This document shows positions 1 through 30,144 of a DNA stretch of 30,144 bases, one piece after another. The notes beneath the pieces are model-generated. The model was not told the origin of the DNA. It saw only the letters and a program-made list of their open reading frames with translations, and did not search any database. This DNA is from a virus: the IMG/VR virus record IMGVR_UViG_3300026256_000007, positions 1 through 30,144 of that record, one strand, 5' to 3'. The translations under genes and the position numbers were made by a program. The stretch's first letter is position 1. Every line of letters begins with the position of its first letter.

Positions 1-426
1 GAAGCCACAGTTGATGTTACTTTAAGATCAAATGAATTAGATAAGTCTGGTATGGTTACAGATTTTAAACATTTGAATTGGCTAAAGCAGTGGTTAGATA
101 ACTATGTGGATCATAAGTTTATCATGGATAAAAATGATCCTTTATTTAACACAATGTTTAAATTAAACAGAGATGATGTTTCATTGATCCCTGTTAATGT
201 TCAAGGATATGTAGGATATGTTTTTGAAAAGGGGGATAAAGAAGAAGGCTATTTGTCAGAATATTATGAAGGATTTTTTATTGTAGATTTTCCACCTACT
301 TCTGAGAACTTATCTAAATGGATTTATGAGTTTACAAAACTTAAAATGAAACCACTTTGTGAGGTTTCAAGTGTGACTTGGCATGAAACACCAAAGAGTG
401 TTTCTGTATATCGTGGAGGTGTGTGA
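1..426 (+). CDS. queD: 6-carboxy-tetrahydropterin synthase-like QueD (5' truncated by window edge)
   Basis: The frame is open from base 1, so the N-terminus lies outside the window; the ATG at 52 is internal. The visible 141 residues match the C-terminal part of the QueD/6-pyruvoyl-tetrahydropterin synthase fold: GMVTDFKHL, then VDHKF carrying the active-site histidine, then PTSENLSKWIYE, and a terminal VTWHETPKSVSVY segment with the conserved glutamate. QueD converts dihydroneopterin triphosphate to 6-carboxy-tetrahydropterin, the first dedicated step toward preQ0. In phages such pathways supply 7-deazaguanines for tRNA or DNA modification. The other pathway genes (folE, queE, queC) are not in this window and would have to lie upstream or in the host. 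The gene is immediately followed by a microprotein ATG. Confidence 0.85.
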   Translation, partial: EATVDVTLRSNELDKSGMVTDFKHLNWLKQWLDNYVDHKFIMDKNDPLFNTMFKLNRDDVSLIPVNVQGYVGYVFEKGDKEEGYLSEYYEGFFIVDFPPTSENLSKWIYEFTKLKMKPLCEVSSVTWHETPKSVSVYRGGV

Positions 427-594
427 ATGGATATAACAAAAGTAGCAAAAGTATCAGAAATTATGTTGAATAATTTTAAAAGAGATAATGTTAAACATTT
501 AGCAAATGATAATATTCATGAAACTTTACCACAAGATGGTGATTGGAAAACAGTTGTATATAAATGTAAATTAAAGAATGGGATGGCAACATGA
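427..594 (+). CDS. 55-residue hypothetical protein
   Basis: An ATG directly follows the QueD stop, and the stop overlaps the next gene's start as ATGA, so translation is probably coupled through all three genes. The product begins MDITKVAKVSEIML and ends CKLKNGMAT. It is charged, with no membrane segment, and I recognise no domain. The tight packing between two real genes is the main evidence that it is expressed. Confidence 0.6.
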   Translation: MDITKVAKVSEIMLNNFKRDNVKHLANDNIHETLPQDGDWKTVVYKCKLKNGMAT

Positions 595-1136
595 GTAACG
601 ATTTTAAAGTTAAAGAAATTGATGATTGGTTAGATCCTGAATTAACTTCTTATCTAAGTGATGTATTTTTAAATCGATTGCCCCATTACTTTGTTGAACG
701 TTCTCGTAAAGAAGGCTCTAAAATGTACTCACATGACTTTCATCCTTCGGATGTTATGATAGGCTTTATATGTGAAAAAATTAGGAAACTTTTTGATTAC
801 GATATTAACTTTAGCAGAATATATTTTAATATACAACATCCTACAATGGAAGGTATGTGGCATGTAGATTCTAAACTAATAAAAGATACTGGACATACTG
901 TGGTGTTAATGATGACCCCAGACGATGAAGACGGTGCATTTTTCTATAGACCGGATCCTGAAAATGATCAATACCAAAGAAAAATTCATTATAAGCAAAA
1001 TAAACTTCTAATTTTTCCAGCTGAAATGGAACACTATGGAAGTACATTTAAAACAAAACCTAGAATAACACTAGTGTTTAAAACATTAAAGGCAAACATT
1101 CAAGATGAACCGAATGGGCCATTTTATGAGGAATAA
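591..1136 (+). CDS. 2OG-Fe(II) oxygenase-like protein (prolyl-hydroxylase type)
   Basis: The 181-residue protein has the double-stranded beta-helix signature of 2-oxoglutarate/Fe(II) oxygenases. WHVD gives the HxD iron ligands near residue 92, EHYG gives the distal histidine near residue 147, and KPRITLVFK supplies the arginine that would bind 2-oxoglutarate. Such enzymes are common in marine T4-like phages, where the substrate is usually unknown (protein, nucleobase or tail component). The start overlaps the preceding microprotein by 4 bases. It is one of three beta-helix oxygenase-like proteins in this window. Confidence 0.8.
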   Translation: MSNDFKVKEIDDWLDPELTSYLSDVFLNRLPHYFVERSRKEGSKMYSHDFHPSDVMIGFICEKIRKLFDYDINFSRIYFNIQHPTMEGMWHVDSKLIKDTGHTVVLMMTPDDEDGAFFYRPDPENDQYQRKIHYKQNKLLIFPAEMEHYGSTFKTKPRITLVFKTLKANIQDEPNGPFYEE

Positions 1137-1138
1137 TT

Positions 1139-1903
1139 ATGAAACCTACTAACGTATTATTTTTTACACCAGTTAAAGAACTTGAAGAAACTATACCTCC
1201 TGTTCCAGCCAGTGAGTTTTGGCCAGAGTGGTTTCGGAAACAACAACCTAAAAGAGATCATAATCAACATGCTTGGTCTACTGTAAAAAGTTGTCCAGGA
1301 GTAATGGATATACTTAATATGGGATATATTATTCCATTATGGTGCGATTATAAAGTTACTAAAGTAAGATCACCGGATATGCGTGGTGATCTTAATCCGG
1401 AAACAGCTTCTAGTCAAACTGAACAATTAATGATAATAACTCCGCAAAACTTAAATCAAGCCGGCCGACCATTGTTTAGTGCCGCCACTCATCCATATGA
1501 ACAGATTGACAATTATCCTTTTAGAGAAAATCAATGGAAAGGAGGATTAAAGTTTCAAATGCCTTGGGAAATTAAAACAGATCCAGGATACAGTTGTTTA
1601 ATAACTGCTCCCTTTTATCATAGACAACATAATTTGGAAGTGTTAACAGGATGTGTTGATACTGATTATTATCATGAAATGCACGTTAATACATTCTTTG
1701 AATCTAAAGTGGACGAAGAGATATTGTTCGAACGGGGTACGCCGTTATGCCAAATAATTCCGTATAAGCGTGAAGAATATAAAATGGAAACTGCTGTAGG
1801 TGATTACAGAACCAAAATTAATCGTCTTACACAATGGATTCATAATTCTATGTTTGCACCGCAACATTATAGAAAAAAACTTAATCAACAAAGATACAAA
1901 TAA
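1139..1903 (+). CDS. Hypothetical phage protein, 254 aa
   Basis: The gene starts 2 bases after the oxygenase stop, with GAGGAAT as a likely ribosome-binding site. The product is rich in tryptophan, proline and aromatic residues (for example SEFWPEWFRKQQP and PLWCDY) and looks like a soluble globular protein without a signal peptide. I do not recognise a catalytic motif. It ends one base before a convergent minus-strand gene, so any terminator must lie within coding sequence. Confidence 0.8.
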   Translation: MKPTNVLFFTPVKELEETIPPVPASEFWPEWFRKQQPKRDHNQHAWSTVKSCPGVMDILNMGYIIPLWCDYKVTKVRSPDMRGDLNPETASSQTEQLMIITPQNLNQAGRPLFSAATHPYEQIDNYPFRENQWKGGLKFQMPWEIKTDPGYSCLITAPFYHRQHNLEVLTGCVDTDYYHEMHVNTFFESKVDEEILFERGTPLCQIIPYKREEYKMETAVGDYRTKINRLTQWIHNSMFAPQHYRKKLNQQRYK

Positions 1904-1904
1904 A

Positions 1905-2396
1905 TTATTCTTCGTTAGGTGTTTCGGTAGGAACAGTAAATTCGTTAGGTAAAATAAACTTATCTCCAAACGCTAAAGTTAAATCACTATGTAATTTTGC
2001 TATTACATCTTTTGGATCAGAGACAGCTACATTATCCCAATCAACAATACTTACATCATCATCTGTAAGAATAATATTACTTAATGACCAATCACCGTGA
2101 GCATAAGGATAAGTTGTATTAATATTGCCAAGACAAAATTCATAAATTTTATCTATAAATTCTTGTGTATGTTCGACAGTATCAGCTGTTTTACCTGATA
2201 TAGGTAAAGTGTCTATATACATACTTTGCGTAGTTATTCCACTATCAATAACCCAATGAGGCATAAATTTATTTAAAAGTTCGACATGGAGTTTAAGAGC
2301 TTTTTCGTCAACTGTTGACCAAACTTTTCTATAGCGGCCATCATCTAATTTATATACAGCTCGGGTTTTATCGTTGTTCTCTTTAATTAAAATCAT
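1905..2396 (-). CDS. Small kinase-like / aminoglycoside-phosphotransferase-fold protein
   Basis: Residues around 100-122 read HGDWSLSNIIL followed by VDWDN, which matches the catalytic loop (HGDxxxxN) and metal-binding DWD of APH/choline-kinase-type phosphotransferases. At 163 residues it is much shorter than a full APH enzyme (about 260-300 residues); the N-lobe seems reduced to a short strand region with GRYRKVW. It could be a minimal kinase or a degenerate one; the substrate is unknown. Its start overlaps the end of the upstream minus-strand gene by 4 bases (ATGA), so the two form an operon. Confidence 0.65.
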   Translation of the reverse strand: MILIKENNDKTRAVYKLDDGRYRKVWSTVDEKALKLHVELLNKFMPHWVIDSGITTQSMYIDTLPISGKTADTVEHTQEFIDKIYEFCLGNINTTYPYAHGDWSLSNIILTDDDVSIVDWDNVAVSDPKDVIAKLHSDLTLAFGDKFILPNEFTVPTETPNEE

Positions 2397-2767
2397 GAAT
2401 TTTTAGGCTTGCGAACAAGTTGAACGCTTTTTCTTTTAACTCTTTTTATAGATAAATTACCTAAATTTACTATTGGACCTACTGTTACCTTAACATCCTT
2501 AGTATTCATAGTTACTAAAGCATGTTTAAATCTAGCAAATTCTTTAGGTAAAAAGATACTTATAGGAATAGTCCTATTGCTTTCAAACCACCATACTTCA
2601 CCCATTCGTATAAAGTGTTCTTTTTCAGCTTGTTCCTTAATCATTGTATACACGTAAATCGACGTAACATATTGATCTTGGTTGGCTATAATGCCTATAT
2701 ATTCGTCGCCACCGTACTGTACAACGCTTAAAAATGGGAAATTTGTTTCTATGTCTTTTAGTAGCAT
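2393..2767 (-). CDS. Hypothetical phage protein, 124 aa
   Basis: This is the first gene of a two-gene minus-strand operon that diverges from the structural gene at 2844. The N-terminal half is beta-rich and aromatic (VVQYGGDEYIGII, GEVWWFESNR); the C-terminus is strongly basic (KRVKRKSVQLVRKPKNS), which suggests contact with nucleic acid. No known domain was recognised. Confidence 0.7.
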   Translation of the reverse strand: MLLKDIETNFPFLSVVQYGGDEYIGIIANQDQYVTSIYVYTMIKEQAEKEHFIRMGEVWWFESNRTIPISIFLPKEFARFKHALVTMNTKDVKVTVGPIVNLGNLSIKRVKRKSVQLVRKPKNS

Positions 2768-2770
2768 ACT

Positions 2771-2830
2771 CTCTATCTTAAATAAATACTATTATGTATA
2801 ATCTATCTTAAATAAATACTATTATGTATA
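2771..2830 (+). promoter_or_regulatory. Tandem late-type promoters upstream of a structural gene
   Basis: Each of two adjacent 30-base units contains AATAAATACTATTATG, close to the T4-like late promoter core TATAAATA. The cores lie at 2781-2788 and 2811-2818. They precede the probable virion gene at 2844 and would be read by a gp55-like sigma factor if this phage is T4-like. The region also sits between divergent genes, so it could control both. Confidence 0.6.
2771..2830. repeat. Perfect-phase tandem duplication, two 30-base units
   Basis: Bases 2771-2800 and 2801-2830 are identical at 29 of 30 positions, differing only at the first base (c versus a). The duplication carries a complete promoter core in each copy. 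Confidence 0.95.
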
Positions 2831-2843
2831 AAGTGACATTAAC

Positions 2844-3632
2844 ATGCAGTTAATACCTAGATATTTATCAACCAACCGAGCCATCCTCACAGCTGATTTG
2901 GCTAATAACATAACGGAGTATAGACCAGTGTATCGTAGACAATTACAAGTATACAAAGGAATAGACAATGTACTTACCTTTGAAATTAAGAATCCAGACC
3001 AGAAACCCCTAAGCATTTTAACTACGTATACTCCTAAGTTTGTAGCATTTGATGAAAACAAAAGCCTTGTGATTGAACATGATGGAGTTATTGTTGAAAC
3101 ATCTACTCCAACTAGAAAAGGCCAGTTTACTGTAACTGTAACAGAGAATGATCTATTAAATCTAAAATCACAATATCTAAGCTATAACGTATATCTAGTT
3201 AAAACGGCTGATAATACTAAAGTATTAACATACGGTGATAGTGATTACAGAGCTACCGGTACTATTCATGTTAGCACTGAAGCATTTCCAGGACCAGCAA
3301 GTACATATGAATTAAAAACATTTACTGAAGATTCATATGATAGTAGCATTTATAATAGTGAGGCTGTATCAGCAGAAGCTTCTAGAAACGGTAATGAAGC
3401 ATTACATACGGCGGCAATATATACAACAGATTTTGAAGGAAAAGTAACCATTCAAGGTACATTAGAAAATAATGTTTCAGGATTAACTGTATGGGCCGAC
3501 ATTTATTCAACTACTTTACAGTCACCAACACAACCCCAATTTGTAAACTTTAATGGTGTATTCTCTTACATACGAGCCAAATATGAAAATAAAGTTTCGG
3601 GCACAATTGACAAAATACTTGTTAAAAACTAG
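2844..3632 (+). CDS. Probable virion structural protein (beta-rich)
   Basis: The 262-residue product has an N-terminal stretch (about 1-130) of alternating beta-strand character, including VLTFEIKNPDQKPL and a PKFVAFD segment, reminiscent of the N-terminal domain of baseplate or receptor-binding proteins that describe polynomial or Ig-like sheets. The C-terminal part is rich in Ser/Thr/Asn (YDSSIYNSEAVSAEAS). No enzymatic motif is visible. A duplicated late-type promoter precedes it, consistent with late expression of a structural protein. Assignment to a specific virion part is not possible from sequence alone. Confidence 0.6.
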   Translation: MQLIPRYLSTNRAILTADLANNITEYRPVYRRQLQVYKGIDNVLTFEIKNPDQKPLSILTTYTPKFVAFDENKSLVIEHDGVIVETSTPTRKGQFTVTVTENDLLNLKSQYLSYNVYLVKTADNTKVLTYGDSDYRATGTIHVSTEAFPGPASTYELKTFTEDSYDSSIYNSEAVSAEASRNGNEALHTAAIYTTDFEGKVTIQGTLENNVSGLTVWADIYSTTLQSPTQPQFVNFNGVFSYIRAKYENKVSGTIDKILVKN

Positions 3633-3661
3633 TTGACTTTCCTCTAACTTTACGTTATAAT
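3633..3661 (+). promoter_or_regulatory. Sigma70 promoter giving a leaderless primase mRNA
   Basis: TTGACT at 3633-3638 and TATAAT at 3656-3661 are separated by exactly 17 bases. The primase ATG begins 7 bases after the last base of the -10 box, where transcription normally starts, and no Shine-Dalgarno sequence fits between them. Confidence 0.8.
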
Positions 3662-3667
3662 ACTAGT

Positions 3668-4651
3668 ATGACTAACCTCGTATTAGATACATTGAACTCG
3701 CACTTACCAGCAAAACGAAAAACTACTCCTAGTGGGTGGACAAGTTTTAATGCACCGTGTTGTCATCATAATGGAACATCACAAGATAAAAGACAACGTG
3801 GCGGGTTAATAACAAATGGCGATGGTGGCGTTAGCTTTCATTGTTTCAACTGTGGCTTTAAAGCTAGTTGGCAACAAGGTAGAAAACTTTCTCCTAAGAT
3901 GAAACACTTACTAGAATGGCTAGGAGTGTCCGATAGTGATATTACTTCACTTGCATTACAGGTATTACAATTTAACGAAGCAAAGGGTTTAGTTAATCCT
4001 ATAGTTACATTACCGGTATTTAATACAGTTCCATTACCTGAAGATGCTAAACCAATTTCACAGTTTAAAGAGGTACCCGAAGCATTAGAAAAAGTTATAA
4101 TGTATATGAAAGAACGACAGCTATATACTGAGGATTATAATTTTCATTGGTCGGCTTCATTAGGTTATCGAGATCGTTTAATAATTCCTTTTTATTATGA
4201 AGATAAAATAGTTGGTTGGACTGCACGTAAAATTACAAAAGGTCATCCAAAATATTTGTCTGAACAACAACCAGGATATGTGTTTAATTTAGATGCTCAG
4301 GATTATAGAAGATTATTTGTAATTCTTGTAGAAGGACCTATAGACGCTATAGGTATTGAAGGTGTTGCACTTTTGGGTAGCGAAGTCAGAGATCAACAGG
4401 CACTACTTCTAAATAGTTTAAATAAGCAAGTAATAGTAGTCCCAGATAGAGATACTGCTGGAGTTAAACTAATGGAAGAAGCAATGGAATTAGGCTGGTC
4501 AGTTAGTATGCCCGAATGGGAAGCAGATGTAAAAGATATAAATGATGCTATATTAAAATACGGAAGAATGTTTACATTACATACTATTGTTACAAGTGCT
4601 GAAGAGAGTGAGTTAAAGATTAAATTAAGGAGTAAAAAATGGTTTGTTTGA
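3668..4651 (+). CDS. DNA primase (T4 gp61-like)
   Basis: The 327-residue protein has an N-terminal zinc-binding module (C31, C32, H33/H34, then C59 and C62 in HCFNCGF) followed by a Toprim domain: LVEGPIDAIG with E222, and VVPDRDTAG with D260 and D262 as metal ligands. This arrangement fits a phage primase that makes RNA primers for lagging-strand synthesis together with the DnaB-type helicase encoded at 7998. The start is fixed by the zinc module and by the promoter placed exactly 6 bases upstream. A 40-residue gene starts inside its last codons. Confidence 0.92.
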   Translation: MTNLVLDTLNSHLPAKRKTTPSGWTSFNAPCCHHNGTSQDKRQRGGLITNGDGGVSFHCFNCGFKASWQQGRKLSPKMKHLLEWLGVSDSDITSLALQVLQFNEAKGLVNPIVTLPVFNTVPLPEDAKPISQFKEVPEALEKVIMYMKERQLYTEDYNFHWSASLGYRDRLIIPFYYEDKIVGWTARKITKGHPKYLSEQQPGYVFNLDAQDYRRLFVILVEGPIDAIGIEGVALLGSEVRDQQALLLNSLNKQVIVVPDRDTAGVKLMEEAMELGWSVSMPEWEADVKDINDAILKYGRMFTLHTIVTSAEESELKIKLRSKKWFV

Positions 4652-4761
4652 AGGCCTTTTGGGATAAGATTTCTGCACCATATAAAAGGTGGAAAGAAAA
4701 TCGACGTTTCAAAAAACGGATTAAAGAATTACAGAAAAAAGATCCATTCATATACAAATAA
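4639..4761 (+). CDS. 40-residue basic hypothetical protein
   Basis: The ATG lies 13 bases inside the primase end in another frame and is preceded by AAGGAG (4627-4632) at good spacing. The product is strongly basic and aromatic, with FWDKISAPYKRW and KKRIKELQKKDP segments that could form an amphipathic helix. It may bind nucleic acid or membrane; no family was recognised. Confidence 0.65.
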   Translation: MVCLKAFWDKISAPYKRWKENRRFKKRIKELQKKDPFIYK

Positions 4762-4774
4762 AAGGAGATGTAGT

Positions 4775-4876
4775 ATGAGTAAATGTGTTAAAATAATATT
4801 AGTTCTAGGAGCAATTGTTTTCGTAGGATATTGGGTAGCAGAAATATTAACTGCTGTTTCTTTAGGAGGGAAATAA
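4775..4876 (+). CDS. 33-residue single-pass membrane peptide
   Basis: AAAGGAG precedes the ATG. The peptide begins MSKCVKIILVLGAIVFV and is one continuous hydrophobic helix with a short polar end (LGGK). The stop is followed after 2 bases by the next gene, whose ribosome-binding site lies within this gene's end. Function unknown. Confidence 0.6.
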   Translation: MSKCVKIILVLGAIVFVGYWVAEILTAVSLGGK

Positions 4877-4878
4877 TA

Positions 4879-5034
4879 ATGGCTAAAAGTGGATATAGAA
4901 AACCCGCAGGATTCAAACAGAAGGAACCATCAGTCTGGAAAATTCCAAAACGAAAGAACACAAGTAATTTACCTTCCAGACTAAAAGATAATGTATGGAG
5001 GAAGCCTCCTAAACCAGAAAGCACAACTGATTGA
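4879..5034 (+). CDS. 51-residue basic hypothetical protein
   Basis: The start at 4879 is chosen because AGGAGGG lies about 10 bases upstream; the frame is open further up but without a ribosome-binding site. The product is rich in Lys, Pro, Arg and Ser (for example SVWKIPKRKNTSNLPSR) and is probably disordered. It sits in a run of small genes between primase and the oxygenase. Confidence 0.6.
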   Translation: MAKSGYRKPAGFKQKEPSVWKIPKRKNTSNLPSRLKDNVWRKPPKPESTTD

Positions 5035-5044
5035 AAGGTAAAAG

Positions 5045-5278
5045 ATGTTAGATAAAGATTCAGAGTTAGAAGTTGCATACAGAACAGTTGAGAAACTAGT
5101 AGAAAAGCTATGCGTAAATGATGGACATACTCCCTTAGAAGTTGCAGGAGTTATGATGGCACAAGCTATGCGGATATATAAAACTGCACTTACAGAAGAT
5201 GCATTTGAACACTTAATTGAAACCATCTTAGAGACTCGATCGGATGTAACACCATTTGTTAAACCAACAACACATTAG
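5045..5278 (+). CDS. 77-residue helical hypothetical protein
   Basis: GAAAGGTAAAAG precedes the ATG. The product (MLDKDSELEVAYRTVEK...) is predicted mostly alpha-helical and mildly acidic, without cysteines in a motif or membrane segments. It follows the 51-residue gene by 10 bases and likely shares its transcript. Confidence 0.65.
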   Translation: MLDKDSELEVAYRTVEKLVEKLCVNDGHTPLEVAGVMMAQAMRIYKTALTEDAFEHLIETILETRSDVTPFVKPTTH

Positions 5279-5312
5279 AATATATATGACAGATTAAAGG
5301 AGATATTAAACA

Positions 5313-6005
5313 ATGGATTATAAATTTATTAGACCGTTTGGTCCTACAATTTATCACTCAACAATGCGTGAAGAGATGATGGACCTTGTAAGAGAAATTG
5401 CTAAAGATAGTAAAGTATCAGGTGCAGATTTTTCAGATAAACTTGCTGGCAACATTAAAAAAGAAGTATTATGGTCAGTAGGAACAGCTATGAAGAATGA
5501 ATTTTATCATGAACTGTTACCACACATAAAGAATTATACAGAAGCAGAAGCTGAACGATTTGCATCGCACTTACTTAATAGATCCGAATATGATGCAAAA
5601 GCAGTAGAGAATAAAGATAGAATATTTGGATATACATTCTCAACTGAACCTTGGATTAATTATCAAAGAGCAAATGAATTTAATCCTACACATTCGCATA
5701 CAGGAATCTTGAGTTCTGTAATATATATTGATGTACCTGAAGTAATTGCAGAAGAGGGAAAGCATAGTAAGAGTAATATGGCGTGTGCAGGACAAATAGA
5801 ATTTCAGTATGGTCCAAATGTATTAGGAGTAAATGGAACACATAAGATTGTTCCTAAAACAGGAGATATACTTTTGTTTCATGCAGAATTGAATCATATT
5901 GTATATCCATTTAAAAGTGATGTTGAAAGAATTAGTATGAGTTTTAATTTAGGCAATATTACCCCTGGTTCCTTAATACCAACAGAAATAGGAATCACAT
6001 TTTAA
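5313..6005 (+). CDS. Putative 2OG-Fe(II) oxygenase (PF13759-like)
   Basis: Residues about 118-205 carry the family pattern: a YQRANEFNPTHSHTG segment supplying iron-binding histidine, an SSVIYIDVP strand, GDILLFHAELNHIVYPF with the distal histidine, and ERISMSFNLG with the 2-oxoglutarate arginine. The 230-residue length fits the family of phage oxygenases annotated as putative 2OG-Fe(II) oxygenases. An N-terminal helical region (residues 1-90) precedes the core. AAAGGAGAT gives a strong ribosome-binding site. Substrate unknown. Confidence 0.8.
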   Translation: MDYKFIRPFGPTIYHSTMREEMMDLVREIAKDSKVSGADFSDKLAGNIKKEVLWSVGTAMKNEFYHELLPHIKNYTEAEAERFASHLLNRSEYDAKAVENKDRIFGYTFSTEPWINYQRANEFNPTHSHTGILSSVIYIDVPEVIAEEGKHSKSNMACAGQIEFQYGPNVLGVNGTHKIVPKTGDILLFHAELNHIVYPFKSDVERISMSFNLGNITPGSLIPTEIGITF

Positions 6006-6017
6006 AGGAGAAATGAT

Positions 6018-6386
6018 ATGTTAGATGGACACTTTATTGACCCGGCTGATGCAGAAGTAATTGATGGAGTAATAGTTACTCGTAAGTATCATAGCGACAT
6101 TATTATGATATACTGTTCGGTATGTCAAGAACGAGTTGACGTTCCTGTAAGTCATGAAGGGGCATCAGGAACACATTATCAAGCAGTAAACTTGCCTCCA
6201 CATATGGCACAGGTAGTAAGTTTAATTCCTAATTGGACTACAACATGCGAAAGTTGTAACACCCCATTAGCAATAGAAACTACAATAACTAAACCAATAT
6301 CAGTAGAATTAACAGTAAAAAGAGATTGTTCAGGCATGGGTCTAGGCATGGCATCATGGTATGATGAACACGGACCAACAGCATAG
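6018..6386 (+). CDS. Zinc-ribbon hypothetical protein, 122 aa
   Basis: Two CxxC pairs (YCSVCQ near residue 34 and CESCN near residue 76) suggest a zinc ribbon. A central stretch [15 protein letters not shown] is hydrophobic but too short to call a membrane helix. AAAGGAG is well placed before the ATG. The end lies 13 bases before the ClpP start and contains its ribosome-binding site, so the two are likely co-translated. Confidence 0.65.
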
Positions 6387-6399
6387 GAGAATAAAAAAT

Positions 6400-6987
6400 A
6401 TGTCAAACTTAGTACCAATGGTAGTTGAATCTACAGCAAAAGGTGAACGTGCTTACGACATCTATAGTAGATTACTAAAAGATAGAATTATCTTTTTAAC
6501 AGGACCGATCGACGATCATGTTGCGGCATCAGTATGTGCCCAACTATTGTTTTTAGAATCAGTTAGTAAAGATAAAACGATCTCAATGTATATCCAATCG
6601 CCTGGCGGATTAGTAAGTGCTGGATTGGCTATCTATGATACAATGCAATACATTAAACCTGAAGTGTCTACTGTTTGTATAGGACAAGCGGCATCGGCTG
6701 GTTCATTACTATTAATGGCAGGAGCAAAAGGAAAACGTATTGCTTTACCTAATAGTAAAATAATGATTCATCAACCATCAGGTGGATTTAGAGGACAAGC
6801 AACTGACATGGAAATTCATGTTAAAGATATTATGGAAACAAAGAAACGTTTAAATGAATTGTATGTAAAACATTGTAATAAAGATATCGATACAGTTAAT
6901 GCGGCAATGGAACGAGATAATTTTATGACTCCTGAACAAGCAATGGAGTTTGGATTAATTGACAAAATCGAGGAGTCACGAAAATAA
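6400..6987 (+). CDS. clpP: ClpP-family serine protease
   Basis: With the start at 6400 (AGGAG 8 bases away) the protein has 195 residues, the normal ClpP length. The catalytic triad is visible: S99 in GQAASAGS, H124 in MIHQPSGG and D173 in [20 protein letters not shown] forms the oxyanion region and FGLIDKI the usual C-terminus. ClpP forms a tetradecameric chamber that degrades substrates unfolded by ClpX or ClpA; no phage ATPase partner is adjacent, so it would use the host unfoldase or act in head maturation. The stop overlaps the carbamoyltransferase start by one base. Confidence 0.93.
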
Positions 6988-7997
6988 TGATTACTTGGGG
7001 AATTGTTGGAAATAGTCATGATGCCAGTATAGCAGTTTTTAAAGATAAAAAACTAGTGTGGGCGGCCTTGGCTAAAGACTTTTCTAAAGTAGATAACGAT
7101 CCTCATTTAAATCCTGAACTTGTTAATGCCGCAAAAGAAGCCGCCGACTGGCGAGGACCTGATGAAGTTATATGGTACGAAATTCCTTTTCTTAAAAGTA
7201 TTAGACAAGTCTGGGCTGGCCAAGGTTGGAGTTCTTTTCGTGAAAATAATATTCCAAAATATTTAAAACAATGGGGTATTACTTGCCCTATTAAATTTGC
7301 AAAACATCACAAAAGTCATGCCGCATACGGCTGGTATACTAGTAAACTTAATGACGCAACTATATTAGTTTTAGATAGTATAGGTGAATTTGAAACACTT
7401 ACTATATGGAGTGGTAATCCAAAACTTGATAGAGGTCGTAATAATGATAAACTTAAAAAAGTTTATTCACAAAAGTATCCACATAGTGTAGGATTATTTT
7501 ATTCAGCTATGACACAACGACTAGGCTTTAAAGCAAATAGAGATGAATACAAAGTTGCAGAGTTAGGGGCTTCTATTGCCGCTCATCAAAATTTAGAACT
7601 AGTAAACAATATGATAAGCACTTTCATTGATGGTAAATTAAATGGAGATATACCAGGCGTAGACTTTAAAGTTAATATGCATAAAGGTTGTGATTGGTAT
7701 AAGCCTGAATTAAAATCAGATATGGATATGGCAAGACTTGCTAATGCAACTCAATTTGTTTTTGAATTAATAATGCAATCAAATAGTAAATGGTGTTTGA
7801 AACATCTACCAAGCCGCAATCTTATTATTACAGGAGGTTGTGCATTAAATAAACAAGCAGTTGACTTAATAAGAAACGATTGGGATAATGTTTATATACC
7901 GCCAAACCCAGGCGACCCAGGATCGTGTGTAGGAGCAGTTTTGGCAATGAGCAAGAAACATATTGACTTTCAGCCTGAAATGTGGTATAATAATTAA
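6987..7997 (+). CDS. Carbamoyltransferase (NodU/CmcH-like, short form)
   Basis: The protein has the Kae1/Hsp70-like fold motifs of O-carbamoyltransferases: GNSHDASIAVF at residues 8-18, HHKSHAAYGW near 108 with metal-binding histidines, and GGCALNKQAV with PPNPGDPGSCVGAVLA near the C-terminus. At 336 residues it is well below full NodU (about 550-600), so the C-terminal carbamoyltransferase portion appears reduced or absent. Related phage enzymes are known to carbamoylate hydroxymethylated cytosine in DNA; others act on sugars or small molecules. The gene's end contains the promoter of the helicase. Confidence 0.8.
   Translation: MITWGIVGNSHDASIAVFKDKKLVWAALAKDFSKVDNDPHLNPELVNAAKEAADWRGPDEVIWYEIPFLKSIRQVWAGQGWSSFRENNIPKYLKQWGITCPIKFAKHHKSHAAYGWYTSKLNDATILVLDSIGEFETLTIWSGNPKLDRGRNNDKLKKVYSQKYPHSVGLFYSAMTQRLGFKANRDEYKVAELGASIAAHQNLELVNNMISTFIDGKLNGDIPGVDFKVNMHKGCDWYKPELKSDMDMARLANATQFVFELIMQSNSKWCLKHLPSRNLIITGGCALNKQAVDLIRNDWDNVYIPPNPGDPGSCVGAVLAMSKKHIDFQPEMWYNN
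7963..7991 (+). promoter_or_regulatory. Sigma70 promoter giving a leaderless helicase mRNA
   Basis: TTGACT at 7963-7968 and TATAAT at 7986-7991 have a 17-base spacer, all inside the end of the carbamoyltransferase gene. The helicase ATG is 7 bases after the -10 box, so the predicted first transcribed base is the A of the ATG; no Shine-Dalgarno sequence is present. Confidence 0.8.
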
Positions 7998-9416
7998 ATG
8001 ACTAAACAAAATATAGATTACGGTTACGATATACAAAAAACATATTTAGAAATAATGTTAAGTGACGCACAAACATTTGTACGTTGTCAAGGTATATTTG
8101 ATCCATCTTTATTTGATCGTAGACTACAAACAACTGCACAATTTTTACAAGACTTTGTTGCTGAACATAACACACTTCCAACACAAGATATTATAAACAA
8201 CTCTTGTTCTGTAAAATTAAAACCTTCCAAAGATTTAAATGAACAACATTATGATTGGTTATTAAATGATTTTGAAACTTTTTGCAGGCATAAAAGTTTA
8301 GAAAAAGCTATACTTGAAAGTGCTGACTTATTAGAAAAAGGTGAATATGGACCTGTAGAAGATTTAGTAAAACAAGCTGTACAAATAGGTTTGCAAAAAG
8401 ATATAGGTATTGATTACTTTGCTGATCCTAAAGGTAGACTACTAGGTCTAAAAGACAACAACGGACAAGTAAGTACAGGATGGGAATCATTAGATAAAAA
8501 GTTATTTGGTGGATTTAATAAAGGTGAACTGAATATATTTGCAGGTGGATCAGGTGCAGGTAAATCTTTATTTTTAGCTAACATGGGGTGTAACTGGGTG
8601 CTTCAAGGATTAAATGTAGTGTACATTACATTAGAGCTTTCAGAACCGTTAGTGTCAATGCGTATTGATAGTATGTTAACTGAAATTCCAACTAGAGAAA
8701 TATTTAAAGATTTAGATGGTGTTGAAATGAAAGTTAAACTAGTAGGTAAGAAAGCTGGTGCATTTCAAATCAAATATATGCCAAGTGGTAAAAATGCAAA
8801 TGATATTAGAAGCTTTGTTAAAGAATACGAAATTAAAACAGAGCGTAAGGTAGATGTATTATTAATAGATTATTTAGATCTGTTAATGCCGTTAAGTAGA
8901 AAAGTATCGCCTAGTGATTTATATGTTAAAGACAAGTTTGTATCAGAAGAATTAAGAAACTTATCAATGGAACTTGGTTGTATATTTGTAACAGCATCAC
9001 AGTTAAATAGGGCCAGTGTTGAAGAAATAGAATTTGATCATTCACATATTGCAGGTGGATTAAGTAAAATACAAACAGCAGATAACGTTATAGGTATTTT
9101 TACAAGTAGAGCTATGCGTGAACGTGGTCGTTATCAAATACAATTAATGAAAACTAGATCATCAAGTGGTATAGGAAGTAAAATTGATTTAGGGTTTGAT
9201 ATTGATAGTTTACGTATTACAAACTTAGACGAAGATGAAGCATACGAATCTAATGTAGCAACGTCTCCGATACTGCAAGGACTAAAAACAACTAGTACAG
9301 TAACAGAAACAAACGAAGATCCAACACAAGGTATAGCGGCTCCTAAAATACATGCTGAAACTGATTCTACAAAGTTAAGACAGTTTTTAAATAATCTCGG
9401 AACTAATGAGGAATAA
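7998..9416 (+). CDS. Replicative DNA helicase, DnaB family (T4 gp41-like)
   Basis: The 472-residue protein has an N-terminal helical domain (about 1-135) that would bind primase, then a RecA-like core: Walker A GGSGAGKS at 183-190, ITLELSEP after it, Walker B VLLIDYLDLL near 292, and TASQLNRA followed by HIAGGLSKIQTADNV, which are typical DnaB motifs. As a hexamer it would unwind DNA 5' to 3' at the fork together with the primase at 3668. The acidic C-terminal tail (about 410-472) is low in conservation. A perfect promoter lies directly upstream. Confidence 0.94.
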   Translation: MTKQNIDYGYDIQKTYLEIMLSDAQTFVRCQGIFDPSLFDRRLQTTAQFLQDFVAEHNTLPTQDIINNSCSVKLKPSKDLNEQHYDWLLNDFETFCRHKSLEKAILESADLLEKGEYGPVEDLVKQAVQIGLQKDIGIDYFADPKGRLLGLKDNNGQVSTGWESLDKKLFGGFNKGELNIFAGGSGAGKSLFLANMGCNWVLQGLNVVYITLELSEPLVSMRIDSMLTEIPTREIFKDLDGVEMKVKLVGKKAGAFQIKYMPSGKNANDIRSFVKEYEIKTERKVDVLLIDYLDLLMPLSRKVSPSDLYVKDKFVSEELRNLSMELGCIFVTASQLNRASVEEIEFDHSHIAGGLSKIQTADNVIGIFTSRAMRERGRYQIQLMKTRSSSGIGSKIDLGFDIDSLRITNLDEDEAYESNVATSPILQGLKTTSTVTETNEDPTQGIAAPKIHAETDSTKLRQFLNNLGTNEE

Positions 9417-9418
9417 GA

Positions 9419-10204
9419 ATGCGTACTCTATGGACGTTGGGTGATAGTTCTTCAGTAAACTTTGATGAAGAATGGACATGGATAAGGGCTCTCGGTAAAA
9501 AGTTAAATGTTAATGCACTACATAATAATTCAGCAAATGGTGTATCTAATGATTGGATACTCTTACAACTACGCAAACAATTAGATAATATTACAAAAGA
9601 TGATACTGTAATTATTATTCTTACATCTCCTCATAGAAGTTGGTTACTAGAAAAATATCCTGAGTATAGTAATTACTCAGTTGCTAACCTAGACGAACTA
9701 ATTACAAAAGAAGAAGCATCTGCTATAAAAAATTATGTGTTAAATATTCAACGAGATGATATAGATCTATTTCGTTTTGAACATCAAATAGCATGGCTTA
9801 AACAAATACAAAAAACAATAGGGTTTAATCTTTTAGTAATACCTGGATTTCCATTAACTATAGATTATACAGGATTAATTGAAGTAGTAGGTGATTTAAG
9901 TAGCTCGGTGTCGTCTGCAGAATTCTGTAGTAATAAAGATAATAACGAATGGTATGCTCAAGGTATTGATACTAGATACAATCATATGATACGAGATAAC
10001 CATGCGATACTAGTTGACAAGTGTGTAAAAAGTTTACTTACTAATCAACCACTAAATTTATCTGTAGGATTTAAAAGATCGATTTTAAAAGCAACTGATC
10101 GTTATACTCATAAACAACTTGGACCAATGTTAATTATACAAGCTAAACAATTAAGCCAAAAATCCAATAGAACTAGTGAGTCGCCTGGTTGGTTAGATAA
10201 GTAA
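9419..10204 (+). CDS. SGNH/GDSL hydrolase-like protein
   Basis: The 261-residue protein opens with TLGDSSS, a block I GDS motif, followed by ANGVSNDW that fits the oxyanion glycine/asparagine blocks, and ends its core with IRDNHAILV, a plausible DxxH catalytic pair. There is no signal peptide, so it would act in the cytoplasm or in the virion. SGNH proteins in phages modify carbohydrates or esters, sometimes on tail fibres. GAGGAATAAG is the ribosome-binding site, only 2 bases after the helicase stop, so it is co-transcribed with the helicase. Confidence 0.6.
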   Translation: MRTLWTLGDSSSVNFDEEWTWIRALGKKLNVNALHNNSANGVSNDWILLQLRKQLDNITKDDTVIIILTSPHRSWLLEKYPEYSNYSVANLDELITKEEASAIKNYVLNIQRDDIDLFRFEHQIAWLKQIQKTIGFNLLVIPGFPLTIDYTGLIEVVGDLSSSVSSAEFCSNKDNNEWYAQGIDTRYNHMIRDNHAILVDKCVKSLLTNQPLNLSVGFKRSILKATDRYTHKQLGPMLIIQAKQLSQKSNRTSESPGWLDK

Positions 10205-10211
10205 TATTACT

Positions 10212-10667
10212 ATGAGATTTTTATCAAATCACGAGCAGTGGATTAATCCGGAATGGATTAATCATTGTAGTGCAAACCAAGGCACAAAGCAAAATGGCTC
10301 TAAGGGTATTGAACATATTGCATTTGAAGGACTTTCGTGGGAACTATTCGATCGACATAATACAAACTTTACCGTATCACCACCATTTGATTTCGGAACA
10401 CATAGTTGGGAATGGTGGATTAAAAAATTACTGCCTGGTGGCGGTTTTCCAGTAGTAACATTATCAGAATCAACTAGACGACTTTGGATGCCTTTAACAA
10501 ATTATGAAATGGGTCATCTTTTTATATACGAAGATCAGATGATTGCTCCTTTTAATTCAGGTGACTTATTTGAGTTCGAACACAATGCTCCTTATGCCTC
10601 TGTTAACTTAGGTATCGACCCTATGTATATGATGATGTTTGCTGTGAGTAAAGAACAACTTTGGTAG
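10212..10667 (+). CDS. Beta-helix (cupin/oxygenase-like) hypothetical phage protein
   Basis: The 151-residue product carries an STRRLWMPLTNYEMGH stretch, then FIYEDQMIAPFNSGDLFEFEHNAPYASVNLG, which resembles the C-terminal sheet of aspartyl/prolyl hydroxylase-like double-stranded beta-helix proteins common in marine myoviruses. The iron-ligand pattern is incomplete: the usual histidine after EF is replaced by NAPY, so catalysis is doubtful. A weak ribosome-binding site precedes the ATG. Confidence 0.55.
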   Translation: MRFLSNHEQWINPEWINHCSANQGTKQNGSKGIEHIAFEGLSWELFDRHNTNFTVSPPFDFGTHSWEWWIKKLLPGGGFPVVTLSESTRRLWMPLTNYEMGHLFIYEDQMIAPFNSGDLFEFEHNAPYASVNLGIDPMYMMMFAVSKEQLW

Positions 10668-10703
10668 ATCAACTAAATACAGTCCATACTGAAAGCGTTA
10701 AGC

Positions 10704-11060
10704 GTGAAATCATGTTTTACCATATTGACATTATTGTTGCTCCAAGGCTGTGCAATGATTCCCTGGCAAATAGGGGTCGCACTGAATGGAGCAGATATTG
10801 TCTCTGCAACTACTACAAATAAAACTTTAGGCGAACATGCGTTAAGTGCCGCCACTGATAAAGACTGCCAGTGGTACAGGTTATTAGACGGCGAGAAAGC
10901 CTGCATGACTCAAAAAGAAGAAATAGCATACCTTAAAGCAAACAAGTGTAAAGTTCCAGCTTGGGACGTTAAAAAAATTCCGTATTGTAAAAACTTACTA
11001 ACACGAATTGAAAACCCAATGTTGCCCAAAAAAGAACTTGACAATGCTAACTTAAGATAG
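10704..11060 (+). CDS. Predicted lipoprotein, 118 aa
   Basis: MKSCFTILTLLLLQGC is a short lipoprotein signal peptide with a lipobox LLQGC and acylated Cys16. The mature part contains five further cysteines (for example DKDCQWYRLLDGEKAC and NKCKVPAW) that could form disulfides in the periplasm. Phage lipoproteins of this kind may alter the outer membrane or block superinfection; neither can be shown here. There is no clear Shine-Dalgarno sequence. Confidence 0.7.
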   Translation: MKSCFTILTLLLLQGCAMIPWQIGVALNGADIVSATTTNKTLGEHALSAATDKDCQWYRLLDGEKACMTQKEEIAYLKANKCKVPAWDVKKIPYCKNLLTRIENPMLPKKELDNANLR

Positions 11061-11066
11061 TATACT
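11038..11066 (+). promoter_or_regulatory. Consensus sigma70 promoter giving a leaderless mRNA
   Basis: TTGACA at 11038-11043 and TATACT at 11061-11066 are separated by 17 bases. The next ATG is at 11073, 7 bases after the -10 box, again coincident with the predicted transcription start. Confidence 0.8.
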
Positions 11067-11072
11067 ATTGTC

Positions 11073-11204
11073 ATGTTAGATAATAAATCAAATTTAGAAA
11101 AGAAGCTAGATAATATTAACCATACAATGGAACTTGTTAGAACTATTGTTCCAATGGTAATCTTAATCCTACAAGTAGTGATACTGATTAAATTATTCGG
11201 ATAG
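11073..11204 (+). CDS. 43-residue membrane microprotein
   Basis: The frame encodes a charged N-terminus (MLDNKSNLEKKLDNIN) and one hydrophobic helix (IVPMVILILQVVILI) ending in KLFG. A coiled-coil-like head plus a C-terminal membrane anchor resembles small phage membrane proteins of unknown role. No ribosome-binding site is present; the promoter at 11038 would give a leaderless mRNA. Confidence 0.6.
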   Translation: MLDNKSNLEKKLDNINHTMELVRTIVPMVILILQVVILIKLFG

Positions 11205-11279
11205 AATAGAACGGCGGACAAGATACGTTTCGAACAAGGCCTCAAAATTGCTTTCATTTACTAGATAATCACTAATTTC

Positions 11280-11309
11280 TTGGTTTTTACTCGTCTGGAT
11301 AAATATACT
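11280..11309 (+). promoter_or_regulatory. Promoter region of the synthetase-like gene
   Basis: TATACT at 11304-11309 lies 6 bases before the ATG at 11316, the same spacing as the three leaderless promoters, with a weaker TTGGTT -35 match at 11280-11285 (18-base spacer). The overlapping ATAAATA at 11299-11305 is also a late-type core, so early, late or dual use is possible. Confidence 0.5.
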
Positions 11310-11315
11310 TTTAGT

Positions 11316-12506
11316 ATGTTAAGAGTTGATAAAAATACTAAAAATCACAACAAAACACCAACCCACACCATTACTGACACCTATACTGATGTAGCACTTG
11401 TAAAGCTAATGACTGATGCTTTAGAAGGAAGTACAGAAGATTATAGAGTTAGAATACCAGACTGGGATGCCACAAGGTGCTGTCATTGGGAAACAAGTAT
11501 TAAAAAAATCAATCATTGGGATACTTTAAACTTCAATTATATACCGGAAACGGATACATTTAACTTTAATAAAAGGAGCTTCCACGTAATGACCCAGTTA
11601 ATAAATCCAGAACAATACACTAGTACCGTCGGCCGTTTAAGGTCGTTTTTTTTGGACCAAGGATTTCACGAAGTCCATACACAAAATAGATTAAGCATAC
11701 TTGCCGCATGTGAAGACCCAACCACAGTGAGTACATATAACTATGCTGGCAATGTTTGGCCGCTACCGCAAACAGGCCAGATGTGGCTAGAATACGAACT
11801 GCTTACACGCCCTTCATCGAAGGGCTTTTTTTGTGTCTCAACATCCTATAGACAAGAACCTAACCCAGTTCCAGGGCGCCATGATTTAATATTTCCAATG
11901 TTTGAATTTGAATTTCCAGGAACTGTTGCAGACCTTGAAATTATGAATAAAGAGCTTACAGAACACATGGGCTTTGGTTCAAACCCTGTAGCTAAAGACT
12001 ACTTGGAATGGGCTAAGGATTTTGATACTAAAGAATTAACACACAAAGATGAAGAAGCAATGTACGACAAGTATAAAGATCGTGTGTGTATGATTAAGAA
12101 TTTTCCAAACTATACTAGTCCTTTCTGGAACATGAAACAAAACGGTGACGGAACTGCGGCTAAGATCGATGTTATTATAGCTGGACAGGAAACAATAGGC
12201 TCAGCTGAACGTAGTAGCGATCCGGAAGAAATGAAGCACATGTTCCACACTATTAGTGACGGACAGTATGCTGACTTGCTATACGGACAGTTTGGTAAGG
12301 AACGAGTAGAAGCAGAACTAAATGAATTCTTAAGTTACGATTTCCAACCTAGAGTAGGAGGGGGAATTGGAATGACTAGAATGATACGTGCTGTTGAGGA
12401 ATATAAGAAGATTGCTCCTCCAAGTATTAGAAAAGGTAGACCATATCGTGTAGGAAGCAAAAACTTTAAAAGTAGTTTTTTAAACGCACACGGTATACCT
12501 CAATAA
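11316..12506 (+). CDS. Class II aminoacyl-tRNA synthetase-like protein (AsnRS/AspRS catalytic core, no OB domain)
   Basis: With the start at 11316 the protein has 396 residues. Residues from about 100 match the class II core of AsxRS: a motif 1 helix (RLRSFFLDQGFHEV), motif 2 (STSYRQEP ... GRHDLIFPMFEFE), an IIAGQETIGSAERSSDPEEM segment like the AsxRS amino-acid pocket, and motif 3 GGGIGMTRMIRA. The N-terminal OB-fold anticodon-binding domain is absent; about 90 unrecognised residues replace it. It resembles AsnRS-derived asparagine synthetases of archaea, so it may make asparagine or charge a tRNA. An internal ATG at 11589 with AAGGAG at 11573-11578 could start a 305-residue form. A tRNA follows 7 bases after the stop. 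Confidence 0.75.
   Translation: MLRVDKNTKNHNKTPTHTITDTYTDVALVKLMTDALEGSTEDYRVRIPDWDATRCCHWETSIKKINHWDTLNFNYIPETDTFNFNKRSFHVMTQLINPEQYTSTVGRLRSFFLDQGFHEVHTQNRLSILAACEDPTTVSTYNYAGNVWPLPQTGQMWLEYELLTRPSSKGFFCVSTSYRQEPNPVPGRHDLIFPMFEFEFPGTVADLEIMNKELTEHMGFGSNPVAKDYLEWAKDFDTKELTHKDEEAMYDKYKDRVCMIKNFPNYTSPFWNMKQNGDGTAAKIDVIIAGQETIGSAERSSDPEEMKHMFHTISDGQYADLLYGQFGKERVEAELNEFLSYDFQPRVGGGIGMTRMIRAVEEYKKIAPPSIRKGRPYRVGSKNFKSSFLNAHGIPQ
11809..11832 (+). terminator. Perfect intrinsic terminator inside the synthetase-like coding sequence
   Basis: GCCCTTC (11809-11815), loop ATC, GAAGGGC (11819-11825) and seven T (11826-11832) form a textbook rho-independent terminator. It lies in frame within the synthetase, just before motif 2. 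Ribosomes translating the gene would cover it; without close coupling, transcripts would stop here and not reach the tRNA. Confidence 0.7.
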
Positions 12507-12513
12507 GTTATGA

Positions 12514-12619
12514 TCCGGGGTGATGGAACTTGGTAGACATGGTAGACTGTTTATCTACTGCTTGGGAGAGTTTACGGCCCTTCCCTGGCGTGCTCGTTCG
12601 AATCGAGCCCCCGGAGCCA
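12514..12619 (+). tRNA. Atypical type II tRNA with anticodon GUU (Asn) and a leucine-like body
   Basis: All arms fold. Acceptor TCCGGGG (12514-12520) pairs with CCCCGGA (12609-12615); discriminator G12616; CCA is encoded at 12617-12619. The D stem is ATG/CAT with a tRNA-Leu-like loop (GGAACTTGGTAGA). The anticodon stem GTAGA/TCTAC encloses loop CTGTTTA, giving anticodon GTT at 12549-12551. The T stem GCTCG/CGAGC has loop TTCGAAT. The variable region is 33 bases (12559-12591) with an internal GGGA/TCCC stem, longer than usual for type II tRNAs. Anticodon, G73 and the UCC...GGA acceptor are asparagine-like; D-loop and long variable arm are leucine-like. T at position 37 is unusual. It directly follows the AsxRS-like gene. 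Confidence 0.85.
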
Positions 12620-12776
12620 CTTTTGGTTTAGTAAGATGATCTAATGTGATTGTCTGATGTAAAGGCATCATAGTAGTATCACCCTCAGCATTAATGTTTT
12701 TAGGTTTACGACGACGAAGTTTTTTATCTAACTTCTTCTGTTGTCTCATTATATATCTAGCAGAATGTTTAGCCAT
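12555..12776 (-). CDS. Basic hypothetical protein overlapping the tRNA antisense
   Basis: The first 50 residues (MAKHSARYIMRQQKKLDKK...) are basic and helical, and the start overlaps the end of the peptidase gene. The last 20 or so codons run antisense through the tRNA, giving the APGARFERARQ kind of tail that tRNA genes often produce by chance. The N-terminal part is plausible; the C-terminal end is uncertain. ATG at 12776 is preferred over the GTG just before it. Confidence 0.4.
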   Translation of the reverse strand: MAKHSARYIMRQQKKLDKKLRRRKPKNINAEGDTTMMPLHQTITLDHLTKPKVAPGARFERARQGRAVNSPKQ

Positions 12777-13479
12777 CACTATGCTCTATATAAAGCCAAA
12801 TCTTTTTAAGTAACTTCTTTAAGACAGGATGACTAGTATCAAAATCAAAAGCCGCCATGTATCCAAATAAATTTGGTGATAATAAATTATTCATTTCGTC
12901 TTTAAAGTTTGCAGTTTTGCCTGCCATCCTAAGGAGCTTTAAAGCTCCGTCTTTATCTACTTTACGTATTAGCTCACTAGAAATATTTTTTGCAAAGGCT
13001 TCTATTTCATCATCGTTGCCTAAATATTCTCTAGTTCTTTTTAATTTATTGGATATGCCTTTAGCTGGTTTGTAACTTCTTTGCTTTTTAAAAGATCTAC
13101 CACGATATTGATTTTTATGAATCATTTCGTGTTCTAATAAATCTATTAATCTATCTTTAATATTTTCAACACCTTCTTTACTAAATGCAATAGTTTCATC
13201 TGTTTCTGAAAATATTAACTCAAGACTAAAGTGCGGAAATTCATCTTCATCATCGTGCGGATCATATGCACCATTCATATTCATGTCACCAACATCTACA
13301 TTTTTAGATCTTAGAATATCAATTTCATCTATACCAATAGGTTTTAATGCACGATATAATTTATTACGTATTTTTTTAATAGGAATTTCTTCCCCACTTT
13401 TAATAAAGTCTAGGAATGGTTGTAGTGCAGAATCGATATCTTTTCTATCAGCTGGTTTAGTAAACTCTGTAATTAACAT
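12769..13479 (-). CDS. Zincin-like metallopeptidase
   Basis: The 236-residue protein has the HExxH signature H117-E-M-I-H121 within a helix (LIDLLEHEMIHKNQ), and a downstream DDEIEAFA helix that could supply the third zinc ligand. The N-terminal part (1-60) is a helical region; acidic residues (PHDDEDEFPHF) precede the catalytic helix. Phage zincins can process virion proteins or act on the host, but the target is unknown. The gene overlaps the upstream membrane-protein gene by one base and the downstream basic gene by 8 bases. Confidence 0.7.
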   Translation of the reverse strand: MLITEFTKPADRKDIDSALQPFLDFIKSGEEIPIKKIRNKLYRALKPIGIDEIDILRSKNVDVGDMNMNGAYDPHDDEDEFPHFSLELIFSETDETIAFSKEGVENIKDRLIDLLEHEMIHKNQYRGRSFKKQRSYKPAKGISNKLKRTREYLGNDDEIEAFAKNISSELIRKVDKDGALKLLRMAGKTANFKDEMNNLLSPNLFGYMAAFDFDTSHPVLKKLLKKIWLYIEHSDG

Positions 13480-13706
13480 TACGAACTTCCATCATCTTTG
13501 TGTACAGCATGACCGACATCTTTACGACCGTCTTCTTCTACTTTACGTTCAACGTTTTCGCCCTTAAGACTTGCGGCTACAAAACTAGCGGCCGCTAACA
13601 TAGGTATTGTATATACCATCTTTTCTGTAAAAAAAGCCACAGAATAAGTAGGTACCAGAACTATTAGTCCTTGTAATAAAGCTACTCTCATGTTACTAAA
13701 TTTCAT
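13479..13706 (-). CDS. Small membrane protein, 75 aa
   Basis: Two hydrophobic segments (VALLQGLIVLVPTYSVAFF and YTIPMLAAASFVAASL) are followed by a charged, Lys/Glu/Asp-rich tail (VERKVEEDGRKDVGH). The topology resembles a small two-helix membrane protein, holin-like at most by shape. GGAAG precedes the ATG. It is linked by overlap to the peptidase gene. Confidence 0.6.
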   Translation of the reverse strand: MKFSNMRVALLQGLIVLVPTYSVAFFTEKMVYTIPMLAAASFVAASLKGENVERKVEEDGRKDVGHAVHKDDGSS

Positions 13707-13720
13707 ATTCCACTTACTTC

Positions 13721-13798
13721 CTACAATTCATATATAAAATTAAACAACACTAGTAAGAAAAAAAATAACATTATAAAAATCATAGTACGATCTTTCAT
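13721..13798 (-). CDS. 25-residue membrane peptide
   Basis: AGGAGG sits at ideal spacing before the ATG. The peptide (MKDRTMIFIMLFFFLLVLF...) is one hydrophobic helix with a polar N-terminus. It lies 14 bases before the 75-residue membrane gene and shares its transcript. Confidence 0.55.
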   Translation of the reverse strand: MKDRTMIFIMLFFFLLVLFNFIYEL

Positions 13799-13880
13799 GT
13801 TACCTCCTAAAAAGTTTTTTAACTTATAACACCAATACCAAATAAAGTTATATACTCTACATTTTATAACCTAGAGTTTC

Positions 13881-13890
13881 ATAGTATTTA
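13881..13890 (-). promoter_or_regulatory. Possible late-type promoter core TAAATACTAT
   Basis: On the minus strand this reads TAAATACTAT, identical to the core of the duplicated promoter at 2771-2830, and it precedes the gene group starting at 13798. Confidence 0.35.
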
Positions 13891-13891
13891 C

Positions 13892-14182
13892 CTAGCCATC
13901 ATAGCCCGGAAGATCTTCTGTAGGGCCCAATCCTCCTATTGGATCAGGTCGGTTCTTCTTTTTATTAGCCTTTTCAAATTTTTCTATTATTGTTTTGCTA
14001 TCTCTAGCTTCACTGAGCTTTGCTATTAGCATTGATTGTCTATCATTATCCATTTCCAAATTTTTGTTCATTTGGCGTAATAATGTTATTTGTTGTCTTA
14101 AAGATGCAGTTTGATGATCAAGTTGAGATTCTATTATAGCAATTTGTGTTCGTAATTGGGTTACTTCGCTATACTCATTCAC
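13892..14182 (-). CDS. Coiled-coil hypothetical protein (GTG start)
   Basis: GTG at 14182 is chosen because AAGGAGGAG (14190-14198) stands 7 bases upstream; the frame is open further but without a site. The 96-residue product is a long heptad-like helix (QLRTQIAIIESQLDHQTASL...) ending in a Lys-rich stretch and a Gly/Pro tail ending GYDG. It probably oligomerises; a role as spanin, scaffold or structural helix cannot be distinguished. Confidence 0.65.
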   Translation of the reverse strand: MNEYSEVTQLRTQIAIIESQLDHQTASLRQQITLLRQMNKNLEMDNDRQSMLIAKLSEARDSKTIIEKFEKANKKKNRPDPIGGLGPTEDLPGYDG

Positions 14183-14294
14183 GGGGGGTCTCCTCCTTAT
14201 TACAAGTCCACTTATCAACCCATTTTATAACAGGGTTTGGTAAGAACATAATCCAGAGTATAATTCCGGCATAGAGAAAAAGAAAGTAAATCAC
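14175..14294 (-). CDS. 39-residue membrane microprotein (GTG start)
   Basis: The GTG overlaps the previous gene's TGA stop (GTGA) and the end overlaps the coiled-coil gene start. The product (MIYFLFLYAGIILWIMFLP...) has one hydrophobic segment followed by a basic tail. It has no ribosome-binding site of its own, so coupling is needed. Confidence 0.45.
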   Translation of the reverse strand: MIYFLFLYAGIILWIMFLPNPVIKWVDKWTCNKEETPRE

Positions 14295-14581
14295 CTCTTC
14301 ATACAGAAATTATAGCCATGTATCGCACCACTAATAAACTTCTCTTCTTCTTGAAAGTTGTTATGGCACGTATTAAATGATACTGTTAATTCTGTTCCTG
14401 TTTCTACTTTCCAATGATTATCGGAAATTTTTTCACGTTTTGTTTCAATTGACTCTACATGAAAACCTACAGTTGATTCAGTCCAATCTATTATCTGTTC
14501 TCCTAACTCGCGAGATAGTGTTGGAACTGCTTCAACTATATATGATTTTTTAAATGGAGAATCATCTAATGAACATTCCAT
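14291..14581 (-). CDS. Hypothetical protein, 96 aa
   Basis: It starts at the stop of the upstream secreted protein (one-base overlap). The product is acidic, with mixed alpha/beta character and cysteines at residue 3 and near 74 and 93. No family recognised. Confidence 0.6.
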   Translation of the reverse strand: MECSLDDSPFKKSYIVEAVPTLSRELGEQIIDWTESTVGFHVESIETKREKISDNHWKVETGTELTVSFNTCHNNFQEEEKFISGAIHGYNFCMKR

Positions 14582-14814
14582 TATTCTTCAGTCCCCACAA
14601 CTTCTACACGTATGGTACCGCCATGATGTTTTTTGTAAAGCATAGCACCTTTACCATCGTTGTGATAAGCACAGACTGTATCTTTCCTTTGTTTAGATTC
14701 GCACTCTTCTATTGTTTCGTATTTACTATGGAATGCATATGGTCCATCATCAAAAGATCCTTCAGGTAATAACCAACTACCTATAACTAATAACGCTATA
14801 ACTATTGAAGCCAT
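14581..14814 (-). CDS. Membrane-anchored or secreted protein, 77 aa
   Basis: The N-terminal MASIVIALLVIGSWLL is a signal or anchor segment, followed by a small polar domain with two cysteines (ECESKQRKDTVC) that may form a disulfide in the periplasm. AGGAGGTTTC precedes the ATG. It heads a run of small overlapping genes. Confidence 0.6.
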   Translation of the reverse strand: MASIVIALLVIGSWLLPEGSFDDGPYAFHSKYETIEECESKQRKDTVCAYHNDGKGAMLYKKHHGGTIRVEVVGTEE

Positions 14815-14828
14815 GAAACCTCCTTAGG

Positions 14829-15011
14829 TTAGTATTTTGTTGATAAAACAAAATATTGTGTTTGTATCTTTGGTGCTTTGGAATTTTTAGAAATAAATTC
14901 TCCACAGATGGTACAAGTAAAATCTTTAGTCCATTGTCTTCCAGCCCAGCCTTCAGATATTAATTCGTGTTTAGTTTTTTTGTTGCATTTACTACATTTA
15001 AAATTTACCAT
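14829..15011 (-). CDS. 60-residue zinc-ribbon protein
   Basis: Start 15011 is set by GGAGG 9 bases upstream. Two CxxC pairs (CSKC at residues 5-8 and CTIC near 36-39) form a zinc ribbon. Charged residues between them suggest nucleic-acid or protein binding. The gene overlaps nothing but starts 3 bases after the stop of the upstream microprotein. Confidence 0.65.
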   Translation of the reverse strand: MVNFKCSKCNKKTKHELISEGWAGRQWTKDFTCTICGEFISKNSKAPKIQTQYFVLSTKY

Positions 15012-15013
15012 TT

Positions 15014-15172
15014 TCAGCATCCTCCTGCGATTGCACAATCAAATAATATTTTTGCTCTAACATGAAATGGCGCCAGTTCAGCACACCCCATGTTTATACT
15101 ATAGAACCAAACTGCTCCTATACTTGCACCTACTAGAAAAGCTCCCATACCTATTTTCCAAAATGTTGTCAT
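15014..15172 (-). CDS. 52-residue membrane microprotein
   Basis: The ATG shares one base with the stop of the dehydrogenase gene (TAATG). The product starts MTTFWKIGMGAFLVGASIGAVWFY, one membrane helix rich in small residues, followed by a cysteine-containing tail ending AIAGGC. Coupled to the amino-acid catabolism genes; function unknown. Confidence 0.55.
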   Translation of the reverse strand: MTTFWKIGMGAFLVGASIGAVWFYSINMGCAELAPFHVRAKILFDCAIAGGC

Positions 15173-16251
15173 TACATCGTATATAAACTTCCAAACTTTG
15201 TACTAACTGCTTCTGAAAGTTTAACTTCCTCTTGTTTATGATAACCATAGTCACTAAGTTTATTCTGTAAAAATAGTTCAACCATTGTAAGTAGTCCTGA
15301 CGCTGTTGTTAACTCGATAGCTGTAAACAATCTACCATTTAACTTTTCAGGATAGAATATTTTCTTATATATGCGTTCTGTATGATTGCTATTAACTATA
15401 CCACTAACTGTAATAAAGATAATAACACAATCTTGTTTTGTACTAGACACTCCATGTTTAATAATATTAATTAAATCTTTCTTAGGTATTTTTAAATCAT
15501 TCATTAAAAAATCTATATAATCATGATGTCCTACCCGCCTAATAGTTTTATAATTTACATTTGCTTCTGAATAACGTGGATCGTTAATAACAGTATCTAC
15601 AAATGATCCTAATCCGCCACTTGTATTAAATGCTTCGTATTCTGTACCATCTATTAACAATGTTTCGTAATCTGTAAGTGTTGGCACTTCATTTAACTGC
15701 CCATCACGTATAACTTTACAATTACCACAGTATTCATTTATTAATCCGTCTGCACTCCAAGAAAGATGATACTTTAATTTGTTAGTAGCGTTCTGTGATA
15801 AAGCTCCTACTCTTATTTTAACTTCATTTACTTTTGTATAATCGTGTGCTAAGTCATTTGCAATAACTGTACTCATACCTGGTGCTAATCCACAATGTGG
15901 CATTGTAAATGGTAGTTCTTGTTCTTGACTTTGTATAAAGCTATTAAGCTCTGAATCTTCTGAGAAATCAAAGTATGGAATGTTTTCTTTTAAACATGCA
16001 TTATATATAACCATATTTTCGGTATATGGTAATGCATTAATAACTAATGTCTTATCTCTTATTAATTGTTCAAGTGTTGAGCTATTAGTACCAGGGTGCC
16101 TAGTATCTATTTGTGCATAATCTTCTAACGGGATACCTGTAACAGACCCACGTATGTCAGCTACTGTAACGCTGTATTCTGTACGATCTTTTAAAAGATG
16201 ATATACTGCATTACCTATAGATCCGCCACCAAATATAATAATTTTATTCAT
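15172..16251 (-). CDS. Saccharopine/lysine 6-dehydrogenase-like oxidoreductase
   Basis: ATG at 16251 is preferred over an upstream TTG because AAGG precedes it. The 359-residue protein starts with a Rossmann motif, IIIFGGGSIGNAV, and contains PHCGLAPGMSTVIAND, IRVGALSQN, WSADGLINEYCGNC and FNTSGGLGSFVDT, all typical of the saccharopine dehydrogenase family and closest by eye to lysine 6-dehydrogenases. Those enzymes oxidise lysine (or saccharopine) to aminoadipate semialdehyde with NAD(P). Neighbouring proline dehydrogenase and aldehyde dehydrogenase genes make an amino-acid catabolic role likely. Exact substrate cannot be assigned. Confidence 0.8.
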   Translation of the reverse strand: MNKIIIFGGGSIGNAVYHLLKDRTEYSVTVADIRGSVTGIPLEDYAQIDTRHPGTNSSTLEQLIRDKTLVINALPYTENMVIYNACLKENIPYFDFSEDSELNSFIQSQEQELPFTMPHCGLAPGMSTVIANDLAHDYTKVNEVKIRVGALSQNATNKLKYHLSWSADGLINEYCGNCKVIRDGQLNEVPTLTDYETLLIDGTEYEAFNTSGGLGSFVDTVINDPRYSEANVNYKTIRRVGHHDYIDFLMNDLKIPKKDLINIIKHGVSSTKQDCVIIFITVSGIVNSNHTERIYKKIFYPEKLNGRLFTAIELTTASGLLTMVELFLQNKLSDYGYHKQEEVKLSEAVSTKFGSLYTM

Positions 16252-16258
16252 ATTGTAC

Positions 16259-17104
16259 TTACCTTGCAAAAAGTTCCTTTATAACATTTACCCCAACAAA
16301 TTTAAGAGTCTTAAATTCAGATAACCTACGTATTACATAAGGCATCCAATCTGCGCCATATGGTATATAAGTTCTTACTGAGTAGCCTTCGCCAATTAAT
16401 CTTTTTGCTAAGTCCCTTCTAATGCCAAAAAGCATTTCAAAATAGAACTTTTGTTTGCCACCGTATTGTTGGGACAATTTTTTTATATTTTCAATAATAT
16501 ATTCATCGTGTGTTCCTAAAGATACAAGTTCTTGCTTATAATCTTTATGATAAAAATATCCGCTTTTGAAAATGTCTTCTACTATATTTAGATAATTTTT
16601 TCTAATATCCTTCATGTTTCTGATATCACCTTTGTATGCTCCTTTACAAAGTCTAACTCTAGTATAACTTTCCATAGCCTTTTCCATATCAGTACCTGAA
16701 CGTTGCATATTAGCTTGTAATACAATACCTACATCATTAAAACAACGGGAAAACTTTAATGTATCGTCAATAGTTGATTCCGTTTCCATATCAAATTTAA
16801 TTTTAATTTTTGGAGTATCTTTTATTGCATCAATTATTGTTTCTACGGGCTCTTTCCATAAGTATGGTGCATTACCAAATTGACTTAATTTAATTGATAT
16901 TTCGTATTCTCTAAACAATACTGACTTTAACTTGTAAATTAGATACAAGTATTTTTGTAAGTTAGCTTGAGCTATACAAGGTGCAGTAGCACTTTCGCCT
17001 ACATAATTAATCGTAACAAGATCGTATTGTCTAATATTACTTAACATAGACTCTACATTATCTCCTGCTATAAATCTTTTAGCTAACGGATATAATAGTT
17101 TCAT
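16259..17104 (-). CDS. Proline dehydrogenase (PutA-type, monofunctional)
   Basis: The 281-residue protein has the PRODH barrel motifs: IVLQANMQRSGTD near residue 127, RLCKGAYKGD at 151-160, SLGTHDEYI, and YFEMLFGIRRDLAKRL with VRTYIPYGADWMPYVIRRLSE near 240-265, which hold the flavin and substrate carboxylate. It oxidises proline to pyrroline-5-carboxylate and passes electrons via FAD to quinone. Length fits monofunctional PRODH. It overlaps the Coq4-like gene by ATGA and precedes the lysine dehydrogenase-like gene, so all three are one translational unit. Confidence 0.9.
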   Translation of the reverse strand: MKLLYPLAKRFIAGDNVESMLSNIRQYDLVTINYVGESATAPCIAQANLQKYLYLIYKLKSVLFREYEISIKLSQFGNAPYLWKEPVETIIDAIKDTPKIKIKFDMETESTIDDTLKFSRCFNDVGIVLQANMQRSGTDMEKAMESYTRVRLCKGAYKGDIRNMKDIRKNYLNIVEDIFKSGYFYHKDYKQELVSLGTHDEYIIENIKKLSQQYGGKQKFYFEMLFGIRRDLAKRLIGEGYSVRTYIPYGADWMPYVIRRLSEFKTLKFVGVNVIKELFAR

Positions 17105-17577
17105 TTGATATCTCGCTTAAGGTGACTTAATTCGTTGTCCATAATTCCAAATTCTAATTGGATTTCTTTTAGTGGAACATCTAAATTATACTTCGACCAG
17201 TCAACTTCGCCTATACGATTAGTATTTCTTGAACTGCCATATTTAAAACCAACATCAAATATTTCTATTTGTGCTTTAGTAAATCTATTCTTTTTTGGAT
17301 ATAGGAAGCGTGAAATAAATTTAAAGAGCTTTACTTCCCATGGTTTAATTCTGTCGTCAGTACCCATTGTAAAACCAATAACAAATGCTTCTTCATCGTT
17401 TGACTGACCGCATTCTAGTAATACATGTATAGCATCATGATCTTTTAAAGATGCCGAACCGTGTAGATGAAATGGTGATTTTGGATTCTCTATCAACCAT
17501 ATCATAAACGATATATCTTTTTGTTCTACAGTACTATAAGTGTTAATAAACTTTTCATACTCATACTGAAAAGTCAT
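17101..17577 (-). CDS. Coq4-like protein
   Basis: The 158-residue protein contains H47-D-A-I-H51 followed 12 residues later by E63, which matches the HDxxHx11E metal-binding signature of the ubiquinone-biosynthesis protein Coq4. The surrounding helices (AFVIGFTMGTD and the PWEVKLFKFISRFLYPKKN region) also fit. Coq4 acts in the oxidative decarboxylation of the quinone head group. The gene directly precedes proline dehydrogenase, a quinone-reducing enzyme, with a 4-base overlap. GGGGCAACG precedes the ATG. The call rests on one motif and fold-like context, so it is moderate. Confidence 0.6.
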   Translation of the reverse strand: MTFQYEYEKFINTYSTVEQKDISFMIWLIENPKSPFHLHGSASLKDHDAIHVLLECGQSNDEEAFVIGFTMGTDDRIKPWEVKLFKFISRFLYPKKNRFTKAQIEIFDVGFKYGSSRNTNRIGEVDWSKYNLDVPLKEIQLEFGIMDNELSHLKRDIK

Positions 17578-17587
17578 AGCGTTGCCC

Positions 17588-17866
17588 CTACGCTAAAAAC
17601 ATCTTAGCTATTCCAAAAAGTGTTATGCACACTACAATAATATTTAACAAAAGTAAATTAATACTTTTTCGTAAATAAGCATTTATAGAATGTAAAAGAG
17701 CACCCGAGAGCGTGAATAAAAATACAATAAAGACTGGTGTATCATCACCAAACCACGCCATGATTAAATAGACACTTATGAAACAACATGCTCCGACTGT
17801 TTCTACTATTAATCTAAATCTATGATCTTGCCAATCATCAACCACCCACTCTCGGATGCTTTTCAC
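17588..17866 (-). CDS. Three-helix membrane protein (GTG start)
   Basis: GTG is the start, with AGGGGT 8 bases upstream. After a charged head (MKSIREWVVDDWQDHRFR), three hydrophobic helices follow (about 20-38, 43-60 and 70-90). Shape and size recall small phage membrane proteins; transport or holin roles are unproven. It sits between the secreted proteins and the Coq4-like gene. Confidence 0.6.
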   Translation of the reverse strand: MKSIREWVVDDWQDHRFRLIVETVGACCFISVYLIMAWFGDDTPVFIVFLFTLSGALLHSINAYLRKSINLLLLNIIVVCITLFGIAKMFLA

Positions 17867-17884
17867 TTCAGTACCCCTAAGAAA

Positions 17885-18259
17885 CTATACTCCTGTGCCT
17901 TTAGGTGTAAACAGTTTAACACTATTACCACCAACTATGCAAGACAAATTTTTGTGCTTATATTTAAATATAATAGCCCATTGATCATTATTTGGATTAA
18001 TCCACATTTCAACAGTTATTAACTCTTTATGAAACTTGTTGTGTACTAATCCTCTAGCGGCAACTCCCATCTGATAACTTTCAGTTGCCATCTTTGTAAT
18101 GTTCTCATGGGTATCACAATACGTAAGTATAGCGTCTAATTTCTGTAACTTATGTTCTTCAGCTGTACTTGGTGTACTGTAAGCAAAATAAAATATTATT
18201 GCCATAAGCACAAACAATAAAAATAATTTAATATTAGTATTTGATTTCTTTCTCTTCAT
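17885..18259 (-). CDS. Membrane-anchored periplasmic protein, 124 aa
   Basis: The N-terminus (MKRKKSNTNIKLFLLFVLMAIIFYFAYS) is a positively charged signal anchor. The rest is a small domain with a WINPNNDQWAIIFKYKHK strand pair and cysteines near 48 and 107. The ATG overlaps the stop of the thioredoxin-fold gene, implying joint translation and a periplasmic partner role. Confidence 0.6.
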   Translation of the reverse strand: MKRKKSNTNIKLFLLFVLMAIIFYFAYSTPSTAEEHKLQKLDAILTYCDTHENITKMATESYQMGVAARGLVHNKFHKELITVEMWINPNNDQWAIIFKYKHKNLSCIVGGNSVKLFTPKGTGV

Positions 18260-18984
18260 TAATTTCTTCCCTGCATTAAGTCGTCCGTTCCTGGACTAAT
18301 TGCCATTGAACACGGCATCCAAACATTCTCTTTAGCATGGAAATGAATATTAGATCCACACTTTAAATACTTAGCCGCCAACAATGCATCTTGTGGTGTG
18401 TTGTATGTATGATCAAAAATATTATCTGACTGTACTACTACACCCGGACGTTTAAAAGGTTTATTATGACTAGAGTTTGGATCCATTCTAGGATCTTGCG
18501 GTGCTTCTTTACGCAACTCTATCCTTGCATCTGGAATGTCTTCACCATTCTTACTCCATTGCTCATTATCTGATTTACCAAGAAATACTTCTCCGTCTTT
18601 ACCAAACAGATCTAAATTTGCATTTACGTATTGATTAATAATATCATAAAAACGTTCCTTGCCTGGATACCCAACAAACTTATATAGTTCGGTATCGTTT
18701 TGCCAAACTATAAAGGTTGGTGTTCCTCTAATCTGGCTAATACGTTTATCTCTATATGCTCGATCATACCAGTCTGGTACAGGTTGATCCATATCGATAA
18801 CTCGTAATGGTAATAGCTTTCCAACTTTTGAATCAGAATATGTTGGTGCTACTTCTTTCAAAAAACTTTGACAGTATCCACAATGTGGATTACTAAACAT
18901 TAATAATTCTGGATTGCCTATTGCTTGTGAAGGAGTAGCAAAAAGGATTGCTAACCCTACTACAAGTAGTAGAAGTTGTTTCAT
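18259..18984 (-). CDS. Secreted thioredoxin-fold protein fused to a DUF3721-like tail
   Basis: A cleavable signal peptide (MKQLLLLVVGLAILFATPSQA) is followed by a thioredoxin-fold domain with CGYC at residues 35-38 and the cis-proline segment GTPTFIVW near 96-103. The C-terminal part (about 195-230) carries C209-G-S-N ... W-M-P-C225, the CxxxH...WMPC-like pattern known as DUF3721. It would act in the periplasm as a thiol-disulfide exchanger. GGGGTATAAG precedes the ATG. It lies between aldehyde dehydrogenase and the Coq4-like gene group. Confidence 0.75.
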   Translation of the reverse strand: MKQLLLLVVGLAILFATPSQAIGNPELLMFSNPHCGYCQSFLKEVAPTYSDSKVGKLLPLRVIDMDQPVPDWYDRAYRDKRISQIRGTPTFIVWQNDTELYKFVGYPGKERFYDIINQYVNANLDLFGKDGEVFLGKSDNEQWSKNGEDIPDARIELRKEAPQDPRMDPNSSHNKPFKRPGVVVQSDNIFDHTYNTPQDALLAAKYLKCGSNIHFHAKENVWMPCSMAISPGTDDLMQGRN

Positions 18985-19007
18985 CTTATACCCCTTTAGG
19001 TTAAGTG

Positions 19008-20531
19008 TTAGTCTTCGATTTGAGCTTTTTGTAAAGTTCCGCTATAGTCTACAAAGACTGATTTCCACTCAGTGCAATTATCAATCATGTTGTGTCCTGC
19101 TTCACGATGCCCGTTTCCAGTTCCTTTGGTCCCTCCAAATGGTAACTGTATTTCAGCGCCGATTGTTGAAGAATTAATATATGTAATTCCAGTATCAATT
19201 TCGTTAAGGGCTCTAAAGGCAAAATTTACATTCGCCGTATAGACTGCGGCCGATAACCCGTACTTAGAATTGTTAACCATATCAATAACTTCATCGGTCT
19301 CGTTAAATGATATAATTGCTACTACAGGACCAAATACTTCTTCCTGAGCTATCATATCATGTACATCTACATCTGTAATAACTGTTGGCATATAAAACCA
19401 ACCGTATGTTTCTGTAAACATTCCATACTTCTCTGGAATCTTACTAGATGGTTGTTGATTAATCGTTCCGCCACATAATAAAGTATTAGTAGCACTAGCT
19501 TCTGTAACCATCATATGAATCTTGTTTAATGCTTTTTCATTAATAACAGGCCCCATTTGTACTTTAGCATCTAAGCCATCACCTACCATTAACGATCCTG
19601 CACGTTTAACAAGTTTCTCTGTAAACTCTGCTTTAACGCTTTCGTGTACAAATACTCTTGAACATGCTGTACAACGTTGTCCTGTTGTACCAAATGCTCC
19701 CCACACAACTCCATCTACTGCTAAATCAATATCAGCATCTTCCATTACAACGATTGCGTTCTTACCACCCATTTCTAATGAGTAAGGTTTCATTTGCTCT
19801 GCACATCTAGTTGCTACTTGATGACCTGTTATAGTAGATCCTGTAAATGATATCATCATAACATCAGGATGATCTACTAACGGTTGTCCTGCTGTTGGAC
19901 CATAACCTGTAACTACATTAAATACTCCCGCAGGTAATCCAGCTTCTTCAAATACCATTGCTAGTCTTAATACACTTAGTGGTGTATCCTCTGCAGGTTT
20001 AATAACCATTGTGTTACCTGCTACTAAGGCAGGGAAAGCCTTCCATGACGGAATTGCTATAGGAAAATTCCAAGGAGTGATTGCTCCAATGACGCCAAGT
20101 GGCATCCTCATGGACATACAAAACTTATCATTCAGTTCTGATGGAACAGTCTTTCCTCCTAATCTCCGACCTTCACCTGCCGCATAGTATCCCATGTCAA
20201 TTGCTTCTTGAACATCACCGCGGGTTTCAGATAATGGTTTACCCATTTCTTTGGTCATCATTTTTGCTATATCTTCTTTATCTCGTACTAGTATTTCTGC
20301 CGCTTTAAATAATATCTCACCACGTTTTGGTGCTGGAATCTTTTTCCAAGTTCTAAATGCTCGTCGAGCTTCTTCTACAGCTTTGCTTATATCTTCTTCG
20401 TTACTGTCTTGAACAGTTGCTAATACTTTTGTACAATGAGCAGGATTAGTGACTTCAAACGTCTTACCTGAGGCTGAGTCTACCCATTGGCCACCAACAT
20501 AGTTTTTATATTGAGTTGTTCCTATTTCCAT
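19008..20531 (-). CDS. NAD(P)-dependent aldehyde dehydrogenase (semialdehyde type)
   Basis: The 507-residue protein is a complete ALDH: TPWNFP near 152-157, FTGST near 229, the general base E253 in SLEMGGK, catalytic C287 in GQRCTAC, EEVFGPV and [16 protein letters not shown] near the end. The tail [21 protein letters not shown] resembles ALDHs of amino-acid catabolism in several bacteria. In this setting glutamate-semialdehyde (from proline) or aminoadipate-semialdehyde (from lysine) are the obvious candidates. AAAGGGGTG precedes the ATG. A hairpin and a late-type core lie upstream. Confidence 0.93.
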
Positions 20532-20564
20532 GCAATCACCCCTTTCAGATAATTAGTTAACTAC

Positions 20565-20594
20565 GTATTTAATACTTGCTGACCTTATGTCAGC
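20565..20594 (-). promoter_or_regulatory. Hairpin plus possible late-type core upstream of the ALDH gene
   Basis: GCTGAC/GTCAGC with a 5-base loop (20578-20594) is followed on the minus strand by TTAAATAC (20565-20572), similar to the late-type cores elsewhere. The hairpin lies between the cyclic-nucleotide-domain gene and ALDH and could be a weak terminator or an operator. Confidence 0.4.
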
Positions 20595-20604
20595 ATAATA
20601 CTGA

Positions 20605-20952
20605 CTATCTAACTTTAGATATATCGCTAACCATTTCCATTAAATTTCGCATACGGTCTGCTACTATTCGTAATAATGGATTTATAGCATCAGGTCTAAC
20701 TTTTAGTAATGTAGTGTAATTCTCTCTAGTTACATGCCCTAACTTACATTGTGTCTTTGCTGTACACGTTGCAGTTCTGGGTCTTTGATCTACTAGAGCA
20801 ATCTCACCAAAGATTGAGTTCTCTGTTAGTGTAGCTACTACCTTACCTTTTTTGGTAACTTCAACTTCTCCGTCTAAGATGATATATGCATCATCTGTTT
20901 CTTCACCCTCTGTTAAGATTACATCACCTTTGTTTTTGAATATTGTTTTCAT
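20605..20952 (-). CDS. Stand-alone cyclic-nucleotide-binding domain protein
   Basis: ATG at 20952 is chosen because GGAAGGAAC precedes it. The 115-residue protein is a single Crp/PKA-type domain: GDVILTEGEETDDAYIILDGEVEV, then SIFGEIALVDQRPRTATCTA, which is the phosphate-binding cassette, and a C-terminal helix. No helix-turn-helix follows, so it is not a complete transcription factor. It overlaps the Fe-S carrier gene by 29 bases. It may sense host cyclic nucleotide or simply regulate a partner by contact. Confidence 0.8.
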   Translation of the reverse strand: MKTIFKNKGDVILTEGEETDDAYIILDGEVEVTKKGKVVATLTENSIFGEIALVDQRPRTATCTAKTQCKLGHVTRENYTTLLKVRPDAINPLLRIVADRMRNLMEMVSDISKVR

Positions 20953-21289
20953 TATCTTGTTCCTTCCTTGCAATGGTTTCTGAATAAGTTTCTCCGCCAA
21001 AAGGATGAACTACTGGTGTTGGCTCTGTATATGCGTTAGTAGGTATTACTACAGCATCAGGGTCAATATGATATCGTAAAGCACGTTCTATTCCCCGAAG
21101 GGTACCACCTGCACTTGATGGACAACTGCCACAGGCGCCTTGAAATGAAATCACCACGTCGTGACCCTTCACTAGATCTAATTCCAGATTGCCACCGTCG
21201 TTCATCAATGCAGGTCGTATAAGCTCGTCAAATAATTTCTCAACAGCTTCATACTTTTCTATATCATTACTCCATTTGTACTCTGTCAT
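20924..21289 (-). CDS. NifU-like C-terminal-domain Fe-S carrier
   Basis: The 121-residue protein has the NifU/NfuA signature: LIRPALMNDGGNLEL near 23-37 and GACGSCPSSAGGTLRGIE with C53 and C56, the cysteines that hold a [4Fe-4S] cluster at a dimer interface. The C-terminal 35 residues are polar and extend past the usual domain. It would deliver Fe-S clusters to host or phage enzymes. It starts at the end of a 9-codon leader frame with an ATGA overlap. Confidence 0.88.
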   Translation of the reverse strand: MTEYKWSNDIEKYEAVEKLFDELIRPALMNDGGNLELDLVKGHDVVISFQGACGSCPSSAGGTLRGIERALRYHIDPDAVVIPTNAYTEPTPVVHPFGGETYSETIARKEQDNENNIQKQR

Positions 21290-21315
21290 GCTAATGCTAT
21301 CTTCTCTTTAGACAT
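21286..21315 (-). CDS. Possible 9-residue leader peptide
   Basis: ATG with AAGGAAA upstream encodes MSKEKIALA and stops in an ATGA overlap with the Fe-S carrier start. It may exist only to bring ribosomes to that start. Confidence 0.3.
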   Translation of the reverse strand: MSKEKIALA

Positions 21316-21379
21316 TTTAGTTTCCTTATAATAGTGACGTTAACGCAATTATGATTTCGTTTATAATCTGTTAGTGTAC

Positions 21380-21463
21380 TCATCGGTAATACTGCACCAA
21401 TTTATAGCACATAATAACAACAACGATTCCAAATACTCCTAACCATAAATCTACTTGAGTCAT
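21380..21463 (-). CDS. 27-residue membrane peptide
   Basis: AAAGGAG at good spacing precedes the ATG. The peptide (MTQVDLWLGVFGIVVVIMCYK...) is one hydrophobic helix with a basic aromatic end. It follows another membrane peptide by 11 bases. Confidence 0.5.
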   Translation of the reverse strand: MTQVDLWLGVFGIVVVIMCYKLVQYYR

Positions 21464-21474
21464 GATAGGCTCCT

Positions 21475-21558
21475 TTAAAACAAGTAATATATTATCCCAC
21501 CAACTGTATATACAACTGCTGGGGCTACTGCAAATATTAATACTAACTCTAATCCCAT
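21475..21558 (-). CDS. 27-residue membrane peptide
   Basis: AAGGGATATC precedes the ATG. The peptide (MGLELVLIFAVAPAVVYTVG...) is hydrophobic throughout. Paired with the next peptide at 21463. Confidence 0.45.
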   Translation of the reverse strand: MGLELVLIFAVAPAVVYTVGGIIYYLF

Positions 21559-21574
21559 GATATCCCTTAAAGTA

Positions 21575-21594
21575 AAGGTGCCCGAAGGCACCTT
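21575..21594 (-). terminator. Hairpin with UUCG-type tetraloop downstream of the 73-residue gene
   Basis: AAGGTGCC and GGCACCTT pair perfectly over 8 bases with a CTTCGG-closed tetraloop on the minus strand. It lies 32 bases after the stop at 21626. The following U content is low (TACTTTAA), so it may be a terminator or an RNA-stabilising end. Confidence 0.65.
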
Positions 21595-21625
21595 ACCATA
21601 ATCTCTCAGACTAGCATCTCGCTAG

Positions 21626-21847
21626 TTACTTGCGGGTAAAGATAGCATATATGACACCAACTGAAGCAAGTCCAACTAGTCCCTGTCCGCCCAATGTACC
21701 AACTATAGCAGTGATGTTACCAATTACATCACCACCTATAAACGGTACAGCTTTACCAAACATAATCTGTAATATAATAGCTAAAGCAAGTAATGAAACA
21801 CCTGCTTCAGTCATCTTCTTAATCCAACCAATTGCTTGGTCAAACAT
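21626..21847 (-). CDS. Small hydrophobic protein, 73 aa
   Basis: Start 21847 is fixed by AAGGAGAGGG. Two hydrophobic helices (about 14-30 and 38-70) are rich in Gly, Ala and Ile (for example FIGGDVIGNITAIVGTLGGQ), followed by a short basic end. A strong ribosome-binding site and a stable 3' hairpin suggest a highly expressed membrane or virion peptide. Similar small proteins are common in marine T4-like phages, but the role is unknown. Confidence 0.7.
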   Translation of the reverse strand: MFDQAIGWIKKMTEAGVSLLALAIILQIMFGKAVPFIGGDVIGNITAIVGTLGGQGLVGLASVGVIYAIFTRK

Positions 21848-22177
21848 AAGCCCTCTCCTTTGTAAAAGCCGCGAAGCGGTCCCCCGCATTTCGCTAGATA
21901 GCCGAGAATCGGTAAGCTAATTTTACTAGTGCGTAGCACTTGTGGTTACGCAAAAATGCACCTCCGATCTGGCCTTTTTGTTAAAGCTCTACCCCTAAAA
22001 TCAGCATAGCTTTAACGCACCTTAAACAGCTATAAAACACCCCTAAATGACTCTTAAAAGTCATATAAGCAATTATGTACTACTTGTGTACAATCGTTGC
22101 TACAAAACGCTCTAACGCTGTTTAAACCACCATTACAGTACTAGATAGGAACAACTGTCGTTATCCTATCTCACTGC
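21848..22177 (-). other. 330-base region without a convincing gene; structured leader or small RNA candidate
   Basis: Hairpins follow each other: 22144-22170 (GATAGGA/TCCTATC), 22047-22064 (ATGACT/AGTCAT), 21980-22016 (GTTAAAGCT/AGCTTTAAC, 9 perfect pairs) and 21869-21879 (CCGC/GCGG with TTCG loop followed by CTTTT on the minus strand). The motif ACCCCTAAA occurs twice. This could be the long 5' leader of the 73-residue gene or an independent RNA. Confidence 0.45.
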
Positions 22178-22327
22178 TTATGGGGTTGGTGTAACGCTGT
22201 ATAGATTGACAAGTCCAAAGCTGTTTACTAACAATAATATAAGCGGAATGGCTATACATATTAAACCAAATACTAACATACACCACTTACACGTATTAGT
22301 AACATTCTTGTCTTCTAAATTAAACAT
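22178..22327 (-). CDS. 49-residue membrane microprotein
   Basis: GAGGGTTTAAGTA precedes the ATG. After a polar head (MFNLEDKNVTNTCKWC) comes one hydrophobic helix (MLVFGLICIAIPLILLLV) and a short tail ending TPTP. Two cysteines lie next to the membrane. Function unknown. Confidence 0.5.
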   Translation of the reverse strand: MFNLEDKNVTNTCKWCMLVFGLICIAIPLILLLVNSFGLVNLYSVTPTP

Positions 22328-22358
22328 TACTTAAACCCTCAATATATACGAAGAGTCT

Positions 22359-22373
22359 TTCAGCAAAGCTGAA
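22359..22373 (-). terminator. Small hairpin after the 47-residue gene
   Basis: TTCAGC/GCTGAA with loop AAA, 12 bases after the stop at 22385. No U tract, so it is only a weak terminator candidate. Confidence 0.35.
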
Positions 22374-22384
22374 GCGACCCCTAT

Positions 22385-22528
22385 TCAATTAGCTGTTTTG
22401 GTATTGCTTCCTTCTTTAAACTTTTGTACGTTTAAGAAATCAGCTTTTGTTCCACTATTATTACTAACTACTGCACCAAAACCTATAGCTAAAGCAACAA
22501 CTAAAATTAAAATCCATTTCCATGGCAT
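22385..22528 (-). CDS. 47-residue membrane-anchored protein
   Basis: AGGAGG precedes the ATG at good spacing. MPWKWILILVVALAIGFGAVV is a signal anchor; the rest (KADFLNVQKFKEGSNTK) is polar. It is the rightmost gene of the left minus-strand block and lies 24 bases left of the 38-base SleB repeat. Confidence 0.6.
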   Translation of the reverse strand: MPWKWILILVVALAIGFGAVVSNNSGTKADFLNVQKFKEGSNTKTAN

Positions 22529-22551
22529 AGTAAACCTCCTTAAAGACTTCT

Positions 22552-22589
22552 TTTCGTCTTCCATGACTCTCTAACTGGTCCATCTTGTA
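22552..22589. repeat. 38-base exact copy of part of the SleB hydrolase gene
   Basis: This stretch is identical to 28153-28190 and in the same orientation. On the minus strand one frame reads VQDGPVRESWKTK before a stop, the same residues as in the hydrolase. It lies outside any convincing gene. Confidence 0.95.
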
Positions 22590-22756
22590 TGAAGGGAATC
22601 GAGAATTCGGATTCTCTCCTAGCACCCGTGCTATTCATTATAATTAAGCAGTTAAAACGGTTGCTGTTATATGAATAGCTCTTGTATGTTTACTTATCCG
22701 TATTTTGCTTACATAACTCATAATAGAGACTTTACAGCTTATAACAGTATGGATGA

Positions 22757-22776
22757 GGACAAAAAGCCTTTTGTCC
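22757..22776. terminator. Perfect 8-bp hairpin
   Basis: GGACAAAA and TTTTGTCC pair around AGCC. The A/T arms mean it could end transcripts from either side, although a U tract after the stem is lacking. Confidence 0.4.
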
Positions 22777-22901
22777 CCAAATGGGTCTTACAAGCTAAAA
22801 AATTGGGCTACGATTTTTTTAAGAGAAGTACTTATGCTTTTGAGGTGGTGATTTTACCCCTGCCCGCGATCAAATTAGCTATTCAGTTTTGTTATATAAA
22901 G

Positions 22902-22948
22902 CCCCCCGACCTGAAAATAATTTTTTTTATTTTCTGTCTCGGCCGGGG
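22902..22948. terminator. Long hairpin with T-rich loop, candidate end of the early transcripts
   Basis: GAAAATAA (22913-22920) pairs with TTATTTTC (22927-22934) around six T, and flanking CCCC/GGGG and CCG/CGG extend it. It lies 21 bases after the stop of the first gene group to its right (22969). Confidence 0.5.
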
Positions 22949-22968
22949 AACCTTACACCCCTCCCATT

Positions 22969-23208
22969 TTATGATTTAAATTCTGATGCTTTTTTCTTTA
23001 GCGTTTCGATTACGCTGTTGAACTGGCTGTGTTCGCTGTTGCGTACAGCTAAGTTGCGTAGGAGCCACGCTACATTAGAACGGTTGGTAACGTCTCTACG
23101 CATAGCAGGTACGTCCATGTCTAGCGGTATGGTCCTTACTATACGTAAGCCTCTGGGCTGTGTAATGTCCCTCATGATACTGTCCTCATTGTGTATGGGT
23201 ACTGTCAT
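22969..23208 (-). CDS. Hypothetical early protein, 79 aa
   Basis: The product is basic and soluble (DITQPRGLRIVRTIPLDMDVPAMRRDV...), ending in a lysine-rich helix. AAAGGGGGCAGAG precedes the ATG, which overlaps the upstream microprotein stop by 4 bases. It is the last gene of the early block. Family not recognised. Confidence 0.65.
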   Translation of the reverse strand: MTVPIHNEDSIMRDITQPRGLRIVRTIPLDMDVPAMRRDVTNRSNVAWLLRNLAVRNSEHSQFNSVIETLKKKASEFKS

Positions 23209-23312
23209 GCTCTGCCCCCTTTATCGTTATCATCGTTATTGAATAGCCATGCGATCCATACGCATAGAGTTATGGTGCCCATGATCTGTAATGTCTGTGC
23301 TAGTCCTACCAT
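23205..23312 (-). CDS. 35-residue membrane microprotein
   Basis: MVGLAQTLQIMGTITLCVWIAW forms one membrane helix, followed by NNDDNDKGGRA. It overlaps the next gene by ATGA and is itself entered from an 11-codon leader frame that overlaps its ATG. No ribosome-binding site of its own. Confidence 0.5.
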   Translation of the reverse strand: MVGLAQTLQIMGTITLCVWIAWLFNNDDNDKGGRA

Positions 23313-23341
23313 ATGAATATAAAGAATATAAAGTCTAACAT
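23306..23341 (-). CDS. Possible 11-residue hydrophobic leader peptide
   Basis: GGAGAGAG just upstream of an ATG encodes MLDFIFFIFIW, whose TAG overlaps the start of the 35-residue gene. The ribosome-binding site points to this frame rather than to the gene behind it. Confidence 0.35.
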   Translation of the reverse strand: MLDFIFFIFIW

Positions 23342-23413
23342 ACTCTCTCCTGATAAGTGTTTAGGAAGAGTAGCCGCCTGTTACAGCGACTACCCAGGTG
23401 TTACCCCTCTCCC

Positions 23414-23782
23414 CTATGTTGTATATTTCTCGCCCGTGATTACGTTAACAAGTTCTACGCCAGGCCCATGTGCCGCTCGGGCTTCGAATCTCTCTTCTGC
23501 TATTTGTTCTTGGGACCTGTGCTTTTGTGCTTCTCTGTACTCGGCAAAGAATACTTCGTTGTCTGCGTTGCGAGCCTCTTCTGATTTGAGTACATCCTCC
23601 TGCGTTAACAGAGTTAAGTCCCTAAAGTCATTAAGCATATCGCTAAAAGGAACTCGATCATTGCTCCACCAACGGTATACGCCGTCGACTAATCTGCCGT
23701 CATCAAACTGCGTTAGCAATTTGGCTATGGTGTAGCCTGTCTCTGTGTCTTGCTGTGAACTGTGAATTGTTAAGCGTCTCAT
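23414..23782 (-). CDS. Hypothetical early protein, 122 aa
   Basis: The third codon ATG at 23782 is preferred, since GAGGG would be too close to the ATG at 23788. The product has a VYRWWSND motif and long charged helices (EEARNADNEVFFAEYREAQKH) ending in a glycine-rich tail. It is driven by the promoter at 23813. No domain recognised. Confidence 0.7.
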   Translation of the reverse strand: MRRLTIHSSQQDTETGYTIAKLLTQFDDGRLVDGVYRWWSNDRVPFSDMLNDFRDLTLLTQEDVLKSEEARNADNEVFFAEYREAQKHRSQEQIAEERFEARAAHGPGVELVNVITGEKYTT

Positions 23783-23812
23783 CTGCATACCCTCTGTTCT
23801 AATTATGTATAC

Positions 23813-23841
23813 AGTATACTCTCAAAGGGCTACAATGTCAA
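23813..23841 (-). promoter_or_regulatory. Early sigma70-type promoter
   Basis: On the minus strand TTGACA (23836-23841) and TATACT (23813-23818) have a 17-base spacer, with CGG just upstream. It drives the gene starting at 23782. Confidence 0.85.
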
Positions 23842-23882
23842 CCGAAAAGTTGCTCTGTAACCCTATGAAATTGCTTGGGCTA

Positions 23883-23975
23883 TTAAGTCGCTATAAGAAC
23901 GATCACGATGATCACTGCCGCGATCACGCCGATCTTGCCTAATTTTGATGCCCAGATATTACTAATAAAGTCCAT
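23883..23975 (-). CDS. 30-residue membrane peptide
   Basis: AGGAGGTCCT directly precedes the ATG at 23975. MDFISNIWASKLGKIG is followed by VIAAVIIVIVLIAT, a single membrane helix at the C-terminus. It has its own promoter at 24003. Confidence 0.6.
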   Translation of the reverse strand: MDFISNIWASKLGKIGVIAAVIIVIVLIAT

Positions 23976-24002
23976 AGGACCTCCTATTGTTTCTATTGTT
24001 AT

Positions 24003-24031
24003 ATAGTAGCATAGTTGCTCGTGCTTGTCAA
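24003..24031 (-). promoter_or_regulatory. Early sigma70-type promoter
   Basis: TTGACA (24026-24031) and TACTAT (24003-24008) on the minus strand, 17-base spacer. It lies directly downstream of the AAA+ gene terminator. Confidence 0.8.
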
Positions 24032-24052
24032 TCGAGGCTTCAGCCAAAAAAA

Positions 24053-24094
24053 ACCCCCTGGAATCAAGTCGAGGGCACAACTCTACCAGGGGGT
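24053..24094 (-). terminator. Intrinsic terminator after the AAA+ ATPase gene
   Basis: ACCCCCTGG (24053-24061) and CCAGGGGGT (24086-24094) pair perfectly over 9 bases with a 24-base loop, and eight consecutive T follow on the minus strand. A classic rho-independent end. Confidence 0.8.
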
Positions 24095-24148
24095 CGACCC
24101 CAATACACCGGGGCCTATCAGTACTTACGGAGCTCTGATTGAGGGCAG

Positions 24149-25153
24149 TTAGCTTCGACGTAGTACTGTATTCTCAGCCATTGCTTGCCAATTGCTTGGA
24201 AATGCTTTAGCCAAGTCTGCTACTTTGAGCACCGTTCTTAACGATAGCTCTCGTAATCCCTTCTTGTTAATGTCGATGAAATCTACTACTTCCTGATGAA
24301 CCTCTTCTGGAAGGTTATGTTCCTTCAGCATACCATCACCAACGATCTGTTTAATACGTAACATCTTCTCCCTCTCCGTATCAATTGTGAGATCGATATA
24401 ATGACATCTGCTCTCGATAGCCAATAAGTGATCCCTCAGCTTCTTGCTCTTGACGTGTTCGAACTTAATATTAGTTATGAAGATTGCACTACCCTTAAAC
24501 TCAAAGTGATCCGGAACACCCTCGTTTCGCAATTTAAATGAATCTGTATTCCAACATATTCTTCGTGACTTCTTTGAATCCAAAGCCGCTTTGAGTATGT
24601 TCAAACTCAGGTCATCCTGTAGAACACTATCGCAATCATCGAATACTAAAACGTTATCCTTGTCGGCGTAGTTGAATAGTTTACAGTACAAGCCGATGGC
24701 GCTCATTGCACCTTTGACAAACTCGAACTTCTTTGGTCGGCCGTCGTTGGCTATGTCGTGTACAAGATCGTGTTTGTTGAGTACTTTCTCAACGCCGAAG
24801 CTCTTACCAACTCCTGGAGGTCCAGTAACGATCATTGCACGTACTGTTCCTTTCTTACAAGCCTTAGTCATATCCTCAAGGATCTCAAATCGTTCCCTTA
24901 AACGATCGACTGTCTCCTCGTCCGTTTCTTCTCGCTTAGTTGTTTTGGATTTGGTACGTTCGTAATCCTGGGGACCATCGACTTTGATCTTAATGTTACG
25001 ATCTGGAAAACCTGCAATTGCTTTCCCGTCGACTGTTACGTAACCTCCCTGGGCTCCCACCTTGTAGTCTTCTACTAGTGGAAATACCATTCCAGCAAGT
25101 TCTACGTCCTTGCCTCTTATTTTGTATACGCCTGATTTGATTTTTATTTGCAT
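24149..25153 (-). CDS. AAA+ ATPase
   Basis: The 334-residue protein has Walker A GPPGVGKS at 111-118, Walker B VLVFDDCDS near 175, sensor 1 (AIFITNIKFE) near 229 and an arginine-rich second region (LRDHLLAIESRCHYIDL). The N-terminal 100 residues form a separate beta-rich then charged helical region. It resembles AAA+ proteins of marine myoviruses with unclear targets; it is not an obvious clamp loader. GAGGGCAATCACAAC precedes the ATG, and a promoter lies at 25208. A strong terminator follows. Confidence 0.85.
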   Translation of the reverse strand: MQIKIKSGVYKIRGKDVELAGMVFPLVEDYKVGAQGGYVTVDGKAIAGFPDRNIKIKVDGPQDYERTKSKTTKREETDEETVDRLRERFEILEDMTKACKKGTVRAMIVTGPPGVGKSFGVEKVLNKHDLVHDIANDGRPKKFEFVKGAMSAIGLYCKLFNYADKDNVLVFDDCDSVLQDDLSLNILKAALDSKKSRRICWNTDSFKLRNEGVPDHFEFKGSAIFITNIKFEHVKSKKLRDHLLAIESRCHYIDLTIDTEREKMLRIKQIVGDGMLKEHNLPEEVHQEVVDFIDINKKGLRELSLRTVLKVADLAKAFPSNWQAMAENTVLRRS

Positions 25154-25207
25154 GTTGTGATTGCCCTCGTTGTTGAAATGTTGTTTACTTGCCTTATTGT
25201 TAACTAC

Positions 25208-25236
25208 AGTATACAGCCATGCATACTGTAAGTCAA
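25208..25236 (-). promoter_or_regulatory. Early sigma70-type promoter of the AAA+ gene
   Basis: TTGACT (25231-25236) and TATACT (25208-25213) on the minus strand, 17-base spacer. The -10 box and the first part of the spacer hold an inverted repeat (AGTATA...ATACT) that could be an operator. Confidence 0.8.
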
Positions 25237-25424
25237 CCTCTTTTTTGCCTAGTGCCTGGTTTTATTTCTGTTATATTAAATGAAACAGGAATATTTACGA
25301 ATTGATCACCATCAACTTGATCTTGATAGTATTCTAAATCTTCCTTTGCCACAACCTCGGCCTCTTCTTTCGTACCATCGAAAGTTCGGATTAAGGTTGT
25401 TTCTATTTGCCAGGATTGTTTCAT
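25233..25424 (-). CDS. Hypothetical early protein, 63 aa
   Basis: The product is a small alpha/beta protein: an IETTLIRTFDGTKEEAEVVAKE segment resembling the strand-helix of a small phage domain also seen in the gene at 28703, then strands and a basic end (GTRQKRG). It starts 3 bases after the 122-residue gene. The AAA+ promoter overlaps its stop. Confidence 0.65.
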   Translation of the reverse strand: MKQSWQIETTLIRTFDGTKEEAEVVAKEDLEYYQDQVDGDQFVNIPVSFNITEIKPGTRQKRG

Positions 25425-25427
25425 CGC

Positions 25428-25796
25428 CTAGTCTGCTCTTGAAGCCCCGTAAGCCTTAACGCCATAGGATTCAAGCACTTCTGCATAAGCATCAGCACCT
25501 GCCTCTTTGGCATCCATGCTCTGACCATGATGGTCACCTGGGTTCCAAAGTGATAAGCCTCTGCCATAGCTCTTCTTGAAACCTGCTCTAGCAAAAGCCT
25601 TGCCTATCTTTGTTGACAGTTTAATACCTGGCACCTCAACCCACGCAAAACCACAATACATAGGTTCTCCGTATTCGTTGCCGCCTGTTTTCTCTGTCCA
25701 GTCAGCCAAGTAATCAGCGATCGCTGTTTTGGCTACTGTTAACGCTTTTTGATGGATCTCTGGAATCATTTCCGGAGTAATTGTTGGATTGTTCAT
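25428..25796 (-). CDS. Hypothetical early protein, 122 aa
   Basis: Helical N-terminus (EIHQKALTVAKTAIADYL), a central CGFAWVEVPGIKLSTKIG strand region and a SLWNPGDHHGQSMDAKEAGADAYAEVL segment. By memory similar proteins occur in T4-like cyanophages; no function is known. AAGAGGGCAT precedes the ATG and the promoter is at 25826. Confidence 0.7.
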   Translation of the reverse strand: MNNPTITPEMIPEIHQKALTVAKTAIADYLADWTEKTGGNEYGEPMYCGFAWVEVPGIKLSTKIGKAFARAGFKKSYGRGLSLWNPGDHHGQSMDAKEAGADAYAEVLESYGVKAYGASRAD

Positions 25797-25825
25797 ATGC
25801 CCTCTTTCCTAATTGTTATAATACT

Positions 25826-25854
25826 ATTATACGCTCAAAATGCTCAGAGGTCAA
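25826..25854 (-). promoter_or_regulatory. Early sigma70-type promoter
   Basis: TTGACC (25849-25854) and TATAAT (25826-25831) on the minus strand with a 17-base spacer containing GAGCATTTTGAGC. Confidence 0.82.
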
Positions 25855-25866
25855 CCCCTAATTTGC

Positions 25867-26019
25867 CTAAATTAGGATATTTCCTAGCCCTGTGATCAAG
25901 GATCCGATGAATACAATTATAACCCCTAGTAGGTGAACTAGAACAGTTAAGATCCCGAAATAGTAAAGAACGAACACGACACAAGCGATCACGAACCATT
26001 TGAAGAATGTATTAATCAA
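25867..26019 (-). CDS. 50-residue membrane protein (TTG start)
   Basis: TTG at 26019 follows the upstream stop directly, with AAAGGAGG just before. Two hydrophobic helices (WFVIACVVFVLYYFGIL and LLGVIIVFIGSLITGLG) fill the sequence. It ends just upstream of the promoter at 25826. Confidence 0.55.
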   Translation of the reverse strand: MINTFFKWFVIACVVFVLYYFGILTVLVHLLGVIIVFIGSLITGLGNILI

Positions 26020-26259
26020 TTAGTCCTCCTTTGTGTGAGAATGTTCCATCTTCTGAAGTTCCTTAACTAATTCAAGGAACTTATCGAACATCGTGTCCAT
26101 CTGGTTAGACTTCTCTGTGAATCTGTAGTCTTTGCCCTTAGGTATGCACAAGGCTTGATGCCCTGCTCTCTCGATCTCGAACTTTGCTACGTTGCAAGTG
26201 TCGAGGTCTGCGTAGATCACGTTAAGGTTTAACGCCGCCGCTATTAGAAGGTATTGCAT
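26020..26259 (-). CDS. Secreted hypothetical protein, 79 aa
   Basis: MQYLLIAAALNLNVIYA looks like a signal peptide, followed by a small domain with two cysteines (DTCNVAKFEIERAGHQALC) that could form a disulfide. The C-terminal helix (FDKFLELVKELQKME) is amphipathic. It overlaps the upstream gene by one base. Confidence 0.6.
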   Translation of the reverse strand: MQYLLIAAALNLNVIYADLDTCNVAKFEIERAGHQALCIPKGKDYRFTEKSNQMDTMFDKFLELVKELQKMEHSHTKED

Positions 26260-26531
26260 TAAGCATCCTCCCCGTAGTAGCCGTAGTCTTCGTCAGTACC
26301 GAATCCAGCTGACGCCATCGCACTATCGTGGTCACCGTCCATGCTGTCGTCGTACTCGTCGTCTTCCTGGAAGCGTGATGATAATTCGTTGCAATCCATC
26401 ATGTCTGCAACGTCGTCCTCACTCATGTACTTTACGCACATGGTAACGACTTCTTTCGGATCCAACAAACCCTCTTCGATCATCTCTAAGAGCTTGTTAG
26501 TTTCTTGTCTTGCTATTGTTCCTATTGTCAT
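26259..26531 (-). CDS. Acidic hypothetical early protein, 90 aa
   Basis: A helical N-terminus (TNKLLEMIEEGLLDPKEVV, then DDVADMMDCNEL) is followed by a highly acidic tail rich in Asp, Gly, Tyr and Ser. Acidic phage early proteins of this sort may mimic nucleic acid or bind host proteins, but nothing specific is visible. GAGGGCAAT precedes the ATG. Confidence 0.65.
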   Translation of the reverse strand: MTIGTIARQETNKLLEMIEEGLLDPKEVVTMCVKYMSEDDVADMMDCNELSSRFQEDDEYDDSMDGDHDSAMASAGFGTDEDYGYYGEDA

Positions 26532-26561
26532 ATTGCCCTCGTTTGTTTAGTTTATACATAC

Positions 26562-26590
26562 ATAATAGCACCAAAATGCTCGTATGTCAA
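26562..26590 (-). promoter_or_regulatory. Early sigma70-type promoter
   Basis: TTGACA (26585-26590) and TATTAT (26562-26567) on the minus strand, 17-base spacer, with CGG upstream. Confidence 0.83.
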
Positions 26591-26612
26591 CCGAAAAGAT
26601 TCTTCAATGATA

Positions 26613-26765
26613 TCAATGACTTAGAACAACTGCAACATCGCTAGTCTCTCTCACTAGGAAAGTAGCTAACTCATTGATATTACTGCGGATTAATTCGATG
26701 ACTGTGGGGTCCTGGTAAGCAAGGACGCCTACTACCCCTATTGTGATTCCAAATAAGATTTGCAT
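26613..26765 (-). CDS. 50-residue membrane-anchored peptide
   Basis: AGGAGGCGAA precedes the ATG. MQILFGITIGVVGVLAY is a membrane anchor, followed by a helical tail (IELIRSNINELATFLVRET) and a second short hydrophobic stretch. It has its own promoter at 26799. Confidence 0.6.
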   Translation of the reverse strand: MQILFGITIGVVGVLAYQDPTVIELIRSNINELATFLVRETSDVAVVLSH

Positions 26766-26798
26766 TTCGCCTCCTAGTTGAAGTTCTTAATTGTTTAT

Positions 26799-26827
26799 AG
26801 TATAGCAAAGGATTCGGAGATTGTCAA
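26799..26827 (-). promoter_or_regulatory. Early sigma70-type promoter
   Basis: TTGACA (26822-26827) and TATACT (26799-26804) on the minus strand, 17-base spacer, CGG upstream. It starts 26 bases after the RNA element at 26853. Confidence 0.83.
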
Positions 26828-26852
26828 CCGAAAAATAAAGAAAAGATTAGGT

Positions 26853-26945
26853 GGAGCGGGCGGCCTCGTATACACCTGGTCGATCGACCGCCCTACTCCG
26901 AGAATCAGTTCCGCTCTACCATTGAGCGGTAAGTCACTGATTCTC
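26853..26945 (-). ncRNA. Two-hairpin structured RNA with a tRNA D-arm-like loop
   Basis: On the minus strand the first hairpin begins at the stop codon of the upstream gene: GAGAATCAGT pairs with ACTGATTCTC over 10 bases (26936-26945 with 26900-26909), enclosing a second stem CCGCTC/GAGCGG with loop AATGGTA, as in a tRNA D-arm. The second hairpin pairs GGAG and GGGCGG with CCGCCC and CTCC (26888-26899 with 26853-26863). A pyrimidine-rich stretch (TCTTTTCTTTATTTTT) follows. It could be a terminator, a processed small RNA or a tRNA mimic; no complete tRNA folds. Confidence 0.6.
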
Positions 26946-27279
26946 AAGCTTCTACAGACTCAGCTTCTTCCTTAACGAAATCGTTAAGTGCCTTATCTTG
27001 TGGCTCTGTCACAGCTGGTTTAGAAACCTTTACATTCCTTACAACAAACTCAGCGATCGCTGACTGCGATGCTTCATCCTGGAATTTCTCGTGGGTTGAT
27101 AGAAACTTACATACGTCGCCCTTACTCATTGAGTTTGGCAACTCAAGGATGTTCACATCTGTGTGACCATTCTTAGTAAGAATTTTGAATCGACCTACAT
27201 AATCGTTCGCGAAACGAACTTTGGTTTTGCCGTTTGAAGTTGAAACTCCTGCTACGGTATACATTTTAGTGGTACTCAT
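26944..27279 (-). CDS. Hypothetical early protein, 111 aa
   Basis: Beta-rich N-terminal half (MYTVAGVSTSNGKTKVRFANDYVGR and FKILTKNGHTDVNILELP), then a helical region and an acidic tail (KEEAESVEA). Similar proteins seem common in T4-like cyanophages by memory; no function known. AAGGAGG precedes the ATG. The stop codon forms the base of a structured RNA. Confidence 0.7.
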   Translation of the reverse strand: MSTTKMYTVAGVSTSNGKTKVRFANDYVGRFKILTKNGHTDVNILELPNSMSKGDVCKFLSTHEKFQDEASQSAIAEFVVRNVKVSKPAVTEPQDKALNDFVKEEAESVEA

Positions 27280-27336
27280 AATTTGGCCTCCTTGACCTTA
27301 GTTTGGGATAATTCCCGCCTCTTCATTAGTGTGTAT

Positions 27337-27365
27337 ATTATAGCAAGGTTTGGCCGATTTGTCAA
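27337..27365 (-). promoter_or_regulatory. Early sigma70-type promoter
   Basis: TTGACA (27360-27365) and TATAAT (27337-27342) on the minus strand, 17-base spacer. Confidence 0.85.
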
Positions 27366-27393
27366 CCATTTATTTGTCCAAAATATACCTTGC

Positions 27394-27603
27394 CTAATTA
27401 ACATTCCGGTGCATCCCGAAAGTGTTAATAATACCCATCTTGAACTCTTGTTCAATCACAGGCATATTGATTTTGGATATGCTTCGTCCAGTATTGATTC
27501 CTCGGATCACATCCTTACCGGATATGCTAGATGACCCGATCCCAATTGAAGAACAAGCGTTCAGACTGACCGTTAAAGCAATTACCAAAATTAATTTATT
27601 CAT
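27394..27603 (-). CDS. Predicted small lipoprotein, 69 aa
   Basis: MNKLILVIALTVSLNAC is a lipoprotein signal peptide with lipobox SLNAC. The mature part (SSIGIGSSSISGKDVIRGINTG...) is Ser/Gly/Ile-rich and probably faces the periplasm. The ATG overlaps the end of the upstream membrane protein gene. It precedes the promoter at 27337. Confidence 0.65.
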   Translation of the reverse strand: MNKLILVIALTVSLNACSSIGIGSSSISGKDVIRGINTGRSISKINMPVIEQEFKMGIINTFGMHRNVN

Positions 27604-27766
27604 CTAAAGCCCCTACTTTCAAGCTCAGGTATGCAAATACGAACATCGCACCCATCATCGCGAAGCATAAGCCCCAGTTATCGTTCTCGTATCCTGTAGG
27701 TCCGTCAATTGCACCCACAGCCAATATCGCTGAAAGAATTGTTAGTATTGGAAAAAGTGTTTTCAT
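27596..27766 (-). CDS. 56-residue membrane protein
   Basis: GAGGGCAAAACATT precedes the ATG. Two hydrophobic segments (LFPILTILSAILAVGAI and LCFAMMGAMFVFAYLSL) flank a polar GPTGYENDNWG loop, a hairpin topology. It is translationally coupled to the lipoprotein, a membrane pair expressed early. Confidence 0.6.
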   Translation of the reverse strand: MKTLFPILTILSAILAVGAIDGPTGYENDNWGLCFAMMGAMFVFAYLSLKVGALDE

Positions 27767-27803
27767 AATGTTTTGCCCTCTTAGTTATCTAATTGTTATA
27801 TAC

Positions 27804-27832
27804 ATTATATGCTCAAAAGATGTATATGTCAA
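27804..27832 (-). promoter_or_regulatory. Early sigma70-type promoter
   Basis: TTGACA (27827-27832) and TATAAT (27804-27809) on the minus strand, 17-base spacer ending TTTTGAGCA. It starts 6 bases from the end of the SleB gene. Confidence 0.85.
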
Positions 27833-27837
27833 CCATT

Positions 27838-28500
27838 TTATTTCATAAAAGTGTGATTTCCTACCACTTTTATATAGGTCTTTTTACCTGACCAGCTAGG
27901 ATTCACCAAATTGTGGTTATAGTAGAACACCGCTCCCTCGGTATTATCACGTAGAGCGAGGTGATCTCCATAGCCTAGCGTTAAGGAAGCAATCATTAGC
28001 GAGTCTCTCCACGCTATAGCATTCCCCTTAATAGTCTCGCCGGTCTTCTCCAAGTTGGCCCATATCTTGTCCGCCTTGCCATCACAGTACCAGCTGAACT
28101 GACATCTGTGCTTGATTGGGTAGAAGACTGCATCATCTTTTGATGGTGTTGCTTTCGTCTTCCATGACTCTCTAACTGGTCCATCTTGTACGACCTTACA
28201 ATAGGTATTAGGCCATCTCGGATCTTCAACTCTGTTCCTGGTGACGTTTGCCACTGCCGCTTTACCTCCGATTGGTTCAGCTCTCGCTTCGAAGTATATG
28301 TTCTCGGCCAAGCATACCAGATCCTTAACACTATCTTTGCCTTTGATCTGATACTCGCTTACCTTATCCCAGAGGATCACTTGAGCCTGCCCAGTTAGTT
28401 CGGCGGCTCCTAATTTCGTATACTGTTTGTCTGCCTTGGTCTCACCTGTATAGGCCCACATCACACTGGCCACGGCTACCGTGGCGATTAATGTCTTCAT
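27838..28500 (-). CDS. SleB-like cell wall hydrolase (secreted)
   Basis: The start at 28500 shares ATGA with the upstream stop and gives a signal peptide (MKTLIATVAVASVMWAYTGETKA). The hydrolase_2/SleB core follows: CLAENIYFEARAEPIGGKAAVANVTRNRV with the catalytic glutamate, then YCKVVQDGPVRESW, CQFSWYCDGK and, near the end, GAVFYYNHNLVNPSW. SleB-type enzymes are lytic transglycosylases that cleave peptidoglycan. The signal peptide suggests export by the host rather than holin release. A 38-base stretch of this gene recurs at 22552. Gene length is 220 residues. Confidence 0.88.
   Translation of the reverse strand: MKTLIATVAVASVMWAYTGETKADKQYTKLGAAELTGQAQVILWDKVSEYQIKGKDSVKDLVCLAENIYFEARAEPIGGKAAVANVTRNRVEDPRWPNTYCKVVQDGPVRESWKTKATPSKDDAVFYPIKHRCQFSWYCDGKADKIWANLEKTGETIKGNAIAWRDSLMIASLTLGYGDHLALRDNTEGAVFYYNHNLVNPSWSGKKTYIKVVGNHTFMK
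28153..28190. repeat. 38-base repeat shared with 22552-22589
   Basis: This is the coding copy, inside the SleB gene, encoding VQDGPVRESWKTK on the minus strand. The exact match and same orientation make a recombination origin likely. Confidence 0.95.
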
Positions 28501-28703
28501 GCGTATTGGCTCCATAGTTCGTTCCACTGCTCCGATAGGATCTCCTCTATCTCATCGTTATCTTCATGGAGTGGTGGATAGGTTAGCTTCTCTCTGATAG
28601 TTCCCAGAGCTTCGCCGAAAGATTCGCTCTCCTTCATGATGTCTTCTGCATCACTCCAGAACTGCTCTTCTAAATCCATTAACCGATTTTTCGTTTTACT
28701 CAT
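28497..28703 (-). CDS. Small acidic helical protein, paralogue of 29621-29818
   Basis: The 68-residue product shares LMDLEE.FW.DA, LTYP and EDNDEIE motifs with the gene at 29621, so the two are duplicates. It is predicted all-helical and acidic with a conserved tryptophan. It overlaps the SleB start by 4 bases and the upstream gene by one base. Confidence 0.7.
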   Translation of the reverse strand: MSKTKNRLMDLEEQFWSDAEDIMKESESFGEALGTIREKLTYPPLHEDNDEIEEILSEQWNELWSQYA

Positions 28704-29149
28704 TACGCCTCCATCTCTTTCGCTTCTTCTTTATCGTCTTCGTCATATTCACGACCCGGAACATTTGTTAATTCATCTGCTTGGGTCCATTCATAATCAT
28801 CTGAAGACCAAGTAGGATCATCATAATCTATACTGTCGGAATCTTCATATGGAATACATTCAGCAACCTTTTGAACTCTTGGTTCTCTGGCATACTTTTC
28901 ATAGTCATAATCTGCACCAATATCACTATTGTAATCAGTTGCATAAACTTCTACCGGCTCATCACCATGATAACCGTCTTGCCATTCTATTCTTTCAATG
29001 CCGCCATGCTCGGAAACTGCATCTTCGGCTTCTTCTTTTGATTTTGCAACCACATCATATTCTACCCAAGCGGTATAATGTTTTCTTACTCTAAACTTCT
29101 GTTTGCCTATGTCCTTGTGTGGATTCTCTTTGCTATATTCTTTTTTCAT
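28703..29149 (-). CDS. Acidic hypothetical early protein, 148 aa
   Basis: ATG at 29149 is preferred because GAGGGCAAC precedes it. An N-terminal strand-helix unit (KFRVRKHYTAWVEYDVVAKSKEEAEDAV) is of a type seen in other small phage proteins. The rest is very acidic (DYDYEKY, DDPTWSSDDYEW, YDEDDKEEAKEMEA). It may bind a basic host protein or mimic DNA; not shown. Confidence 0.7.
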   Translation of the reverse strand: MKKEYSKENPHKDIGKQKFRVRKHYTAWVEYDVVAKSKEEAEDAVSEHGGIERIEWQDGYHGDEPVEVYATDYNSDIGADYDYEKYAREPRVQKVAECIPYEDSDSIDYDDPTWSSDDYEWTQADELTNVPGREYDEDDKEEAKEMEA

Positions 29150-29182
29150 GTTGCCCTCTTTCTGTTTCCTTATTATGCTTAT

Positions 29183-29211
29183 AGTATACAACCAATTTAT
29201 GCAGATGTCAA
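29183..29211 (-). promoter_or_regulatory. Early sigma70-type promoter
   Basis: TTGACA (29206-29211) and TATACT (29183-29188) on the minus strand, 17-base spacer. Confidence 0.85.
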
Positions 29212-29258
29212 CCCCTAATTTACCTTGCCATTGCAAGTCTTAACCTTCCACTCTGCAA

Positions 29259-29336
29259 TCAATTGATCATTATCCATTTTATGATAGCCATAATACAAAA
29301 TCCTACGATAAATAATCCGTATCCTATAATTTTCAT
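29259..29336 (-). CDS. 25-residue membrane peptide
   Basis: GAGGGCTACTAAA precedes the ATG at 29336. MKIIGYGLFIVGFCIMAIIKW is a single hydrophobic helix. It is the last frame of a chain of overlapping microproteins. Confidence 0.5.
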   Translation of the reverse strand: MKIIGYGLFIVGFCIMAIIKWIMIN

Positions 29337-29375
29337 TTTAGTAGCCCTCATTTATAAATTTTTCAACACATTACA

Positions 29376-29513
29376 TCAGAATATGCTTATGGAAACGGCA
29401 TATGATAAGAACGTAAGGATAACCAAATTCTTTCTCAACCGTTCCTCCGCAGGCGTTATTGAGTTACGGATGTGAGTTATACTTAGTGCGCCTGGAAATA
29501 CTGTTTTCCTCAT
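29376..29513 (-). CDS. 45-residue hypothetical protein
   Basis: It is entered by an ATGA overlap with the 14-residue frame. A polar N-terminal part (MRKTVFPGALSITHIRNS) is followed by a C-terminal hydrophobic helix (LVILTFLSYAVSISIF), a tail-anchored topology. Only position and coupling support it. Confidence 0.4.
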   Translation of the reverse strand: MRKTVFPGALSITHIRNSITPAEERLRKNLVILTFLSYAVSISIF

Positions 29514-29554
29514 CTTGATCCTATGATTAAAGATGTTAGGATTAATTTATTCAT
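29510..29554 (-). CDS. Possible 14-residue coupling peptide
   Basis: MNKLILTSLIIGSR lies between two coupled frames with ATGA-type overlaps at both ends. It resembles the start of the lipoprotein at 27603 (MNKLIL) and could be a remnant of a lipoprotein gene. Confidence 0.3.
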   Translation of the reverse strand: MNKLILTSLIIGSR

Positions 29555-29628
29555 ATGGTATAGAATACTAGGAGAGTTCCTAGTTGTAAACCTATGATGA
29601 AATATAAGAATAGTCTGAGACTACGCAT
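29551..29628 (-). CDS. 25-residue membrane peptide
   Basis: The ATG lies inside the end of the 65-residue gene in another frame. MRSLRLFLYFIIGLQLGTLLVF is a basic head plus one hydrophobic helix. Coupled at both ends to neighbouring frames. Confidence 0.45.
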   Translation of the reverse strand: MRSLRLFLYFIIGLQLGTLLVFYTI

Positions 29629-29818
29629 GGTATTCGCTCCATCTAGTTTCAAGTTGATCCTCGATCTCATCGTTGTCTTCGATGATCGCAGGATATGTTA
29701 ATTTGTCTTTGATCTCTGCAAGAGCGTCTCCCCAGGATTGCTTCTTCTGTAGGATCTCGTCTGCATCTTCCCAGAATTTTTCTTCCAGGTCCATCAACCA
29801 ACTTTTTACTGCTCCCAT
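29621..29818 (-). CDS. Small acidic helical protein, paralogue of 28497-28703
   Basis: The 65-residue product shares WLMDLEEKFWEDA, KDKLTYP and EDNDEIED with its copy at 28497; identity is high in the first two thirds, and the C-termini differ. It overlaps the upstream gene's stop (TAATG). Both copies sit upstream of membrane or wall genes. Confidence 0.7.
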   Translation of the reverse strand: MGAVKSWLMDLEEKFWEDADEILQKKQSWGDALAEIKDKLTYPAIIEDNDEIEDQLETRWSEYHA

Positions 29819-30144
29819 TATGCAACCACCTTGTCTGACAATCGCATATTGTCCATCGCCTGGTGAACTAAATCTTCAGCGTCTGGGCTGTGCCCGCCGA
29901 CGTGCCATCTGTATTCACCGTATGGAGTTGAATCAAGTTTCCAATCGTATATAGTAGCATACATAGGAAACTCGCCTTCGTCTTCATCGTAAACGACAAA
30001 TTCAATATGCCATTCACAAGTTGTTTTGTCGCCTCGCTCCAAGTCCGGCTGTCCAAATGCTTCAACCAGCTTATCATAGCTCGTTGTGATATATCCCTGT
30101 AGGCTTGTGCCTGCGTAAGGAATATCGTCGCCTGTGTTAATTTT
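29818..30144 (-). CDS. Conserved phage domain protein (5' end beyond the window)
   Basis: The frame runs open to the right edge, so the start lies outside. The visible 108 residues contain GTSLQGYITTSYDKLVEAFGQP, CEWHIEFVVYDED, ATIYDWK and YRWHVGGHSPDAEDLVHQA. This pattern of a small alpha/beta protein recurs in many phage genomes by memory, without a known function. It heads the minus-strand operon that includes the paralogous acidic protein. Confidence 0.65.
   Translation of the reverse strand, partial: KINTGDDIPYAGTSLQGYITTSYDKLVEAFGQPDLERGDKTTCEWHIEFVVYDEDEGEFPMYATIYDWKLDSTPYGEYRWHVGGHSPDAEDLVHQAMDNMRLSDKVVA

Follow-up and report, generated by a model that had tools for sequence, protein, structure and literature searches.

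Structured RNA at the 3' ends of messengers

Structured RNA domains in bacterial 3' untranslated regions (3' UTRs) have been called highly unusual, and regulation of upstream genes by a structured 3'-UTR RNA is known in a phage (PMC2864571). The L17 downstream element is one such domain (PMC2864571). Among bacteria and phages, structured 3'-UTR domains are rare and mostly uncharacterised.

Beside tRNA genes of phage T4, including tRNA-Arg, lie rnaC and rnaD (species 1 and 2), two stable RNAs whose role is unassigned. Phage lambda carries sib, a retroregulation element located 3' of int, which is probably the phage case alluded to in the 3'-UTR literature. Sib is structured, directly follows an early gene within a transcript that extends beyond it, and is tied to a terminator.

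The element described here is also a structured domain in a 3' UTR. It differs from the L17 downstream element (PMC2864571) in gene, host, and fold, and it has no Rfam match. Its place directly after an early phage gene recalls sib, and its transcript would presumably also continue beyond it; unlike sib, it has no terminator adjacent to it, a sequence relation to sib is not expected, and nothing points to RNase III cutting. The element matches no described family. Its kind, a structured phage 3' UTR, is already known.

The locus and its genomic setting

The window is the whole stretch of DNA that was analysed, 30,144 nt of IMG/VR record IMGVR_UViG_3300026256_000007. It comes from an uncultured marine phage. 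The closest named relatives of its helicase and AAA gene, at ~50% identity, are the PA5oct-like giant Pseudomonas phages, so the window probably represents a large phage of the PA5oct-like general type. On the minus strand between 23813 and 29211, most small early genes have a near-consensus sigma70 promoter of their own, and terminators are few. Several of these promoters share the block CTTTTCGGTTGACA, including those at 26590 and 23841. The features around the element are as follows, in the direction of transcription.

27337-27365, minus strand: promoter TTGACA-17-TATAAT, which would drive the 111-aa gene and the element (consensus scan, 12/12)
26944-27279, minus strand: 111-aa gene of unassigned function, with the element as its 3' UTR (ORF list)
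26900-26945, minus strand: hairpin 1 (fold; covariation with the relative L001; identical in the relative L101 apart from the stop codon)
26853-26899, minus strand: hairpin 2 (fold; covariation, with 5/16 pairs changed on both sides in L001)
26831-26844, minus strand: interrupted T-rich stretch TTTTCTTTATTTTT, starting 8 nt past hairpin 2 and not a canonical terminator tail (sequence)
26799-26827, minus strand: promoter TTGACA-17-TATACT of the next transcription unit (consensus scan, 11/12)
26613-26765, minus strand: next ORF, 50 aa with a hydrophobic N-terminus (read from the sequence; a homologue lies 3' of the element in L001)

The 111-aa gene belongs to a family conserved across about 130 viral contigs. 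Searches of its protein against PHROG, Pfam, and NCBIfam gave no match. A search with the 50-aa ORF returned no relatives and carries little weight because the query sequence was approximate.

The element is a structured RNA on the minus strand, from 26945 to 26853. This is the sense strand of the 111-aa gene, whose stop codon TGA (26946-26944) overlaps the start of the element, and the loop AATGGTA can be read on this strand only. The end of the element is followed by 25 nt and then by the strong sigma70-type promoter of the next unit. Because that promoter lies downstream, the element belongs to the transcript of the upstream gene. The messenger of the next unit would begin past it, so the promoter positions leave the 111-aa gene as the only one whose 3' UTR it could be.

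Fold of the element

The outer stem of hairpin 1 is 10 bp long and perfect (GAGAATCAGT/ACTGATTCTC, 26945-26936 with 26909-26900). The hairpin further comprises a 6-nt bulge on the 5' side (GACTTA, 26935-26930), a 6-bp inner stem (CCGCTC/GAGCGG, within 26929-26911), and the 7-nt loop AATGGTA (26923-26917). Hairpin 2 is GC-rich, with the stem GGAG(T)AGGGCGG.../...CCGCCCGCTCC and a loop containing GGTGTATAC. The two hairpins abut with no spacer. A preliminary description had named the 10-bp perfect stem, the inner 6-bp stem with its AATGGTA loop, and the second GC-rich stem, and all are present. Pairing of UGGU in loop 1 with ACCA of hairpin 2 was considered and dropped; it comprises 4 bp only, and its place is not kept in L001.

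The minus strand folds at -46.5 kcal/mol, compared with a mean of -28.0 for shuffled sequences (z -5.55), and none of 200 shuffles is as stable. The plus strand folds at -41.4 kcal/mol (z -4.78). Among 100-nt windows along the whole minus strand of the window, the element ranks second in stability, after the terminator at 24045-24144.

Relatives and covariation

Homologues of the 111-aa gene were found at at least 80 listed viral loci (19 in the first search) and at two loci from genome collections. Two of the homologous loci carry the element. L101 is contig DLYY01000068.1, filed under a Bacteroidetes MAG, and across 105 nt its element differs from that of the window in the stop codon alone. 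The coding stretches nearby are identical as well, so this identity is weak evidence on its own. L001 (IMGVR_UViG_3300020478_000004) is more distant, with a 111-aa protein homologue that is 83% identical. Both hairpins stand at the same place in L001, with stems very different in sequence, together with two further hairpins. A 16-aa ORF, MGQIINEILIALTSLI, lies right after the next promoter in L001 (4690-4785) and L101 (1596-1704) and is absent from the window.

A first covariance model, R1, built on a MAFFT alignment, was poor and was replaced by R2, made from the window and L101. R2 finds L001 unaided at the homologous place, with E=0.005 in 243 kb. The same search of 243 kb returned nothing outside the element itself, its fourth row being the window's own opposite strand. 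When L001 is included in the R2 alignment, 96.8% of cells are paired and both sides are changed in 14 of 32 pairs, counts that are biased towards the structure because a covariance alignment is fitted to it. None of 500 shuffles pairs as well, and structures slid along the sequence pair at 36-50%. In an independent neutral simulation of hairpin 1, P is about 0.002 when pair retention is scored and 0.003 when energy is. The preliminary description had proposed compensatory base changes in relatives as a test of its reading, and L001 has them.

In L001, the gene-sense strand folds at -50.4 (z -4.9). The antisense strand folds at -36.4 (z -3.2) and loses the outer stem of hairpin 1, owing to G-U pairs. 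The fold is thus intact on the gene-sense strand only, which indicates that the gene-sense RNA is under selection. The short unpaired stretches GACUYA, AUGGU, and GGURUAU are common to both lineages. The element is therefore a real structured RNA whose fold is conserved through compensatory change in two lineages, and the earlier view that it has more structure than a simple terminator is upheld.

The independent lineages are two: the window with L101, and L001. A third was found neither in a further set of loci nor in 15 whole records. DNA patterns run across the collection returned L001 and two unconfirmed matches only. Of these, L104 is a chance match within repetitive DNA, and L192 was not recovered by the covariance model. 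Phage records searched for the element and for the 111-aa protein gave no match.

The region after the 111-aa gene in other phages

The slot 3' of the 111-aa gene homologue was surveyed at 59 loci, with near-duplicates mostly removed. It holds a terminator at 29 loci, as called by a simple script rule, tRNA genes at 15, and neither at 15; a tRNA and a terminator together occur at none of the 59. The terminators mostly lie 6-40 nt past the stop codon, often with a TTGACA promoter immediately after. The tRNAs are tRNA-Leu(UAA), Arg(UCU), or Met, at a distance of at most 450 nt, and no terminator was called in any of these 15 slots. The window, L101, and L001 are among the 15 loci with neither.

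Several of the tRNA-bearing sister phages also have a GC hairpin between the stop codon and the tRNAs. In L007, L008, and L028 it overlaps a promoter-like TTGACA site upstream of the tRNAs. L010, L012, L013, and L033 have a hairpin upstream of the tRNA genes with an invariant 10-nt loop, AGCGGTGGGG, and varying stem sequences; this is another candidate structured RNA. In L006 (4075-4220, the same in L011), an elaborate fold of 145 nt (-48 kcal/mol, z -3.6) separates the 111-aa gene homologue from the tRNAs.

Proposed function

The reading that we favour, at about even confidence, is that the element is a lineage-specific, cis-acting structured 3' UTR that sets or protects the messenger 3' end within a readthrough early transcript. 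Early transcripts would start at the promoter at 27365 and traverse the 111-aa gene. No terminator is called between the stop codon at 26944 and the promoter at 26827, and transcripts would presumably extend beyond the latter. Hairpins 1 and 2 would form where the coding region ends, and they most likely define or shield the messenger's 3' end. The double hairpin could block 3'-5' exonucleases. The long GC stems, the single-stranded GACUUA bulge, and the AUGGU loop could also be sites at which a nuclease of the host or the phage binds or cuts. An element backed by covariation, in a slot that elsewhere holds a terminator or tRNAs, offers a direct way into the question of how early messengers of large marine phages acquire their 3' ends when terminators are absent.

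The main rival is a stable small RNA of ~95 nt, cut from the 3' end of the early messenger and acting in trans on host or phage targets. A stable RNA of ~90 nt is possible. The two tightly packed hairpins and the short conserved unpaired stretches, present in both lineages, would suit such an RNA; sister phages carry stable RNAs, namely tRNA-Leu, Arg, or Met, in the slot, much as T4 carries its two beside tRNA-Arg. The trans-acting reading is nonetheless unlikely, since no promoter other than that of the gene is seen upstream of hairpin 1 and the element is restricted to its lineage. The T4 RNAs are also of another size, R2 has no match in their region (L111), and the slot of this phage has no tRNA. 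A broader form of the proposal, which we regard as rather unlikely, is that the element founds a new family of phage non-coding RNA. Its members would be discrete two-hairpin RNAs liberated from a conserved early gene's 3' UTR and acting in trans on host translation or RNA decay, in a slot filled, depending on the marine phage lineage, by tRNAs, a terminator, or lineage-specific structured RNAs such as the AGCGGTGGGG-loop hairpin. Unless a discrete RNA is demonstrated, the element would change general knowledge only modestly.

Next in rank is an unusual or weak terminator, in which hairpin 2 and the T-rich stretch 8 nt further on would stop part of the transcripts. The element resembles an intrinsic terminator in position: canonical terminators fill 29 of the 59 homologous slots, and a GC-rich hairpin is followed by T-rich DNA. 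It differs in having two hairpins, an internal bulge, and no U-tract directly after the stem. ACCTAATC separates the stem of hairpin 2 from the Ts, and neither the terminator scan nor the slot survey called a terminator at the element or found a T run 0-3 nt from the stem. L101 has a 10-nt insertion within the T-rich stretch, while its hairpins are unchanged. The Ts may be part of the promoter, since the block CTTTTCGG-TTGACA is also seen at others. Hairpin 1 and its conserved bulge would be superfluous to termination, and at 24045-24144 this phage has a canonical terminator with a run of eight Us. We accordingly regard partial termination as doubtful.

That terminator follows the AAA gene (24045-24149, minus strand) and is itself elaborate, with the stem ACCCCCTGG.../...CCAGGGGGT, eight Ts, and an upstream hairpin whose stem gives way to a different paired one in L001. 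A second copy of the element was considered at 24031-24149, where a GGTGTAT loop is alike. The likeness is due to chance; L001 has ATTTAGTT instead, and the site is the canonical terminator.

Read as DNA, the perfect 10-bp inverted repeat is a palindrome and might serve as a protein-binding site, an origin, or a mobile repeat, but this is highly improbable, as it occurs once in the window and in none of 14 related records, and some of the changes in L001 give G-U pairs, which are tolerated in a sense-strand RNA alone.

Least probable is the reading of the element as a degenerate tRNA gene or as a decoy derived from a tRNA, which is largely refuted. The preliminary description had likened the loop to a tRNA D-arm. 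A 15-nt match, GCTCAATGGTAGAGC, to a tRNA D-arm is indeed present, and sister phages hold tRNA clusters in the slot, but the L001 counterpart is CCTCT-ATGGTG-AGAGG, which keeps the stem-loop and not the D-arm sequence. An Rfam search of 26500-27000, proposed earlier as a check, matched no family at E<=10, tRNA (RF00005) included. ARAGORN calls no tRNA at the element, which has neither anticodon nor T-arm, and Rfam 15 covariance models give no gathering-level match on L001 or L101. The hairpins in sister phages lie upstream of intact tRNAs and do not replace them. The element is not a tRNA, the suggestion of a tRNA remnant is not supported, and nothing was found in support of an RNA decoy.

Other observations in the window

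A proline dehydrogenase, an aldehyde dehydrogenase, and a saccharopine-dehydrogenase-like protein are encoded close to one another at 15175-20531 on the minus strand. These are metabolic genes in a phage, and the cluster perhaps serves proline catabolism.

On the plus strand, 11280-12506 encodes a class-II synthetase-like protein (Pfam tRNA-synt_2) with weak likeness to AsnRS, AspRS, and AsnA. Directly after it, at 12513-12619, is an uncalled tRNA with the acceptor stem TCCGGGG/CCCCGGA, the anticodon loop CTGTTTA (GUU, Asn), a very long variable arm, a perfect T-arm, and a GCCA end. A long variable arm is unusual in tRNA-Asn. Relatives here are L107 (tRNA at 2431-2517), L108 (tRNA at 1395-1481, minus strand), and L106. 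In two relatives the synthetase recurs at 65-67% identity, and next comes a tRNA-Asn(GUU) that is callable and also has a long variable arm. These features point to a possible conserved, phage-borne pair of an Asn-type synthetase and tRNA-Asn(GUU), which may merit more attention than the two-hairpin element.
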